Of a stretch of 64,000 bases of DNA, positions 1 through 64,000 are shown in pieces. The translations under genes were made by a program, and so were the position numbers. Under the pieces are notes generated by a model that did no database searches, was not told the origin of the DNA, and was given only the letters and a program-made list of their open reading frames with translations. The DNA comes from Ruminococcus sp. YE71 (GTDB taxonomy: Bacteria > Bacillota > Clostridia > Oscillospirales > Ruminococcaceae): positions 310,001 to 374,000 of the forward strand of contig NZ_FPIR01000001.1 in NCBI RefSeq assembly GCF_900119155.1, given 5' to 3'. Each line of letters begins with the position of its first letter. Position 1 is the first letter of the stretch.

Positions 1-155
1 AGATCGACGAAGTAGCAGGAGGCATCTTACCTCCTCCGTCACACATACCAACCTGCTCGAAATGCGGCTCACCGATGACCCGGGGTAACGGCGTGATGTA
101 TTATTGCCCTAACGGCTGTCCCGTCATTCCGCCTACCATTGTTATCGAAGAATAA
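1..155 (+). CDS. Double-glycine-leader Cys-rich mini-protein, 5' end outside window
   Basis: The reading frame starts before the window; codons begin at position 3 and the stop is TAA at 153-155. The visible part begins with the end of a leader, IDEVAGG, a classic double-glycine site for C39 peptidase-exporters. A mature part of about 43 residues follows with four cysteines spaced C-x2-C-x13-C-x3-C and a Pro-rich tail. That spacing resembles a small zinc ribbon. The peptide at 6007-6462 shares the double-glycine leader and cysteine pairs, and the NHLM exporter genes lie 6 kb away, so this is probably an exporter cargo. No maturation enzyme is visible nearby. The leader and frame are seen directly; the zinc binding is inference. 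Confidence 0.75.
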   Translation, partial: IDEVAGGILPPPSHIPTCSKCGSPMTRGNGVMYYCPNGCPVIPPTIVIEE

Positions 156-173
156 TTTAAGGAAGAACTTACC

Positions 174-248
174 ATGAGCGAAGAAATGAAGAAGAATGTC
201 AGCGACGAAGAGCTGAACAAGGAACAGGGTTCACTGCTTAACAATTGA
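174..248 (+). CDS. Leader-only peptide, 24 residues, no cargo
   Basis: A small ORF starts with ATG at 174 behind AAGGAAGAA and stops with TGA at 246. It lies 18 bp after the previous stop and 47 bp before the next start, in the same direction. It contains SDEELNKEQGSLLNN, which looks like the C-terminal part of a RiPP leader (LSDEELxxVxGG) but lacks the GG and ends at once. It could be a truncated precursor, a decoy leader, or a decayed gene. Function is unknown. Confidence 0.5.
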   Translation: MSEEMKKNVSDEELNKEQGSLLNN

Positions 249-295
249 TGGAAGATCATTGATAAAAAACATAATTTAATTAGGAGGAATTAAAA

Positions 296-2581
296 ATGAC
301 AAACTTTAATGTACAGGCATTCATGGATTCACTTTCTGCGGAGATGCAGGAGAAGGTAAAGGCTTGCAAGACCGAAGAGGAGCTTGCGGTCCTGATCGAA
401 GCTGAGGGTATCGACCTTACCGCTTTTGCGGAGAACGAAGAGGACATAGAGCTTACGCTGGAAGATCTGGATGGCGTAGGCGGAGGCAGGGGTTTCCTGC
501 AGACTGCACTTGCATCGGTGATCATGTTCACAAGCGCGGGGGCTGCGGTTGCAAGCCCAACAGGCGGAACTATATTCAATGATACAGCGATCACTGCTTC
601 GGCTGCCGACCCCGGCGTTATCGGTGAGATGGGTAACTATGATTTTGTCGACCCTATAGCTAAGCTCGCATACGATAAAGCAAGAGAATACGGTCTTGAA
701 TATCTTGACAAGGGACTGACCGAGCTGCTCAAGAACGTTCCCTTTGGCGATTCGATAAAGGATCTTATCAAAGATCAGCTCTTCTCGGTATTCGGTATCG
801 AGGGTGAAAAGACCATTACCACCAAGGATCTGAGCGACAAGCTTGACAAGCTGGACGAGAAGATGGATGAGGCATTTGACAAGCAGACCAAGGAACTGAT
901 CGCAGCAATGAACCGCACTGCTGTAGTACAGAAATACAAGAGCGATATGGACACTCTTGTTGCTACGGCGGACGTTGCCGCTATCATTTCGGACAGTGAG
1001 GATGAAGACGATCTGTCCGAAGAGGATAAGCTTGTCAAGCTGGCAATGGTTGTCGGCAACAGTAACACTTGGTCAACAACAGGCAGCTTCATGCACGCTT
1101 ACACAGCGGTCACCAACGATATGATTGGTAAATCCTATTCAAGCGACATGGATTTCTTTACTGCTCTTTATGAGGAACAGAAAGCAAACTATCAGTTCAG
1201 CGGTGAAGTGCTTGATGTTATAACGCCTTATATTCAGAAGATGATCCTTGATTATGCAAGATACACCACGATCCTGTTGGCAAGCCTTGACGCACAGGAG
1301 CAGCTTATCTATGGTGATTTTGATGCTTCAAAGATCACCGACAAGCAGCTCAAGCTTCAGTATGAATCGCTGATGAACGACCGTACAACTATCAAGAAAG
1401 CCAAGATAGTTGTCTCCAAGAATCTGTTCGGTTCCGAAGCCTTCACCAAAAACGGTATATCTATCTCCAAGGTCAGCTCGATAAAGCTTGGTTCCAATAA
1501 CTATGACAATGTTTTCGTTCACCTGAATAAGCTTCTGAGCACGAACAGACTTATACATATCCCCACCGGCAGGGTGCTCAATCCGAATTTGCAGACGGAA
1601 TCGGGCTATAGGCTTATTAACGGAGATAATAAAGAGACCGAGCAGTTCGGACTTGACGGTCTTGAAAGCTCATCGAAAGAAGAGTTTGAAAAGCGTATTA
1701 CCGGACAGATAGGCAACTACTACAACCACAACTGCTTTAGTGCAAAACAGATGGAACAACTGTTTGAACACGTTGAAAAACAGATAGCTTCCGGAAAGTA
1801 TTCAAGCGTAGTTGATTACTTAGATAAGATGGGATTCAATGTTGACCCCAGCTGGGAATCAACAGATGTCGGAAATAGTTGGTCCCCATCCTACGGCTGG
1901 TGGATTCCGACAGGCGGCGGTTATGATGAAAGAAATTATGGTTGGAGTTTTACCGAGACTCGGTATACATGCTGGATAGATGCTATAAATCTGTCAACCG
2001 GTAAGAAAGAAAGCATAAATTGGAGAAGTGTATATAACAACACGGGTCTTGTTGATTTGGTTTGCGGAGATAAAATTTGGTGTGGCGCAAATTACATCAT
2101 GTTCCATGATGCATCAGAAATGACCACTCAGGAGGCAAATGCCGAGGTTGAGAAGAAACAGGCGGAAGCAATGAAAAAGTTTGGAGAAAAGATTAAACTG
2201 GCAGCAGCACTGGCAGATAACTACAACTTCTACTATGAGAAGTATCCCGACCTTCAGGCGGCATTCGGACATGACACAAGCAAGCTCGACGAGCATTTCA
2301 GAAACTACGGTATAAAAGAGGGCAGACAGTTCTCGAAGTATTTCGACCTTCAGTATTACCTTGACAACAACCCCGATGTTAAAGCAGCATTCGGCGGAGA
2401 CTATGAAAAGACACTTAATCATTTCCTTGACTACGGCGTATATGAGGGAAGAAGTCCTTCACCGTTATATGATAGCAAGAGCTATGCAAAGGCTTATCCC
2501 GATCTCACGCCCTATGAGAGATTCGAGAACTTCCTGGCGAAGAATAATACTATAAATTCTGTTACTAATTTTATCAAATAA
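296..2581 (+). CDS. Large (761 aa) protein with Nif11-like double-glycine leader
   Basis: The start follows AGGAGG by 8 nt. Residues 1-65 form an acidic helical leader (FNVQAFMDSLSAEMQ, then LTLEDLDGVGGG), the pattern of Nif11-type leaders cut after Gly-Gly by C39 peptidases. A hydrophobic Ala/Gly-rich segment follows (about residues 66-100), then a long, mostly helical region with a lysine/aspartate-rich coiled-coil-like stretch (about 150-215), and a Trp/Tyr/Gly-rich patch around 520-570. The C-terminus has about three repeats of the type YxxYPDLxxAFGxD...HFxxYGxxEGR, known from secreted proteins of Firmicutes. Export through the NHLM-type C39 exporter is the natural inference, although 760 residues is very large for such a cargo. 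A pore-forming or cell-surface role is possible but not shown. No enzymatic motif was recognised. Confidence 0.7.
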   Translation: MTNFNVQAFMDSLSAEMQEKVKACKTEEELAVLIEAEGIDLTAFAENEEDIELTLEDLDGVGGGRGFLQTALASVIMFTSAGAAVASPTGGTIFNDTAITASAADPGVIGEMGNYDFVDPIAKLAYDKAREYGLEYLDKGLTELLKNVPFGDSIKDLIKDQLFSVFGIEGEKTITTKDLSDKLDKLDEKMDEAFDKQTKELIAAMNRTAVVQKYKSDMDTLVATADVAAIISDSEDEDDLSEEDKLVKLAMVVGNSNTWSTTGSFMHAYTAVTNDMIGKSYSSDMDFFTALYEEQKANYQFSGEVLDVITPYIQKMILDYARYTTILLASLDAQEQLIYGDFDASKITDKQLKLQYESLMNDRTTIKKAKIVVSKNLFGSEAFTKNGISISKVSSIKLGSNNYDNVFVHLNKLLSTNRLIHIPTGRVLNPNLQTESGYRLINGDNKETEQFGLDGLESSSKEEFEKRITGQIGNYYNHNCFSAKQMEQLFEHVEKQIASGKYSSVVDYLDKMGFNVDPSWESTDVGNSWSPSYGWWIPTGGGYDERNYGWSFTETRYTCWIDAINLSTGKKESINWRSVYNNTGLVDLVCGDKIWCGANYIMFHDASEMTTQEANAEVEKKQAEAMKKFGEKIKLAAALADNYNFYYEKYPDLQAAFGHDTSKLDEHFRNYGIKEGRQFSKYFDLQYYLDNNPDVKAAFGGDYEKTLNHFLDYGVYEGRSPSPLYDSKSYAKAYPDLTPYERFENFLAKNNTINSVTNFIK

Positions 2582-2609
2582 CAATAAAACTGTAATCTAA
2601 CGAACTACA

Positions 2610-2637
2610 AAGCTCCCGTACTGCGGTGCGGGGGCTT
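2610..2637 (+). terminator. Rho-independent terminator-like hairpin
   Basis: A stem of AAGCTCCCGTAC pairs, with mismatches, with GTGCGGGGGCTT around a short TGCG-type loop. It lies 29 bp after the large leader protein and before the next gene. The T-run is short. Confidence 0.55.
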
Positions 2638-2668
2638 GTTCGGGGTATAAGGAAAAGAGGATAGAAAA

Positions 2669-3784
2669 ATGTCAAAGAAAATAATCACTATACTAACTGC
2701 GGTAATGCTCGCCTGCTCGGTGCTGACTGCCTGCGGCTCATCGCAGGGCGATAACAGCACGTCAGAGAGCACAACAACTACCGCCGCAGCAACCGAAAAA
2801 GCGGAGAATACCACCACAACGACTGCCGAAGCTGAGGAAAGCAAGCCCGACACGGACAGCATATCGGAACAGGAGGACAGAGAAGCGGCTGCGCTGTCAA
2901 CGCTTCCCGAGGGAGTAGAGCCGCTTACATGGGAACCGTCTCCGGAGAACCTTATCATCAAATCGGACGAAGCGAGGGAGCTTTACACAAGGATAAAAGC
3001 CGAGGACTATCCCACCCTTGACGAGTTGAAAAACAGCGAGGTTATTGGGCAGATAGACGCGCTTTCTGCGTACTACAAGGTGCTTTACGGCAATACTGCG
3101 GCTATCGACACCCCCGAGCGCAAGCAGTTGCGTGAGGAAATCAAGAAGGAATTTCTCGCCATAGGCTCTGCACGGACGGAGAGTGTTGACGAGGAAACTG
3201 GCAGGCATAAGTACGTCTATGACGGAGAGTTTTCAAAGGACTACAAAATGGAGCTTGTGCTCGGTCTGCCTGCGTCGGGTAAATCGTCGAGAGTAGTAGA
3301 CCCCGACAGCGAGGAAATGAAAGCGTTTATCCTTGACTGTGACGTTATCAAGGAGCTTATCCCCGAATTTCAGGAGAGCTACGGTGCGGGCGCTGACGCC
3401 GTTCACATGGAGAGCATGGATATAATGGACAGTGCCGTACAGGAGTTCCTTTCGGGCGAGATGAAAGGCACTAACGTTATCCTGCCGCTGGTTGCTGACG
3501 ACCTCGATAATCTCACAAAGAATTATATCAAACCATTTGAGGAAGCCGGCTACACCGTAACGGCGAAGTTCGTTGAGTGTGAGCCTAATGTCAGCGTTGC
3601 AAGAAACCTCATGCGTGAGCTTGAAACGGGCAGGATAATCAACAGCGGTGTGGTTATGTCCTTTGGCACTAAGCCGCTGGAGGTGTACAAGGAGCTTGCA
3701 GAAATGAAGAACACCGCAGGCGAGCCATACGGTCTGACCGAGCTTACCGAGGATACGGAGGAAGAAATTAAGGAAGCAGCATAA
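2669..3784 (+). CDS. Lipoprotein with zeta-toxin-like P-loop kinase domain
   Basis: This 371-residue protein has a lipoprotein signal peptide with lipobox LTAC (Cys22), then a Ser/Thr/Ala/Glu-rich linker (about 25-75). A helical region follows, then from about residue 193 a P-loop domain with GLPASGKSS (199-207), an acidic LDCDVIKE motif, and an arginine-containing ARNLMRELETGR segment. The order resembles zeta-toxin/AAA-type kinases such as the UDP-GlcNAc kinase of PezT/zeta. An exported lipoprotein form is unusual, because these enzymes need ATP and usually act in the cytoplasm. No epsilon-type antitoxin lies beside it. Signal peptide and Walker A are seen directly; substrate and role are unknown. 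Confidence 0.7.
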   Translation: MSKKIITILTAVMLACSVLTACGSSQGDNSTSESTTTTAAATEKAENTTTTTAEAEESKPDTDSISEQEDREAAALSTLPEGVEPLTWEPSPENLIIKSDEARELYTRIKAEDYPTLDELKNSEVIGQIDALSAYYKVLYGNTAAIDTPERKQLREEIKKEFLAIGSARTESVDEETGRHKYVYDGEFSKDYKMELVLGLPASGKSSRVVDPDSEEMKAFILDCDVIKELIPEFQESYGAGADAVHMESMDIMDSAVQEFLSGEMKGTNVILPLVADDLDNLTKNYIKPFEEAGYTVTAKFVECEPNVSVARNLMRELETGRIINSGVVMSFGTKPLEVYKELAEMKNTAGEPYGLTELTEDTEEEIKEAA

Positions 3785-3800
3785 GCCAAAGGAGAGTGAA

Positions 3801-4013
3801 AAGCTCCCCGTGATGACCTGCGTCGGAACGGCTGTCGTTTTTATCTGGAGACAGTATCTTACAAAGATCACATTTCAGGTCTGGTTCGGCGAACACTGGG
3901 GAAATTTCATATCGGCATTTCTGCTGATAGGTCTTGCCGTCACGGTCTATCCGCTGATTATCATGAAAAGCGTGGGAAATGCAAGCAATAAAACTGCCGT
4001 TTCTGCTACTTGA
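3801..4013 (+). pseudogene. Remnant of small membrane protein (DUF2798-like)
   Basis: An open frame runs from just after the zeta-like lipoprotein gene to TGA at 4011. The only starts are a GTG/ATG pair at 3810-3815, with no well-placed ribosome binding site. The product has one or two hydrophobic segments and a pattern (PVMT...GTAVVFIW, then WGNFISAFLL, ending PLIIMKSV) that resembles the second half of DUF2798 two-helix proteins. The first half is missing, so it is called a fragment. It lies immediately before the TetR gene. Confidence 0.35.
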
Positions 4014-4068
4014 ATCGGGGGCTGACCGTCCGATCAGCCCCAACATCTTTATTATGAGGAGAAAACAA

Positions 4069-4641
4069 ATGAGCGAAAAAAAGCCCGACCGCCGCACTCT
4101 GAAAACACGAAAGGCGATATGTGACGCATTTGCAGAACTTCTTTATGAAAAGGAACTGCATAAGATAACAGTGCAGGAAATATCCGATAAAGCCGATGTC
4201 AACCGTGTGACTTTTTACAATCATTATCTCGACGTTTACGATCTGTATGACAAGCTCGAAGCAGACGTGCTTGTTGAACTTGGACTGCTTATATTGCAGC
4301 TTGACGAAATGCGTTCTGAGGAGTTTTTTTCATGCCTTATCGGATATATTTCCGATAAGAGAAACATATTCAGAATGATATTCAGCCCTAACGGAACAAA
4401 CCGCCTTCGGGATAAATTCGGCAGACTTATGGAGGGACTTTTCAGCAAGCTGACAGCCGAAAAGCTGGACAGTGACCTTTCGGATAATAGGATAGAATAT
4501 TTCAGCTGCTACCGGGCACAGGGCTGTATATCAGTTATAGAGAAATGGGTGCTGGGCGGTCTGTCGGTGCCGAAGGAATTTATCATTAAAACGGCATCGG
4601 AGCTTGACAGCAATACCGAAAAGCTTATATGTAAGCGTTAA
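4069..4641 (+). CDS. TetR/AcrR family transcriptional regulator
   Basis: The 190-residue protein starts at ATG 4069, placed 7-8 nt after GAGGAG; an upstream in-frame extension lacks such a site. The N-terminal helix-turn-helix (about residues 15-55) reads TRKAICDAFAELL...ITVQEISDKADVNRVTFYNHY, typical of TetR proteins. The C-terminal ligand domain resembles the TetR_C_33-type group of Firmicutes (YNHYLDVYDLYD...GGLSVP). It probably represses its neighbours or itself. Both flanking genes (3801-4013 and 4660-5076) look truncated, so its original target may be partly lost. Confidence 0.8.
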   Translation: MSEKKPDRRTLKTRKAICDAFAELLYEKELHKITVQEISDKADVNRVTFYNHYLDVYDLYDKLEADVLVELGLLILQLDEMRSEEFFSCLIGYISDKRNIFRMIFSPNGTNRLRDKFGRLMEGLFSKLTAEKLDSDLSDNRIEYFSCYRAQGCISVIEKWVLGGLSVPKEFIIKTASELDSNTEKLICKR

Positions 4642-4659
4642 ATATAAGGAGTTATTGTT

Positions 4660-5076
4660 ATGAGAAAAAAGCTGACAGCAGAACAGCAGGGCAATACAGC
4701 AGGAAGAGATTACACATTTGCACCTGATGACCGTGTACTTTACGGTGGTGATATGCTGACGAAAAATGTTAAAATGAACAAAGTGGATGCTATTGTGAAT
4801 GAGATAGGCGAAGTACCTGTCCTTGCTTTCGGCAACAGCTCTGGTGATTTTTCTATGGCGCAGTACACTGTTCAGAACGGCGGCAGGGCATATATGCTGC
4901 TCTGTGACGATACCGAAAGAGATCACGGCGACATAGACACCGCAAATGAGTTCGCAGAGAAGTGTTCAGCACTTGGCTTTGAAACTGTTTCTATGAAGAA
5001 TGAATTTGACACGATATACGGCGATAATGTAAAGTGCGTTGAATATCAGCAGGAGAAATCAGCACCGGCAGCGTGA
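4660..5076 (+). pseudogene. C-terminal part of a HAD-superfamily phosphatase, N-terminal half missing
   Basis: An ATG at 4660 follows AAGGAG. The 138-residue product contains late HAD motifs: a lysine region (KNVKMNKVDAI) and the acidic motif AFGNSSGDFSM, which is motif IV of HAD hydrolases (GNSxxD), then LLCDDTERDHGD. The N-terminal DxDxT nucleophile motif and the early core are absent, so it should not be catalytically active. The first 25 residues look unrelated. It reads as an internal deletion product lying directly behind the TetR gene. Confidence 0.6.
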
Positions 5077-5122
5077 CTGTCAAAACAACAAAACAGATAG
5101 TATTATAAAGGAGTAAATTAGA

Positions 5123-5923
5123 ATGAAGAATACGAAAGTAATTATGACAATAGTCGCAGCAGCGGTGCTTATGGCAGGCTGTGGAAGTACATCGGAGAAT
5201 GATTCATCGGAGGCAGCAACTACAACAACTGCTGTTACAGAAGCCGAAACCACCACCACAACAGCGGCAGAAGAAGCTGAACCGGAAACAGAGGAAGAAA
5301 CCTCCGAAACGGAGGAGGATCCCTTTGGTGATGAATACTGGGAATCCACCGAGAGACTTATCCCCGTGACCTATGAGGGCGATTTTGAGTATGACGGCGT
5401 GACCTTTAAAACGCTTGCTGATGTGTTTACGGCAGCGGGTGACGATCCAAATGTGGGGTCGTCGGGGAATCAGTTCATCTGCGTTATTGAAAATGACAAC
5501 ATCTGCGCACGTTTTATTGCAAATATGCCTGCGGATATGACACAGCAGCTGTATGATCTTGACATTTTTGATGATGACTACAAGCAGAAGGAGCTTGACC
5601 TTGTAAAAGATCTGGAGATCGCAAGGGTAGACGATTTGAAGGCAGGCGTACCCGCACAGGAGGAGCTTGATAAATATAACGGCTTCACGGTAAGCGAGCT
5701 TGCAGACGCAGGCTTTGAAATGAGCGGCTGGTCTATTGTGGGAACAGAGGGCGAATTTACCTTTGACAACGGATATTATGAATACGCAGTGACCTTTAAT
5801 GAGCCGCTTTCCGAAGATACAGATTACAACGAAACAGGAGCAACTGATGGTTTGACCGTAAAAAGCGTGACTTACTCTCAGCTTTCCTATAATGCATTCA
5901 ACACAGACGATCTGTTTGAATAA
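5123..5923 (+). CDS. Lipoprotein of unknown function
   Basis: This 266-residue protein has a lipoprotein signal (lipobox LMAGC, Cys20) followed by a Thr/Ala/Glu-rich linker to about residue 70. A compact acidic domain with no recognised family follows (starting LIPVTYEGDFEYDGV). The start ATG follows AAAGGAG. The linker resembles that of the lipoprotein at 2669, but the C-terminal domain is different. It is the last gene before a convergent terminator. It presumably sits on the outer face of the membrane. Confidence 0.65.
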   Translation: MKNTKVIMTIVAAAVLMAGCGSTSENDSSEAATTTTAVTEAETTTTTAAEEAEPETEEETSETEEDPFGDEYWESTERLIPVTYEGDFEYDGVTFKTLADVFTAAGDDPNVGSSGNQFICVIENDNICARFIANMPADMTQQLYDLDIFDDDYKQKELDLVKDLEIARVDDLKAGVPAQEELDKYNGFTVSELADAGFEMSGWSIVGTEGEFTFDNGYYEYAVTFNEPLSEDTDYNETGATDGLTVKSVTYSQLSYNAFNTDDLFE

Positions 5924-5951
5924 GTGTAAAGGATTTTTTTATACTAAAAAT

Positions 5952-5992
5952 CAACAGCCAATGCACTCTTTTTCCGGGCGCATTGGCTGTTG
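5952..5992. terminator. Bidirectional terminator between convergent operons
   Basis: A perfect 13-bp stem, CAACAGCCAATGC with GCATTGGCTGTTG, encloses a 15-nt loop. It lies between the lipoprotein gene and the convergent Cys-rich cargo gene. T-rich and A-rich flanks fit termination in both directions. Confidence 0.75.
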
Positions 5993-6006
5993 TTAATTAT
6001 GATCAT

Positions 6007-6462
6007 TCAGACCTCGTTTCCGTTTTTATCATAGCAATCAAGACAACCTCTTTCATCAAGAAACAGAGTGCATTTCCGACAAGTTTTACGTTTATATCTC
6101 GAATCGAGTTCATGCACTCCACCCTTCGGACAAAGCCCTTCGGCATTCCATATCCAGTAATCCGTCCATGTGAGATAGTAGCCATAAAGACAGCCCACAG
6201 ACTTACCGTCGGGAGCAACCTCGCCGCCTGAAAGCAATCCCCCCGCAACGCTTTCAAGATCATTTATTGAAAGCTCGGAATCCTCCGTCTCTTTTCTGAA
6301 ATCTTCAGCAGGGATATTATAACCCAGCTTTTTTGCCGCAACGGAAGCCATTTCGGGTGTGATCTCGCCATCAGTCATAAGCTCGTCAAGATTTTTAAGA
6401 TACTGCTGTCGAAGCCCATTATCATTATTTATCCTATTTTTCAATCTGTTTATCTCCGTCAT
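6007..6462 (-). CDS. Double-glycine-leader Cys-rich cargo protein of the NHLM-type exporter
   Basis: This 151-residue protein is the last gene of the exporter operon, 14 bp after the ABC gene. The leader (about residues 1-80) ends LSINDLESVAGGLLSGG, with two candidate Gly-Gly sites. The mature part of about 70 residues holds six cysteines, ending in TCRKC...GCLDC (C-x2-C-x8-C-x2-C), like a small zinc ribbon. It also has a Trp/Tyr-rich stretch (YYLTWTDYWIW). Its position in the operon makes it the likely dedicated substrate of the C39 peptidase. No lanthionine, radical SAM or YcaO enzyme is present, so it may be exported unmodified. Confidence 0.75.
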   Translation of the reverse strand: MTEINRLKNRINNDNGLRQQYLKNLDELMTDGEITPEMASVAAKKLGYNIPAEDFRKETEDSELSINDLESVAGGLLSGGEVAPDGKSVGCLYGYYLTWTDYWIWNAEGLCPKGGVHELDSRYKRKTCRKCTLFLDERGCLDCYDKNGNEV

Positions 6463-6476
6463 ATAAATACCTCTCG

Positions 6477-8690
6477 TTACTGCCCTAAATCCAGCCGTTG
6501 CCGTTTAACAAGCTCGGCAAAATAGCCGTTTTTACTGATAAGCTGCTCATAGCTGCCCTCCTCGATGATACGTCCGCCGTCAAGCACCAAAATGCGGTCG
6601 CAATGTCGGATAGTCGAAAGTCTGTGTGCTATTACAATTCGTGTGCAGCCCATTTTGTCAAGCGCCTCGCTGACCTGCTTCTGCGTCTTGTTGTCAAGTG
6701 CAGAAGTCGCTTCGTCGAACATGAGTATTTTTGGCTTGGGAGCAACAGCTCTTGCTATCATGATACGTTGCTTCTGACCGCCCGAAATGCCGCCCTGTCC
6801 TTCTGAAATGAGCGTCTGCATACCCATAGGCATAGCTCTGATGTCGTCCGCTATGCCTGCGACCTCTGCCGCTTCCCACGCTTCGTCAAGCGTCAGGTGC
6901 GGTGCGGAAATGACTATGTTTGAAAATATATCGCCTTGAAACAGTCCGCCGCTTTGCATTACCGTACCGATCTTTTGTCTCAGTGAGCCGAGGTCGAGCC
7001 TGTTTATGTCCTTGCCGTCATAGTAGACAGCGCCCTTTTCGGGCTTCTCAAAGCCCAAGAGTATACGCATTAGCGTACTCTTGCCGCATCCTGTCCTTCC
7101 GACTATAGCAACATATTCGCCAGGGCGTATTTTCAGCGACAAATTTTTTACAATGTAGGGGCTGTTTTCATTGTAGCGGAAATATACGTTGTTCAGCTCT
7201 ATACCGCCCGTTAGCTTGGTGACGATCTCTTTGCCGTGTCCGTCAGGACTAAGGCGGTTATCGGCGGTCTCGGGTTCGGCTTTCAAAAAAGGCTCTGCCA
7301 TTTCCAGTATCGGCTTGATACGTCCTACCGAAAGTGCCATGCCAGCCAGCGAGGTGAATGCGCCCATGACCGCACCATAAGCCGCCGTGAATGCAAAATA
7401 ATTCGACTGGTCGATACCGCCCTTTACCGCAAGATAGTACAGTAGTATATTAGAGAACAGGCTTATCGCCGTAGTGATAACACCGTTCATCTTGATGAAT
7501 GTGGGCGGTGCATAGGTAAGTTCAGCACTGTCGGAATAGAGGTTCAGCCACCTTGCAAAAAATCGCTTTTCCGCCCCCGACAGCTTTATCTTCTGCACAC
7601 CGCTTATCATAGCATAAGTTACGCCCGATTCCCTTGCTCCAAGCTCCATTTGCCGCTTGCTTATGCGTATCTGCACCACCGAAGAAACAGTTGTAAAAAT
7701 GACCGTTGTCAGTATTATCAGCAGCGACGGTACAACGAGTACAGGGGCAAAGCTGAAAATCTGCGTGATGTATAACAGCGATGTCAGCGAACTGAGTCCT
7801 GTTCCTACCACCATTCCGAGAATAAGCTCACAAAGCTGATTTACCGACATTGAACGGCTCATAAGCTCACCTGCGCTGTAATTGCGGAAGAAATTTGCGG
7901 GCAGGCTCATTATCCTCATCATCATAGCCGACTGCACGCCCAAGCTCGTTTTTGTCTGTATACGGCTGTTCAGCATAGCGCTCACCGAGCTGATAAGCTG
8001 AGAAGAAATTGCCGTGCAGAGCATACATACAGCGATACCCACAAGCATTTTCGTACTGCCGCTTGATATGACAGGTCCAGTAAGCGCCTTTGTGATGCGG
8101 GGCATAAGCATACCCACGCCTGTGACCGCAAGTGCCGCAAGAACGATCATCACAGAATCGCTCATGGTCATGCAGCCCTTCATGTACCGGAGCAGATCGG
8201 GAATCGTGAGCTTTCTCTGTGGCAGCGGCTTATAGAAGCAATAGGCTTCACGCTCGAAAAGCTCTGCCGTTTTCTTTGTCAGCTTTATCCGTTTGCTGTT
8301 CGCCCGGTCAATGAAATAGTACCCCGAATATTTGTCGGGCAGAAGTGCTGTCGGCTCGCCGCCATCTTTTTTGTAGGCGAGTATCGCCCCATAAGCGTCC
8401 TTCCACCAGTTTTCATCAAGCTCGATCTGCCGCTTCATCAGACCGTGAGGGCGCAGGCAGTAATCAAGCTGTTCCTCATGCTCTTTAATGGTCTTTGGTA
8501 TCTCCACAGGTTTGAAGTGGTAATACTTCAATATATCGTCTATCGCCTGTTTGGTGATTATGTGTTCGTCGCTTATATTTGTGGCTGTCCTCTCGCCGAG
8601 TACGACCCCTGCCACACGGAAAAAGGACTCCTCAAACAGCTGCTGATCGAGGTCGCTGCGCTGTTTTATCTGCTTTTCAAACCAACCCAA
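6477..8690 (-). CDS. NHLM-type ABC exporter, permease-ATPase without peptidase
   Basis: This 737-residue half-transporter has an N-terminal soluble region (about 1-170), a six-helix ABC membrane domain (about 180-450) and an ATPase domain (about 490-735). The ATPase domain shows GRTGCGKST (Walker A), SGGQKQR (signature) and ILMFDEATSALD (Walker B). Layout and neighbourhood match the second ABC protein of NHLM bacteriocin systems, which pairs with a C39-containing partner. The N-terminal region is shorter than in many family members. The likely start is TTG at 8690, behind GAGGTGAAGGA. It lies 13 bp after the peptidase-exporter gene. Confidence 0.85.
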   Translation of the reverse strand: MGWFEKQIKQRSDLDQQLFEESFFRVAGVVLGERTATNISDEHIITKQAIDDILKYYHFKPVEIPKTIKEHEEQLDYCLRPHGLMKRQIELDENWWKDAYGAILAYKKDGGEPTALLPDKYSGYYFIDRANSKRIKLTKKTAELFEREAYCFYKPLPQRKLTIPDLLRYMKGCMTMSDSVMIVLAALAVTGVGMLMPRITKALTGPVISSGSTKMLVGIAVCMLCTAISSQLISSVSAMLNSRIQTKTSLGVQSAMMMRIMSLPANFFRNYSAGELMSRSMSVNQLCELILGMVVGTGLSSLTSLLYITQIFSFAPVLVVPSLLIILTTVIFTTVSSVVQIRISKRQMELGARESGVTYAMISGVQKIKLSGAEKRFFARWLNLYSDSAELTYAPPTFIKMNGVITTAISLFSNILLYYLAVKGGIDQSNYFAFTAAYGAVMGAFTSLAGMALSVGRIKPILEMAEPFLKAEPETADNRLSPDGHGKEIVTKLTGGIELNNVYFRYNENSPYIVKNLSLKIRPGEYVAIVGRTGCGKSTLMRILLGFEKPEKGAVYYDGKDINRLDLGSLRQKIGTVMQSGGLFQGDIFSNIVISAPHLTLDEAWEAAEVAGIADDIRAMPMGMQTLISEGQGGISGGQKQRIMIARAVAPKPKILMFDEATSALDNKTQKQVSEALDKMGCTRIVIAHRLSTIRHCDRILVLDGGRIIEEGSYEQLISKNGYFAELVKRQRLDLGQ

Positions 8691-8703
8691 AGTCCTTCAC
8701 CTC

Positions 8704-10881
8704 TTATTCGTTCGTGACAAGCTCGGTGTATGCGCCGCCCAGCTTCATAAGCTCATCGTGAGTACCACGCTCCACGACCTTGCCCTTATCAAGCACGATT
8801 ATCTCATCACAGTCACGTATGGTGGACAGTCTGTGCGCGATGACTATGCAGGTTATACCCCTGTCCTTTATTGCGTTTACGACATCATACTCCGTCTTTG
8901 CGTCGAGTGCCGAGGTCGCTTCATCGAGTATGATTATTGAGGGATCCTGTGCAAGAACACGGGCTATCTCCATTCTCTGCCGCTGACCGCCCGAAAGATC
9001 ACGTCCACCCGAGATCATAAGGCTTTCATAACCGCCCTCACGCGCCATTATGTCATTATGGAGCTGTGCATCACGGGCGGCGAGTATCACCTCAAAATCC
9101 TGTACAGAGCCGTCCCACATTTTTATGTTGTCAGAGATCGTTCCCTCAAAGAGCGTTATCTCCTGATCGACCACCGCCACCGAGCCTGTCATTACAGAAC
9201 GGGGGTGTTCTCTTCTCGGCTTGCCGTCGAATAATATCTCGCCCGACCACGGCTCGTAAAGTCCCGAGATCAGCTTTGAAAGCGTAGACTTGCCGCAGCC
9301 CGAAGCTCCCACAAAAGCAACACGTCCGCCCGACTTAATGCTCATTGAGAAATCGATTATCAGCGGCTCTGTGAGCTTTGAATAGCCGAAGCTCACGTTT
9401 CTCATTTCTATTTTGCCTTTTAGCTTTTTAAGGCTGTCGGGCGTATCCGTTTCGTATGTGACATTCGGGTCGTCGGGGTATTGCATAACGTCCTCGACAC
9501 GCTCCATATCGGTGCGCATTTCCTGTATAGTCTGCCCTGCGCTCACAAGAGTCATGGCAGGTGACATGAACAAGCCTAAAAAGCCTTGAAACATCTGCAA
9601 AGAACCGAGAGTAAATCTTCCGTTCATCACAAACCATATACCCATCACCATTACGGCATAATTCGCAAGCGTTGACAGAAAAGCGGGTATCATACCCAGA
9701 TAGTTATTCATTTTGTTTGATTTGACATTCAGAGCATTGACTGAAGCCTGATAGCCCGACCACTTCTGAAAAAATCCGTTCTCCGCACCGCTTGCCTTTA
9801 TGGTCTCTATCATCTCAATGCCTGCGACCGTAGTCGAATCGAGCTTTGCGCTGTCACGCTGCATGACTCTTGTAATGTTCACACGCTTTTCGGAGATCAT
9901 GCGAGTAATGAATATATTCAGTACAAGAGTGCTTATACCGACAGCGGATAAGATAAGGCTCTGTTTTAGCATAAGTATGAGATAGAACACCATCATTGCT
10001 GTGTTCAGCAAAAGCGGAGCAAAGGTATTAACAAGCGTGCCTGCTATGCTTGCGTTGGTCGCCTGCCTTGACTGTATATCACCCGCCATACGCTGAGAAA
10101 AAAATTCCATCGGCATATGCAGCACCTTCCACATATACGACGTGCTCCCGATGACCGACATTTTCCCATTTATTTTCAGGCTGTATATCGTCTGCGCCCA
10201 TGCCACGATCAGCTGAACTGCTGCCAGTCCGCACATCACGCCAATGAAAGGCATCAGCCATTCGCTGTTCTGTCCTGTCAGCAGTCTATCCATAAAGATC
10301 TTGGACATGATAGGATTGATGATGCCGAATATTGAGCTGATAACCGTAGTGAGCATTACAAAAGCTACTGCCGCACCTGCTCCGATAAGACGTTTCCTTG
10401 CAAAATCAATGGTGCTTTTACGCTTGCCGCTCGGCTCGAAATCTTTACCCGGTATCGGAACTATGGTCACTCCGGTAAAGGACTTGTCAAATTCCTCCGC
10501 ACCGACCTTTACAAAGCCCCTTGCTGGATCGTTTATGTATGCGTATTTGCCCTTAAAGCCGTTCAGCACCACAAAATGATTAAAATTCCAGTGTATAATG
10601 CAGGGGTACTGCCCGTTTTCCTTAATGCTTTCGGGTGAACGGCGGTACGCCTTTACGTCAAAGCCGTAGCTTTCCGCTGCCATGTAAATGTTCTTGGCGT
10701 TTGAGCCGTCACGGGACACACCGCAGTCGGCTCTGACCTGTTCCAGCGGTACCCATTTGTCATAGTAAGCCATGACCATAGCAAGAGAAGCCGCACCGCA
10801 TTCGAGGGCTTCGAGCTGCATTATGACAGGCACCTTGACAGCACCCTTTGTCACGGCAGACTTTATCTTTTTATCGTTCAT
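8704..10881 (-). CDS. NHLM-type C39 peptidase-ABC exporter (PCAT)
   Basis: This 725-residue protein has an N-terminal C39 peptidase domain (about 15-140) with catalytic Cys28 (LECGAAS), His102 (NFNHFVVL) and Asp118 (INDPARG). A six-helix membrane domain (about 165-440) and an ATPase domain with GASGCGKST, LSGGQRQR and IIILDEATSALD follow. It should cut leaders after Gly-Gly and export the cargo. Substrates seen in the window are the Cys-rich proteins at 1-155 and 6007-6462 and possibly the 761-residue protein at 296. It is the third gene of a five-gene operon. Confidence 0.9.
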   Translation of the reverse strand: MNDKKIKSAVTKGAVKVPVIMQLEALECGAASLAMVMAYYDKWVPLEQVRADCGVSRDGSNAKNIYMAAESYGFDVKAYRRSPESIKENGQYPCIIHWNFNHFVVLNGFKGKYAYINDPARGFVKVGAEEFDKSFTGVTIVPIPGKDFEPSGKRKSTIDFARKRLIGAGAAVAFVMLTTVISSIFGIINPIMSKIFMDRLLTGQNSEWLMPFIGVMCGLAAVQLIVAWAQTIYSLKINGKMSVIGSTSYMWKVLHMPMEFFSQRMAGDIQSRQATNASIAGTLVNTFAPLLLNTAMMVFYLILMLKQSLILSAVGISTLVLNIFITRMISEKRVNITRVMQRDSAKLDSTTVAGIEMIETIKASGAENGFFQKWSGYQASVNALNVKSNKMNNYLGMIPAFLSTLANYAVMVMGIWFVMNGRFTLGSLQMFQGFLGLFMSPAMTLVSAGQTIQEMRTDMERVEDVMQYPDDPNVTYETDTPDSLKKLKGKIEMRNVSFGYSKLTEPLIIDFSMSIKSGGRVAFVGASGCGKSTLSKLISGLYEPWSGEILFDGKPRREHPRSVMTGSVAVVDQEITLFEGTISDNIKMWDGSVQDFEVILAARDAQLHNDIMAREGGYESLMISGGRDLSGGQRQRMEIARVLAQDPSIIILDEATSALDAKTEYDVVNAIKDRGITCIVIAHRLSTIRDCDEIIVLDKGKVVERGTHDELMKLGGAYTELVTNE

Positions 10882-10890
10882 AATAGCTCC

Positions 10891-11313
10891 TCAGCTGAAC
10901 AGGAATTTAATAGGGTGTATGCTTTCAATGACTATCTTGACATCGTATTTTCCGTCAGCTTCATTGACAGGTGCTAATGCTACTGTTCTTCCGAAATCAT
11001 CTTTTTCGACAGTTGCTATTTCATACTCGTCCGAGTCGATACGCACAGTCATATCCGAGGTTATCTCACCCTTTCCACTGTCTGTCACCATTATCTGAGC
11101 CTGACCGTTCTCGACCAATGCCACGCCGTCAGTAAGCGTTTCAAGGCTTCCTACCATGCTCCATGCGAATAGTCCTCCGAGAAGCATTATCACCGCTGCC
11201 AGCAGCACCCATACACCCGGGTTTGTAACACGCAGATAATCGGTAAGCTGCTCGGGGGAAGAAATGCGGTCAAGCGATCTCTGCCTGAATATATTCGACT
11301 TTTGTTCTGCCAT
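10891..11313 (-). CDS. Short HlyD-like adaptor of the NHLM-type exporter
   Basis: This 140-residue protein begins with the family motif FRQRSLDRISSPEQL and has one membrane helix (about 34-56). A short beta-rich periplasm-facing part ends IHPIKFLFS. It resembles NHLM secretion proteins of the HlyD family but lacks the long coiled-coil hairpin and most of the barrel, as expected in Gram-positive bacteria without an outer membrane. It is 9 bp from the peptidase-exporter gene and 13 bp from the STAS gene. Confidence 0.75.
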   Translation of the reverse strand: MAEQKSNIFRQRSLDRISSPEQLTDYLRVTNPGVWVLLAAVIMLLGGLFAWSMVGSLETLTDGVALVENGQAQIMVTDSGKGEITSDMTVRIDSDEYEIATVEKDDFGRTVALAPVNEADGKYDVKIVIESIHPIKFLFS

Positions 11314-11326
11314 TTATATCACCCTT

Positions 11327-11626
11327 TTACTCGATAGTAAGAATATCAACAAAGCCGGTTACCTCAAAGACCTCCATGACCTCGGGGCGCACCTTTGTTA
11401 ACGTCAACTCACCGCCCTGTGCGTCCATTTCCTTAACTGCCGCAAGAAGAACTCTAAGTCCCGCACTTGATATGTATTCAAGCTCCGCAAGATCGAATAC
11501 TATTTTTTCTGTGTCTTCAAGTGCGGGTTCAAGCTGTTCCTCAAGCTCGGGTGAGGTCAGGGTGTCAAGTCTGCCCTTAATTGCAACGGTAAGCGTTTTG
11601 TTATTTCTGTTTAATTGGATCGTCAT
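11327..11626 (-). CDS. STAS-domain anti-sigma factor antagonist-like protein, first gene of exporter operon
   Basis: This 99-residue single-domain STAS protein has the conserved phosphorylation motif YISSAGLRVL around residue 55. It is closely similar to the STAS protein at 13870 (shared EYISSAGLRVLL and VTGFxDILTI). Such proteins are phosphorylated by RsbW-like kinases and dephosphorylated by SpoIIE/RsbU phosphatases, both encoded in the neighbouring operon. Here it leads the exporter operon, which suggests partner-switching control of export, but no sigma factor gene is near. The ribosome binding site is GAGGTG. Confidence 0.85.
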   Translation of the reverse strand: MTIQLNRNNKTLTVAIKGRLDTLTSPELEEQLEPALEDTEKIVFDLAELEYISSAGLRVLLAAVKEMDAQGGELTLTKVRPEVMEVFEVTGFVDILTIE

Positions 11627-11668
11627 AAGTTTTCACCTCTAACATATTGTGTCTGTTGCTATATTATC

Positions 11669-11714
11669 ATTATATCATAATTCATAAATAAAAACACTCA
11701 CCGGTTTGGTGAAT
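11669..11714 (-). promoter_or_regulatory. Exporter operon promoter with 19-bp palindrome (site A)
   Basis: The operator is at 11696-11714; read on the minus strand it is ATTCACCAAACCGGTGAGT, an inverted repeat TCACC-N5-GGTGA. The -10 box TATAAT (GATATAAT) is at 11669-11674, exactly 21 nt downstream. No good -35 box is present at 17 nt, so an activator is likely needed. Identical or near-identical sites occur at 13729, 23198 and 24313. Confidence 0.8.
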
Positions 11715-11774
11715 GAATTACTTGACAAAAAATAAAAGCGGCACATTTCAAATCTTAGTGCCACTTGTTACATT

Positions 11775-12365
11775 CTAAAAAAGTTTATCCTTATCTATTC
11801 CCAACACCTGCATGATCTTTAACATCATCGGCAGGTCGGGAAGCCTTTCGCCGTTTACCCAGCGAAAAACGGTCTGGTGCTGTACGCCTAACTTTTTCGC
11901 AAGCTCCTGCTTTGACATACCGCTTTCCTCTATGAGCTTTTTAAGCCTTTGTCCTATAAGACCCTTGCCCTGATAGGTCTGCTCTATCATCTCGTCGGTG
12001 ATGTCAGACACCGGATAGCGAAGATTGCCGAGTGCCTTTTTAAGCGCCTTTTGGGTGATCGGCTTTGCAAGGAATGCACTGGCGAAAGTCTTGTAGCTCT
12101 CAAAGGCGTATTCGGTAAAGCCCGTGATATAAATAAGATTTGTTCTCGGATATTTGCCCTGTATCTTTTCGGCGAGCTTTATGCCGTTTATCCCGGGCAT
12201 TTCTATGTCCATGAAAACAATATCGAACTGCTGCTCCGTCAGCAGCTTCATGACCTCGGAGGGACGAGTAATGCCTGTACATTCGGCATCGGGTCTCAGC
12301 TCTCCCAGTTTGGCTATCATATCATCAACTATCGCCTTGTGATCGTCAACTATAAGTATATTCAT
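11775..12365 (-). CDS. Response regulator with XRE-type DNA-binding domain
   Basis: The 196-residue protein has a receiver domain (1-120) with acidic Asp7/Asp8, phosphoacceptor Asp53 (FMDIEMPG) and the conserved Lys in FLAKPIT. Its C-terminal helix-turn-helix (about 133-190) is of the XRE/Cro type (SKQELAKKLGVQHQTVFRWVNGERLP). Receiver-XRE fusions are uncommon; LytTR outputs are the usual partners of this kinase family. It overlaps the kinase gene by 20 nt, so the two form a pair. The palindromes near its operon and neighbouring operons are the natural binding site, by inference. The start is ATG at 12365. Confidence 0.85.
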   Translation of the reverse strand: MNILIVDDHKAIVDDMIAKLGELRPDAECTGITRPSEVMKLLTEQQFDIVFMDIEMPGINGIKLAEKIQGKYPRTNLIYITGFTEYAFESYKTFASAFLAKPITQKALKKALGNLRYPVSDITDEMIEQTYQGKGLIGQRLKKLIEESGMSKQELAKKLGVQHQTVFRWVNGERLPDLPMMLKIMQVLGIDKDKLF

Positions 12366-13653
12366 TTATCTCACACACTTTCCTCGGCAGACCTATCTCG
12401 GCAGTCGTACCGTGGTCTGTAATTTCTATCTCCAGCGTTCCTCCGCATTGGAGCTGCAATCTTTTTCTTGTATTCTCTATCCCGATACCGTTGTGAGGAA
12501 GCTCAAACTCCGCATCTTCATCGGCTGACTTGCTCCCGTCATCGTTTATCTGAACGACAATGCGCTCACCGTCTGTGAATGTCCTGACGGTTATCGCTCC
12601 GCCGCCCCAGCCGATACCGTGCTTTACGGCATTTTCGACCAGCGGCTCAAGGGTAAGAGGCGGTATGAGAAATTCGGAGACACCGATATCAAATTCCAGC
12701 TTCAGCCTGTCCTCATAATCCACCTGCACCAGCGAAAGATAGAGCTTTGCGTTTTCAAGCTCGTCCTCAAAGGGTATCAGCGAGGTCTTCTTCAATGCGC
12801 CGATATGTGTACGAAGGTACTGAGTGAAATCGTCAAGACAGTCGGCAGCCTTCGTCTTATCAGTATTGATAAGCGAACGGATTATGCTCAGCGTGTTGTA
12901 GATGAAATGCGGCTGTATCTGATTTTTCAGCACAAGCAGTTCATTCCTTGCGGAATCACGCTCTTTTTCAAGCGCCGTTTCCCTTATCTCACGCTGATAG
13001 ACGGCTGTAAGATACATATAGTATTCGAGTATGCAGAAGGCGGTGACCTGAGCTGAAAGATCATAATCGTATTGGAATACATATTCTCCCAAAGCGGCAA
13101 TGACAGCCTGTGCCAGTATTCCAAATATCATGATACTTTGTCTTGCGTTCTGCTTAAAGCTGATAAGCGAAAAGATCAGCAAAAGCAGAAGATATATGAG
13201 CTGCACAACGAACACTGTAATATGCAGCGGACCTCCGTAAAAAATATTATCCTCGCCCAAGCCAAAGGTCAGATCCGAACCGAAAAATCGGGTGGAATAT
13301 ATGATACCGTTCACCACGACAGGAAGTATGCACAGGTACTTGTATTTCTTATCCGGCAGTATAACAAGCACCTCTATCAATATTATGACAGGGCGAATAA
13401 TATACGAGATCGTGTCCCATATATAACGCCTTTCGATTGCAAACGGCGTCATATCAGGATCAGTAACGGTAAGGAACTTGTAATAATTTCCGATATAATC
13501 TGATACCGTGATAGCAAGCAGGAGTATGATGCCCGCCCTGAAGCAACTTGAAGCAGGTATTTTCGCATTTCTGTTGACGAACATCAGCAGCACAAGCCCC
13601 GAAAGAGTCATGAGGGTCATGTAATTATAGGAAAAATAGTCAGCAAAGCTCAT
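12346..13653 (-). CDS. LytS/YesM-type sensor histidine kinase
   Basis: This 435-residue kinase has six or more N-terminal membrane helices (about 1-215) and a short coiled coil. Next comes the His_kinase motif QIQPHFIYNTL with the phosphoacceptor His (about residue 255), then a GHKL ATPase domain with an N box (EPLVENAVKHGIG) and a G box (NGIGIENTRKRL). It lies upstream of and overlaps the REC-XRE regulator. The ligand is unknown; the sensor part has no recognised extracellular domain, so it may sense the membrane or a hydrophobic signal. Confidence 0.85.
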   Translation of the reverse strand: MSFADYFSYNYMTLMTLSGLVLLMFVNRNAKIPASSCFRAGIILLLAITVSDYIGNYYKFLTVTDPDMTPFAIERRYIWDTISYIIRPVIILIEVLVILPDKKYKYLCILPVVVNGIIYSTRFFGSDLTFGLGEDNIFYGGPLHITVFVVQLIYLLLLLIFSLISFKQNARQSIMIFGILAQAVIAALGEYVFQYDYDLSAQVTAFCILEYYMYLTAVYQREIRETALEKERDSARNELLVLKNQIQPHFIYNTLSIIRSLINTDKTKAADCLDDFTQYLRTHIGALKKTSLIPFEDELENAKLYLSLVQVDYEDRLKLEFDIGVSEFLIPPLTLEPLVENAVKHGIGWGGGAITVRTFTDGERIVVQINDDGSKSADEDAEFELPHNGIGIENTRKRLQLQCGGTLEIEITDHGTTAEIGLPRKVCEINEYTYS

Positions 13654-13728
13654 TTTTTATCACCATACATAATTATAGCATATCAATGACGAAAAAGCAA
13701 CAAGCGAATAATATAAATACATAAAAAA

Positions 13729-13747
13729 ATTCACCAAACCGGTGAGT
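13729..13747 (+). promoter_or_regulatory. 19-bp palindrome, site B, between divergent operons
   Basis: ATTCACCAAACCGGTGAGT lies between the kinase gene (minus) and the STAS/SpoIIE operon (plus). It matches the plus-strand direction and shares the following TTTGAAC with sites C and D. Unlike the other three it lacks a TATAAT at 21 nt; a standard promoter lies 40 bp further on. Confidence 0.75.
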
Positions 13748-13787
13748 ATTTGAACGTGCCAAAAAGATTGAAAAACCGTATTTTTGA

Positions 13788-13816
13788 TTGACTTTGTAAA
13801 GAAAATAGTGTATAAT
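13788..13816 (+). promoter_or_regulatory. Sigma-A promoter of the STAS/SpoIIE operon
   Basis: TTGACT at 13788-13793 and TATAAT at 13811-13816 are separated by 17 nt. The first gene starts 54 nt after the -10 box. Confidence 0.75.
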
Positions 13817-13869
13817 ATATGTATAAACCAATAACTCGAAAGCAAATCAACAATCAGGAGGAATTTACC

Positions 13870-14166
13870 ATGACAGTTACAAAAACAAAAAAAGGAACAG
13901 AGCTTGTTATAGCTATCGAGGGCAGAGTTGACACAACTACCTCTCCTCAGCTTGAAACCGAGATCAAGGACAGCATTGATGGTATTGCAAAGCTGGTATT
14001 TGACTTTACAAAGGTGGAGTATATCTCCTCGGCAGGACTTCGTGTGCTGCTGTCGGCTCAGAAGACCATGAACAAGCAGGGCGAGATGTGTGTCACGAAT
14101 TGCAGCGAGGATATCATGGAGATATTCGAGGTCACGGGTTTTACGGATATACTGACCATAAAGTAA
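13870..14166 (+). CDS. STAS-domain anti-sigma factor antagonist-like protein
   Basis: This 98-residue STAS protein starts at ATG 13870 behind AGGAGG. It contains EYISSAGLRVLLS with the predicted phosphorylated Ser at about residue 55. It is the first gene of a seven-gene operon that also encodes an RsbW-like kinase and a SpoIIE-type phosphatase, the two enzymes that act on such proteins. A close paralogue heads the exporter operon at 11327. Confidence 0.85.
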   Translation: MTVTKTKKGTELVIAIEGRVDTTTSPQLETEIKDSIDGIAKLVFDFTKVEYISSAGLRVLLSAQKTMNKQGEMCVTNCSEDIMEIFEVTGFTDILTIK

Positions 14167-14181
14167 GCAGGAGGTTATGCT

Positions 14182-14787
14182 ATGAAATCGGATATATACG
14201 AGCTTGACAAGCTGTCGAACGACTACTGTGCAATACCTGCCGAAGCCGAAAAGGTAGCCGTTTATAACGGACTTGACAGGAAAAGCACGATGCGTCTGCG
14301 TCTGCTTGCCGAGGAAATGATCTGTATGCTGCCGCAGCTGCTTATCTACGGCAAGGGAGAATTCTGGATAGAAAACGAGGGCAGCGATTACGAACTTCAT
14401 CTGTCGGTAACGCCTTTCGATATGAATGCATCTGACAGAGACAAGATTCTCAGCGTTTCCAAAAGCGGAAAGAATGCGGCGGCTGTGGGTATAATAGGCA
14501 AGATAGTCAATGCCGTAGAGATACTTATGTCAGACAGAGCGAAACTTGCCAAAGAAGATCCGTACCGATTTTTCATGATGGGAGCGACAAACATCAACCC
14601 CATCTCGGATAATATGGCATGGTCGCTTATGAGCTACAAAAACGCCTTCGATTCGGAAGAAGAAATGCAGAATAAAGCCGAAGCATGGGACGAGCTTGAA
14701 AAGTCAATCATCGCCAATCTTGCCGATGATGTTATCGTTGGTGTGCTTGGCGGCAAGGTGGACATTGTTGTCAAAAAGAAGTTTTAA
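14182..14787 (+). CDS. Conserved hypothetical protein, possible GHKL-like regulator
   Basis: This 201-residue soluble protein starts 15 nt after the STAS gene, behind AGGAGG. The part LRLLAEEMICMLPQLL resembles the N box helix of GHKL ATPases, but a clear G box is not visible. The C-terminus ends with LADDVIVGVLGGKVDIVVKKKF-like beta strands. Position between STAS and RsbW-like genes suggests a role in partner switching. Function is not established. Confidence 0.6.
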   Translation: MKSDIYELDKLSNDYCAIPAEAEKVAVYNGLDRKSTMRLRLLAEEMICMLPQLLIYGKGEFWIENEGSDYELHLSVTPFDMNASDRDKILSVSKSGKNAAAVGIIGKIVNAVEILMSDRAKLAKEDPYRFFMMGATNINPISDNMAWSLMSYKNAFDSEEEMQNKAEAWDELEKSIIANLADDVIVGVLGGKVDIVVKKKF

Positions 14788-14822
14788 AACCATAATTACC
14801 CTGTTTAGATCGGGAGGTGTCT

Positions 14823-15233
14823 ATGCGTTCATTGGAAATAAAAGCAACAGTCGAAAACCTTGATACAGTTATAGCTTTCATAGACGAACAGCTCGAAGCG
14901 GCTGACTGCCCGATGAAAACGCAAATGCAGATAGAGCTGGCTGTCGAGGAGATATTCGTGAATATCGCTCACTATGCCTATGCTCCCGAGACAGGAATGG
15001 CTGTTATTGGGATAGATATTTCGGATGGCAGGGCTGTCATAACATTTGAGGACAGCGGCATTCCCTACGATCCGCTTGCAAAGCCCGACCCCGATACCAC
15101 CCTTGCCGCAGAGGACAGAGACGTTGGCGGGCTTGGAATATTCATGGTCAAAAAGAGCATGGACGACGTGAGATATGAATACCGTGAGGGAAAGAATACA
15201 CTTACGCTGAAAAAAGGTCTGGTGAGTAAATGA
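14823..15233 (+). CDS. RsbW-like serine-protein kinase / anti-sigma factor
   Basis: The 136-residue HATPase_c_2 protein starts at ATG 14823, 6 nt after GGGAGG. N box: ELAVEEIFVNIAHYAY; D box: FEDSGIPYDP; G box: GGLGIFMVKKSMD. These are the ATP-binding motifs of RsbW/SpoIIAB-type kinases that phosphorylate STAS proteins. It overlaps the phosphatase gene by 4 nt, so the two are likely coupled in translation. Confidence 0.85.
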   Translation: MRSLEIKATVENLDTVIAFIDEQLEAADCPMKTQMQIELAVEEIFVNIAHYAYAPETGMAVIGIDISDGRAVITFEDSGIPYDPLAKPDPDTTLAAEDRDVGGLGIFMVKKSMDDVRYEYREGKNTLTLKKGLVSK

Positions 15234-16879
15234 AAAAAGGAATGAGCATCAAGACAAAAACAGTTATCGCAACTATCCTCTTTATGAGTATCCTTACTGC
15301 TGCCATTGCTGTTATCGGATACAAGCTATACCATGATAGTCTGATGCGCAACTACATTACCTATACGGATACAGTTTTGGAATATTCCTATCGGTCGAGC
15401 GTTAGACACTCTTTTGGAGATATGATAGCAGACCGAGAAATGCCGCCTGATTATGAGGTGTTTAGGGAGGAACTCAACCAGATAAAGGACAGTTCTGACA
15501 TTGAATATCTGTATGCGATATACTTTGAAGACATAGACGAGCTTCATAGTCTGCATTATGCCATAAACGCCAAGAACCAAAAAGAGCTGTCCTCCGGCAA
15601 GCCGTTGTCGGAAATCTACAGCTATATGGGAAAGCCTTGCGAGGAGGGTAGTTTTGAGGACGATACGCTGAAAACTCTTCAGCAAGCAGTAAAGAACAGA
15701 AATACCGAAAACGCAAGCTTAGAAGGCTATTCAGATGAGTACGGTCACATGCTCAACGGGTATCGGGTGATATATGACAGCAACGATAATGCCGTCGGAC
15801 TTATCTGTGTTGAGATCGACATCAACAGGATAAATGCAGAAATACACAAGTATCTGTTAACGGTCATACTTATAGCAGTTATCCTCACTACTGTTATAAT
15901 TCTTTTATCCACGCTCAATACCCGGTATTACCTTATCGGACCTATTGTCAGGATAACAAAAAGCTCTGATTTATTTCTGAAACAGCTGCAGGATAATACA
16001 GACCCGGATATGCTTGAATATGAAGATGCTCACGTTAATACCGGCGGTGAGTTGAGTTTGCTTGCAATTAACGTAAAAAGCCTTGCCGACGGAGTGGCAT
16101 CTTATATGACAAATCTCAGGGCTGTCACAGCTGAAAAGGAGCGCATCGGCACAGAACTTGAACTTGCTAAAAAGATACAAGCATCAATGCTTCCAAATAT
16201 TTTTCCGCCATTCCCCGAGCGCACAGAGTTTGATATTTATGCGACCATGACCCCCGCAAAAGAGGTCGGCGGAGATTTCTACGATTTCTTCCTTATCGAC
16301 GATAATCATCTCGGGCTTGTCATGGCGGACGTGAGCGGCAAGGGCGTTCCTGCGGCACTGTTTATGATGGCGTCTAAGATCTTATTGAAGAATTATGCTA
16401 TGACAGGCAGCAGCCCTTCAAAGGTACTTGAGCAGACCAATGCACAAATATGTAAGAACAATGAGCAGGAAATGTTCGTGACCGTTTGGTTTGGCATTCT
16501 CGAAATATCCACCGGCAGGATAACCGCCGCCAATGCAGGACATGAATACCCGATCATCAAAAAAACAGACGGTGATTTCGAGCTATTCAAGGACAAGCAC
16601 GGTTTTGTTGTCGGCGGTATGGACGGCATGAAATATAAGGATTATGAGCTGATTCTTGAAAAAGGTGACGTGCTGTTCCTGTATACCGACGGTGTTGCGG
16701 AGGCTACCAATGTAAAAAACGAACTCTTTGGCACGGACAGATTGCTTACAGCATTGAACAATAGCAAGACCGCCGACCCGAAGGTGCTTCTTGAAAATGT
16801 CAAATCTGCCGTCGATGAGTTTGCGGGCGAAGCGGAGCAGTTTGACGATCTGACTATGCTTGGCATAATACTGAAATAA
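15230..16879 (+). CDS. Membrane SpoIIE/RsbU-type PP2C phosphatase with extracellular sensor
   Basis: This 549-residue protein has membrane helices at about 9-31 and 207-229 flanking an extracellular sensor region of about 175 residues. A HAMP-like linker, a coiled coil, and a SpoIIE PP2C domain (about 310-549) follow. The PP2C domain shows metal-binding motifs KEVGGDFYDFF, MADVSGKGVPAALFM and FLYTDGVAEA...DDLTMLGI. It should dephosphorylate STAS proteins in response to an external signal, here probably those at 13870 and 11327. Confidence 0.85.
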   Translation: MKKGMSIKTKTVIATILFMSILTAAIAVIGYKLYHDSLMRNYITYTDTVLEYSYRSSVRHSFGDMIADREMPPDYEVFREELNQIKDSSDIEYLYAIYFEDIDELHSLHYAINAKNQKELSSGKPLSEIYSYMGKPCEEGSFEDDTLKTLQQAVKNRNTENASLEGYSDEYGHMLNGYRVIYDSNDNAVGLICVEIDINRINAEIHKYLLTVILIAVILTTVIILLSTLNTRYYLIGPIVRITKSSDLFLKQLQDNTDPDMLEYEDAHVNTGGELSLLAINVKSLADGVASYMTNLRAVTAEKERIGTELELAKKIQASMLPNIFPPFPERTEFDIYATMTPAKEVGGDFYDFFLIDDNHLGLVMADVSGKGVPAALFMMASKILLKNYAMTGSSPSKVLEQTNAQICKNNEQEMFVTVWFGILEISTGRITAANAGHEYPIIKKTDGDFELFKDKHGFVVGGMDGMKYKDYELILEKGDVLFLYTDGVAEATNVKNELFGTDRLLTALNNSKTADPKVLLENVKSAVDEFAGEAEQFDDLTMLGIILK

Positions 16880-16905
16880 CAGCCTTCCAGGCAAAGGGGT
16901 ATGTC

Positions 16906-18240
16906 ATGGAATTTCTAAGAGTGCATCAGTTAAATCTGATGCTTGTAATGGCAGGGATATGTATTGCTGTCACGGTTTTTGGCACTTTTTCACATTCCTC
17001 AAAGAGAAAAAAGCTATCTTTGCTTGTAATGGGAACAAGTGCCGCCTTAATGATGATCGCAGATCGTTTTGCTTACATATATCGTGGCGATGAAAGCACT
17101 ACGGGATTTTATATGGTAAGGGTATGCAATTTTCTTGTGTTCTTTTTTGTGCTTGTCATTCAGCACTCCTCCAACTGGTATCTCAGCGATATGTGCCAGA
17201 ATACCGAGGAGATAGGAAAGATACCTATGCGGCTGAGGATAAATGAGGTAATACTCGCTGTCGGTGTGATACTTTTGATAATATCGCAGTTTACGGGGCT
17301 TTACTACACCTTTGATGAAAGCAACCGCTATCAGAGATCAAGCGCATACATTATCTCATACATAATACCCTTTTGCGTATGGGTGATAGAGTTCTCCGTT
17401 ATCCTGCATTTCAGAAAGAAGATAAACAGGCTGATGTTTTATACGCTTGCAGTATTTACGGTCTGCCCGATAATTGCGGCGGTCATGCAGTTCTTTATGT
17501 ACGGGCTGTCGCTGAATAACATAGCAATCGTTGCGATGACCGCAGCACTATGTGTAGTTGAGATAATCAGCAACGGACAAGAGCTTACTGCCGCACACGA
17601 AAGAGAAAAGGAACTGCTTGTTCAGGAGCAGAAGAATATGCATCGCATGGTGATGCAGTCGGCTTCGGCACTGGCATCGGCAATAGACGCAAAGGACAAA
17701 TACACTCACGGTCATTCAAGGCGTGTAGCGGAATATTCGGAAATGATAGCCGAGGTGTACGGCAAGACCGACGGCGAGTGCCGTGACATATATCTTGCGG
17801 GACTTCTGCACGATGTCGGCAAAATAGGCATTCCGGACAATATAATCAACAAGGACGGCAGACTCACCGATGAAGAATTTGCGGTGATAAAAACTCACCC
17901 TGCTATCGGTGCGGGGATACTTAAAAAGATAAATATTGCACCTTTTATAAGCATTGGCGCACACTTCCATCATGAGCGCTATGACGGCAAAGGCTATCCC
18001 GAGGGACTAAAAGGCGAGGATATTCCCGAGATAGCAAGGATAATAGCAGTTGCGGACGCTTACGATGCCATGACATCAAAAAGGAGTTACCGTGACGCAC
18101 TGCCGCAGGAGGTAGTAAGGTCGGAGATCGAAAAGGGCAAAGGCACACAGTTTGACCCCAAATTTGCAGAAATCATGCTGGGGCTTATGGACAGAGATAC
18201 AGATTATCAGCTTCAGCAGGACGATGTGTATGATGTGTGA
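16906..18240 (+). CDS. Membrane HD-GYP domain protein (predicted cyclic-di-GMP phosphodiesterase)
   Basis: This 444-residue protein has about seven N-terminal membrane helices (1-220), a coiled-coil linker, and an HD-GYP domain (about 265-430). The domain contains the HD motif LLHDVGK (about 300) and the extended HHERYDGKGYPEG motif (about 354). The family hydrolyses cyclic di-GMP or related dinucleotides. It lies 26 nt after the phosphatase gene in the same operon. No GGDEF protein is in the window. Confidence 0.85.
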   Translation: MEFLRVHQLNLMLVMAGICIAVTVFGTFSHSSKRKKLSLLVMGTSAALMMIADRFAYIYRGDESTTGFYMVRVCNFLVFFFVLVIQHSSNWYLSDMCQNTEEIGKIPMRLRINEVILAVGVILLIISQFTGLYYTFDESNRYQRSSAYIISYIIPFCVWVIEFSVILHFRKKINRLMFYTLAVFTVCPIIAAVMQFFMYGLSLNNIAIVAMTAALCVVEIISNGQELTAAHEREKELLVQEQKNMHRMVMQSASALASAIDAKDKYTHGHSRRVAEYSEMIAEVYGKTDGECRDIYLAGLLHDVGKIGIPDNIINKDGRLTDEEFAVIKTHPAIGAGILKKINIAPFISIGAHFHHERYDGKGYPEGLKGEDIPEIARIIAVADAYDAMTSKRSYRDALPQEVVRSEIEKGKGTQFDPKFAEIMLGLMDRDTDYQLQQDDVYDV

Positions 18241-18267
18241 GAAATAATTAACAAGGAGGACTGAAGC

Positions 18268-20145
18268 GTGAGAGAGGACTACAAATCCGCCAAAAAGCTG
18301 GCGGAGGACGCAGTAAAGGAAGCGAAGAAAAAGGGCGTGTCGCCCTATCTTCCTGTGCTTGACGAGCAGACCGCCGCAAAGAGCAGCGGTAATGAGATAC
18401 ATTTAGGGCTCATGGAGCTGCCTGTCAGCCGTATCATCGGCAACAAGGAGCAGGGACGCAATTCTGCCTTTGCGAATAACTTCATGCCCCTGCTTGAGGA
18501 AGGCACGGAGTTTGCTTCAAAGTGGTCGAATCTGTATGATTCATTTTTGCAGGAGGGCATCAGAGACGCAATAAAGGTCTATGAATTCATGAACGATTAT
18601 TACGTTCAGGAGGGCAACAAGCGGGTATCAGTGTCTAAATTCGGCAATATGGAATTTATCCTTGCTGACGTTTACAGGATAATGCCCGAACCGAATGACA
18701 GCCGTGAATACAAGGTATATGCCGAGTATCTGGATTTTTATGCGGCAACAAAGAATTTCTACATTGTGTTCTCCGAGCCGGGAGAGTACACACGCCTTGC
18801 CGATCTTCTGGGACAGGACTTGAACGGCAGGTGGGACGACAGTCTGTGTGCCGAGCTAAAATCGACATTTTTCAGCTTTTGCAGAAAATGCAAAAAAGCT
18901 CTCGGCATCACCGACCACCGCACATTGTCGGAAGCGTTCCTCATGTACATATCCATATTCCCGCTTAAAACGCTTACCCGTGACAGCGAGGAGCAGATAA
19001 TCAAGAACATAAAAATGGCGAGTGCAGAGCTTAATTCAAGGGCATCTGCGGAAATCGCCTATCTTGAATCCGCACCCACGGGAAATGAACAGTCTGCAAA
19101 TCCGTTTATTAAAATGTTCGGCAGAAAGAAGTACACCGCAGCTTCGCCCCTGCGTGCGGCATTCATATATGACACCGAGCCTGATGATTCACGCTGGACG
19201 GACAGCCACGAGGCGGGCAGACTTTACGTTGATGAGATGACGGGCGAAAACGTTGTGACCGAGCGGTATATCGGCAAGCCGCAGGAAGCTATCGAACGAG
19301 CGATAGCCGATAAGAACGAGATAATCTTTGCGGTATCCGAGAGCATGATACCCGACGTGCTCAAAGCCGCCGTACAAAACCCGAATGTGAAGTTCATCTG
19401 CTGCTCGGCGGGGCAGAAGTATTCTTCGATCAGATACTATCACGGCAAGCTCTATGAAGCGACCTTTCTTATGGGCATTCTTGCTGCCAATATGCTTCTG
19501 CGTGAGGGCGGTGACGAGCCGAGACGTATAGGCTATCTTGTAAACTCTGCCGATGAGCTGAATTATCGTGACCTTAATGCCTTTGCAGTTGGTGTATCGC
19601 TCATAGACCCCGAATGCAGAGTGCTGCTGGCATACGATAACGGAACAGATTCCCGTGAGAAATGGTCGGCACAGGGCGTGAAATACTATGCCGATTTTGA
19701 CTACTCGGGCAGAAATGATACTATGAAGCGTCCCGGGCTTTACCGTGTTGGCAATACTAAGGACGAATACATCGGCACCCCGTATTTCAGCTGGGGCAAA
19801 TACTATGTTCAGATAGTTCAATCGGTGCTTTCGGGCGCATGGGAGCTGGGCGAAAAGCTGAAGAATAAAAATGCTGCCGGCTACTGGTTCGGACTTTCGA
19901 CAGGCGTTGTGGATATAAGAGCGAACAACCTCGACTACCGTACAGACAAGCTGCTTGCGTTTTTCAAGAATTCGATAGTAAACGGCGGATATGACCCCTT
20001 CACGGGCGAGCTGCACACAAATTCGGGAATGGTAATGCAGGCTGAAACAGAGCGTAAGGTGGGCATACCCACCGACCGTCAGACCATGAAAACAAGCGAT
20101 ATAGTTTCTATGGACTGGCTGAACGACAACATTGACGAGCTATGA
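18268..20145 (+). CDS. Cytoplasmic fusion of ParB-like domain and BMP-type ligand-binding domain
   Basis: This 625-residue protein has no signal peptide. It starts with GTG at 18268 behind AGGAGG. The N-terminal part includes a ParB/Srx-like segment (LPVSRIIGNKEQGR...FMNDYYVQEGNKRVSVSKF, about 45-140). The C-terminal part (about 295-625) is a BMP/Med-like periplasmic-binding fold (AAFIYDTEP...DSHEAGR...ATFLMGILAANML...LSTGVVDI). BMP proteins normally bind nucleosides outside the cell; a cytoplasmic version suggests intracellular nucleoside sensing. The exact role is unknown. Confidence 0.7.
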   Translation: MREDYKSAKKLAEDAVKEAKKKGVSPYLPVLDEQTAAKSSGNEIHLGLMELPVSRIIGNKEQGRNSAFANNFMPLLEEGTEFASKWSNLYDSFLQEGIRDAIKVYEFMNDYYVQEGNKRVSVSKFGNMEFILADVYRIMPEPNDSREYKVYAEYLDFYAATKNFYIVFSEPGEYTRLADLLGQDLNGRWDDSLCAELKSTFFSFCRKCKKALGITDHRTLSEAFLMYISIFPLKTLTRDSEEQIIKNIKMASAELNSRASAEIAYLESAPTGNEQSANPFIKMFGRKKYTAASPLRAAFIYDTEPDDSRWTDSHEAGRLYVDEMTGENVVTERYIGKPQEAIERAIADKNEIIFAVSESMIPDVLKAAVQNPNVKFICCSAGQKYSSIRYYHGKLYEATFLMGILAANMLLREGGDEPRRIGYLVNSADELNYRDLNAFAVGVSLIDPECRVLLAYDNGTDSREKWSAQGVKYYADFDYSGRNDTMKRPGLYRVGNTKDEYIGTPYFSWGKYYVQIVQSVLSGAWELGEKLKNKNAAGYWFGLSTGVVDIRANNLDYRTDKLLAFFKNSIVNGGYDPFTGELHTNSGMVMQAETERKVGIPTDRQTMKTSDIVSMDWLNDNIDEL

Positions 20146-20801
20146 AGATACTGATCTTAGCAGACGAGGAATGCAAGGCTCTGTGGGACTATTTCACTCC
20201 CGATAAGCTGGAGGGCATAGACCTGATAGTTTCCTGCGGCGATCTTAAAGCGGAATATCTGGAGTTTCTGGTGACGATGGGCAAGATACCAGTGCTGTAT
20301 GTCCCCGGCAACCATGACAGCAAGTATACCGATCACCTGCCCGAAGGCTGCGAGAATATTGACGGCAGGATAGTTACCGTTGGCGGACTGCGCTTCTTAG
20401 GACTTGGCGGATCGATGAAATACGGTGACAAGCCATATATGTACACCGAAAAAGAAATGCGCCGTCGAATCTGGCACACTAAACAGACTATCTTCAATAA
20501 CTCAGGATTTGATATTCTTGTCACTCATTCCCCTGCAAGAGGTTACGGTGACATGGACGATCTGCCGCACATGGGATTTGAGTGCTTCAACGAGCTGCTG
20601 GAGCGCTGTCAGCCTAAGTTCATGCTTCATGGTCACGTCCATGCTACTTACGGCAGCCGCTTCAGGCGTGTGCTGAACCACCCAAGCGGTGCTAAGATAA
20701 TCAACGGATTTGAGCGGTATATCCTTGATACGGGCGAGGACTGCAAAAGCACTCTTACCAGAAAGGATATTGTGCAAAGAATGATAACAGCTTTCTTATA
20801 A
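20142..20801 (+). CDS. Calcineurin-like metallophosphoesterase
   Basis: This 219-residue protein overlaps the previous gene by 4 nt (ATGA). Metal-binding motifs are seen in order: ILADEE (variant of DxH), SCGDLK, PGNHD, THSP and GHVHA. The first motif lacks the usual D-x-H histidine, so one metal site may be altered. It is the last gene of the STAS/SpoIIE operon, before a strong terminator. The substrate is unknown. Confidence 0.8.
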   Translation: MKILILADEECKALWDYFTPDKLEGIDLIVSCGDLKAEYLEFLVTMGKIPVLYVPGNHDSKYTDHLPEGCENIDGRIVTVGGLRFLGLGGSMKYGDKPYMYTEKEMRRRIWHTKQTIFNNSGFDILVTHSPARGYGDMDDLPHMGFECFNELLERCQPKFMLHGHVHATYGSRFRRVLNHPSGAKIINGFERYILDTGEDCKSTLTRKDIVQRMITAFL

Positions 20802-20803
20802 AA

Positions 20804-20841
20804 ACAAGCGGCACTTGGTGTTCAGATCAAGTGCCGCTTGT
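20804..20841. terminator. Bidirectional terminator between convergent genes
   Basis: A perfect 13-bp stem, ACAAGCGGCACTT with AAGTGCCGCTTGT, has a 12-nt loop. It is followed by TATATTT on one side and flanked by AAAA on the other. Confidence 0.85.
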
Positions 20842-20861
20842 TATATTTGGTGGAGGAATAT

Positions 20862-23099
20862 TTATTGCTTTTTCTTTGATACAACTATACCCGCCATAAG
20901 TAATGTTACAGCAGCTAAGGGAACTGACGAGCCTGTTGCAGGATTGCTTTCTGATTTGGTCGGGCTTGATGTCTGCGAGCTGCTCTGTGCTTTCGATGAA
21001 CTGCTTGCTGACGAGCTGCTGTCGGCAGAGCTTGCAGCGGAAGAACTGTCGGGAATGCTTGATGAACTATCGGGTATACTTTCCGGGCTGCTTTCTGATG
21101 AACTTTCAGGCTCTGAGCTGCTGTCGGGTACTGAACTGCTGTCCGGCTCAGATGTATCCTCGGTGTAGTAACTGTCCAAAGACTTCACAAGCTCCCAGTT
21201 GTACTGCGGCTGGTGTTCGCTCCAAAGCTCATCAAAATTCAGAGCAAATGTTGCCACATGATACAGCGGTCTTTCCTTGAACTTGATATCATAACCTTTT
21301 TTATAGCCGTCCTTGTATCCCTGAATGTACTCCTCGGAATAAGGGTCGCTGTCCTCATATACCTCCGGCTCATCGTTGTAGCTTGTGCCGTACTCATTAT
21401 CGTTTTCCATATCCTGAGCAGCCGCCAGCTCACCCCGGTACTCGCCGTCATCTATGCCCTTCTGATAATCGGTCCTATGATCCTTCAAGCCATCAGCGTA
21501 CTGTATTTCATATTCTTCCTTGTACGCCTGCTTGTAGGCTTTAAGATATTCCTCTGTGTGTTCCTCGCCGTCATCGGGTACATCGTTGTAGCTGGCGTAC
21601 TTTTCGCCGTTAAGTCCGTCACTGTAGCCTACCCAAGCGGCTGATTTTCCGTCAGCTGCTCCTTTTTCGGCTTCGGTCACAGGCTCAGGCTCTTCCTCTT
21701 CTTCCTCATAATATCCCGGCTCATAATCCGGGTCATTAAAATCCTCCGGAAGAAAATCATCGGTGTTCATACCTATATGGTAGTGCATATCCTTGACTAC
21801 CGCAGGACCCAACTGTCTGAACAAAGGATAAAGCTGATCCAGCACTGCATTGAAATCTTCCTCCGACAGACCATCATTTCCCTTTGTCTTTTCGGCATTG
21901 TACATATCCGTGAGGATAACTTTCAGATCATTGGTTAACTTCTCATACATTTTATCTGAGTTATGATCGAATATCCCGAAAAAGACATCATCTGTCAGAA
22001 AACCCATGAGAGCTTCATTCTGCTTTATTGCCTCGGCATCCGAAAACTGCTCCTTTAAGCTGCCAAAATAATCGGCGAGCGCCTGTCTTTCATCGGGAGT
22101 CTTGCCGAAATACAGCTCTAAAAGACCGCTGACAGCTCCGTCGAAATCGCCCGAAAAATTTTCTCTTGTAAGCTCACCCGACAGCCAGTCCATAAACTGT
22201 CTGATAAATTCTTCCTTTGTGATATTTTCAGCGTCCCTGACAGTTACACCCTGCACTCCGACATCGGCTGTCTTTGAAACTATCGTCATTTCTTCGCCTA
22301 TCCACTGAACATTTCCGTTGGAATGGATACCCCAGCTTTCGGGATAAACGTAATTGATAATATCATTTTTGTTGCGGGTCTCGTGGATATTGTCATATAC
22401 CTTATCGCTTTCGGAAGCTGCGGGAGCTTCAAAGGTATAGACATACAGATCATCGGAAGAGGTTTTAAATTCAGCATTATGCTCGTTTATGTAGACTGCC
22501 GTAAGATCTGCGACTGCACCCGCCCTCGAATAGCCTGTTATCCACAGCTTTACATCTGTAAGCTCGTTGTCGGCAAGATAATCTTTTATCCTGTCATTGA
22601 CCTTTTTGGAGGCATCGGAAAAGCCTTTAATATCGCCATCTACTCCTGCGGTGAGGTTTGAAGCCCACTCGCTGTCATACTTTGAGCCACGGATTGCAAC
22701 AGCCACTAATTCCTGTCCGTCAATATTTTTATGGGCGATAGCAGTTCCTATAGTATCTTTTGTGGGCTTATCGTTCATGTCTCCGATGGCAATATCCTCA
22801 AAGCCAATGTCACTCAGCAGGTCAGTGACATAGGACGAACCATCGACCTCCATAGTTGAGAGAGCCAACGCCATAGACATAGTCCTGAGGTGTGTTTTAA
22901 GACTGTCGGACGATTCGGCAAAGTAGCTGTCGCTGTAAAAATACGGTTCCGTTGCCGCTTCCTCGGCGAATGCAGGCATATAGGTAAAGCTGCCCTTGGT
23001 TACATCATCTGTATCGACAGCAAAGGTGTTAAAAGGCAGCGAATAAGTCAGCATAACGACGCTTGCGGCAATACTTACGGTTTTAATCATAGCTTTCAT
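20862..23099 (-). CDS. Secreted lipase-like alpha/beta hydrolase with wall-anchor signal
   Basis: This 745-residue protein starts at ATG 23099 behind GGAGG and has a signal peptide (about 1-27). A class-3-lipase-like domain carries the nucleophile motif GYSRAG (Ser at about 190) after AIAHKNIDGQ. The region about 480-640 holds imperfect repeats of the type YxxGYKDGYKKGY / AYKQAYKEEY. A long Ser/Pro/Glu linker leads to a C-terminal sorting-like signal, NPATG, then a hydrophobic helix and KKKQ. NPxTG-type motifs are read by some sortases. It has its own site C promoter. Confidence 0.8.
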   Translation of the reverse strand: MKAMIKTVSIAASVVMLTYSLPFNTFAVDTDDVTKGSFTYMPAFAEEAATEPYFYSDSYFAESSDSLKTHLRTMSMALALSTMEVDGSSYVTDLLSDIGFEDIAIGDMNDKPTKDTIGTAIAHKNIDGQELVAVAIRGSKYDSEWASNLTAGVDGDIKGFSDASKKVNDRIKDYLADNELTDVKLWITGYSRAGAVADLTAVYINEHNAEFKTSSDDLYVYTFEAPAASESDKVYDNIHETRNKNDIINYVYPESWGIHSNGNVQWIGEEMTIVSKTADVGVQGVTVRDAENITKEEFIRQFMDWLSGELTRENFSGDFDGAVSGLLELYFGKTPDERQALADYFGSLKEQFSDAEAIKQNEALMGFLTDDVFFGIFDHNSDKMYEKLTNDLKVILTDMYNAEKTKGNDGLSEEDFNAVLDQLYPLFRQLGPAVVKDMHYHIGMNTDDFLPEDFNDPDYEPGYYEEEEEEPEPVTEAEKGAADGKSAAWVGYSDGLNGEKYASYNDVPDDGEEHTEEYLKAYKQAYKEEYEIQYADGLKDHRTDYQKGIDDGEYRGELAAAQDMENDNEYGTSYNDEPEVYEDSDPYSEEYIQGYKDGYKKGYDIKFKERPLYHVATFALNFDELWSEHQPQYNWELVKSLDSYYTEDTSEPDSSSVPDSSSEPESSSESSPESIPDSSSSIPDSSSAASSADSSSSASSSSKAQSSSQTSSPTKSESNPATGSSVPLAAVTLLMAGIVVSKKKQ

Positions 23100-23170
23100 G
23101 GAAAACCTCCGTTTTGTTTGTATGACAGAAAAAACAACTAATGACACGATATGAGATTCATTATACATTT

Positions 23171-23216
23171 ATTATATCATTTTTTTGAGTTCAAAACACT
23201 CAGCGGTTTGGTGAAT
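23171..23216 (-). promoter_or_regulatory. Lipase gene promoter with 19-bp palindrome (site C)
   Basis: The operator at 23198-23216 reads ATTCACCAAACCGCTGAGT on the minus strand, one change from sites A, B and D. TATAAT is at 23171-23176, exactly 21 nt downstream. The stretch TGTTTTGAACTCAAAAAAAT between them is identical to site D. Confidence 0.8.
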
Positions 23217-23227
23217 TTCTGCCGCAC

Positions 23228-24070
23228 TTAAACCATTTTATTTGCGGTATCTCGGGCTACATTCAGGTCTATGCCGAGAGCATCAGCCTTGTCAATGGTG
23301 ATCTTGCAGCCGGGCTTTATCTTCTGCATTATCAGCTTCATAGTAGCCTCGTTCACCGCAACACACCCGCCCGTATAGGGCTTTACAAGACTCATGCAGT
23401 GGAAAAAGAAGCAGGAGCCTTCCTCGGGTATACATTCCGTATTATAGCCCATATCGAGAAAATAAGTATATTCATAGGTGTAGTCGATAAGATGCTCACA
23501 CTCGTCGGGGTCAAGCCCGGGAACGTCGTTGATGTTGACAAACTCGTTGAAGTGCATTCCCTCACGCATATCACCCGACCAGTAGTCGTCCTCTGTCACC
23601 TTTGTGTATTCTATCTGACAGCCGGGGTCGTCTGCGATACCGTAGGCTTTGCCGACCGTGAAAGTCCCGATAGGCGTTATGGCATGGTTACAGTCTGCAT
23701 CACCCATACCTTCAAGCCCGATATAGCCCGGCATCTGGAGCAGCATTTTCCAACTGCCATCCTCGTCCTTTTCGTGCATACTCACATAAGCGGTGGTGTC
23801 ACCCACGCCCGCAACGACTATTATCTGCTCGGCGTCCTTGACTGCATCGAGCTTAGTCAGCCACTCGGGGGAATCAATTACCTTCTGATTCTGTATTGAG
23901 AGGTCATTTTCTGCACTCGCCGAAGCTGTGGAACTGTCTGTTTTCGTAGCATTGTTCTCTGTCACGGAACTGCTTTCTGAGCTTCCACAGGACGTCAGCA
24001 TGACCGACATTACGGCGGCAGAGGTAATGACCGCTAATGTTTTTCTTTTTACAGATGTATGATTTTTCAT
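23228..24070 (-). CDS. L,D-transpeptidase (YkuD-like) lipoprotein
   Basis: This 280-residue protein starts at ATG 24070, 6 nt after GGAGGAAA. An upstream in-frame ATG at 24094 lacks such a site. It has a lipoprotein signal with lipobox LTSC (Cys28) and a Ser/Thr linker, then a YkuD-type domain ending in FFHCMSLVKPYTGGCVAVNE, where the second Cys is the predicted nucleophile. Proteins of this family cross-link or modify peptidoglycan. It has a site D promoter and no terminator before the lipase promoter. Confidence 0.8.
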   Translation of the reverse strand: MKNHTSVKRKTLAVITSAAVMSVMLTSCGSSESSSVTENNATKTDSSTASASAENDLSIQNQKVIDSPEWLTKLDAVKDAEQIIVVAGVGDTTAYVSMHEKDEDGSWKMLLQMPGYIGLEGMGDADCNHAITPIGTFTVGKAYGIADDPGCQIEYTKVTEDDYWSGDMREGMHFNEFVNINDVPGLDPDECEHLIDYTYEYTYFLDMGYNTECIPEEGSCFFFHCMSLVKPYTGGCVAVNEATMKLIMQKIKPGCKITIDKADALGIDLNVARDTANKMV

Positions 24071-24285
24071 AGTATTTTTCCTCCAATTCCACAATTCTGT
24101 TAATGAACACTGTTTTCAAATCAATCATTTATGGTGCTGTCATAGCAAGCACGATGACTGCCATGTATTTTCCGATAAAACCGCTTATTTTTTACTTGTG
24201 ATTTCCTCTTTATACAGTGATTTTAATGCCTTTGACATTGGAACATTATCATTACAGTGTGTAAAGATGTATAGGCTATAGATTT

Positions 24286-24331
24286 ATTATATCATTTTTT
24301 TGAGTTCAAAACACTCACCGGTTTGGTGAAT
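24286..24331 (-). promoter_or_regulatory. L,D-transpeptidase promoter with 19-bp palindrome (site D)
   Basis: The operator at 24313-24331 reads ATTCACCAAACCGGTGAGT on the minus strand. TATAAT is at 24286-24291, exactly 21 nt downstream. The untranslated leader would be about 210 nt long, much longer than for sites A and C. Confidence 0.8.
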
Positions 24332-24404
24332 TTCAAAAGTATTATCTCTGTTAAGATACGATTCTTTCTTCTTCCGATTCTTAAAGCTCCCATACCATAA
24401 CAAC

Positions 24405-24437
24405 ACCTCCTATGGTTTCTATCATACCATAGGAGGT
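24405..24437. terminator. Strong hairpin terminator
   Basis: A perfect 12-bp stem, ACCTCCTATGGT with ACCATAGGAGGT, is followed by CTTTTTTG. No coding gene is visible directly upstream on the plus strand. Confidence 0.7.
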
Positions 24438-24865
24438 CTTTTTTGTCACTGTACATTATTTATGGTTCGGTTCAAGACTGATACTCTTTTTCTTTTGTAT
24501 GATATTGCAAGTTTTAATACTTTTAATCAATACACCAAAACAGCTTTTGAAAAAAAGAAAGCAGAAATCAAGCCAAAACTAATCCTATCTTTTCGCAAAA
24601 TTATTGATTTTGCGAAAAATCGAGGTTAGGTGCATAGTCTAACATCGGCTGTCTTTGTTTTTATAAAGCCACCCTGCTGATTCATTGAAGACTCGCTCAA
24701 AACAGATTATCTTGCCAAAAGAAAAGAGTATCAGTCTCCGTGTGATTGGAGATTGATACTCTATTTTGCTTTTATTGCTATAGAACTTTTTTGACTGACC
24801 TTTGCTTGTCCTCTCGACAAACAAAAAGAGGACGGCTGTTCACCGTCCCCATAAACACTTGCTTT
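24438..24865. repeat. Gene-free segment bounded by an inverted repeat, with internal hairpin
   Basis: About 430 bp without a convincing gene. The 22-bp stretch 24476-24497 (GACTGATACTCTTTTTCTTT and TG) is the near-perfect reverse complement of 24716-24736. A second strong hairpin at 24727-24761 (AGTATCAGTCTCC with GGAGATTGATACT) is followed by a T-rich run. The layout could be a short transposon-like remnant or a small structured RNA. Confidence 0.5.
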
Positions 24866-25147
24866 TTATCCCACCATGACTTCCCCTGAAGTCTCGCCCG
24901 TGAACTCACCGCCGTCAAGAACATTCACCGCAACAGAGCTTATATCGTCGGCAGTCACACTGTTGGAGATGCTGTCACCCGTGATGTTCAGCGAGAGGTT
25001 TCCGCCGTTCGAGCCGTCGCTGCCCCAGCGACCCGTAGCCGCATTTACAAGCTGACCGTTCGCACATTCAAGGGTGTTTCCGCCGTTCAGATCCACAACG
25101 GAAGTCGTGTTCGTGATATAGAACATCTTCTGTTGATAAGGGAAAAG
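24866..25147 (-). pseudogene. Fragment of a beta-helical surface protein
   Basis: The frame gives FYITNTTSVVDLNGGNTL...AATGRWGSDGSNGGNLSL, a repeat pattern typical of right-handed beta-helix adhesin-like proteins of gut Firmicutes. It lacks a signal peptide at one end and an anchor at the other. It is joined head-on to a helicase fragment at about 25130, which marks a rearrangement. Confidence 0.6.
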
Positions 25148-25395
25148 ATATTGGAGTGGAGTACGTTTATGTATCAGACGGTGTATACAATAAAAGAGGA
25201 AATATTAAAGAGGCTGAAAAGATCGTTGAACTGTTAGCCAACCATTTCATAAATCATCCGGAGAGAAGCGTAGGAATTATTACTTTCAGCATTAATCAGC
25301 AAAGCGTTATTGAGAAAAAACGGAGAACCTACCGAAAAGGAACAGCTCTTCAATTCGATATTGGAGAACGCCAAGACTATCCCCGTTCCAAATAG
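25130..25395 (+). pseudogene. Fragment of a superfamily 1 helicase C-terminal region
   Basis: The frame reads GVYNKRGNIKEAEKIVELL...RSVGIITFSINQQSVIEKK. This matches the conserved C-terminal helicase segment of DUF4011/DUF3320-type SF1 helicases (GVYDRG...EA..VV....RSIGVVTF...Q). There is no start region, no Walker motifs, and the frame becomes unlike the family after about 25320. It is a clear remnant only. Confidence 0.55.
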
Positions 25396-26126
25396 TAACA
25401 CCAGACCCATAGCAATACATACCAACAAAGCACTTACTATTGTCAAAGCGACTTGTAGTAAGTGCTTTATTTCTATAAGCTTTGTATCTTCTGCTTTCCG
25501 ATGAGTATAAACATATTGATTTTTCACAAATGATTTCAAACTTAAAATAACAGCACTCTATTTTTGTTACCGATATTAGACCTGTCCGCTAACCCGAAAA
25601 TAAGATACTATGAGCAATACAAGAAAAACGACCGCAGACGTGCTATCGCCATTCAAGGGCGTTTGATGCAGTAATGTGAAATTTTATCCGAAAGATTTGT
25701 GTTGGTATTTTCTTGGATCGCTATATATTGATATTGTTCCTGAGTCAGTTCATTTATGTTTACATATCCTCCCCCTTAGAATACACACAACCCCAAAGTG
25801 TGGATTCTAAGGGGTATTTTTATGCCTGAACGAAAAATACAAAAAGCTGCATATGGATCGAATTTTTAATGTTGACTTGGAGTTCGTGTATTATAATAAA
25901 ATCTGCCTGTTGATTTATCAGCGACAGTCAGGATTTATAGATTATAAAATTCTTATTTAATAGAACAACGAAGGCAAAAAGCAGGCAACTTTTTTCAGGA
26001 AATTAACAGTTTGAAAAAGGAAATTTTTAATATATCATCGGGAAATACAGCATTTTTCACAGTATTTATCAATTCAAGCAGTTAACGGTTTTGTCTTGAA
26101 AATCAGCAGGAAATAGTGCATAATTA
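25396..26126. other. Gene-poor decayed stretch
   Basis: No intact gene is supported. A minus-strand frame at 25234-25539 would give a 101-residue product with one long hydrophobic helix but overlaps the helicase remnant and has no clear family. A plus frame ending at 25674 (ANPKIRYYEQYKKNDRRRA, stop at 25672) looks like the C-terminal end of a lost gene. A hairpin at 25772-25814 is listed separately. The rest is AT-rich without recognised signals. Confidence 0.5.
25772..25814. terminator. Strong hairpin, terminator-like
   Basis: CCCCTTAGAATACACAC pairs with GTGTGGATTCTAAGGGG with one mismatch around a nine-base loop, followed by TATTTTTATG. The neighbouring genes are remnants, so the transcript it ended is probably lost. 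Confidence 0.6.
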
Positions 26127-27036
26127 TTATATAGCATATTGTACTGTACAAAGCTTGCCGTTTACCTTCCAGCCTGCAAAATCGTAGCCGTCCAGATAAG
26201 GTGCGCTCGGTACAGTATAATCTGCGGTTGTGTAGGTCTCGGCATAGACCGTTGTGGATGTGATGATGCCGTTGATGTCGACCGACTTGATCGTGATCTC
26301 GGTCCTTGCAAACTCCTCACTGACGGTAACATCTTCATCCAGCATTGTCAGCGTATTGCCGTCAAATGTTCCTGCGCTTGCAGTATATCCCTTGAATGTG
26401 GGATCGGTCGGAGCGATATTGCTGCTAAGTTCAAGCTCCACATTCTCGCCGCTCGCCGCATAGACAATACCATTGTAGAACACGCCTGTTTTGCTGTTTT
26501 CCGCAAGAGCGACCTTCACATTTTCGCCGCCTGAAACGGTCTTGGCAAGCTTGCCGAAGTCTGTGCTGAATTTATTAAGCTCCGTATAATAGCAGTTGGT
26601 TGGCGTAACCTCGCCGTTATGCTTCTGAATAAGGTCGAGATTACCGGTGTTCTGATTGTCACTCGGTACAAACAGACAATTCGTGACATTCTTCGTGCCG
26701 TCTTGATCGCTCCAGCCTAAGAATACGCCCTTTGCGGTTTCGCCGCCTTCCAGCTTGCCTGCAAATACGCAGTTTTCGATATCAATATCGCTGCCGAGAC
26801 CATGACCGAGGATACCGCCGATGTGAGATCCGCCATTAACAGTCGCAGTAGAGATGCAGTTCTCGATCTTGTTGTTTTCACCCCTTGAGAAACCGACGAT
26901 CGCTGCCGCGTGTGTTGTACCCGTGATAGTTCCGGAAACATTCAGGTTCCTGATCGTTGCGCCTTCGATATAGCAGAACGGTGCGGTGCCCTGATTGGTT
27001 TCGTCGGTGATGTCAGCGGTAGCTGAAACAATTGAG
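26127..27036 (-). pseudogene. Internal fragment of a GLUG/InlB-repeat surface protein
   Basis: The minus frame is open from about 27036 to 26127 without a start or signal peptide. It reads IEGATIRNLNVSGTITG, then SHIGGILGHGLGS...IENCVFAGKLEGG (GLUG-type repeats), then YTVPSAPYLDGYDFAGWKVNG, a Listeria-Bacteroides (InlB B) repeat. It stops right after that repeat, without anchor or dockerin. Both ends look broken, so the original was a large secreted surface protein. Confidence 0.65.
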
Positions 27037-27096
27037 GTGATAATAATTGGAACTCTGAAAATCGCTGTTTGTGAGTACGGTTTGGATGAATATGCA

Positions 27097-27130
27097 GATG
27101 AGACCGACTGCTTTCACGATCGGTCTCATC
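27097..27130. terminator. Hairpin terminator
   Basis: GATGAGACCGA pairs perfectly with TCGGTCTCATC across a 12-nt loop, followed by ATACACTTTTTATT. Confidence 0.65.
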
Positions 27131-27313
27131 ATACACTTTTTATTGCACTATTTGGCGTTTACACAGAATTTTGGATCAACTCAAATAATAATCCCGAAGC
27201 CTCGGTATTGTATACAAACCCATTGAACTGCTTGCCGAATATCACGATGACCAGCATCAGTACGATCAGGGTCACGATGCCGATAACGGTGACATCGGCA
27301 TCAAGCTGTTTTT

Positions 27314-27850
27314 TTATCTGTTTTGCTTTTCTTTGTGTGCATCGAGCACTTCTATCAACAGTTGCAGTACGAAGTTTTCACGGTACGCCATACCATAGGC
27401 ATGGTCGCTCTCGGGGATCTTCGCATTTTCCTCAAAGGCGATGTGCGGATCAACAAACACAGGAACGAACCGTTCTGACAGCTCGCCTTCATCATATTCA
27501 GGCTCGGAGACCTCATCGGTCACTTCGCAGAAATAGTAATAGTTATTCTGGATAAAGCACTCGTCTTCGTATTTCAGCGACTTGCGAATGCGGTGGATAT
27601 AGCCCAGCTCATCTATCGTTTCGGGGATAACGTGCAATCCTGTTTCTTCGAGAGTTTCTCGGATAAGAGCATTTTCCCTGCTTTCACCAGGCTCGATACC
27701 TCCGCCCGGTAACTTAAAGTAATTATTTTCAAGACTGTGGATCATAGCAATCCTGCCGTCGGAAATAATTATCGCTCTTGCAGAATGCCGCACCGTCAAA
27801 CGTGTGCAGTTCTCGTAATCATCGCTGTCCATAATATGCAGTAATCTCAT
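27314..27850 (-). CDS. NUDIX hydrolase
   Basis: This 178-residue protein has the full Nudix box GGGIEPGESRENALIRETLEETGL in two parts around residue 55: GGGIEPGES and RETLEETGL. The family hydrolyses nucleoside diphosphates linked to another group. The start ATG at 27850 is best placed relative to AGGAG; two upstream ATG codons are too near or before that site. It stands alone between a decayed region and the SUKH gene. The substrate cannot be read from the sequence. Confidence 0.85.
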   Translation of the reverse strand: MRLLHIMDSDDYENCTRLTVRHSARAIIISDGRIAMIHSLENNYFKLPGGGIEPGESRENALIRETLEETGLHVIPETIDELGYIHRIRKSLKYEDECFIQNNYYYFCEVTDEVSEPEYDEGELSERFVPVFVDPHIAFEENAKIPESDHAYGMAYRENFVLQLLIEVLDAHKEKQNR

Positions 27851-28016
27851 GACCGTCATCACTCCTGTCTGCATTTTGTCAGTACTTTTTCATATTATTA
27901 TACCATACCTCGTCCGCGCCGTCAACAGGCAGACACGGTAATATAGATATTGTTGACGGGATCGTGCATATCGTGGAAACCGCCCCCGATTGTTCGGGAG
28001 CTGTCAGTTATCACGG

Positions 28017-29003
28017 TTATTTTTTCTCCGCCGTTCCCTGCTCCTGCTCTTTCACAAGTATGACCTCTCCGTTTTTCGCTCTGTATACTCTTACTCTGTC
28101 GCCTTCTTTAAAACCATCGGTGTTGGGGTAGCTGTCAGCCTTGCTCTTTTTCAGACGGAAAAAGAGCTTTTTCTTTTCCTGTTCATTTTTTGCTCTGTAG
28201 ATCGGCTCATTCGCTTCCCAGACCACATCTACAGTATCGACATAACTTTCATAAGTTTGCTTACTTTTGGAAATACAGTCTGCAAGACCTCCTATTGTGC
28301 CAAGGAGCCCGAATGCTGCCGGGAAAAATGACAGGACCCACACTAAAGCAATTATGACATTACCCTTAAAAAAATAAAGTACAAAGATCATAAGCAGCCA
28401 GAATGCGGTGAAACCGACTGCCCAAGGCAGAGCGTCCCAGATGATACGATCCAATTCTTTTCTCTGCTCACCTTCTACGGGAGTGAACTGTATCCCTTCA
28501 TAAGGATCAAATTTTTCAATATCTTCATCTATAAGGTTGTCATTATCGCCATACCTTGCAGGGACAAGCATATCGATGAAGGATCCAAAGTCCTTTGCAA
28601 TAAATTCGATCAAATTCAATTCAGGATCGATCCCCACTACCCTGGGTTCTCCTTCATTTCCGCACTCACGATAATCTAAAAAGATCATACATAAGCCGTC
28701 ATCCGAGGGACATACGGGCACGCCGATCTTCGGATAACCTACCCCTTCATTTTCCCAGAAGTCACTTTCATCTTTTCCGATACCGTAAATGCCGTCGATC
28801 AGCCATACCGTGCTTCCGACCCTATTATTTTTTGGGCATCCTCCGTTTTGAACACGCATCAGGGCAATATAGGATTCGGGTAATTTATATCCGATCTCCT
28901 TTTCTATGTCCCGAAGTTTTTCGTCAGAGAAAGACTCAAGTTTAAGATGATCGTATTCACTGCCGCTGTCCCAGAAATCATTCATATCTACATTATCAAA
29001 CAT
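28017..29003 (-). CDS. SUKH (SMI1/KNR4) domain protein with membrane segments
   Basis: The 328-residue protein has an N-terminal SMI1/KNR4 domain (about 15-150: LRDIEKEIGYKLPESYIALMRVQNGG, split here as IEKEIGYKLPESY and LMRVQNGG; then GDDNL-like end). Two membrane helices follow at about 190-240 and a charged C-terminal part. Domains of this type often serve as immunity proteins against polymorphic toxins. No toxin gene is adjacent, but the decayed surface-protein fragments lie just upstream. The start follows GGAGATAAGAAA. Confidence 0.75.
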   Translation of the reverse strand: MFDNVDMNDFWDSGSEYDHLKLESFSDEKLRDIEKEIGYKLPESYIALMRVQNGGCPKNNRVGSTVWLIDGIYGIGKDESDFWENEGVGYPKIGVPVCPSDDGLCMIFLDYRECGNEGEPRVVGIDPELNLIEFIAKDFGSFIDMLVPARYGDNDNLIDEDIEKFDPYEGIQFTPVEGEQRKELDRIIWDALPWAVGFTAFWLLMIFVLYFFKGNVIIALVWVLSFFPAAFGLLGTIGGLADCISKSKQTYESYVDTVDVVWEANEPIYRAKNEQEKKKLFFRLKKSKADSYPNTDGFKEGDRVRVYRAKNGEVILVKEQEQGTAEKK

Positions 29004-29113
29004 TTTCTTATCTCCTAAGGTTTACTTTTGTTCTGTATCGCATATTTGATTTTAGCACTATTTCCGCAGTTTGTCAAGCTCAGACGCCTGCTTCCGCAAA
29101 CAGATAAGAACGA

Positions 29114-29144
29114 TGCCCCGAAGCGCTCTGAACACTTCGGGGCA
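29114..29144 (-). terminator. Terminator of the GH43-CE1 gene
   Basis: A perfect 10-bp stem, TGCCCCGAAG with CTTCGGGGCA, lies 23 bp after the stop codon on the minus strand. Confidence 0.7.
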
Positions 29145-29166
29145 AAGATCTTATTCGGCTGTGATG

Positions 29167-32100
29167 TCACTGTCCTTCATGGAAGAAGTACGGCAGTGCG
29201 TCATAGATATAGTGACGTACCTGCGGCCAGTAGTGAACGTTGCCTGCTGCTTCGAGGAAGTAGAAGTTGCCCTTCGAGAAATCGCTCGTGTAGGTGAAGC
29301 GCTTGGTATCGCTCTTGAGGGAGTTTATCAGCGGCACCATGTTATTGTAGGCGAGGTCTTTCGTTCCCGTTGCGGCAAGGACGAAGTAATCGCGCTTTGA
29401 GTATCCGCTCTTGTCTATCGCATTCTGGATGCCCTGTGCGCCGTCCCAGCAGTGACCGGAGAGCGGCATATAGTACGCGCAGATGTCGAGATTATTGCAG
29501 AGCATCTTCCAGGTCGAGCCGCCGCCCATGGAGAATCCGCCGTAGGCTCTGTGGAAACGGGATGCTTTCAGGCTGTCGATGCTTGTGCTGCCGTTTGCGT
29601 AGGTCGAATACTTGCCTTCCACGTAGGGGATGATGCTGCGGCGCATCTCGTCCCATACATAGCCTGCACCCATGTTGTTATCCGAAGAGGGGCAGCCGTT
29701 GAAGGTCGGCGTAACAACGATCATCGGCTCAATATCGCCGTTTGCGATCATGTTGTCGAGCATTATGTCAATGTCGATACTGCTGTCGTTGAAGCAGGTG
29801 TTTTCATTTTCTCCGCCGCCGTGCATCAGGTAGAACACGTTGTACTTCTTCGACTTGTCGTAGCCGTAGGGGAGATACACGTTCATGGACTTGCTGCCGT
29901 TGATGCCGTTATAGGTCTCCTTGACAACAGTTCCGTGCTTTTCGGGCTGCTTGAAGTAGCTGTCGGGCGCAGCCTTGTACTGAAGGTTCGCGTTGTAGTT
30001 GTACGGTACCTTTTCGGGCTCTGCCACGGGGAATTCCGTGATCTTGCCGCAAAGATACGAGTGGAGCGCGGTCACGTCATTCTCGTCGATAGTTCCGCTG
30101 CGGTCAACATCCGCGTTCTGCTTTACGATCTTGTCGGTGATGCCTTCGGAGATGCCTCTCTTGAGCTTGACAAGGTCAGAGATCGTGATCTCTCCGTCCA
30201 GATCAACGTCGCCTCTTCTGATATCTGCGTCGGTTATGACTGTCGATACAGGTCCGACTATCTTTGTTCCTGCGGGAGCGGCGATGACCTCATCCAGATA
30301 GAAATCGCAGGTCTCCTGAGTGGTCTCAGCCACGAGAACGAGCTTCTCGGCGCCTTTCGGTATAGTAAACGAAGAATTGTAGAGCTGAACGAACTCGCCG
30401 CGTTTCGCCGAATCCTGAGCTATCTTTGCGTAGTTCGCCTCGCCGTTGAGCTCGTACTGGAGGGTGAGCTTGAATTCGGTGGGGTCGGAGCCCTCAAGGT
30501 TTGCAAAGCAGGCGCTGAATGCGTAGCTCTTGCCCGGCACGAATGTGCTTGTGCTGAGCTCTCTCTGACCGCCGTTCCATGCCGAAGTTCTTCCCGAGAA
30601 GAGCATGGATCTTGAGCCCTTGTACTTTGTATCGTAGCTTGTCTCGGCGGTGCATCCGCCGCGTCCCGACCATGTGTCCGAGCCGCTCTCAAAGGTATCG
30701 TGGAACAGATAACTGCTCGTGTCCTCGATCGGTGCGGTGTTCGAGGATATCTCGATATTTGCGCCGACGGGAGCCGCAATGACCTCATCCACGTAGAAAT
30801 CACAGGTCTCCTCGGTAGTCTCGGCGATGAGCACGAGCTCCGACGCACCTGCGGGGATAGTATAGCTCGGGTTGTAGAGCTGGATGAACTTGCCGCGCTT
30901 TGTCGTGCCCTGAGCGATCTTTTCGTAGTAGACCTCATCGTTCACCTTGTACTGGAGAGTGAGCTTGAACTCGGTCGGATCGGAGCCTGTGAGGTTCACG
31001 AAGTCCGCGCTGAACGCATAGCTGTTGCCCGGTACGAATGTCGAGGTGCTGAGCGATTTCATCCCGCCGTGCCATGTGGCAGTCCTGTCCGACAGGAACA
31101 GCGACTTCGAGCCCTTTGTCTTTGCAGAGGTGCTTGTCTCAGCCGTACAGCCGCCGCGTCCCGACCAGCCGTCGGTGCCGCTTTCAAATGTGTCGTGCAT
31201 ATAGTAGCCGTCAGCGTCGGGCTCGACTATCGTAGGTGCGTTCCACTCTGCGCGTTCATAGTCGAAATAGTCAACGTCCACATAGCCGCCCGTAGACTTG
31301 GTGGCGTAGCTGTAGATAGCATTTCTGTAGCCCGTGAAGAGTTTCAGGTCGTAGGTCATGCCGACGGTCGTGCCTATCTTCTTCCACGAGCTGCCGTCAG
31401 TCGAGTAGTAGAAGTTCACCTTGTCGATGTTGTTCGAGACATTGTAGTTAGAATCGACCGTGTTGAACTGGAAATCGGTCTTGAGGTAAACGGTGTTGCC
31501 GCTGAGGGAGACCTCTTCCTGTATCTTGTCGGCGCTGTTCATAACGTCGCTGTTGCCGTAGTTGGCGTTGGTAGCCATGTATATCTTCTTCTCGCCGCTG
31601 TCGGTAACACGCACGCCGACGTTTCCGTAGTTGTACTGGAACGCCGAAAGACCTGCGCAGTCACCCGGCTTCATGTTGGAGACATCCATCTTGATAACGC
31701 CCGAGCAGGACGGACCCTCAGTCCTCATGGTCAGGGTATTTCTCGCGTGGATGATGCTCTTTGCGGTGTAGCCGTTCTTGAGACGCAGCCAGCCGGGTCT
31801 CTCGGTCACCGACCAGTAGCGGTTGTCGGGGTTGTGGTTCCACTGCCATTCGAGCTTCAGCTTGTTGGAGCTGTAGTCGAACTCGTCGTCCTTCGCCAGC
31901 TGTGTGCCCTTATGGCTTCCGGGGATGTCGAGTACAACGGGAGCCTTGCCGTTCACGCCCATCATCGGCCAGCCGTCCTGCCATGTAACGGGCACAAGAA
32001 CGGGGATACGACCCACCGAGCCGTGATCCTGGAACAGCAGTCCGTACCAGTTTCCGTCGGGAGTATCGACGATACCGCCCTGAGCAACGCCCGAGCCATA

Positions 32101-32910
32101 CGTTCCGAGACCCGAATTCAGCACCGTCTTGCCCTCAAAATTGCCGTTAAGGCTCTTGCTTCTGTAGCAGAGCTCTATTCTTCCGCTGTTGCTCGGCCAT
32201 GCGATGAGGAACACGTAGTAGTAGCCGTTTATCTTCTGGATGTGCGAACCCTCGCCTGCGAGGTTATCCAGTCCCGTCTTGATGATGGTGCGTTCGGTCG
32301 CGCCGTTTGCGAAGCCCGTCATCTGGGAGTTGAGCTCCTTGATCTTGATCTCACCGCCGCCGCCGAAAACGAGGTAGTTCCTGCCGTCATCGTCGAAAAG
32401 GAGCGATGCGTCGTGATACATACCGTTGATCTCGCTCTTCGTCCAGTTGCCGCTCTCGATGTCGCTGGTCTTGTAGATGTAGGACTTGCCTGTGCCGTAG
32501 CTTCCGAAGAACACGTAGAAATTGCCGTCGTGATACCTGAGGCTCGCCGCCCACGAACCGTGCGCATAGTCGTGCTGACCGTTCGAGAGGGTCTGCTTTG
32601 CGCCGTCGGCCATGGTGTCGTAGACGTAGGAGCATATCTCCCACGACACGAGGTCTTTCGACTTCATGACGGGCACGCCGGGGTTGAAGAACATGGTGGT
32701 GCTCACCATGTAGTAGGTGTCGCCGACCCTGATGATGTCGGGGTCGGGAACGTCCGCCCATATCACGGGATTTGCGACCTGTCCCGATTCAAGGGCGTTG
32801 GCATGGACAGACGGCATCCCGCCCTGAACGAGTGCAAGACAGGACGCAGCCATCGCTGCCGATGACAGTACTGACAATATTCGTTTCGTTATCGTTTTTG
32901 AACTTGACAT
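29167..32910 (-). CDS. Cellulosomal GH43-CBM22-CBM22-dockerin-CE1 enzyme
   Basis: This 1247-residue secreted protein starts at ATG 32910 behind GGAGGAAG. Order: signal peptide (1-39); GH43 five-blade domain (about 45-350) with DVPDPDII and GEGSH catalytic-type motifs; a concanavalin-like DUF1349-type domain (about 360-560); two near-identical CBM22 domains (about 570-715 and 735-870, both starting with HDTFESG); dockerin (about 895-955, DVDLDGEITISDLVKL and DVDRSGTIDENDV); CE1 esterase (about 975-1247) with GFSMGG and GNVHYW. It probably removes arabinose or xylose units and feruloyl or acetyl groups from xylan while attached to a cohesin scaffold. Confidence 0.9.
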   Translation of the reverse strand: MSSSKTITKRILSVLSSAAMAASCLALVQGGMPSVHANALESGQVANPVIWADVPDPDIIRVGDTYYMVSTTMFFNPGVPVMKSKDLVSWEICSYVYDTMADGAKQTLSNGQHDYAHGSWAASLRYHDGNFYVFFGSYGTGKSYIYKTSDIESGNWTKSEINGMYHDASLLFDDDGRNYLVFGGGGEIKIKELNSQMTGFANGATERTIIKTGLDNLAGEGSHIQKINGYYYVFLIAWPSNSGRIELCYRSKSLNGNFEGKTVLNSGLGTYGSGVAQGGIVDTPDGNWYGLLFQDHGSVGRIPVLVPVTWQDGWPMMGVNGKAPVVLDIPGSHKGTQLAKDDEFDYSSNKLKLEWQWNHNPDNRYWSVTERPGWLRLKNGYTAKSIIHARNTLTMRTEGPSCSGVIKMDVSNMKPGDCAGLSAFQYNYGNVGVRVTDSGEKKIYMATNANYGNSDVMNSADKIQEEVSLSGNTVYLKTDFQFNTVDSNYNVSNNIDKVNFYYSTDGSSWKKIGTTVGMTYDLKLFTGYRNAIYSYATKSTGGYVDVDYFDYERAEWNAPTIVEPDADGYYMHDTFESGTDGWSGRGGCTAETSTSAKTKGSKSLFLSDRTATWHGGMKSLSTSTFVPGNSYAFSADFVNLTGSDPTEFKLTLQYKVNDEVYYEKIAQGTTKRGKFIQLYNPSYTIPAGASELVLIAETTEETCDFYVDEVIAAPVGANIEISSNTAPIEDTSSYLFHDTFESGSDTWSGRGGCTAETSYDTKYKGSRSMLFSGRTSAWNGGQRELSTSTFVPGKSYAFSACFANLEGSDPTEFKLTLQYELNGEANYAKIAQDSAKRGEFVQLYNSSFTIPKGAEKLVLVAETTQETCDFYLDEVIAAPAGTKIVGPVSTVITDADIRRGDVDLDGEITISDLVKLKRGISEGITDKIVKQNADVDRSGTIDENDVTALHSYLCGKITEFPVAEPEKVPYNYNANLQYKAAPDSYFKQPEKHGTVVKETYNGINGSKSMNVYLPYGYDKSKKYNVFYLMHGGGENENTCFNDSSIDIDIMLDNMIANGDIEPMIVVTPTFNGCPSSDNNMGAGYVWDEMRRSIIPYVEGKYSTYANGSTSIDSLKASRFHRAYGGFSMGGGSTWKMLCNNLDICAYYMPLSGHCWDGAQGIQNAIDKSGYSKRDYFVLAATGTKDLAYNNMVPLINSLKSDTKRFTYTSDFSKGNFYFLEAAGNVHYWPQVRHYIYDALPYFFHEGQ

Positions 32911-33035
32911 AACAACTTCCTCCGAACCTTTATATTTCGGGCTGCATCGCCGTGCAGCCTTGAATTTACAGCGTTTTGACCTAAAAATACGCACAAATTT
33001 GTTGAAATTAGTGCATACTATCTTTATTGTTAAAT

Positions 33036-33064
33036 ATTATAGCACAAGCCCCGGATCTTGTCAA
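33036..33064 (-). promoter_or_regulatory. Sigma-A promoter of the GH43-CE1 gene
   Basis: On the minus strand TTGACA (33059-33064), 17 nt, TATAAT (33036-33041), with an extended TGTGC just before the -10 box. The leader to the start codon is about 120 nt. Confidence 0.75.
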
Positions 33065-33620
33065 GTACGATATATAAGTATATAAACTCTGAAAGGTTCG
33101 CAATTTGAGGTTAAAAAAACTTCCTTTTTATGGTAGTTTTGTGAGTTCTGAATAGATAAAGTACAAATATCAACAAAAGTATAACTTAAAAATGTAGTTT
33201 CTTTGTAAAATTTACAAAAGATTCACAAATGAGGGCGCTCTCTGTTACGGATTTGTGACACCCGTGTGGTATAATATTAGTATAAGGATTCTTCACATGA
33301 GTTTTACATCAAGTAAACTATTTGTGAGAAAAGACTATAACCGCCCGCAAAATCCGCCGCAGAATGATACATCTGCACAGTATATTGGGGCAAAAGCGCT
33401 GATATTTTGTGTATCTTTTGTAAACTCTTCGCAGTGTCAAAATGTTCATATCGGACGAACGTGTTAATATCGGATACACGGCCATGAAAGCTGTCACAGC
33501 CACAAACGACAGATCACTTTCACCTCCTTTAAATAATATTCTGGATCGGCAGCCCCTTCGGGGGCTGTTGGTCTTGCTGCCTGCGGGTCTCCCCCAATAT
33601 CACCCGCACTCCCACGGTAA
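33065..33620. other. Intergenic region with a lone plus-strand promoter
   Basis: About 555 bp without a supported gene. TGTGGTATAAT at 33265-33275 on the plus strand is a good extended -10 box. A GC hairpin CAGCCCC/GGGGCTG lies at 33550-33567. Together they could frame a small RNA of about 290 nt, but no conserved ORF with a ribosome binding site was found. On the minus strand AAAGGAGGTGAAA occurs near 33516-33528, followed by a short hydrophobic frame without a clear start. Confidence 0.35.
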
Positions 33621-33654
33621 AAAAGCCGGCAGTTCAAAAAAACTGTCGGCTTTT
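33621..33654. terminator. Terminator after the U32-like gene
   Basis: AAAAGCCGGCAGTT pairs with AACTGTCGGCTTTT (one G-T pair) around six A residues. It lies 12 bp after the stop of the minus-strand gene. Confidence 0.75.
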
Positions 33655-33665
33655 GCTGTCATGTG

Positions 33666-34622
33666 TTACTCTGCGAGGTCTATCACGCCGTTTGCGCGGA
33701 GCTGCCTGAGGAAGGTGAACCTTGCGATGTCCTTGCATTCGGGCTTTATCATGTAGTACATATAGTGTTCGAGCAGGTTGAAGGTCTCGTAAGTTCTGCC
33801 CTCTATCTTGAAGTGGCTGAATCCCATGGGGACGTATTTGTTCCAGATGTCATCGGGGGAGATGTGCGTGCTGAGCTGCTGGATGTCAAATACAGTCCTG
33901 TTGACGCTGGGACATTTGTCGAACATCGCACCCTGCGGGAACTGCTTATTGAGCATTTCGGGAGTAAAGTTGGTATTCGGGTGCTTTCTCACGTAGTTAG
34001 CTATCTCTATCTGCTGTGAGCCGATTATCCTGTAGTGCTCGGAGCGTCTTTCGCAGGCTGGGTCACAGCACGCATTCACGAGCAGCTCGCACTTGTCCTT
34101 GTCGGGTATCTTTTCGAGAATATCGAACTTATTGTTCAGATCGTAGTCGATGACCACCAGATGATAGTCCTTTTCGAGCTCGGAATACAGAGCCTCGGGG
34201 TCGGTGAGACGCTTGCAGGTCGAGCTTGTCAGCTTGTACTTCGGGTAGGTCTTTCTGATATGCTCCTCAAGATACGGCGAAAATACGATAGCCTCGTTCA
34301 GACCGTTGTCCGCGATCGTCATCACCCTGTTGCAGAAATCGTCGTATATGTGCTTTTTCTCCAGCACGGGGTTGGTGAAAGTGAATCTGAGGGGGATGCC
34401 CCTCTCGTTGAAAGACTCGGTAACGGTCTTTATATAGTCCCTGTCACAGTAACCGCCGCACAGTCTGCCGCCATTCCACAGCGAAGGCGGAAAACATCCG
34501 TAGACGGAAGCGATCTCCACACCCTCACGGAAATACTGCGGACACCGTTTCAGCATCTCCGCAAAGACCAGATTGAATCTGAAATGTCCGGCAAAATCCG
34601 GCAAATGAAACCGTACTCTCAT
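33666..34622 (-). CDS. Conserved protein, possibly U32-peptidase-like
   Basis: This 318-residue soluble protein starts at ATG 34622 behind GAGGATATTATT. It begins MRVRFHLPDFAG and has alternating alpha/beta segments consistent with a TIM-barrel-like fold. The segment LLVNACCDPACERRSEHY resembles the cysteine-rich NEVCxPxCPxRxxH motif of U32/UbiU proteins, which can bind an iron-sulfur cluster. The closing part carries another Cys (KPECKDI). A catalytic role is not established. It is monocistronic. Confidence 0.5.
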   Translation of the reverse strand: MRVRFHLPDFAGHFRFNLVFAEMLKRCPQYFREGVEIASVYGCFPPSLWNGGRLCGGYCDRDYIKTVTESFNERGIPLRFTFTNPVLEKKHIYDDFCNRVMTIADNGLNEAIVFSPYLEEHIRKTYPKYKLTSSTCKRLTDPEALYSELEKDYHLVVIDYDLNNKFDILEKIPDKDKCELLVNACCDPACERRSEHYRIIGSQQIEIANYVRKHPNTNFTPEMLNKQFPQGAMFDKCPSVNRTVFDIQQLSTHISPDDIWNKYVPMGFSHFKIEGRTYETFNLLEHYMYYMIKPECKDIARFTFLRQLRANGVIDLAE

Positions 34623-34831
34623 AATAATATCCTCTTTCGTCTTTTGTGCGGGACGCTGTCCTGTGCTCTTTCGGGCGGATAGCATCACTCGTCATAATTA
34701 ATAGTATAGCCGAAACAGAAGGGTTTGTCAACCGTTTACCGAAAATATTCCCGCGGGCGGCGCAAAGCGAAAAAAACGAATTGCGACAAAAATAGTGACA
34801 AATGTAACTGCATAAAGTGACAGATGACATC

Positions 34832-34860
34832 TTGCGCTCACTCCGAAAGTGTGGTATAAT
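34832..34860 (+). promoter_or_regulatory. Promoter of the four-helix membrane protein gene
   Basis: TTGCGC (34832-34837), 17 nt, TATAAT (34855-34860), with TGTGG before the -10 box. The expected transcript start is only about 15-25 nt before the coding region. Confidence 0.65.
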
Positions 34861-34880
34861 CACATCATAGAAAGAAAGGA

Positions 34881-35354
34881 GTGACCGACACGAAAAAGTT
34901 CGGCGCAAAAAACGTATCAATCATCATCTCAATCATTCTTGGAGCAAGCGGTATAATATATAATTCGCTTCTCACAGAAGAAACTGCGTTCTCGGTTCCC
35001 GCAAAGGTGATCTCCGCAGTTGCACTGGTCTATGCGGCAGTAATGCTCATCTGCAACATGGTACACCTCATTTCCGTAAAGAGCAGCCCCGACAAGGCAT
35101 CGGCAGAGGCTAAGGAAAACAAGGCATTCAAGACACTTCTGGCTGTTTCCTTCCTGCCCGTCACCGTACTGCTCGGCGTGAGCATCTACGCTATGTTCAG
35201 CGGCGTTCCCGCAGGACACTTCGGCGACCTCGAAGCATTCAACGCATCCTTCGTTTACTGGGGATTCGCAATGTGTGCTATCCCTGTTCTTCCCGCAGCA
35301 CTGATCTATCAGGGCGTATACCTCGCAAAGAAGCTCAGCGCAAAAATGGGCTGA
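34881..35354 (+). CDS. Small four-helix membrane protein, unknown function
   Basis: The frame gives about 154-157 residues with four hydrophobic helices (near residues 12-28, 40-62, 85-108 and 124-146). No family was recognised. Start choice is odd: GTG at 34881 overlaps the AAAGGAG ribosome binding site (34875-34881), while ACG at 34890 has ideal spacing (8 nt) but is a rare start. A mutated ATG (to ACG) would explain this. It stands alone before a fold-back repeat. Confidence 0.55.
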   Translation: MTDTKKFGAKNVSIIISIILGASGIIYNSLLTEETAFSVPAKVISAVALVYAAVMLICNMVHLISVKSSPDKASAEAKENKAFKTLLAVSFLPVTVLLGVSIYAMFSGVPAGHFGDLEAFNASFVYWGFAMCAIPVLPAALIYQGVYLAKKLSAKMG

Positions 35355-35490
35355 CAGAGAAAAAGCTATCTACACAGCTGCCGAAAGACAGCAGATTCAT
35401 CTACAATAGAACAAAGAAAACAGTCACGGTAGGAGCTTCATACAGCCCCTACCGCTGCTGTTTTTCGCGGAGATCAGCGTGCGGAGATCA

Positions 35491-35857
35491 GCTGGGGGAA
35501 AACCTTTTGAAAAAGGGTTATCCCCCAGACCCCCTTCCTAAAACTTTTAATACTTTTTGGCAAGGGGTGTTGAGCCACTATAGATAGTCTTGACTTAAAT
35601 GTTTGTAGTTCTCTTTATTAATAGTATACCCCTTGCCAAAAAGACGTTCATAAGTGCATAACGCTTCATTCAGCGATTCGGACTTAGTCGAGCGGTGGTA
35701 TCAAGCCCACCCACCCTACATATCTAACCGACAGTCAGACGGTATCTCTTGAAGCGGCAAGAGCCTATCTTCCCTAACACAACCAACTGACAACATATTA
35801 AAAGTCTTTGGAAGGGGGTCTGGGGGAGAACCTTTCTTCAGAAAGGTTTCCCCCAGC
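35491..35857. repeat. Fold-back element copy A (about 367 bp)
   Basis: The ends are inverted repeats: left GCTGGGGGAAAACC...ATCCCCCAGACCCCCTTCC, then AAAACTTTTAATACTTTTT; right the complement, TATTAAAAGTCTTTGGAAGG, then GGGTCTGGGGGAGAACC...GTTTCCCCCAGC. The inner part shows no ORF. Copy B at 50663-51016 has the same arms, but its inner segment is in the opposite orientation (CTTGCCAAAAAGACGTTCAT here, its complement there). No transposase is present. Confidence 0.75.
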
Positions 35858-35949
35858 AAAACCCGCAAAAAAAATAAAAAAATTTTTGAAACCGTGAAAC
35901 TTTTTTTGGCTTTTTTCAGACTATTATTATGAAAGGAGGCGATGAGGCC

Positions 35950-36474
35950 ATGGACGAAGTTACGAAGCGCTTTGAAAAGATATACAACAGCACATACGAT
36001 TATCTTTACAAGTATCTGATTCTAAAAGCTGACACGAGGGAAACGGCAGAGGACATACTGCAAAGCGTATACCTCGCATTCTATAAGAAAATGCAGGAAG
36101 GTGCAAACGTGCTCGACCCCAAGCACTATCTATTAAGGATGGTAAAGCACAAGCTTGCTGACCATTACAGCAAGAGAATAGTTATGGAAAGCATCGATGA
36201 AGCGATGGGGGTCGTGGACGAGGACGCTTTAAGGCAGCTTGAACGGAGCGACAGCTATATATACGAAGAGGTTCTGGAGAACCTGAAAGCTACCGACGAA
36301 CTGACGTACCGCATTTTCCTGTTGTACTTCGGCTATGACCTCAAAATAAAGGAGACAGCAAAACTGCTTGGAGTAGCGGAGATGACCGTTAAGAACAGGC
36401 TCTACCGAACTCTGAAAAAACTACAAAAAGAAATGAAGGAGGGCGACAAAAATGCGTTATTCAGAAGCTGTTAA
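35950..36474 (+). CDS. ECF-type RNA polymerase sigma factor
   Basis: This 174-residue sigma-70 family protein has region 2 (about 5-75: YDYLYKYLILKADTRETAEDILQ in part) and region 4 (about 115-165: RIFLLYFGYDLKIKETAKLLG, then VKNRLYRTLKKL). The start ATG at 35950 is 10 nt after AAAGGAGG; an upstream ATG at 35929 precedes that site. It overlaps the anti-sigma gene by 23 nt. Upstream, GTGAAACTT and a downstream AGACTA at about 16 nt could be its own ECF promoter, but this is weak. Confidence 0.85.
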   Translation: MDEVTKRFEKIYNSTYDYLYKYLILKADTRETAEDILQSVYLAFYKKMQEGANVLDPKHYLLRMVKHKLADHYSKRIVMESIDEAMGVVDEDALRQLERSDSYIYEEVLENLKATDELTYRIFLLYFGYDLKIKETAKLLGVAEMTVKNRLYRTLKKLQKEMKEGDKNALFRSC

Positions 36475-38170
36475 GAGACACAAAGAAGAAACAAAGCAGA
36501 GAATATTGAGCAATATACTTGAAGCGGCAGAAAAAGAAAAAGCCGCTGCCCTTTACACAGACAACGACGGATCGGAAATAAAGGCAACAGAAACAAATAC
36601 AAACGAAAAGGAGACTATTACCATGAAAGAAACAATGTTTAACGAAGTCAGCAGATTCAGAGGCGGCGCTATCGCAGCAGCCTGCGCAGCACTTATCATC
36701 GGCAGCGGAGCAGCAATTTACGCAAAATCGTCAAATATCCAGAAAGACCCCAACGTGTCCCATGTGACCGCATCGACAAGCAGCAGCGGCTCTTCCATGG
36801 CGGCTATGAGCAGCATAGAAGCTGACGAGAACGACACAGCTTCTGACACCGACGAGAGCATTTCGCGCGATGAAAGTTCTGTAGATGACACTTCTTCGTC
36901 TGCGGACAGCACATCCTCGAAGAAGTCTTCTTCCTCTTCGTCGAGCGACACATCCTCGAAAAAGGCAACCACATCCTCTTCCGTGAAGGATACCACCTCG
37001 TCCTCGGCTGACAATAAAACAAAGACCACTACGCCCGACCCCGACGTGAAGGCATCCTTCGACGATCTTCTTGCTTCGGCTGATTTTGTCATCGCAGGTC
37101 AGATCGTAAGCGCAGAGCCTGTGACCATCACCAACGTTGACGGCAGCACTCAGTACTGCATCGCATATGAGATCTATCATCAGTATAATTACCTCAAGAA
37201 CACCAAGCAGCTCCTTTTCGTTGACGAATGGAACACCACCATCTATCAGCCTGTAGCAGAGGGCACCAAGCCTGCTCTCGGCTACAACGACGAAGCGATC
37301 TTTATGGCATACGACAGCGGCAGCTACGGAATGATAAAGACCGCAAGCAACGGCGTTTTCGCTTACAACAACCACAAGTTAAAGAGCGTCAATTCGGGAA
37401 CTGACAGCGTCAACAACGCTATGACAGACTACATTCTGAACAAGGTCCTTTACGGCAGAGACCGTTACACCGTTGAGTACTGGATCAATACTATCTTCGG
37501 CGCAGACTATGAGTGGAAGACTGTTTACGACGACAATTATCCCTTTGAAGCAACTTTCGCAAACTGGGACGAGACTCAGAATAAATACATCCTGTCCGAA
37601 AACACCAACCCGCTGTGGGATCATATCACCCATATGCTCATAGATGATGAAGACTACTACCACTATTTCCAGACCGAGTACCCGACAGGCTCCGAATATG
37701 ACCCGATCTTTGTAAGCGACTGCGACAAGTTCGATATTGCCCTGAACGGTATGTTCCTCAACACCAAGTCAAATGCTGTCAGCTTCGACTTCACGATCAT
37801 GCCCAAGAGCGGCGATATCGTCCTCAACGACGGCGTATTCTATGATCTGAAGACTAATCCCGACAAGATCCTCGCCGACATGGGCAAGTACTTCAATACA
37901 GACTCTATCATTGTTACCAAGGGCTCGAAGTTCTCGCTCTACCCCGACAACTGCATCAGCTTTACTGTACTGTTATATCAGGCAGAGCCTAACGGAAAGC
38001 TGAAGTTCGATCTCAACAAGGAATTCAGCATCACACTCGGCGGCATCTACAACACCGACGGTTCCGCTATCTACGGCTCCGAGATAAAGCTCGACTTCAA
38101 GGTAGACCCCAGGATCCTTGACGGTGTCGGCGACGAAGTGACTGTCATCTCTTCCGCAAACGCTGACTAA
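36452..38170 (+). CDS. Predicted membrane anti-sigma factor with extracellular domain
   Basis: This 572-residue protein has a cytoplasmic N-terminus (about 1-70) with KRHKEETKQRILSNIL, one membrane helix (about 71-93), a long Ser/Thr/Lys-rich linker (about 100-205) and an acidic extracellular domain (about 206-572). Overlap with the sigma gene and this topology fit a transmembrane anti-sigma factor that releases the sigma factor in response to an outside signal, perhaps a plant polysaccharide. No recognised carbohydrate-binding module was found, so the signal is unknown. Confidence 0.7.
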   Translation: MRYSEAVKRHKEETKQRILSNILEAAEKEKAAALYTDNDGSEIKATETNTNEKETITMKETMFNEVSRFRGGAIAAACAALIIGSGAAIYAKSSNIQKDPNVSHVTASTSSSGSSMAAMSSIEADENDTASDTDESISRDESSVDDTSSSADSTSSKKSSSSSSSDTSSKKATTSSSVKDTTSSSADNKTKTTTPDPDVKASFDDLLASADFVIAGQIVSAEPVTITNVDGSTQYCIAYEIYHQYNYLKNTKQLLFVDEWNTTIYQPVAEGTKPALGYNDEAIFMAYDSGSYGMIKTASNGVFAYNNHKLKSVNSGTDSVNNAMTDYILNKVLYGRDRYTVEYWINTIFGADYEWKTVYDDNYPFEATFANWDETQNKYILSENTNPLWDHITHMLIDDEDYYHYFQTEYPTGSEYDPIFVSDCDKFDIALNGMFLNTKSNAVSFDFTIMPKSGDIVLNDGVFYDLKTNPDKILADMGKYFNTDSIIVTKGSKFSLYPDNCISFTVLLYQAEPNGKLKFDLNKEFSITLGGIYNTDGSAIYGSEIKLDFKVDPRILDGVGDEVTVISSANAD

Positions 38171-38192
38171 AGCAATAATGACCAAAACGTTA

Positions 38193-38226
38193 AAGACCCG
38201 AACAGCCATCAGACTGTTCGGGTCTT
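38193..38226. terminator. Terminator of the sigma/anti-sigma operon
   Basis: A perfect 13-bp stem, AAGACCCGAACAG with CTGTTCGGGTCTT, with an 8-nt loop and TCTTT after it. It lies between convergent genes. Confidence 0.8.
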
Positions 38227-38257
38227 CTTTACGGATTATTTATTTACGTCTTTGGGT

Positions 38258-40786
38258 TCAGCTGCCCGAAAGCTCACGCTTCATCTGGATGAGGTCGGAG
38301 ATATTGATCTCGCCGTCACGATTCATATCGCCCTGTACGGCGTCAGTCAGCTGAGTGAGCCCTACAAGGTATTCGTGCAGCATGGCAGCGTCGGCGTCGT
38401 TAAATACACCGTTCGCATCCACGTCGCCGCGTATTTCCGCAGGCTTTGCGGCAACAGGCTCGAAGATGTAGGTCGATCTGTCGTTTGCGGAATTGACAAG
38501 CGTGTAGCTGCCGTCCTTGTTGCAGAGGATGGTGTAGGTACCTGTCTTGCCGCTCTCCTCGATGAGGGTGTATCTGCCGTCCTCGCGCTTTTTGATGGTG
38601 CGATTGCCCGTCAGCTTGCCGTCTGAAACGCGGCGGAAGCTGTACACGCCGTCGTTGACAGCAGGGCATACGGGAGTTACCGAGAACAGCTGACAGTCGA
38701 AGGCGTTGTAGGGATAGTGGGCGATATTGCCGCCGTTTTCCTTCGACCACTCGAACACGTCGAGCGAGTTCTTCGCACCCGAGCACTTCGAGAGGAACGC
38801 ATAATAGCCGTTGTTCTCAACCACCTTGAACAGCTGAGTGTCCGCGCCCGTGTAGGTCGAGAGCTGAGCGTTTGCGCCGTCAGCCGCGGAAGTCACGGTG
38901 ATGACCTTGCTCTCGTCGCCGACCGACGCGATACGGCAGTAGCCGCCCTCATCCGCGATAAGTCGGAACTGCTGTGCGAAACAGCCGTTCTGCTCCCACT
39001 GCTGGATATTGGTCTCCTCGTCGGTCTTGCCGCTGGGCAGGTCGAAGGAGAGGTTGCTGTTCTTGTTGACGATGTAGTAGCTGACGCCCGAATACAGATC
39101 AGTGCCGCTGATCTTCAGGGACGCACCGGGAGCCTCGTTCTTCACGTTGTCCCAGTTGTACACGAGGTCGTACTCCGCATTGGTGAAATCGCCCGTATAC
39201 ACGCGGTCGGTGCCTGTGAACTGATCGTTCTTCGCGCCCCAGACAGTCTGGTTGTTGCTGCCCACCGCGGTGAAGCTCATGACCTTCGTGCCCTTCTCGT
39301 TCTTGCCTGCGTAGAAGTAGCCCTTATAGGTCTTTCCGTCGATGACGAGGTTCGCCTCAGCAGACGAGGAAGCCTGCTTCCATGTGCCCTTTACGTCGCC
39401 CGAGATAGTCCCGTCGGCGTTCAGGGTGATGTTTTTGTAGCCTATTATCTTGCCGTCAGTCGAATTGCTGTGGTTGATGTATTCGTACTTGCCGACTATA
39501 TCGCTCTCGTTGTAGCCGCCCTTGGAGAGCTTGTCGCCCGCATACTCAAACGGGGTCACAACAGGCCAGCCGTCGGCGTTGAAGTACATCTGATGAACGC
39601 GCACCGAGTGATATTCACTGCCGTCGTCGAATCTCGCGTGATAGAAGAGGTACCACTGACCGTCGTCATCGCGGAGCACGGAATTGTGACCGCACGCCAT
39701 GTACGCCGTATCGAGGGTGGAGAACTTGTAGTTGCCCATTACCTTGAGCCCGACGGAATCGAGGTTGGTGTTCGAGTTCAGAACCGCCTGATTTCCTGCG
39801 GCATCAACGAAGGGACCGAGAGGCGATCTTGAACGCGAAACTCGCATATTGTAGCCGCCGTCGGAGAACAGTCCGCCGTAGGTCGTCCAGAGGTAGTAGT
39901 AGCCCGTGTCGGCGTTGTACTCGATGAAGGGACCCTCGCCCGACTTGCCGTAGCCGCCCGCGATCTTCGTGCCGAAGTAGCTGTCCACCATTCTGCCGTC
40001 GGAGGTGGTGCCCGTCTTGGGATGGATGCACTTGCCTGTCGTGGGGTCGATCTCCAGCGTGAATATGCCGCCCGACCATGAGCCGTATGTCATGTACATT
40101 TTGCCGTCGGTACCGTAATAGATGGTCGGGTCGATGGCGTTGGGGAAGAGCTGATTGTTGAAGTCGTGGTTGCTGAACCAGCTGTTGTTGTAGGTGACCT
40201 CGCCGCTCGCGATCAGCTCGTCGATGTTGGTGGAGGTGTACTTGCGGTTGACGTTTTTGGTGTCGCTGGTGACGTAGCTGTCGGTATCATAGAAGCCCGA
40301 ATAGATCAGCGTATCGCCGAAGGTGTAGGTGCCCTTGATGTTCTTCGACCAGGCGTAGCAGATGACCGAGCGCTTGTAGGTGGAGCTGGTGCAGAAGTAC
40401 ATCACATAGGCGCCCTTACTGCCGTCGGGGCACCTGAAGTCGGGGTTCCAGATAACGTCGGGAGCCCAGACCGCGAATCCGCCCTTGCAGTCCTCAAGAT
40501 CCTCACCTGCCCATGCGAAGGCTTTTTTCAGGTTCTCCGAGAGGTTGCCGAACTCAACGTTGTTGGTGCGGGCGTAGCCGTTGGAGAAGGTGTCCCAGTT
40601 GATGAGGTCGCCCGACTGCGCCGCGTCGATGTGGGAGCCGAACACATAGTAAGTCCCGCCGTCCTTGATGATGGACGGGTCATGGACGGAGACTCTGCGC
40701 CCTGCGGCGGCGGCTGGCATACTGCTTATGCCCGAGAGTGTCATGCCGAGCGCGAGGACGGCGGCGGCGATCCTTTGTTTTATCAT
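38258..40786 (-). CDS. Cellulosomal GH43-RICIN-dockerin enzyme (arabinanase-like)
   Basis: This 842-residue secreted protein has a signal peptide (1-28) and a GH43 domain (about 30-390). The GH43 domain shows VHDPSIIKDGGTYY, NAIDPTIYY and SGEGPFIEY, which resemble endo-arabinanase-type GH43 members. A lipocalin-like C-terminal extension follows, then a ricin-type lectin domain (CBM13-like, about 565-700, with QQW motifs), a short repeat region, and a C-terminal dockerin (about 785-842: DVDANGVFNDADAAML, DMNRDGEINISDLIQM). It likely cuts arabinan or arabinoxylan side chains in a cellulosome. Confidence 0.85.
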   Translation of the reverse strand: MIKQRIAAAVLALGMTLSGISSMPAAAAGRRVSVHDPSIIKDGGTYYVFGSHIDAAQSGDLINWDTFSNGYARTNNVEFGNLSENLKKAFAWAGEDLEDCKGGFAVWAPDVIWNPDFRCPDGSKGAYVMYFCTSSTYKRSVICYAWSKNIKGTYTFGDTLIYSGFYDTDSYVTSDTKNVNRKYTSTNIDELIASGEVTYNNSWFSNHDFNNQLFPNAIDPTIYYGTDGKMYMTYGSWSGGIFTLEIDPTTGKCIHPKTGTTSDGRMVDSYFGTKIAGGYGKSGEGPFIEYNADTGYYYLWTTYGGLFSDGGYNMRVSRSRSPLGPFVDAAGNQAVLNSNTNLDSVGLKVMGNYKFSTLDTAYMACGHNSVLRDDDGQWYLFYHARFDDGSEYHSVRVHQMYFNADGWPVVTPFEYAGDKLSKGGYNESDIVGKYEYINHSNSTDGKIIGYKNITLNADGTISGDVKGTWKQASSSAEANLVIDGKTYKGYFYAGKNEKGTKVMSFTAVGSNNQTVWGAKNDQFTGTDRVYTGDFTNAEYDLVYNWDNVKNEAPGASLKISGTDLYSGVSYYIVNKNSNLSFDLPSGKTDEETNIQQWEQNGCFAQQFRLIADEGGYCRIASVGDESKVITVTSAADGANAQLSTYTGADTQLFKVVENNGYYAFLSKCSGAKNSLDVFEWSKENGGNIAHYPYNAFDCQLFSVTPVCPAVNDGVYSFRRVSDGKLTGNRTIKKREDGRYTLIEESGKTGTYTILCNKDGSYTLVNSANDRSTYIFEPVAAKPAEIRGDVDANGVFNDADAAMLHEYLVGLTQLTDAVQGDMNRDGEINISDLIQMKRELSGS

Positions 40787-40958
40787 TTCTTTTTCCTCCT
40801 TAACAGGTCATCGGGACCGATCGGAACTGCGTGCTGTGATACGGACAAGACAGCCGATATATGCAAATATATGAACATTATGACACATCTTAAACAAAAC
40901 TATTACGGTTTTGATATATCGGACAATATCTTCGCATATTCCGTTGTATTTAAAAATT

Positions 40959-40988
40959 ATTATAGCACAAGTGCTTGCCTATTGTCAA
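40959..40988 (-). promoter_or_regulatory. Sigma-A promoter of the GH43-RICIN gene
   Basis: On the minus strand TTGACA (40983-40988), 18 nt, TATAAT (40959-40964) with TTGTGC before the -10. It is built like the promoter at 33036. The transcript leader is about 165 nt. Confidence 0.75.
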
Positions 40989-41410
40989 TAGAAAAAGCGA
41001 TAAAATAGTATTTTTTTATCGGCGTGCGATACCCTTTGGGACAATTTCGCCAAAAAAACATCTCTCCTATCGTCATGTTGATGGTATCGTCGGACGGACA
41101 GGATAGGGGAGCTCTGCCGCCATGTCACTTTTATTATATTTTTTAAAATTAGCAATATAATTTATTTAACTTTTTGTGGAATCTATTGCAATTTTCCCAA
41201 AAACGTGATATATTATTGTTATGGTGCTTGTATACAGTTGGATATATCTGTAAACGATCTTACGCGTTGCAGGCACACGGTTCTTAAACAGGAAATCAGA
41301 AATAAGAGCTCGGAAAGGGCTGCCGCGGGTTCGGTCTGTCACCGAAACGCCCTTGTCACACGGCGGTATTTCTTCCCTCTTATTTCAAAAATATTTTTGG
41401 AGGAGTTATT
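40989..41410 (+). other. Divergent intergenic region upstream of the GH9 gene
   Basis: About 420 bp. It contains a likely plus-strand -10 box (GTGATATATTAT near 41204-41215) and a long leader of roughly 190 nt ending in TTGGAGGAG before the GH9 start. No ORF, riboswitch or repeat was recognised. Confidence 0.4.
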
Positions 41411-43954
41411 ATGAAGCTAAAACACAGGCTGGTCTCAGCCGCGGCGGGCGCGGTATTCGCGCTCAGTCAGACAGCAGCGGTCGTTCCGTCTGTCAATGCC
41501 GCCGATGAGCTCAAAGACGCGATCGCCGAATCTTCGGGCGTCGATTACGACTTTGCGCGGGCATTACAGTATTCCATGTATTTCTACGATGCGAATATGT
41601 GCGGTGACGACGTGGAAGGCAACAACCGTTTTGAATGGCGCGGCAACTGCCACACCTACGATTCGCAGGTACCGCTCCACCCCATCGAGGACTGGGAGGG
41701 CGTGAACCTCACCGAAGAACAGATCGAGAAGTACAGAGATCTCCTCGATCCCGACGGCGACGGTTATGTTGACGTTGCGGGCGGTTTTCACGACGCAGGC
41801 GACCACGTTGAGTTCGGTATGCCCGAGAACTACGCCGCTTCGACAGTCGGCTGGGGCTACTACGAGTTCCGCGATTCGTATGTTCAGATCGGCGAGCAGG
41901 ATCACATCGAGACTATCCTCCGCCACTTCAACGACTACCTTATGAAGTGTACCTTCCTCGACGACAAGGGTGAGGTCGTTCTGCACTGCTATCAGGTAGG
42001 CGACGGCGACATCGACCACTCCTACTGGAACTCTCCCGAAATGGACGAGATGGGAAGAGCCGCATTCTTCCTGACGCCCGACAAGCCGCAGACCGATTAC
42101 GCAGCTTCTGCCGCGGCTTCGCTGGCTATCAACTACCTGAACTTCAAGGACACCGACAAGGCTTACGCTCAGAAGAACCTGAAGTACGCAAAGGCGCTCT
42201 TCAAGTTTGCGAAGGATCACCCCAAGGAGCTCTCCGACAACGCTGACGGCCCTAAGGGCTACTACAAGTCCCAGAAGTGGGAGGACGACTACTGCTGGGC
42301 TGCCGCATGGCTCTACAAGATCACGGGCGACCACAGCTACCTCGAAGAGATCTACACCTGCTACGACTACTATGCAGCTCCCTGCTACGTTCACTGCTGG
42401 AACGATGTATGGGGCGGCGTTCAGTGTGTGCTCGGCGAGATCTGCCGCGACACTCCGTACACCAAGGGCGAATACGTTTACCCGAACTTCATCGACGAGT
42501 TCAAGAAGGCGGCGAACAAGAGCCCCTACGAGCAGATGGACTGCTGGTCGTCGGTCGAGAAGGCGATCAACACCTACATGACAGGCGGCATCGGCGAGCT
42601 GACTCCCGAGGGCTACTGGTGGCTCAACACATGGGGCAGCTGCCGCTACAACACCGCCGCTCAGCTCATGGCGCTCGTTTACACCAAGTACAACGGCGAC
42701 GCTCCCAACAAGTACAGCGACTGGGCTAAGGGTCAGATGGAATACATCATGGGCAAGAACGATATCACCTACCTTGAGCGCATCGAAGCTAACGCAGAGG
42801 CTGAAAAGAACGGCGAGCCCGCACCCTGGAGCGAGGATGAGCTTCACGGTCCGAGATGCTTCATCGTCGGCTTCAACGAGGATTCCGTGCAGTATCCTCA
42901 CCACAGAGCAAGCTCGGGTCTGACCAAGTGCGAGGATCCCGATCCGCAGAGATACGTGCTGTTCGGCGCACTCGCAGGCGGTCCCGACAATCAGGACAGA
43001 CACAGAGACACTACCGCTGACTGGACCTACAACGAGGTCACCATCGACTACAACGCAGCGTTCGTAGGTGCGAGCGCAGGTCTCTACAAGTACTACGGCA
43101 CTCCCGATATGGCTCCCACCAAGAACTTCCCGCCGAAGCCCACCTTCACAGGTACGAGCGGCGGCGGAAGCAACGAGTGCTGGGTAACTGCCTGCGGTAT
43201 CGACGACCTGAACGCTAACGGTGCAGGCGTCACCAAGGTGTCCCTGTACGTTATGACCGGCGCTACCAAGAAGCTCGAGGATCTTTCGGTGCGTTACTAC
43301 TTCAGCACCAAGGGCATGAGCGACCCGAACAACGTCAAGGTATCGGAGCTCTACGACCAGGCATCCGCAGAAGCCGCTCCCGCTAACGGCACCATCAGCG
43401 GCCCCTACAAGTACGACAAGATGGATGACGTTTACTACGCCGAGATCAAGTGGAGCGACTACAATATCGCAAACTCGGGCAAGAAGTATCAGTTCACCGT
43501 TGGTCTGTACTACGGCGACAAGTGGGATCCGTCCGACGACTGGAGCTACCAGAACCTGAAGATCTTCAAGGAGGATGACGCGTTCTTCGGCACGGGCAAC
43601 GAGGTCAAGAACGAGAACATCTGCGTTTACAGCGGCGACAAGCTGGTAGGCGGTATCGAGCCCGACGGCACCAAGCCCGAGTTCGATTCTCCCGACACCG
43701 AGACAGCAGCTCCGCTGTACGGCGACGTCAACTGCGACGGCACAGTCGATCTCAACGACGCTGTACTCATCAAGCAGTATGTTGGCAACCCCGCGAAATT
43801 CACCATCACAGAGACAGGACTGAAGAACGCCGACTGTGTTGATTCTGACGGAGTAAACGCCGCAGACGCTCTCGCGGTTCAGCTGATAGCGACCAAGGCT
43901 CTCTCCGAGAAAGACCTTCCGACTACAAAATCCAAAGTAAATTCTCTCAGCTGA
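41411..43954 (+). CDS. Cellulosomal GH9 endoglucanase with CBM3-like module and dockerin
   Basis: This 847-residue protein has a signal peptide (1-31) and a GH9 catalytic domain (about 40-585). DAGDHVEFG (about 127-135) carries the base/nucleophile aspartates and DWTYNEVTIDYNAAF the acid Glu (about 541). A beta-sandwich module resembling CBM3c follows (about 595-735), then a dockerin (about 768-835: DVNCDGTVDLNDAVL, DCVDSDGVNAADAL). It should cleave cellulose internally or processively. The RBS is GGAGGAG. Confidence 0.9.
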   Translation: MKLKHRLVSAAAGAVFALSQTAAVVPSVNAADELKDAIAESSGVDYDFARALQYSMYFYDANMCGDDVEGNNRFEWRGNCHTYDSQVPLHPIEDWEGVNLTEEQIEKYRDLLDPDGDGYVDVAGGFHDAGDHVEFGMPENYAASTVGWGYYEFRDSYVQIGEQDHIETILRHFNDYLMKCTFLDDKGEVVLHCYQVGDGDIDHSYWNSPEMDEMGRAAFFLTPDKPQTDYAASAAASLAINYLNFKDTDKAYAQKNLKYAKALFKFAKDHPKELSDNADGPKGYYKSQKWEDDYCWAAAWLYKITGDHSYLEEIYTCYDYYAAPCYVHCWNDVWGGVQCVLGEICRDTPYTKGEYVYPNFIDEFKKAANKSPYEQMDCWSSVEKAINTYMTGGIGELTPEGYWWLNTWGSCRYNTAAQLMALVYTKYNGDAPNKYSDWAKGQMEYIMGKNDITYLERIEANAEAEKNGEPAPWSEDELHGPRCFIVGFNEDSVQYPHHRASSGLTKCEDPDPQRYVLFGALAGGPDNQDRHRDTTADWTYNEVTIDYNAAFVGASAGLYKYYGTPDMAPTKNFPPKPTFTGTSGGGSNECWVTACGIDDLNANGAGVTKVSLYVMTGATKKLEDLSVRYYFSTKGMSDPNNVKVSELYDQASAEAAPANGTISGPYKYDKMDDVYYAEIKWSDYNIANSGKKYQFTVGLYYGDKWDPSDDWSYQNLKIFKEDDAFFGTGNEVKNENICVYSGDKLVGGIEPDGTKPEFDSPDTETAAPLYGDVNCDGTVDLNDAVLIKQYVGNPAKFTITETGLKNADCVDSDGVNAADALAVQLIATKALSEKDLPTTKSKVNSLS

Positions 43955-43962
43955 TGAAAACG

Positions 43963-43990
43963 AGAGGGTGCTGTAAGACGCAGCACCCTC
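43963..43990 (+). terminator. Terminator of the GH9 gene
   Basis: A perfect 10-bp stem, GAGGGTGCTG with CAGCACCCTC, followed by TTTTTTG. Confidence 0.9.
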
Positions 43991-44007
43991 TTTTTTGCCG
44001 TTTCAGC

Positions 44008-44075
44008 ACCGTTTACTCCGAAAAAGATACCGTTCACTCCGAACAGCTTTATTTTCGGGATAGATGTGGTATCAT
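44008..44075 (+). promoter_or_regulatory. LytTR-type direct-repeat promoter P1
   Basis: ACCGTTTAC (44008-44016) and ACCGTTCAC (44029-44037) are direct repeats with 21-bp periodicity, each followed by TCC. This is the usual layout of LytTR/AgrA-type sites. A -10-like TATCAT with TGTGG upstream is at 44070-44075, 32 nt after the second repeat. The same architecture occurs at 46550, and the LytTR regulator gene lies between. Confidence 0.75.
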
Positions 44076-44081
44076 AAATAC

Positions 44082-44390
44082 GCAGTGAAGCTGATTGTTC
44101 GTGCAGCCATACCGCATGATGTTTTCAGACAGACCTTTCACGGCAGCGCAGTCTGCTGTCAGGCTTTACCCCTCTCCATAAGTACGGCACAGAGTCTGTC
44201 TTTCTTCCGCTTGTCTTTCGGCGAACGGCACCAAAAGCACGGACAATTATCCCTTTGCTGTCTGATACCGATCGCCAAAAGGTCAGCAGTCCTCTCTCTG
44301 CCGGCCTTTTGGGGGTCAGTATAACTGACACTCCATATTGACCCTCGAAAAAACGACCTTCCCTCAGCTGCGGGGGAAGGTCGTTTGCTG
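44082..44390 (+). ncRNA. Putative LytTR-controlled small RNA
   Basis: Downstream of P1 there is no ORF with a ribosome binding site up to the terminator at 44352-44385. The segment has a long imperfect hairpin at about 44275-44312 (CCAAAAGG...GCAG with CTGC...CCTTTTGG) and a small one at about 44316-44329. Its end is convergent with the kinase gene. A non-coding transcript is inferred from promoter, terminator and structure; no RNA family was recognised. Confidence 0.45.
44352..44385. terminator. Bidirectional terminator between P1 transcript and kinase gene
   Basis: A 12-bp stem, AACGACCTTCCC with GGGAAGGTCGTT, has AAAA on one side and TTTGCTGTTCTT on the other. Confidence 0.8.
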
Positions 44391-44393
44391 TTC

Positions 44394-45695
44394 TTATTCG
44401 GCTATTTCCTGACTCAGCACCAGCTCAAGTTCGAGCCTGAACTGCCTGTCGTCGGCTGACAGGTGAACATCGCCGTCGTGCTTTTTGACGGTGGTGATAA
44501 TGTTCATCACGCCAAAACCGTGATGTTCCTTGTCCTCCTTAGAGGTCGGGATGGTGTTGTTCTCCTTTATCTCCACAGCCTCATAGATAGGGTTTGTGAT
44601 GGTGAAAAAGAAGAACCCCTGCTGACAGTCGGCTTCCGCCCTGATGATCTTGGGCATACCCGAAGTGTCCTTTCCGCAGGCTTCGATGGCGTTGTCTATG
44701 GCGTTCGCCGTGATTATGCACAGGTCAACGTTGCTTATACCTGCCGAAGGCACACGCCCCGAGAATACTATCTTTGTGTTTATCGCCGCGGCTCTTTCGT
44801 TCTTATCGTTCAGGAGCGCGTCGATGATGATGTTTCCCGAATTGAACTGATTCTTCTCCGCCGCCGAAAGACCTTCCAGCTCGTCGATGTATCTCAGCGC
44901 CTTTTCGGTCTCGTCCGCTTCGATAAGGCTCCGCAGGCAGATCATGTGGTTTTTCAGGTCGTGTCTGAAGCTCTTGAACTCGCCGTAGATGGCGTTTATC
45001 TTCTCGTAGTACTTGACCTCATTCTCGACCTGCTTTGACAGCATATCCACCGTCGTCTTTTTCTCCGCCTCCGACACGCTTATCTGTATGATGGAGATGG
45101 CGGTGATTATCAGCCCTATCATGCAGGGCAGTATGTATATCTTGTAGTAAAGCTCATGATTCGGCTTATTCTCGCCCATGACGAAGACCGCCGCTATCAG
45201 CAGGAGAAAGAGTATGTTCACATACAGCTTTTTCGGGAAGGAGCCCACCGTCCGATGGACGACCATCTCCAGCTTTTTCCGCTTGATATAGAACAGTATC
45301 AGCGACAGCGCGGCGACGTCGATCATGAAGGAGACCAGATTGCTGATCTCGCCGTTGTCGATGAAAGCCTGACAGATATTCATGTATATCTGAGGCGGAC
45401 ACATGGTCAGAAAGAAGATGTATATTATTTTCTGACTGAACCCGTCCAGTATCATGCTGAACGCGGCTATCCGCCCGACACAGTAGAAAATGAACAGTAT
45501 CTGCGTCACCGTTTTCGGAAAAACATCGGGCTTGCTTATCAGTATCGGCGCAGGGATAATGGAGATGACAAGGACAAGATACCCCAAGACCCTGCTTCGC
45601 GACGTCCTTATGCCGCAGACGATCTTTGAAAGCTGAACGATCAGGAGCTGTTCCGCAAGATTGGCGAGCATCGCCAGGAAAGAAATGATCGTCAT
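44394..45695 (-). CDS. AgrC-like GHKL sensor histidine kinase
   Basis: This 433-residue kinase has six or seven membrane helices (about 1-225), a coiled coil, and the phosphoacceptor motif FRHDLKNHM (His at about 253). A GHKL ATPase follows with N box CIITANAIDNAIEAC and G box HHGFGVMNI. The topology matches kinases that detect peptide pheromones. No agrB/agrD pair is present in the window. It starts 2 nt after the regulator stop, so the two are co-transcribed. The 7-codon ORF at 46674 is a candidate ligand source, by inference. Confidence 0.85.
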   Translation of the reverse strand: MTIISFLAMLANLAEQLLIVQLSKIVCGIRTSRSRVLGYLVLVISIIPAPILISKPDVFPKTVTQILFIFYCVGRIAAFSMILDGFSQKIIYIFFLTMCPPQIYMNICQAFIDNGEISNLVSFMIDVAALSLILFYIKRKKLEMVVHRTVGSFPKKLYVNILFLLLIAAVFVMGENKPNHELYYKIYILPCMIGLIITAISIIQISVSEAEKKTTVDMLSKQVENEVKYYEKINAIYGEFKSFRHDLKNHMICLRSLIEADETEKALRYIDELEGLSAAEKNQFNSGNIIIDALLNDKNERAAAINTKIVFSGRVPSAGISNVDLCIITANAIDNAIEACGKDTSGMPKIIRAEADCQQGFFFFTITNPIYEAVEIKENNTIPTSKEDKEHHGFGVMNIITTVKKHDGDVHLSADDRQFRLELELVLSQEIAE

Positions 45696-45697
45696 TT

Positions 45698-46411
45698 TCA
45701 GCTACCTCTCCGAAAATTATACCGCTTGATATAGTCGGCAAAGGCTTTTCTGAAGGGCGAGAGCTTCGCCCTGCTGATAAGCGCCCTCTCCTTATTGTCG
45801 AAGATTATGTCCGTCGCCGTGTGGGAGACGATGTGGCGGAACCCCACAAGGTACGTCCTGTGACAGCGGAAGAACCTGTCCTGCGGAAGCTGCTTTTCGA
45901 TCTCGGACAAGGTCTTCTTGTAAAGGAAAGTACCCTCATTCGTCCGTATATTGCAGTATTTGTCAGTCGCCTCTATGTAGATTATGTCGTTGATGTTTAT
46001 CTTGCGGTTGTTCTCATCGGTCTTGATAAGTATGAATCCCGCTCCCTCATTTTCCGCGAGATACGAGTCGAGAGCCGCCTCCAGCTTATCCACCTTGACG
46101 GGCTTTATCAGGAACCTGTAGGCGTTCACCTCAAATGTATCAAAGACGATATCGGGAAAACTTGTGAGGAAGATGATCGCTGTTCTGTCGTTTTTCTCTC
46201 TTATCCTTCTGGCGGTCTCAAGGCCGTCGATCTCCGACATCTGATAATCCATAAATATCAGATCATACTCGTTCTGACTGTTAATAAGATCGAATCCGCT
46301 GGTATAGCTGTGGTATACCATTATGAGATTTCTCTTTTTCGCAAAATTATCAAGATGCTTTATCAGCTCTGAATGAAAGAGCATCTGATCGTCACAGATC
46401 GCAACTCTCAT
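45698..46411 (-). CDS. LytTR-family response regulator
   Basis: The 237-residue protein starts at ATG 46411, 8 nt after AAGGGGGG; an upstream in-frame ATG lacks such a site. The receiver domain has acidic DD (AICDDQ), the phosphoacceptor in FMDYQMSE and Lys in FLIKPVK. The C-terminal LytTR domain (about 130-235: INDIIYIEATDKYCNIRT, FFRCHRTYLVG) binds direct repeats spaced about 21 bp. Two such sites flank this operon, at 44008 and 46550. Confidence 0.9.
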   Translation of the reverse strand: MRVAICDDQMLFHSELIKHLDNFAKKRNLIMVYHSYTSGFDLINSQNEYDLIFMDYQMSEIDGLETARRIREKNDRTAIIFLTSFPDIVFDTFEVNAYRFLIKPVKVDKLEAALDSYLAENEGAGFILIKTDENNRKININDIIYIEATDKYCNIRTNEGTFLYKKTLSEIEKQLPQDRFFRCHRTYLVGFRHIVSHTATDIIFDNKERALISRAKLSPFRKAFADYIKRYNFRRGS

Positions 46412-46549
46412 ACAAGGATCCCCCCTTACTAAAAGCAATAATGATCGTGGTCATGCGCACATCACGGCGATACGGATGAAAAAGCCGCCGCAAATATCCC
46501 CCTTGTAATCGTTTTTACGGGAAAGTGCCGATGAGCTGACCCCCTTAAT

Positions 46550-46619
46550 GCGGTTTACTCTGGTTTTTATACCGTTTGCTCCAAAAAATATTTGCCTTCG
46601 GCAGATAATGTGCTATAAT
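46550..46619 (+). promoter_or_regulatory. LytTR-type direct-repeat promoter P2, upstream of MFGWWDW
   Basis: GCGGTTTAC (46550-46558) and ACCGTTTGC (46571-46579) are direct repeats with 21-bp periodicity. TATAAT is at 46614-46619, 34 nt after the second repeat (32 nt at P1). There is no consensus -35 box, as in activator-dependent LytTR promoters. Confidence 0.8.
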
Positions 46620-46673
46620 AAAACCATAGGAACGAGAGTAACGGAGCGTATCCGAAGAAAAGGAGGTTTTACT

Positions 46674-46697
46674 ATGTTCGGCTGGTGGGACTGGTGA
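46674..46697 (+). CDS. Seven-residue peptide MFGWWDW (candidate signalling peptide)
   Basis: ATG TTC GGC TGG TGG GAC TGG TGA, preceded by AAAAGGAGG at the best possible spacing (7 nt) and by the LytTR-controlled promoter P2. The peptide has three Trp in seven residues and no leader. Its promoter is predicted to be activated by the neighbouring LytTR regulator, and an AgrC-like kinase is encoded next to it, so an autoinducing pheromone is a reasonable hypothesis. Alternatively it is an upstream ORF that tunes the structured RNA after it. It does not match a pheromone family I can name. Confidence 0.55.
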   Translation: MFGWWDW

Positions 46698-46712
46698 TCG
46701 TGACAAATCTTG

Positions 46713-46781
46713 TATACCGAGTGCCGTTCGGGACTGACGAAAAAAGTCTGTAACGACCGTATTTTCGCGGCATCCGGTATA
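46713..46781 (+). other. Long-range hairpin downstream of the 7-codon ORF
   Basis: TATACCGAGTGCCG (46713-46726) is nearly complementary to CGGCATCCGGTATA (46768-46781), with a 41-nt loop that has smaller inner pairs. It is in the same transcript as MFGWWDW and is a candidate regulatory RNA structure. Confidence 0.5.
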
Positions 46782-46967
46782 AAACAGAGTAAGCATTAGA
46801 TCTTTTATCTAATTTATTATATCACAATTTGAATTTTATGTCAATTATTTGACATCAAAAAAATTCTGACTTTTTTGTGCTTTTGTTCAGCGTTCGCCGT
46901 ATCGGGGAAAAGCACACGGTCTTAAAATGTCCGTTCCTTTTACTTGTAAGCATATATTCCCAGATCG

Positions 46968-47004
46968 GAAGCGCCGATACCTCGATGTGAAGTATCGGCG
47001 CTTC
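46968..47004 (+). terminator. Terminator downstream of the P2 transcript
   Basis: A perfect 13-bp stem, GAAGCGCCGATAC with GTATCGGCGCTTC, followed by TGCCTTTTTC. It would end the P2 transcript at about 47010, making it about 385 nt. Confidence 0.8.
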
Positions 47005-47040
47005 TGCCTTTTTCGGCACCCGTTTTAGAAGAAAAAAATC

Positions 47041-47075
47041 AGTCGGCTATGATGTTCTTCGCATCACAGCCGACT
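47041..47075 (-). terminator. Terminator of the CE12 gene
   Basis: AGTCGGCTATGATG pairs with CATCACAGCCGACT (one mismatch) 20 bp after the stop codon on the minus strand. Confidence 0.8.
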
Positions 47076-47094
47076 GTTCTTTTAACAGACCGTA

Positions 47095-50000
47095 TTATTT
47101 CACAAAGCCGTAAAGACCGTTTATCTTCTGATCCTTGACAGCCTTGGCCACAAGACCTGCCACGATGTTCGCACCCTTCTCGCAGAAGTGTGTGCCGTCA
47201 GTCGAGCCGCTTACCGCGCCCATCAGATGATAGGAAAGCGCAGTGTTGTAGCCCACGGAGTTGTAGTGGTTCACCATGATGGTGTTCAGGTCGATGCAGG
47301 GGATATAGTACTTAGCCGCCAGACTCTTGCAGGCGTTGCAGTAGTCGGTGTAGCTGTTCACGAAGCGTCCCTGCGAGCTGTTGTACGCGCCCATGCCGAT
47401 AACGGTAGTTACCAGAATCGGGGTCGCGCCCTTGGCATTCGCGTCCTTGATGAACTGTGTCATGTACCACTCATACGAGCCCGAGGTCGGGTTGTCAACG
47501 TTGCCGCAGACAGGAGCGTAACGGTCGGCGTTCGACTTGCCCGCGTCGTTTATCGCGAACTGTATCAGCACGTAGTCACCGGGTTTCAGGGCGCTGACAA
47601 GACTGCTCCATCTGCCCTCGTCGTATGCCTTCTTGGTGCTTCTGCCCGCCATCGAGTAGTTCTCGACATTGACGCCGCCGTTGAAGTAGTCAGCCAGATA
47701 GTAGCCCCAACCCTGCTGAGGAGCATAGCTTGCGCGGTAGGACTGCACCGTCGAGTCGCCGAGGATGAAGACGGTGGGCTTGTTAGCGTCCAGCTGCTGC
47801 TGATAGCTTTCGGGGTCGTAGGTCTCGCCGTAGGGTTCGTCGGTGGGCGTGAGGTTGATGTAATCAAGGTTCGGACCGCCCTGACCTGCAACTGCCGATA
47901 CCATCTTTATGGTATTGACACCCTGCACCAGCGGAAGCACGATGCCGAACTCGGTCCAGTTCGTCCATGCGCCCGTGCCCGTGAAGGACTGGAGCCAGAA
48001 GCGGCCGGTATCGCCGTTGACATATATCTTCATCTGGCGGTCGGTGGTGGAGCCGTTGGCAAAGCGGATGTGCGTCATGTAGTTTCCTGCATTCTTCACA
48101 TTGACCGTAAAGGTGATATTGCTCGAATCGTTATTGTCGAGGTTGATGTAGCCTTTTTCGCTTGTGTATCCTGCGTTGGTGGTCTCGATAACGCCCTCTT
48201 CCCAGGTCTGATCCACCGCGTAGTAATTTCCGCCTTCGGAGAGTGCCGAGCCGTTATAAGCCTCGACCGTCATATAGTCCATATTCGGGCCGCCGTTTGA
48301 AGTGTTGGACTCGGTCTTAATGGTGTTTTTGCCTGCCTTCAGCGGAAGGACGATGCTCTTTTCTTCCCAGTTCGTCCATGCGCCCGTGCCGTTGAAATCC
48401 AGATAATAAGCCGAACCGCCGTTGACGGTGATCTTCATGGAGCGGTCGTCGGTCGAACCGTTGGCATAGCGGAAGGTGACTGTATAGTCGCCGTCTGCGG
48501 GAGCGGTGACCGTCCAGTTGAGGTAACTGCCGAGAACATTGTTGTAATTCCAGTAAGCTGTACCTTCAAAGCCGCCGTTAATGGTCTCTTCGATGCCTTC
48601 GTAGCCCTCAGCGTCGATCGCGTAATAGCGCTGACTGCTGTTCTCAACGAGCTGTTCTCTCAGCCCCACGAGGAACTCCTGCATGATGCGGACGTCGTCA
48701 TCGGTGACAGCGCCGTCGCCGTTAAGGTCGCAGACCGTAACGGGCAGGGAAACGTATCCGCTGTTCTTGTCCGCGGCGCGCTTGAGGAGCACCAGATCGG
48801 AAAGGTCGATGATGCTGTCCTGATTAAGGTCGCCGATCATGGTCGGCACCGATGCGGTGGGTTCTTCGGGTGCGGGCGGATCGACGGGGTCATCGGTCTT
48901 CTCGCACTTTTCCGCCTTCCAGTTCTGGCACTTGCTGTAGGACATTCCCCACTGCTGAACGTTCGCGCCGTTCTCCTTGCTTGCGGAAGCGGTCTCAACG
49001 AAGCAAGCGTCCTTGGACGAACGGGTGGAGATGTAGTAAGAACCGTCGCCGAGCTTCGTGAACTGGAACAGCATCATGCTGTCCTTGCCCGAATAGGGCA
49101 CAAGCTCGATATTTCCGCCTGCGGAGCCCGTCATAGCCTTCCACACGTAGTTCTCGTCAGCGGCAGAGCGTACATAATAATATGTAGTGCCGTTATTGAA
49201 GGGGGTCAGCTTCCACTTCTGATTGTTCTGACCGTTCGCGCTCCACTGCTGGACATTCGCACCCTCCTTGATCTCGGCGTTGGCAACGTCCATCACAAGA
49301 CCGCTGTTCGTGTTCTTGAAGGTGTAGTAAACGCTCGTATCCATCTCGGTATCGCCGATCTTCATGAGGTTTGCCACGAGCTCGGCGTTTTTCTGAGCGC
49401 CCTTTGCACTCTGGTGCAGGTCGTCGTTTGCGGCGTAGTATTCGCCCATAGCGTCATAGCCGCCGATGCTGAAACCGAAATCCTGCCAGGCGTTGAACAG
49501 GTCAACGCAGGTGACGTTCTGTTCCTTCGCGATAGTGTCGAGCTGACCGCCGAACCATCTTCCGCCGAGTTTCGGACTGCGGTTGAAGTCGCCGCGTCTG
49601 CCCTGCTGTTTAACGAGTATGACGTTCATTCCCTTAGCCTTAGCCGCCTTGACCATCTCGGTCACTATGTTATAATACTCGTCGGCGTTGGAATAGTTGG
49701 TGTCGTTGATGCCGATGGAGATTATGTAGTAATCCCCCGCTTTTCCGTAGGTCTTTATCGGGTCGAACTGACCATCCTGATAGAAGCCCTTTGCATACTG
49801 ACCGCTCGAAGCCTGATTGCGGACTTCAAACACGTTGGTGTTGACATAGTTGTTCAGATACTGTCCCCAGCCGTGCTGTGCGGTATCAGCCGTGTTGTAG
49901 TAATTTGCAACGGTGGAGTCGCCGCATATCCAGATAGTCGGTTTCATCTCGCCCGTTGTGTTCAGCTGAGTGATCTCGATCGAGGAGATGGAGTATTCGG

Positions 50001-50487
50001 AATTGTTCATTCCTGCAACTGCCTGAATATTCAGCTGTCCGTCCGTAACAGGGACCTGTATAGTCTCCCTCGCGTTAGTTCCCGTGAGGTTTATCATCTG
50101 ATACATACCCTCGACCTTGATGGAAGTGCGCTTGGTATTGCCCGTTACCACGGTCAGCTGATAAAGTCCCTTCGGAAGATCGACGTTGAACGTGCCGCCC
50201 GTGAACTTGACCGCATCGGAAAGTGCGCCCGAGCCGCCTGCGCTGACGTTTGAAACGCTTCCCGAAAAGCCGTACCCTCTGGAACTGTTGTAGCCGTCGC
50301 CCGCGGAAACTCCCGTGTAGCCGCCTGCCGTGCCCGACCCGCCGAGGTCGAACTTCCAGTTTACCGTTGCGGCATCAGCTTTTAAAGCCGTGCCTGCCGA
50401 AAAAGTCGAAAGTGCCATCATCGCCACGGACATTCCGCCCAGAACTTTTGAACATCGTGACACTTTCTTTCTGTGAAACAGATTCAT
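47095..50487 (-). CDS. Cellulosomal double CE12 esterase with RICIN, dockerin and two CBM35
   Basis: This 1130-residue secreted protein starts at ATG 50487 behind GGAGG. Order: signal peptide (1-40); N-terminal beta-sandwich (about 40-175) typical of CE12; first SGNH esterase (about 180-380, ICGDSTV, GINDT, DDLHQ); ricin-type CBM13 (about 388-540); dockerin (about 548-612, DLNQDSIIDLSDL, DLNGDGAVTDDDV); two CBM35 domains (about 619-745 and 752-880); second SGNH esterase (about 903-1115, ILGDSTV, AINDAG, DGTHF). CE12 enzymes deacetylate pectin (rhamnogalacturonan) or xylan. The same layout is known from R. flavefaciens. Confidence 0.9.
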   Translation of the reverse strand: MNLFHRKKVSRCSKVLGGMSVAMMALSTFSAGTALKADAATVNWKFDLGGSGTAGGYTGVSAGDGYNSSRGYGFSGSVSNVSAGGSGALSDAVKFTGGTFNVDLPKGLYQLTVVTGNTKRTSIKVEGMYQMINLTGTNARETIQVPVTDGQLNIQAVAGMNNSEYSISSIEITQLNTTGEMKPTIWICGDSTVANYYNTADTAQHGWGQYLNNYVNTNVFEVRNQASSGQYAKGFYQDGQFDPIKTYGKAGDYYIISIGINDTNYSNADEYYNIVTEMVKAAKAKGMNVILVKQQGRRGDFNRSPKLGGRWFGGQLDTIAKEQNVTCVDLFNAWQDFGFSIGGYDAMGEYYAANDDLHQSAKGAQKNAELVANLMKIGDTEMDTSVYYTFKNTNSGLVMDVANAEIKEGANVQQWSANGQNNQKWKLTPFNNGTTYYYVRSAADENYVWKAMTGSAGGNIELVPYSGKDSMMLFQFTKLGDGSYYISTRSSKDACFVETASASKENGANVQQWGMSYSKCQNWKAEKCEKTDDPVDPPAPEEPTASVPTMIGDLNQDSIIDLSDLVLLKRAADKNSGYVSLPVTVCDLNGDGAVTDDDVRIMQEFLVGLREQLVENSSQRYYAIDAEGYEGIEETINGGFEGTAYWNYNNVLGSYLNWTVTAPADGDYTVTFRYANGSTDDRSMKITVNGGSAYYLDFNGTGAWTNWEEKSIVLPLKAGKNTIKTESNTSNGGPNMDYMTVEAYNGSALSEGGNYYAVDQTWEEGVIETTNAGYTSEKGYINLDNNDSSNITFTVNVKNAGNYMTHIRFANGSTTDRQMKIYVNGDTGRFWLQSFTGTGAWTNWTEFGIVLPLVQGVNTIKMVSAVAGQGGPNLDYINLTPTDEPYGETYDPESYQQQLDANKPTVFILGDSTVQSYRASYAPQQGWGYYLADYFNGGVNVENYSMAGRSTKKAYDEGRWSSLVSALKPGDYVLIQFAINDAGKSNADRYAPVCGNVDNPTSGSYEWYMTQFIKDANAKGATPILVTTVIGMGAYNSSQGRFVNSYTDYCNACKSLAAKYYIPCIDLNTIMVNHYNSVGYNTALSYHLMGAVSGSTDGTHFCEKGANIVAGLVAKAVKDQKINGLYGFVK

Positions 50488-50662
50488 GTTTATTACCTCC
50501 ATTCTATGCATCTTTATTCACAGTAAGACCATTATTTTAATTATATCAGATGACATATTTACCTGTCAATCAATATTTTTGAAAAAATAGTGGATTATTT
50601 ACATATTTTGTTTGTATTCCGCACATTTTTTGTACCAGATGCAGTGGCGACTGCGGATGCTC

Positions 50663-51016
50663 TTGGGGGAGACCAGCCTTAGCTTCGCACGTCCGCCTTA
50701 GCTTCGCACGTCCGCCTTAGCTTCGCACGGCTAGAAAAAGGGTCCTCCCCCCCGAACCCCTTTCCTAAAACTTTTAATATTTTCGTCATTTAGATGTGTT
50801 GGGGAAGATAGGCTCTTGCCATTTATAAAGTGTTATCTGAATGAAGCGTTACGCTCTCATGAACGTCTTTTTGGCATGGCCGCACTAATGAAAAGAAGAA
50901 CCACAAATGTTCCGACCTGCACAAAGTAAGGAAGAGACACTCAAAAGCCAAAAAGTATTAAAAGTCTTTGGAAGGGGGTCTGGGGGAGAACCTTTCTTCA
51001 GAAAGGTTTCCCCCGG
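50663..51016. repeat. Fold-back element copy B with internal 19-bp tandem repeat
   Basis: Arms as in copy A: left TCCCCCCCGAACCCC then TTTCCTAAAACTTTTAATA; right TATTAAAAGTCTTTGGAAGG, then GGGTCTGGGGGAGAACC. The inner part (ATGAACGTCTTTTTGGCATG, AAGATAGGCTCTTGCC) is the complement of that in copy A. The left end holds a tandem repeat at 50671-50728, unit GTCCGCCTTAGCTTCGCAC, about three copies. No ORF is present. Confidence 0.75.
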
Positions 51017-51115
51017 TTAAACCCGCAGGCAGCGACAAAAAAATCCCCTGACGGGTGTACCGACAGGGGATTTTCCAAGAAACTATGATAGCACTTCTCT
51101 ATTCAATAAATCGTA

Positions 51116-53386
51116 TCAGGAGATCCTCTTGATGACCAGATCGGTGACCGTAACGTTGTAGTTCGATCCTGCTGCGCCTAATGTGAATACGAATGCTGTA
51201 TCGTCGTCAGTATCCTCGGTCATGGTGAACTTGGAGGAGTGGTGCTGCTTCTGGTTAGTGAAGGTCAGCGGAATGTAGTGGTACTGACCGTAAGGATCGT
51301 AGTTCTGCTGGATCTTGCAGCCCAGGTCGAGATTTCTGTCCGCCTGATAGTCGAACGAGATCTCATAGGTAGCGCCCTCTACGAACTCGATGCCGGGATA
51401 TGCGCCCTGCACCTGCCAGTTCTCGGTGCCCGAATTGTTTACGTGGATCTGGAAGCCGTTGCTCAGATTGGTGAAGTTTGCGGATGCGCCGCTCTCCTCC
51501 GACCACCAGCCGTAGAACTTGGAAGCGTCGGGGGTGAGGTTAACGCCTGTCTGCGGGTTATCAGGGGTCTGAGGGGTCTGGGGGTCAGTGTTGGAGCCGC
51601 CGCTCACCTTAACGAGCGAAAGGTTGGTCACGGTGGACTTGTTCGGAACTACTGCGCCTGTGCCGCCGAGGTTGAATGTTACACGGCAGGCAGGATCGGT
51701 AGCGCCTGTGTAGGTAAAGGTAGCGGTGTAGTGCTGAACGTTGGTGGACCAGTCAAGGGTGTCGCTGTAGAAATGCAGGTAGTCTCCGTGACCCTGATTT
51801 ATCATGAAGAATGCGGACTGGGGCTTTTCGGAAACGTAGTCGAAGGATACCTTGTAGGTAGCGCCCTGTTCAAGGGTGATAGCGTCATAGAAGAACTGAG
51901 CGTCCCAGTCGTTCTTGCCGCCTGCATTGACCTGCATCGAAACGCCGTTGTCAACGTAGGTCATCTCGCCCGAAGCGCCGTTGGAAGTCTCTGTCCAGCT
52001 TGCCCAGTTGTCCTCGTTAGCGCAGAGGTTGTTGGGGTCGCTTACCTGCTGAGTAGGATTAGCGATCTCTCTCTCCATCTCGATGAGGTCGGTCACGTTG
52101 ATCTCGCCGTCCATGTTGAAGTCAGCCTTGTAGCTGATGTCAGAGATGAGCTCAACGATGTACTTCTGGGTCAGCTCAACGTCGGTCTTGTCGAGCTTGC
52201 CGTCGCCGTTAACGTCGCCCCTTACCTCAGCGGGTGCGGGGGGATCAACGATGGTAGTGCCTGTGCCAGCCGCTTCAAGCATAGCGTTGAGCAGTTCGGG
52301 CTGGGACACCTTCAGAGTACGGCGGTTGTAGATCTTGTACTGATTACCGTTATCCCACCAGATGCAGCCGATGCCGTAGTTGGTGCACTTTTCAACGAGG
52401 TATCTCGACCACGAGGTGATCTGATCCATGTTGCCCTTGTTTGCGCAGCCGAACTCACCGACGATAACGGGGATGCCCTTCTTTACGAAGGTTCTGTTGA
52501 TGTTATTCAGCACGTTGTCAAGGGGGCCGCTTGTCCAGGTAGTAACGTTCGGGTAGTCCTCGTGGGTGAACTCAAACGGCTGGTAAACGTGAGTCTGAAC
52601 GATGATCTTGTTGCTTACGGTATCTCTCGGAAGAACGAACTGGCTTGTGATCTCGTTGTTCGCGCCTGCACAGTAGGTGTTGCAGACGAGAGTTCTCTTG
52701 CTGTTGTTGCCGCCCGACTTTCTGACGGTATCAACGAAGATCTGGTTGAGATCATTCGAGATGGGGCAAGCCTCGGAGCCGGGAATCCACCACTGGTTCT
52801 CGGTGCCGTCGAGGATCTCGTTGAAGCCCTCGAACAGCAGCTTGTCGCCGTAATCCTTGAAGTTATCGCTCACCTGCTCCCAGATAGAGGTGAATATCTG
52901 CTTCTTGTTCTGGAGATTGTTGCTGTTAGCCTTGAGCCAGCCCTTTTCGCCTGTGTCGTGGTGAACGTTGATGATGCAGTACATATCATCCTCAAGCACC
53001 CAGTTGACGATCTCTTCGACTCTGTTCATCCACACCTGATCGATCTGGTAGGTGTTGGGATCCATATGCTCATACCAGGTGACAGGAACGCGGATAGTCT
53101 TGACGCCCGACTGCTTGACCATGTCGATCATTGCCTTGGTGGTCGCGGGGTTGCCCCATGCAGTCTCGGAAGAGGTGCTTCCTCTGTTGGAGCCGAATGT
53201 CGTGCCCGAGTAGCTGTCGAGCGAGTTGCCGAGGTTCCAACCGAAGCCCATATCTGTGACTGTTTCCTGCGCGGTCTTATCGAAGCCTGCTGCCTCTGCG
53301 TTTGTCGGTTCAACGAACGTCAGGCTTGACAGAGCCAGAGCACAGACCATTGAAATTGTTAGAGCCTTTCGGCTTTTTATCATCAT
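51116..53386 (-). CDS. Cellulosomal GH5 endoglucanase with dockerin and two CBMs
   Basis: This 756-residue secreted protein has a signal peptide (1-33) and a GH5 domain (about 35-370, subfamily 4-like). The GH5 domain shows GWNLGNSLD, INVHHD, acid/base Glu in FEGFNEIL (about 192) and nucleophile Glu in VGEFGC (about 308). The dockerin is internal (about 388-442: DVNGDGKLDKTDVEL, DFNMDGEINVTDLIEM). Two CBM4/9-like beta-sandwich modules (about 455-590 and 618-755) follow, joined by a Pro/Thr/Gln linker. It should cleave cellulose, xyloglucan or mixed-linkage glucan. Confidence 0.9.
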   Translation of the reverse strand: MMIKSRKALTISMVCALALSSLTFVEPTNAEAAGFDKTAQETVTDMGFGWNLGNSLDSYSGTTFGSNRGSTSSETAWGNPATTKAMIDMVKQSGVKTIRVPVTWYEHMDPNTYQIDQVWMNRVEEIVNWVLEDDMYCIINVHHDTGEKGWLKANSNNLQNKKQIFTSIWEQVSDNFKDYGDKLLFEGFNEILDGTENQWWIPGSEACPISNDLNQIFVDTVRKSGGNNSKRTLVCNTYCAGANNEITSQFVLPRDTVSNKIIVQTHVYQPFEFTHEDYPNVTTWTSGPLDNVLNNINRTFVKKGIPVIVGEFGCANKGNMDQITSWSRYLVEKCTNYGIGCIWWDNGNQYKIYNRRTLKVSQPELLNAMLEAAGTGTTIVDPPAPAEVRGDVNGDGKLDKTDVELTQKYIVELISDISYKADFNMDGEINVTDLIEMEREIANPTQQVSDPNNLCANEDNWASWTETSNGASGEMTYVDNGVSMQVNAGGKNDWDAQFFYDAITLEQGATYKVSFDYVSEKPQSAFFMINQGHGDYLHFYSDTLDWSTNVQHYTATFTYTGATDPACRVTFNLGGTGAVVPNKSTVTNLSLVKVSGGSNTDPQTPQTPDNPQTGVNLTPDASKFYGWWSEESGASANFTNLSNGFQIHVNNSGTENWQVQGAYPGIEFVEGATYEISFDYQADRNLDLGCKIQQNYDPYGQYHYIPLTFTNQKQHHSSKFTMTEDTDDDTAFVFTLGAAGSNYNVTVTDLVIKRIS

Positions 53387-53713
53387 AATACATTCTCCTT
53401 TTTAAGAACAAGTAAATATGGTTGTGATTCAGCCTGCCGCCTTACCCTCCCTGATCTGACGGCAGACCTTCGGGCAGTACCGCAAGCACAGCGTTACTGC
53501 CTTAGCTTCTTCATTTGTACTCACAGCGCTTGCTGACGGTCAGCTGTGAGGGGATGACGCATCCTTTCAGCCGTGATCGGCGGCTTCGGGGATAGTCGGT
53601 CTGTGAAATATGCGCATATACATTAACTATATTTATTATATACTATTGACAATGTATAGGCAATGATATATAATATAAGATAGATGATGTTTTTTGAAAA
53701 TCGGGTGATATAG
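53387..53713 (+). promoter_or_regulatory. Divergent region with sigma-A promoter of the AraC gene
   Basis: TTGACA (53646-53651), 17 nt, TATAAT (53669-53674) gives a near-consensus promoter for the AraC gene 40 nt later. The remaining ~250 bp carry the GH5 leader; no ORF or repeat was recognised there. Confidence 0.7.
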
Positions 53714-54496
53714 ATGAAAATTAACAATGTCGGCTATAATCACAGGCACGATGCGGATTTTTTTATCGATCGTCCGACGGGCAGCGGCGACTGTCTGCTG
53801 CTGCTGCTGAAGACGAATGCCATCTTCACGCTGAACAAAAAAGACGTAAAAATACCGAAGGATTCGTTCTTTTTGTTCCCGCAGGGGATGCCGCAGTACT
53901 ACCGTTGCGTCCCCAAGCACGAGTTCGCAAACGACTGGGTGCATTTCAGTTTCGGGCAGGGCGAGGAGGAAGAATTCCTCAAAAGAAAGATCCCCTACGC
54001 GCAGGGGATCAGGACAGATTCGATCGAGTTTCTCAGCTGGTGCATCAAGGCGGTGGCTGACGAGTTCGCTTCAAGGTCACCCTATGCTCAGGAGAATATG
54101 CAGCACTATATGTGGCTGATCTTCAACCGCGTCAGCGATGTGCTCCATCTGCCCGACGAGCAGATACACGATTCCGAGCACGAGATGCTGCTGACCATCC
54201 GCCACAAGATCTACGCCGAGCCGTACATCCCCCGTTCCATCACCTGGGCGGCTCATGAAGTCCGCATGAGCCCCGCTTCCTTCCAGTACTACTACAAAAA
54301 GACCTTCGGCGTGACTTTCGTGCAGGATTTCATCAACGCCAAGATGGAATACGCGATGATGCTCCTGACGTCCACGAACCTGACCGCCCACGACATCGCG
54401 GGAAAATGCGGCTACCGCAACTACGAGCATTTCACGCGGCAGTTCAAGGAACGATGCGGCATCACACCGCTCGAATACCGAAAGCACCACGAATAA
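53714..54496 (+). CDS. AraC-family transcriptional regulator
   Basis: This 260-residue regulator has a cupin-like sensor domain (about 5-120) and a C-terminal double helix-turn-helix (about 165-258: RSITWAAHEVRMSPASFQYYYKKTFG, split as ITWAAHEVRMS and FQYYYKKTFG; then DIAGKCGYRNYEHFTRQFK). It is flanked by divergent GH5 and convergent GH48 genes, so it probably responds to a sugar and controls cellulase genes. The ribosome binding site is weak. Confidence 0.85.
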   Translation: MKINNVGYNHRHDADFFIDRPTGSGDCLLLLLKTNAIFTLNKKDVKIPKDSFFLFPQGMPQYYRCVPKHEFANDWVHFSFGQGEEEEFLKRKIPYAQGIRTDSIEFLSWCIKAVADEFASRSPYAQENMQHYMWLIFNRVSDVLHLPDEQIHDSEHEMLLTIRHKIYAEPYIPRSITWAAHEVRMSPASFQYYYKKTFGVTFVQDFINAKMEYAMMLLTSTNLTAHDIAGKCGYRNYEHFTRQFKERCGITPLEYRKHHE

Positions 54497-54526
54497 CCAT
54501 CGAAGAACACATTATACATCGGCTGT

Positions 54527-54558
54527 GAACTTTCCGATCGCCTCAGATCGGGAAGTTC
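54527..54558 (+). terminator. Terminator of the AraC gene
   Basis: GAACTTTCCGATC pairs with GATCGGGAAGTTC (one mismatch) around CGCCTCA-like loop bases, followed by GCCGTTTTTT. Confidence 0.75.
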
Positions 54559-54580
54559 GCCGTTTTTTATCACAAAAAAA

Positions 54581-54604
54581 CGGCAGTTCCCGAAGGAACT
54601 GCCG
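54581..54604 (-). terminator. Terminator of the GH48 gene
   Basis: A perfect 10-bp stem, CGGCAGTTCC with GGAACTGCCG, around a tetraloop. On the minus strand it is followed by TTTTTTTG. Confidence 0.9.
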
Positions 54605-54636
54605 AAGTTGATCCGATATTCGGTTCAGAGACCTTA

Positions 54637-57276
54637 TCAGCCCGGGATAGTGAGGGTGATAGCTCTCTTGTTGATGTTGCTGGTATCCCAGTTGCCGTTG
54701 ATTCTTGCGCCAACAACAACCTTGTAAGTGCCAGCAGGAACGCCGGTTCTGCTGTAAGTAAGAACATTGCCCTGAGCAAGGATCTTCCACTTACCAGCGG
54801 TGTAGTAAGCAACACAGTACTTGTCTGCGCCATCAACAGCGGTCCAGTCAAGCTTGAATGCGTTCTTGGAGGTAGTAGCCTTAGCTACAGGATACTTAGG
54901 AGTAGGAGTAGTTCCGGTAGGCTTCAGGTTAGGATACAGAGTAGCCATTACGCCGAGAGCCATCATGTCGTCGCCTGCGTGCCAGAATCTGTGGTAGCTC
55001 AGGTCAACAGCAGCAACGTTCTTGAACTTCGCGAGCTCAGCCTTACCCTCTTCGCTGGATGCGGAGTAGTCGCCGGACCACTTAGCACCGTTAGCAACGT
55101 CCTTATTGTAAGCTTCTCTGAGCTTAGCAACGAGCTGAGTAGCCTCAGAAGAAGTCTTAGCGCCTTTGCACTTGCTTGCATCAGCATACATGGAGCGGAT
55201 GCTCTCGAATGTAGCGCCGTGCTCAAGCTTGTCGCCGTTAGGCATCTCGCCGTGGTAATTCTCAGGAATGTATACGCCCTGGCTGAAGAAACGTGCGAGC
55301 GAGCCGTTGTGCTCAGTTCTGGACATACCGATGTCGTCGCGGCCGAGAGTCCATGCACGGTCGATCAGCTGCTGAGCGAGGTACAGAGAAGCCTTAGGCA
55401 GGTTAGCATCCTTGGAGGAAGCGTAAACCTTAGTGCCCTTCTTAATGTTGGTAGCACCCTCAATGTTGTAGTTGAAGGAACCGCCTACAGAGGTCTCGGT
55501 AAGACCGCTGATCTCGGAATCCTTAACGCCCTTAGCTGCTGCATAGTAGATAAGAGTGTTAGCGAGCGAAGATACGCAGCCGAGGTCAGTGTTGCCGTAG
55601 CCGGAGATAGTGCAGCTCAGGCCGCTGTTGTTAGTAGCGGTGCCGTTCCAGCTGTCAGGCTGACCCTGCCAATCAAGGTTGGAAGGCATATAGAAGTCGC
55701 CGTCAGAGGTGAGAACGGTGTTGTTAACGAACCATGCGCACCACTTGTCGAGGATCTGCTCAAGAGCAGCTTCCATGGACATTCCGCCGGGTCTAACGCC
55801 GGTGGTGTCGCCGCCCTTGCCGCTCTTTACCCAGTAGTAGAGCTCAGCGAGACGCTGTACAGCCCATACCTGGTTACCGGTCCAGTGGTTGGAGCCCGGG
55901 TCAGCATATACAGGATGCTCAACGTACATCATACCATAGAAGGTAGGAACGCCGGAAGGATAAGTTTCGTAACGGCCATGGTAGGAGTTGGTAGCACCAC
56001 CGGCGATAGGACCGTCAGAGGACTGGAGCCAGAGGTAGAACTCGAGCTGTCTCTCGAGGGACTTCTGGTAATCAGCCTTAGCGCCTTCAGCCTTCATGTC
56101 GGAGGACAGGTCGTTAAGCAGAGCGTAAGCAGCCAGCGGGTTCTGATAGAACTCGTGAGCGTGCGAGCAACCGATCTGCCAGCACCAATCCTGACCTGTG
56201 CTCTTGAGAGCGCCGCCCCAGGAAGTGTACCAGTTCATCAGGTAGTGCTTGGAGTTGTCGCCTGCGTTGCCGTTGGTCCAGCTGGTGTTGGTAGCGATGG
56301 TCTGATAGTACTTATCGTACATATTGTTACGGAGCTCATCACCCATCTCAGAAGCCTTAGCCTGAATGTCATCAATGCCTTCAAGACCCCACTTGGTAGC
56401 GTCATATACACCCTGGATTGCACGGTCTTCAGCGTCAGGAGCGTTGGTGTAAGCCCACTGAGGAGTTACTACAGCATCCCTGTTGAAGATACCCTTGATA
56501 CCCTGTTCCTTGTTACCGGCCTTCTTCTCCTCGATGCAGGGGAACGGAACAGTTTCCCAGCAGGACTCCTGCTCGCCGCGCTGGAAGGTGTTGATGAAGG
56601 TGAAGTCTGTGCCGGAGCCGAAACCATACCAGTTATCAACGTCAGCCAGCCAGTGCATCAGGTAGAGACCGCCCTTGCTGTTCTTGCCGTTGTAAACCTT
56701 TGTGAACTTGCTGAAGATCGGGTTGGAAGCAGTCTTGCTAGCCTCGCCTGCCCAAGCGTTCGGGCACTGATCGGGAGTATCATACTCGCCGCAGTACTGA
56801 GCGCTTACAGAGCTGGCAGCCCAGAAGGAATCCTGAGTATCAGGGATCATTACCTCCATGGTCTTCCAAGCCTTAGCGAGGTCGCCTACGGACTGACCGC
56901 TGAAGGTCTGACCGGAGTTCTTAACGATGTTGTCGTGCATTGCTGCAACCCATACGAGGTAGGACATAGCCTCGGAAGTAGTCTCGTGACCGTAGTCAGG
57001 AGCCTCGATGATAACCTCTTCCTTGGAGTGGTAGGGGATACCGAAGGAATTAGCACCGCCGTTGTTGGACGACATATAGCCGTTCTGCTGACCCTGGGTA
57101 ACTACATCGTAGTAGAGAGACATAAAGCGCTGAGCATAGGTATCTTCACCATACTGGTTAGCCTTAGTTCTCTGAGAAGTAGCAGCGGATGCGGGGATAG
57201 CTGCGGAAACAACGTTTGCAGCCATTGCTGCGGTCAGGACACTTGCAACTGCAGCCTTGATTTTCTTAGAAACCAT
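54637..57276 (-). CDS. GH48 cellulase without dockerin, with C-terminal Fn3-like domain
   Basis: This 879-residue secreted protein has a signal peptide (1-31) and a GH48 domain (about 35-780) with the acid motif APDYGHETTSEA (Glu at about 95). GH48 enzymes are processive exocellulases acting from reducing ends. The last ~85 residues (about 795-879: PVAKATTSKNAFKLDW...DGADKYCVAYYTAG) are a fibronectin-III-like module. Unlike the five neighbours it has no dockerin and no recognisable carbohydrate-binding module; a double stop (TGA TAA) and a terminator follow at once. It may be a free enzyme or attach in another way. Confidence 0.9.
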   Translation of the reverse strand: MVSKKIKAAVASVLTAAMAANVVSAAIPASAATSQRTKANQYGEDTYAQRFMSLYYDVVTQGQQNGYMSSNNGGANSFGIPYHSKEEVIIEAPDYGHETTSEAMSYLVWVAAMHDNIVKNSGQTFSGQSVGDLAKAWKTMEVMIPDTQDSFWAASSVSAQYCGEYDTPDQCPNAWAGEASKTASNPIFSKFTKVYNGKNSKGGLYLMHWLADVDNWYGFGSGTDFTFINTFQRGEQESCWETVPFPCIEEKKAGNKEQGIKGIFNRDAVVTPQWAYTNAPDAEDRAIQGVYDATKWGLEGIDDIQAKASEMGDELRNNMYDKYYQTIATNTSWTNGNAGDNSKHYLMNWYTSWGGALKSTGQDWCWQIGCSHAHEFYQNPLAAYALLNDLSSDMKAEGAKADYQKSLERQLEFYLWLQSSDGPIAGGATNSYHGRYETYPSGVPTFYGMMYVEHPVYADPGSNHWTGNQVWAVQRLAELYYWVKSGKGGDTTGVRPGGMSMEAALEQILDKWCAWFVNNTVLTSDGDFYMPSNLDWQGQPDSWNGTATNNSGLSCTISGYGNTDLGCVSSLANTLIYYAAAKGVKDSEISGLTETSVGGSFNYNIEGATNIKKGTKVYASSKDANLPKASLYLAQQLIDRAWTLGRDDIGMSRTEHNGSLARFFSQGVYIPENYHGEMPNGDKLEHGATFESIRSMYADASKCKGAKTSSEATQLVAKLREAYNKDVANGAKWSGDYSASSEEGKAELAKFKNVAAVDLSYHRFWHAGDDMMALGVMATLYPNLKPTGTTPTPKYPVAKATTSKNAFKLDWTAVDGADKYCVAYYTAGKWKILAQGNVLTYSRTGVPAGTYKVVVGARINGNWDTSNINKRAITLTIPG

Positions 57277-57471
57277 TTAATATTCTCCTCTCAAAAGAAT
57301 GATCCGGCAATCTCTTGCCGTTGGTTTGTTTGCAGGCTTAGCCTGCGCTTTTGAACGTAACAGTGAATGATATCCATGGGGTCTTTTTTGCAGTGTATCA
57401 AAGGCTAACACACTGCCGCGATCTTCACCGCGCACAAAAACCACACAAATATACCACTATTCCTACAAATT

Positions 57472-57499
57472 ATTATACACTATTTTTTTTATTTTGCAA
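57472..57499 (-). promoter_or_regulatory. Promoter of the GH48 gene
   Basis: On the minus strand TTGCAA (57494-57499), 16 nt, TATAAT (57472-57477). The leader is about 190 nt. Repeat R1 starts 12 nt upstream of the -35 box. Confidence 0.65.
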
Positions 57500-57511
57500 G
57501 TGTTTTTGCAC

Positions 57512-57550
57512 ACTTAATCGTTTAAAAGCAACATTTTCAGCGGTTTGAAC
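57512..57550. repeat. Upstream repeat R1 of the GH48 promoter
   Basis: ACTTAATCGTTTA...CGGTTTGAAC, 39 bp, nearly the same as R2 at 57615-57653. Start-to-start distance is 103 bp. It is likely a binding site for a regulator of the GH48 gene. Confidence 0.55.
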
Positions 57551-57614
57551 ACCAAAACTGTATTTCATTTGTCTATATTATCTAATATCTTTAATTTTCA
57601 AGCTTTTCGGGGTA

Positions 57615-57653
57615 CTTAATCGTTTAGAAATCAAATTTCGGCGGTTTGACCAC
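57615..57653. repeat. Upstream repeat R2 of the GH48 promoter
   Basis: ACTTAATCGTTTAGAAATC then AAATTTCGGCGGTTTGACC. It shares ACTTAATCGTTTA and GCGGTTTGA with R1. The stretch 57654-57987 beyond it holds the promoter of the Gld-type operon and no gene. Confidence 0.55.
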
Positions 57654-57987
57654 TACAGCCGCTCACGCCTTGTTTATTATATCCAATTTTTTGGACGTTT
57701 TTGAATTTTCGGTAAATTTCAGGTGTAACTTTTCTGAACATAACGCGTTTTTTCGCGTTTTTTGTGTCTGCCGCCTTACGGCAACACTTCGTCTACATTT
57801 TTTTGCTGTCGGCGCAAAGTTTTATTTGTTCTCACCAAGTATTCTCCAAAAATGCATATTTTATACATTCCAGGTTCACTTTTATATAGGATAATACAAG
57901 TATATGTGTATCCGCCCGAAAGGGACATCGGGGCACATCAACAATTTGACTAAACCGATCCTGTTAATAAGATGAAAGGAGCCTTTT

Positions 57988-58920
57988 ATGGTTGAAGTTA
58001 AGAACCTGACAAAGCAATACGGTCACGTTACGGCTGTAAGTGACCTGAGCTTTGAGATCAGGGACAATGAGATCCTTGGATTTCTCGGTCCGAACGGTGC
58101 GGGCAAATCCACTACGATGAACATCATCGCAGGCTATCTGCCCACAACTTCGGGCACTGTCACCGTCAGCGGACACGATATCAAAGAGGACGCAAGAGCC
58201 GCAAAGCGCTGCATCGGCTATCTCCCCGAGATACCGCCCCTCTACCCCGATATGCGCGTCGAGGAGTACCTGCGCTACTGTGCGGGCATCAAGGGCATCC
58301 GCCGCGGAGACCGCAAGAAGGAGGTCGAGAAGGCTATGGTCCGCCTCGAACTCACCGATATGCGCCGCCGCCTGATAAGCAATCTCTCGAAGGGTTACAA
58401 GCAGCGTGTGGGTCTCGCTCAGGCGATAATCGGCGACCCCGAACTGCTCATCCTCGATGAGCCGACCGTAGGTCTTGACCCGACACAGGTGGCTGAGCTG
58501 AGAAAGTTCATCCTCGAACTCGGAAAGGATCATTCGGTCATCCTGTCCTCTCACATCCTCGGCGAGATCAGCGCTGTCTGCAACCGCGTAGTCATCATCA
58601 ACAAGGGTGAGCTCTGCGCCATCGACACCATCGAGAACCTTGAACGCAAGGCATCGGGTTCGCCCCTGCTCATCCTTACCATCGAGGGCGATCAGGATGC
58701 TGCCACAGCTGTTCTGAAGAAGATAAGCGGCGTCACCGAGATCGAAGATGTCATGGATATGGACGACAATATCTACGTTTTCAGGCTCAGGCTCGAAAAC
58801 GAGAAGGTTCGTCAGGAGATCATGAGCGAAATGGTCAAGAACAACATCAACATCACCGAGATGTCTATGGAAAAGCCTGATCTTGAGCAGGTATTCCTTG
58901 AACTCACGGGCAAGAAGTAA
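57988..58920 (+). CDS. Gld-type ABC transporter ATP-binding protein
   Basis: This 310-residue ATPase has Walker A GPNGAGKST (about 36-44), Q-loop LPEIPPLYPDM, signature LSKGYKQRVGLAQ and Walker B LLILDEPTVGLD. It belongs to the multidrug/GldA-like group. It heads an operon with a permease, a GldG-like protein and a DUF4340 protein. In Bacteroidetes the related GldA/F/G set supports gliding, but in Firmicutes it is an exporter of unknown substrate. Confidence 0.9.
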   Translation: MVEVKNLTKQYGHVTAVSDLSFEIRDNEILGFLGPNGAGKSTTMNIIAGYLPTTSGTVTVSGHDIKEDARAAKRCIGYLPEIPPLYPDMRVEEYLRYCAGIKGIRRGDRKKEVEKAMVRLELTDMRRRLISNLSKGYKQRVGLAQAIIGDPELLILDEPTVGLDPTQVAELRKFILELGKDHSVILSSHILGEISAVCNRVVIINKGELCAIDTIENLERKASGSPLLILTIEGDQDAATAVLKKISGVTEIEDVMDMDDNIYVFRLRLENEKVRQEIMSEMVKNNINITEMSMEKPDLEQVFLELTGKK

Positions 58921-58933
58921 AGGAGTGTGCAAA

Positions 58934-59665
58934 ATGTTTTCTTTATATAAAAAAGAGATCCAGTCGTTCTTTTACTCGCCGTTCGCGTATGTGCTCTCAG
59001 CGCTGTTCATGCTGATTTTCGGCTTCGCGTTCGTGAACAGGATCGCAAGTATGCAGTCGAGCGTATTCCAGTTCTCGTTTCCCGATATGTTCTACAACAA
59101 CTTCTTCTACTTCATCTTTATAATACCGCTCCTGACGATGCGTTCCTTTGCTGACGAGCGCCGCGGCGGTACAGAGGTACAGCTGCTCACGAGCCCGCTG
59201 ACCGTTACACAGATCGTCCTTGCGAAGTTCCTTGCGATCGTGACCGTGTTTCTGTTCATGATCGCGCTCTCGCTGTTCTACCCCATCTACATATCCTTCC
59301 ACGGCGCAGTTATCTGGTCGTCGCTCATCTGCGGCTACATCAGCTTCTTCCTGTGGGGTCTGGTGTGCATCGCTCTCGGTATGCTGTTCTCGTCCATGCA
59401 GAGCAGCGCCATCATCGCAGCGATAATCGGTGAGATCGTGATGGAGGGCTTCCTGTTCCTCGATCAGTTCGCCGCTACCAAGATGGTACAGAGCTATCCG
59501 CACCTTAATTCCGTTGTGACCTGGTTCTCTATGCAGCGCCGCTTCGTTTTCTTCGCACAGGGTATGTTCCGTCTCGAAGACCTCGTGTTCTTCCTCAGCC
59601 TTACCGCACTGGTACTGTTCTGGAACATTCTGTACATCGAAAAGCGCCGCTGGAGCCATCGCTGA
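58934..59665 (+). CDS. Gld-type ABC transporter permease (ABC-2 family, GldF-like)
   Basis: This 243-residue membrane protein starts at ATG 58934 behind AAAGGAG. Six hydrophobic helices run through the protein and it contains RSFADERRGGTEVQLLTSPLT in part (ADERRGGTEVQLL), a hallmark of GldF-like permeases. It pairs with the ATPase 14 bp upstream. Confidence 0.85.
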   Translation: MFSLYKKEIQSFFYSPFAYVLSALFMLIFGFAFVNRIASMQSSVFQFSFPDMFYNNFFYFIFIIPLLTMRSFADERRGGTEVQLLTSPLTVTQIVLAKFLAIVTVFLFMIALSLFYPIYISFHGAVIWSSLICGYISFFLWGLVCIALGMLFSSMQSSAIIAAIIGEIVMEGFLFLDQFAATKMVQSYPHLNSVVTWFSMQRRFVFFAQGMFRLEDLVFFLSLTALVLFWNILYIEKRRWSHR

Positions 59666-59681
59666 TTGGAGGGAATAGAAC

Positions 59682-61199
59682 ATGGCAAATAAAGAAACCG
59701 CAAAACCGAAGAAGACGCGCAGCTTTACTGTCGCTGCCGCTGTGTTCGCCGCGATCGCACTGGCGATCGTCGTCCTGATCAATCTGATGGTGTCCCGTCT
59801 GAACATCATATGGGATATGACCCCCACGAGCATCTACAAGCTCACGGATCCGACCAAGAACTACCTGAAAACAGTGGATAAGAAGGTCAACTTCTACTTC
59901 CTGTTCGACATGGACGTGCTTTCCACCGATACCGAAAGTATGCCGCTCTACAACGCACTTAAAGAGTACTCGTCCTACGACTGCATCAACTTCCAATCGT
60001 TCAACCCCGACAACGACCCCGACAAGACCAAGGAGCTCCAGGATTTGGGCTACACGGTATCTCAGGGCGACATCGTAATCGAGTGCGAGGGCAGGAGCAA
60101 GCTCATCCCCGCAAACTCTATGTTCGAGACCCGCAGCAGCAAAAGCTCCGACGGCAATCAGACCGTAAGCTCGGTCTACTTCACAGGTGAGAATCTCATC
60201 ACAGGCGCGATCGAGGCTGTAGTCAGCGGTAAGGAGATCAAGATGTATTTCCTGACAGGCCACGGCGAAAAGTCCATCGACACCGATTACACCGTCCTCA
60301 AAAAGGCCCTCTCGGCTCACAACTACAAAGCTGAGACCCTCAGTCTGGTCACCAGCGATACCGTTCCCGACGATGCGTCTGTAATAATCATAGCCGCACC
60401 ACAGAACGATATCTCCGACAGCGAGCTTACTACACTCAACAAGTACCTCGACAACGGCGGAAACATCTGCTTCTGGATGTCTCCGAACAGCGCCGAGACC
60501 GACTACACCAACATTGAAAAGATCCTCCATGACTACAGCATCATGATGGACTACGACATGGTATACGAGAAGGATGATGACCTGCACTCCCCGAATGATG
60601 AGACCTCTTTCTTCTGTAGTATCGTCGCAGCAGAGCAGACCGACAGCATCGACCTCACAAGCGAGCTGAAGACATATACCGATCAGGGCGCTCTGCCTGT
60701 AATGTCCGCTACCCGCAGCTTCGCACAGATCTACAACGAGGGCAACAGCATGGAGAACATTACCGTGGGCTCCCTGCTCCAGACCGTTGACAGGATCGGC
60801 GATGGCTCCTCTACCGCTGTAGGCGAACCTCTCGGCGGCGCAAAACCCCGTGACCGCGTCGAGAACTGCGTGCTCGACCTTTCGATGTTCTCCACCGACC
60901 GCAACCGTGCAAATTCCAAGATCATGGTAATGGGCAACGCCGAATTCATCGACGACGATAATATCTATCAGGCATACAATGTCATCTCCGTAAACTTACA
61001 GCTGTCTGTTTTCTCGTGGATGTATGACTCGGAAAAGGCTCTCGACTTCGGTATCGCGAGCAAGGAGCGCATCTTCGACGAAATGAGCATCGAGACCCAG
61101 AAAAAAGCAACCGCGACCAACGTTCTCTTTATTGCCGTACCTGTCGTTGTCGGACTTCTCGGCGGCGCAGTATGGCTCAGACGGAGGTATTCAGAATGA
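59682..61199 (+). CDS. GldG-like ABC-associated membrane protein
   Basis: This 505-residue protein has an N-terminal membrane helix (about 18-40), a large extracellular domain, and a C-terminal helix (about 475-498). The central part resembles the GldG/ABC_transp_aux domain (KMYFLTGHGEKSID, VIIIAAPQNDIS, LDNGGNICFWM). It lies between GldF-like and DUF4340 genes, overlapping the latter by 4 nt. Confidence 0.85.
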   Translation: MANKETAKPKKTRSFTVAAAVFAAIALAIVVLINLMVSRLNIIWDMTPTSIYKLTDPTKNYLKTVDKKVNFYFLFDMDVLSTDTESMPLYNALKEYSSYDCINFQSFNPDNDPDKTKELQDLGYTVSQGDIVIECEGRSKLIPANSMFETRSSKSSDGNQTVSSVYFTGENLITGAIEAVVSGKEIKMYFLTGHGEKSIDTDYTVLKKALSAHNYKAETLSLVTSDTVPDDASVIIIAAPQNDISDSELTTLNKYLDNGGNICFWMSPNSAETDYTNIEKILHDYSIMMDYDMVYEKDDDLHSPNDETSFFCSIVAAEQTDSIDLTSELKTYTDQGALPVMSATRSFAQIYNEGNSMENITVGSLLQTVDRIGDGSSTAVGEPLGGAKPRDRVENCVLDLSMFSTDRNRANSKIMVMGNAEFIDDDNIYQAYNVISVNLQLSVFSWMYDSEKALDFGIASKERIFDEMSIETQKKATATNVLFIAVPVVVGLLGGAVWLRRRYSE

Positions 61200-62602
61200 A
61201 CCGTAAATCACTGATCGTCACAGGCGTTTCGCTGGCAGCGCTTCTCGGCGGTGCCGCAGGCGCGTACTTCTATGTCGATCACAAGAAGACGTCCGAGGAA
61301 GCCCTCTCGAAGGCGGAGACCGAAGCGCTCAAGCTACTCACGTTCAATTCCACCGATGTAAACAGCATCGACATTACGAACGCCGACGGTCATTTCCATG
61401 TGACGCTCGGGCAGACAGGCGACTGGGTGATCGAAGATTCGGATTATCCTTACAGCTTCACGCTCAACAGCTACTTCCTCAACGTCGTCGCGGCGTCGAT
61501 GGGCAAGCTCACAGCCGACCACAAGGCGGATCCCGCCGACCTGAGCAAGTACGGTCTTGACTCGCCCGTAACGGTCGTATGCCACACCCCCGACAGCGAC
61601 TACACGATACTCGTCGGGAACAGCACGGCGACGAACGAGTTCCGCTATGTCAAGCTCCCCGACGACGACACGGTCTACTGCATCGACGACGAGACGGGCA
61701 AGAGCCTGCGCTGTGATCTTTCCGACCTGCGCAGTCCCTACCTCCTCAACTGCTACGACAGCGAGATACAGCAGTTCTCGGTCGTACACAACGGCGAGAC
61801 CAGCTACGACCTTTCGCGCGACACCGAAAGCACATCGATATGGAAGCTGAACTCTCCGCAGACCAATGTCGCGATCGACTCGATCATCGTCAACACCGTA
61901 ATAACGAACATGGTGCGCATACAGTCGGAAAAGTTCGAGGGCTTTATCAAAGACAGTTCCGAGCTTGCGAAGTACGGACTGGACAAGCCCGCGTACACTT
62001 ACACGGTTGTGACCAACGACAAGACCATCACGCTGGAATTCCCCGAATTCAGCGAGGACGACACCGAGATCTGGGGCTACGACCCCGACACCTATGCGGT
62101 GTTCTCGCTGTCAAAGGGCAGTGCGGCTTTCCTGTCGGGCAAGTGGTACGATCTGACGGCAAAGCAGGCGATGAGTGTTCCGTTCATGTCTGCGGCATCG
62201 TTAGAGATCGTGGTTGACGGCGAGAAGCACACGTTAGCCATCGACCACGAGAACAAGGGTTACGTATTTGACGACACCGACGTTATTGCGAGCGGAAACG
62301 AGGATGCGTCGGCGAATTTTGAGTATTTATATGCGTCGGTATCCGAGATCAAGCATGACGAATTCAGGGATGACGTACCCGAGAAGATGGGCGAGCCGAC
62401 CTGCACGTTCAGGTACACGCTCACGGACGGTACAACGCGCGAGCTTGCGCTGGTACCGATCGATGACGAGACATACTGGGCGTATATAGACGGCGAGTGT
62501 TTTGGTATGACGGTAAGCAAGGCTGCCATCACGGGAGCGAACGGCTGTCTGAAATTTATCGAGCTTTTATCAAAAGACCTCGGTATTGAAAACAAGAATT
62601 AA
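61196..62602 (+). CDS. DUF4340 domain protein of the Gld-type ABC operon
   Basis: This 468-residue protein starts at ATG 61196, overlapping the previous stop (ATGA). It has one N-terminal membrane helix (about 5-27) and two DUF4340-like repeats outside (GLDSPVTVV..., GLDKPAYTY...). DUF4340 proteins are regularly the last gene of GldF/GldG operons. Molecular function is unknown. Confidence 0.8.
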   Translation: MNRKSLIVTGVSLAALLGGAAGAYFYVDHKKTSEEALSKAETEALKLLTFNSTDVNSIDITNADGHFHVTLGQTGDWVIEDSDYPYSFTLNSYFLNVVAASMGKLTADHKADPADLSKYGLDSPVTVVCHTPDSDYTILVGNSTATNEFRYVKLPDDDTVYCIDDETGKSLRCDLSDLRSPYLLNCYDSEIQQFSVVHNGETSYDLSRDTESTSIWKLNSPQTNVAIDSIIVNTVITNMVRIQSEKFEGFIKDSSELAKYGLDKPAYTYTVVTNDKTITLEFPEFSEDDTEIWGYDPDTYAVFSLSKGSAAFLSGKWYDLTAKQAMSVPFMSAASLEIVVDGEKHTLAIDHENKGYVFDDTDVIASGNEDASANFEYLYASVSEIKHDEFRDDVPEKMGEPTCTFRYTLTDGTTRELALVPIDDETYWAYIDGECFGMTVSKAAITGANGCLKFIELLSKDLGIENKN

Positions 62603-62605
62603 GCG

Positions 62606-62633
62606 AAAGCCCCGAGGAAAACCTCGGGGCTTT
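62606..62633 (+). terminator. Terminator of the Gld-type operon
   Basis: AAAGCCCCGAGG pairs perfectly with CCTCGGGGCTTT around AAAA, 4 bp after the stop codon. Confidence 0.9.
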
Positions 62634-62656
62634 GTTCATCACAAATGACCCGTACA

Positions 62657-62756
62657 CGCCAGAGACTAAAAAGTTTAGGAGGGAGACCCCCGCCTTAGCT
62701 GCGCACGGCTACAAAGGGTTCCCAAACAGTAACTCAGGGACAGAGCCTCCATCCCG
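62657..62756. repeat. Partial copy of the fold-back element left arm
   Basis: CGCCAGAGACTAAAAAGTTT then AGGAGGGAGACCC repeats the left arm of the element that begins at 62761. It also contains CCGCCTTAGCTGCGCACGG, a relative of the 19-bp tandem unit in fold-back copy B at 50671. Confidence 0.6.
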
Positions 62757-62760
62757 TATA

Positions 62761-63378
62761 CGCCAGAGACTCAAAAAGTTTAGGAGGGGTCTGGGGAGAC
62801 CCTTTTCAAAGGGTCCCCCAGCAGGGGCTCGGGGACGGCGTCCCCGCCAAGGGAATAAGGCTTTGAAGCCAAAGCGCACCAACATCCCCCCACCAACATA
62901 AAATCGGCAAATCCCGAAAAACCGTCCCGAAAGGCGCAACATGAAAGACTATCACAAACTCCCAAGAACACACCGATTTGCCGATTTTATTTTTGCGAGA
63001 GAGCGCAAGCGATTCGAGTGAAACACCCCATCGCGCCGAAGGTGCGACAAAACGGCGCGAGGACTACATATTTTTGCGCTGGGCTGTAGAAATCGCTGGC
63101 GCGATTTTTGGGGCTTTGCCAAAAGTCGCTTCGCTCTTTTGGCAAAATAAAATCGGCATTTCACGCTTCGAGGATTTGTTTGAGCTACGCTTTCATGCGG
63201 AGTTCTTTTCCTCGGGTTTTCGGGAAATGCCGATTTTATTTTCGGTCGGGGCGTTTGTGCGCTTTGGCTTCAAAGCCTTATTCCCAGGGCGGGGACGCCG
63301 TCCCCGAGCCCCTGCTGGGAGGGACCCTTTGAAAAGGGTCTCCCCCAGACCCCCTCCTAAACTTTTTAGTCTCTGGCG
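62761..63378. repeat. Long fold-back element C (about 618 bp)
   Basis: The terminal inverted repeats are about 120 bp: left 62761-62880 (CGCCAGAGACTCAAAAAGTT, then GGCTCGGGGACGGCGTCCCC, then GGCTTTGAAGCCAAAGCGCA) and right 63260-63378, its complement with small changes. Inner blocks are also inverted: AAATCGGCAAATCCCG near 62905 with CGGGAAATGCCGATTTTATT near 63221. No intact ORF or transposase is present. The region would fold on itself almost completely. Confidence 0.7.
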
Positions 63379-63410
63379 AGGACGGGTCGTTTGTTGGATC
63401 TTTTTTGTTT

Positions 63411-64000
63411 TTATTCTTCTTCCGTGGGTCTGTACATCAGGATGCTTACGTTGAATATGTGCTCGTGCGTCTCTATCTCCATCGAACCATTATACCTGTC
63501 TACTATACTCGCTACCGATCTTAACCCTATCCCATGATCCGCTTTCGTCGTTACAGGCAACCCGTTCTTGTCTAACATTATCCCGCCTCTGTACGGATTG
63601 AATATCGAGATCACTAACGTCTCATATAATAACATCCCGACTTTGATGTTCACCAGTCGATCGTCACCCTCAAGCTTCGACGCGGCATTTATCGCATTCT
63701 CTAATAGATTGCCTAATACCGCACACATATCACTCTCCCTGAATCCTAACTTCTCGGGAAGATCCAGCGACCACGTTATCGCTACTCCACTCTCCTTCGC
63801 GATCTCGTCATAATGCCTCGCTATCGCATCAACTATGCGGTTCGCACATAACGTTCGGTTCGGATTGTTCGCTGTCCTTACTATCGGCGCTATGTACTTC
63901 TTCAGATTCTCTATCTCGTTCCTGTTCAGCATATCTTCGATGATGAGCAGATGCTGCCTGAAATCATGCCTCAGCTCACTCGTCTCCCGCAGATATTGCT
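63411..64000 (-). CDS. Second AgrC-like sensor histidine kinase, N-terminal part outside window
   Basis: The frame is open to the window edge at 64000. The visible C-terminal ~195 residues begin near the phosphoacceptor motif LRHDFRQH and continue into a GHKL ATPase with N box MCAVLGNLLENAINAA and G box DHGIGLRSV. It resembles the kinase at 44394 in type. Its regulator and sensor are outside the window. Confidence 0.8.
   Translation of the reverse strand, partial: QYLRETSELRHDFRQHLLIIEDMLNRNEIENLKKYIAPIVRTANNPNRTLCANRIVDAIARHYDEIAKESGVAITWSLDLPEKLGFRESDMCAVLGNLLENAINAASKLEGDDRLVNIKVGMLLYETLVISIFNPYRGGIMLDKNGLPVTTKADHGIGLRSVASIVDRYNGSMEIETHEHIFNVSILMYRPTEEE

What the first reader, a model, noticed from the sequence alone, without database searches (positions are those of the whole stretch)
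46550..46781. Seven-residue peptide MFGWWDW under LytTR control beside an AgrC-like kinase
A 7-codon ORF with an ideal ribosome binding site lies 55 nt after a TATAAT box preceded by a 21-bp-spaced LytTR-type direct repeat. The adjacent operon encodes an AgrC-like kinase and a LytTR regulator, and no agrB/agrD pair is present. If the peptide is exported and sensed, this would be a leaderless, Trp-rich autoinducer circuit. The alternative is a short upstream ORF controlling the structured RNA that follows.
Basis: partly seen in the sequence, partly recalled or inferred. Interest (0 to 1): 0.86.

Follow-up and report, generated by a model that had tools for sequence, protein, structure and literature searches.

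The report
Tiny tryptophan-rich signal peptide beside kinase
A Ruminococcus genome carries a seven-amino-acid gene next to a membrane sensor kinase, and similar tiny tryptophan-rich genes sit beside the same kind of kinase in many relatives, so they are probably ready-made chemical signals that switch on bacteriocin-like genes.

Summary
In detail: LytTR-type 21-bp repeat, TATAAT, AGGAGG and MFGWWDW at 46551-46697 (+), divergent from a LytTR regulator and AgrC-like kinase. It is not chance: in 38 of 52 distinct regulator-kinase loci the divergent 450 bp hold a Shine-Dalgarno-led micro-ORF (33 with Trp), against 5 (1 with Trp) on the other strand. The nearest relative encodes the same MFGWWDW with silent changes only, while the RNA behind it is not conserved. 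Strongest evidence: two relatives share an identical regulator, operator and promoter and a 95-100% identical kinase half, yet differ abruptly in just the micropeptide and the kinase's sensor half, the pattern of agr specificity groups. The operator also precedes a bacteriocin-type operon, and an apparently lost one left its promoter at 44009. AgrB was not found in the genome. Best reading: a leaderless peptide pheromone for an AgrC-type kinase. In 20 of 38 loci the regulator-kinase promoter lies beyond the peptide gene, so the receptor mRNA leader would be antisense to the signal gene. Translation, export and binding are inferred, not shown; no exporter was identified.

The parts
46551..46582 (+). 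LytTR-type direct repeat, period 21 (operator of the peptide promoter)
   Evidence: conserved before the micro-ORF in relatives at 30-31 nt from the -10 box
46611..46619 (+). extended -10 box TGCTATAAT of the peptide transcript
46661..46666 (+). Shine-Dalgarno AGGAGG
46674..46697 (+). micro-ORF MFGWWDW, proposed leaderless pheromone
46816..46844 (-). consensus promoter TTGACA-17-TATAAT (extended -10) of the regulator-kinase operon; its leader would run antisense through the micro-ORF and operator
   Evidence: conserved in L082 25/29 positions; position class in 20 of 38 loci
46784..46794 (-). single regulator half-site GCTTACTCTGT 21 nt after that -10 box, possible autoregulation
   Evidence: 10-11 of 11 matches in the window, L083, L084, L085, L087, L089; 8 of 11 in L082; chance-like in most others
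45698..46411 (-). LytTR response regulator
44394..45695 (-). AgrC-like GHKL sensor kinase, proposed receptor
44009..44107 (+). second operator with -10 TATCAT and leader; remnant promoter of a bacteriocin-type operon present in L082
44330..44386 (+). terminator region shared with the far end of that L082 operon

Best explanation
The 7-codon gene makes a leaderless Trp-rich peptide pheromone. The peptide leaves the cell by an unknown route and is sensed by the AgrC-like kinase encoded next door, which phosphorylates the LytTR regulator. The regulator binds 21-bp direct repeats and raises the peptide itself (positive feedback) and bacteriocin-like genes elsewhere. The regulator-kinase operon appears to start from a strong ordinary promoter beyond the peptide gene, so its mRNA leader would be antisense to the signal gene; colliding transcription may limit receptor synthesis once the circuit fires. 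Shown by sequence: the parts, conservation of the peptide by silent change, family-wide pairing with the kinase, joint change of peptide and sensor in one allele pair, operators before bacteriocin-type genes, no AgrB match. Inferred: translation, export, binding to the kinase, activation by the regulator, the antisense effect.
For: Micro-ORF in 38 of 52 loci against 5 on the other strand and in 0 of 6 loci from outside the family. Window and its nearest relative L082 share MFGWWDW with only silent differences. L105 and L106: regulator proteins identical, DNA identical from the regulator start through operator, -10 and Shine-Dalgarno (about 270 nt), then MLDFIINFFR against MFDFIKIIFG; kinase residues 1-175 16-60% identical per 25-residue bin, the rest 84-100%; DNA 58-83% in the sensor part between flanks of 95-100%. 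Sensor halves evolve faster in general (mean identity 0.21 against 0.48). Sister kinases carry similar peptides. Target operon with TIGR01654 and TIGR03608 matches under the same operator in this genome, and a similar operon beside the identical peptide gene in L082. No AgrB match.
Against: No transcript, peptide or binding data. No dedicated exporter beside the gene in the window; a transporter directly behind the micro-ORF was seen only in L094. Over 33 kinases peptide similarity tracks the sensor no better than the catalytic half (rho 0.19 for both; 16 of 1000 permutations as high). In L105/L106 the DNA beyond the micro-ORF also stays different, so that side could be a simple breakpoint, and it is one pair only. 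Some relatives lack a micro-ORF (for example L037/L098, L109, L111, L212).
Confidence: 0.77

Rival explanations
1. Effector, not signal: the micropeptide is a regulator-controlled secreted effector, comparable to delta-hemolysin or PSMs under AgrA (recalled), and the kinase senses something else.
For: Divergent position and LytTR control resemble the RNAIII promoter next to agr (recalled). Some copies head operons with secreted proteins (L059, L086, L088). Peptides are very hydrophobic.
Against: 7-10 residues are too short for a pore-forming amphipathic helix (inference). Joint change of peptide and sensor with all else kept is expected of a ligand, not of an effector. No other signal gene is seen in the locus.
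Confidence: 0.1
2. Inside signal: the peptide is not exported but acts on the kinase from within the membrane or cytoplasm, as a self-limiting regulator.
For: No exporter beside it in the window; hydrophobic; paired with a membrane kinase.
Against: Bacteriocin-type targets and allelic diversity fit signalling between cells. Leaderless 8-residue peptides are reported as secreted in the LCP class (PMC10518010, abstract start and passages).
Confidence: 0.07
3. Translated leader ORF: ribosomes on the Trp codons control the following RNA (attenuation or antisense control of the regulator leader); the peptide has no function of its own.
For: WW and W codons recall trp leaders (recalled); the regulator-kinase leader would be antisense to the ORF.
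Against: Some relatives have no Trp (MLDFIINFFR, MFDFIKIIFG); what follows varies (nothing, secreted proteins, transporter); RNA after the ORF is neither unusually structured nor conserved; silent changes are tolerated.
Confidence: 0.04

Closest known systems
Leaderless communication peptides (LCP/SIP) with RopB receptors (PMC10518010 passages; PMC13361665 passages)
   Same: Ultrashort leaderless peptide ORF with a strong RBS, usually divergent from its receptor gene, rich in aliphatic and aromatic residues, sequence varies between lineages
   Different: LCP receptors are cytosolic RopB/Rgg regulators reached after re-import; here the presumed receptor is a membrane AgrC-like kinase with a LytTR regulator. 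'Histidine kinase' does not occur in the main text of PMC10518010
agr quorum sensing (AgrBDCA) and RNAIII
   Same: AgrC-like GHKL kinase, LytTR regulator, direct-repeat operator, divergent transcript with a small ORF, sensor and signal changing together
   Different: No AgrB match in the genome, regulator gene before the kinase gene, signal ORF 7-24 codons without a precursor to process
Bacteriocin-inducing peptide systems with LytTR regulators (Blp, Com, plantaricin type; recalled)
   Same: Peptide pheromone, kinase, LytTR regulator and direct repeats before bacteriocin operons and the signal gene
   Different: Those signals are made with a double-glycine leader and a peptidase-ABC exporter (recalled); 7-14 residues leave no room for such a leader

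Membership tests
agr (AgrBDCA) | AgrC-like kinase with LytTR regulator | tested here: met
   (AgrC NCBIfam match far below its equivalog cut-off)
agr (AgrBDCA) | AgrB processing protease | tested here: not met
   no PF04647 match in the whole genome; found in 5 of the other 7 genomes of the same call
agr (AgrBDCA) | AgrD precursor giving a thiolactone or lactone peptide | tested here: not met
   the only SD-led micro-ORF at the locus has 7 residues and no Cys or Ser; AgrD was not searched for elsewhere in the genome
LCP class with RopB | leaderless ultrashort hydrophobic peptide ORF next to its receptor | tested here: met
LCP class with RopB | RopB/Rgg-type cytosolic receptor gene adjacent | tested here: not met
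   adjacent genes are a GHKL kinase and a LytTR regulator
Peptide pheromone circuit (general) | signal gene under control of its own regulator | tested here: inconclusive
   operator and -10 conserved in front of the micro-ORF; binding not tested
Peptide pheromone circuit (general) | signal and sensor domain vary together | tested here: inconclusive
   clear in one allele pair; weak and not sensor-specific over 33 kinases
Peptide pheromone circuit (general) | peptide is secreted and induces from outside | not testable with these tools
   needs culture experiments
Lactococcin 972-type operon (target, L162) | Lactococcin_972 domain in the small secreted protein | tested here: not met
   no lactococcin match for the 104-aa protein or the 110-aa L082 protein
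Lactococcin 972-type operon (target, L162) | bacteriocin-associated membrane protein and L_ocin_972-type ABC ATPase | tested here: inconclusive
   TIGR01654 6.7e-18 (64.5 of 189.35 bits) and TIGR03608 1e-75 (253.8 of 254.85 bits): clear similarity, both below the curated cut-offs

The most novel reading that the evidence does not exclude
A new class of peptide quorum sensing spread through Ruminococcaceae: unprocessed 7-15 residue Trp/Phe-rich peptides, translated as the finished signal, act from outside on AgrC-type membrane kinases without AgrB or a leader. In the Ruminococcus branch the signal gene lies antisense inside the 5' leader of its own receptor mRNA, so making signal and making receptor hinder each other, which could set a switch for bacteriocin production.
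Probability: 0.55. Interest if true: 0.92.

Novelty: new variant of a known kind. Interest (0 to 1): 0.87.

Why it matters
If true, AgrC-like kinases that have no AgrB partner get a ligand class that ordinary gene finding misses because of its length. Cultured cellulose degraders (R. albus 8, KH2T6 and AR67; R. flavefaciens 007c and XPD3002) would have a testable peptide language, with synthetic 7-14-mers as probes. It would also mean that a membrane kinase can be served by an unprocessed leaderless peptide. Whether antisense nesting of a signal gene in its receptor's leader has been described was not searched for.

Tried and rejected
Structured RNA after the ORF: no Rfam match in the window; z -0.85 for the + transcript and -0.81 for the opposite leader; little conserved in L082. 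A hidden agr module: no AgrB match. A gene behind the 44009 site: a scan found no convincing SD-led ORF near it; it aligns with the promoter of an operon kept in L082. The ~150-aa DUF5085/GyrI-like neighbour as a core part: in 18 of 36 loci but no match in the window's genome (which warns that an empty answer alone shows little). Exact micro-ORF pattern in the genus: only the window's genome of 13. Early micro-ORF calls used a greedy spacing rule that chose wrong starts (for example VGLDLRNLRISQQI); corrected from then on. Operator scans in seven relatives also gave control hits (0-3 per genome), and some of their sites (L069, L075) look like chance. A kinase model (mean pLDDT 78.4, pTM 0.46) shows an N-terminal helical bundle and a long helix; no fold search was run. 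The tests used pairs picked by hand for equal or similar peptides, which favours silent change; only window/L082 was chosen by kinase similarity.

Full report
What is there. The window is G000:C33:310001-374000 of a 4.07-Mb, 43-contig genome. At 46551-46582 (+) lies a direct repeat of period 21, then an extended -10 box ending at 46619, AGGAGG at 46661-46666 and the ORF MFGWWDW at 46674-46697. Divergent from it run a LytTR response regulator (45698-46411) and a GHKL kinase with AgrC-like matches (44394-45695). A 12-of-12 consensus promoter with extended -10 lies on the minus strand at 46844-46816, beyond the micro-ORF, so the regulator mRNA leader of about 400 nt would run antisense through the peptide gene and its operator.

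Is the micro-ORF real? Kinase relatives were gathered in the genus (13 genomes), the family (23 of 396 genomes with a hit at E 1e-30) and the species-representative collection (376 relatives, best 80 kept). After deduplication by regulator sequence 52 regulator-kinase pairs had at least 250 bp upstream. In 38 of 52 the divergent strand holds an ATG ORF of 5-25 codons behind a Shine-Dalgarno with at least 5 of 6 matches; 33 contain Trp and 26 have an ORF at least 25% aromatic. On the opposite strand the counts are 5, 1 and 0; in 50 dinucleotide shuffles the means are 3.4, 0.6 and 0.3, the maxima 9, 5 and 3. Three of the 38 (L008, L048, L145) look like noise; L095 and L103 carry the ORF outside or across the 450 bp limit and count as misses. 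A second survey fetched 39 loci of which 12 passed the same filter: 6 were family members (at least five seen before) and all 6 had the ORF; 0 of 6 from other families had it. Genus searches around two relatives added one new allele, MQDWFDWWGW (L215), and one locus without (L212).

The peptides. Thirty-five distinct sequences of 7-24 residues were tallied: 15% Trp, 14% Phe, 13% Gly after the start; 32 with Trp, 32 without Cys. Examples: MFGWWDW (window and L082, uncultured Ruminococcus RUG10798), MLDWFDWWGW (R. albus 8), MQDWFDFWGWFL (R. albus KH2T6), MQYWFDLWGWNF (R. albus AR67), MTWSTILDFLFGNK (R. flavefaciens 007c), MWDWLFG (R. flavefaciens XPD3002), and MGGFWDFIFGR in two cassettes in L092 and three in L104. 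On a quick kinase tree of 38 rows (four loci, L082 among them, dropped because the script found no kinase by its motif) sister kinases carry similar peptides.

Selection on the peptide. Window and L082, whose kinase is the closest found (79%), differ in the ORF by TTC>TTT, GGC>GGA and TGA>TAA, all silent. The ORF keeps 21/24 positions, the stretch after the stop 42/86, the minus-strand promoter 25/29. In eight hand-picked pairs, six depart from random substitution at P 0.0003-0.05, while L097/L101 (0.46) and L083/L084 (0.22) do not; picking pairs by similar peptides favours this result. The RNA behind the ORF is not unusually structured.

Joint change of peptide and sensor. L105 and L106 (the genomes G250 and G1134 appear to be the same) have regulators that are identical in every 25-residue bin. 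Their DNA is identical from the regulator start through operator, -10 box and Shine-Dalgarno, about 270 nt. There the sequences part: MLDFIINFFR against MFDFIKIIFG. In the kinase, residues 1-175 are 16-60% identical per bin and the rest 84-100%. At DNA level the sensor part is at 58-83% between flanks of mostly 95-100%. This is the pattern of agr specificity groups (recalled). Two cautions: DNA beyond the micro-ORF stays different (43-83%), and it is one pair. Over 33 kinases peptide similarity correlates only weakly with kinase identity, equally for sensor and catalytic half (rho 0.19; 16 of 1000 permutations as high).

The regulon. At up to 3 mismatches the genome has three operator matches and one backwards-control match. 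One site precedes a 104-aa secreted protein, a 655-aa protein like TIGR01654 (bacteriocin-associated integral membrane protein, 6.7e-18) and an ABC ATPase like TIGR03608 (putative bacteriocin export, 1e-75), both below the curated cut-offs. The small protein matches no lactococcin model. In L082, beside the identical peptide gene, a similar operon (110-aa secreted protein, membrane protein, TIGR03608-like ATPase) converges on the kinase under an operator. The window's site at 44009-44107 aligns with that promoter and leader (82% over 102 columns, E 2e-19), and the terminator region at 44330-44382 with the far end of the L082 operon; 3.0 kb in L082 stand against 0.2 kb here. A lost bacteriocin-type operon is the simplest reading; the direction of change is inferred. 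In relatives operators precede secreted proteins, a radical-SAM operon and a ~150-aa DUF5085/GyrI-like gene.

Receptor operon. By consensus scan the best regulator-strand promoter lies beyond the micro-ORF in 20 of 38 loci, overlaps it in one (L094), lies 16-51 nt from the regulator start in 11 of a more distant branch, and elsewhere in 6 (L095, L103, L105, L106, L108, L115). A half-site GTTTACTCTGT stands 20-27 nt after the -10 box in the window, L083, L084, L085, L087 and L089 with 10-11 of 11 matches; L082 has 8 and most others are chance-like.

Mechanism and gaps. A leaderless pheromone sensed by the adjacent kinase, with positive feedback and bacteriocin-type output, fits best. AgrB gave no match in the genome. 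Translation, export and binding are not shown. The exporter is open: a transporter directly behind the micro-ORF was seen in L094, and the same transporter some 1.5-2 kb further in L092, L095 and L104. My confidence in the pheromone reading rose.

What is known. The LCP class has the same peptide type with RopB receptors (PMC10518010 passages; PMC13361665 passages). A rumen signalling review speaks of AHL, AI-2 and agrA/agrB genes and names no such peptides in the passages seen (PMC10838665). A bacteriocin survey of rumen isolates has no 'pheromone' in its main text (PMC13289728) and a review of two-component quorum sensing no 'leaderless' (PMC8895600). Eight text searches (listings, mostly not opened) showed no title or abstract start on leaderless micropeptides with AgrC-type kinases. 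Only open-licence papers are held; preprints and most subscription papers were not searched.

Noticed in passing
window 44009-44386: Promoter, leader and terminator ends of a bacteriocin-type operon that is intact in L082; about 3.0 kb there against 0.2 kb here.
   Followed up: yes
18 of 36 loci, e.g. L084 7442-7912, L097 4058-4513: A ~150-aa protein weakly like DUF5085/GyrI-like, often behind its own LytTR operator next to the kinase; function unknown.
   Followed up: partly
L065 (G353:C6:46757): LytTR-type operator in front of a 431-aa protein followed by an ORF that begins like a radical-SAM protein (CxxxCxxC), possibly a RiPP operon.
   Followed up: no
L104 4588-5165 and L092 4846-5126 (-): Tandem operator-peptide cassettes encoding the same MGGFWDFIFGR.
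   Followed up: partly
L094 5230 (-): A reading frame open past the usual end lengthens MGGFWDFIFG to 20 residues and runs into the regulator-strand promoter.
   Followed up: no
window 63441-64000 (-): A second, distant AgrC-like kinase (23% identity) runs off the window end.
   Followed up: no
L180 (G912:C3:217776-218741): A kinase relative with one in-frame TGA; read error, pseudogene or recoding not examined.
   Followed up: no
window 50569-50540 (-): Another 12-of-12 consensus promoter with extended -10 in front of the 1138-aa ORF 47095-50511.
   Followed up: no
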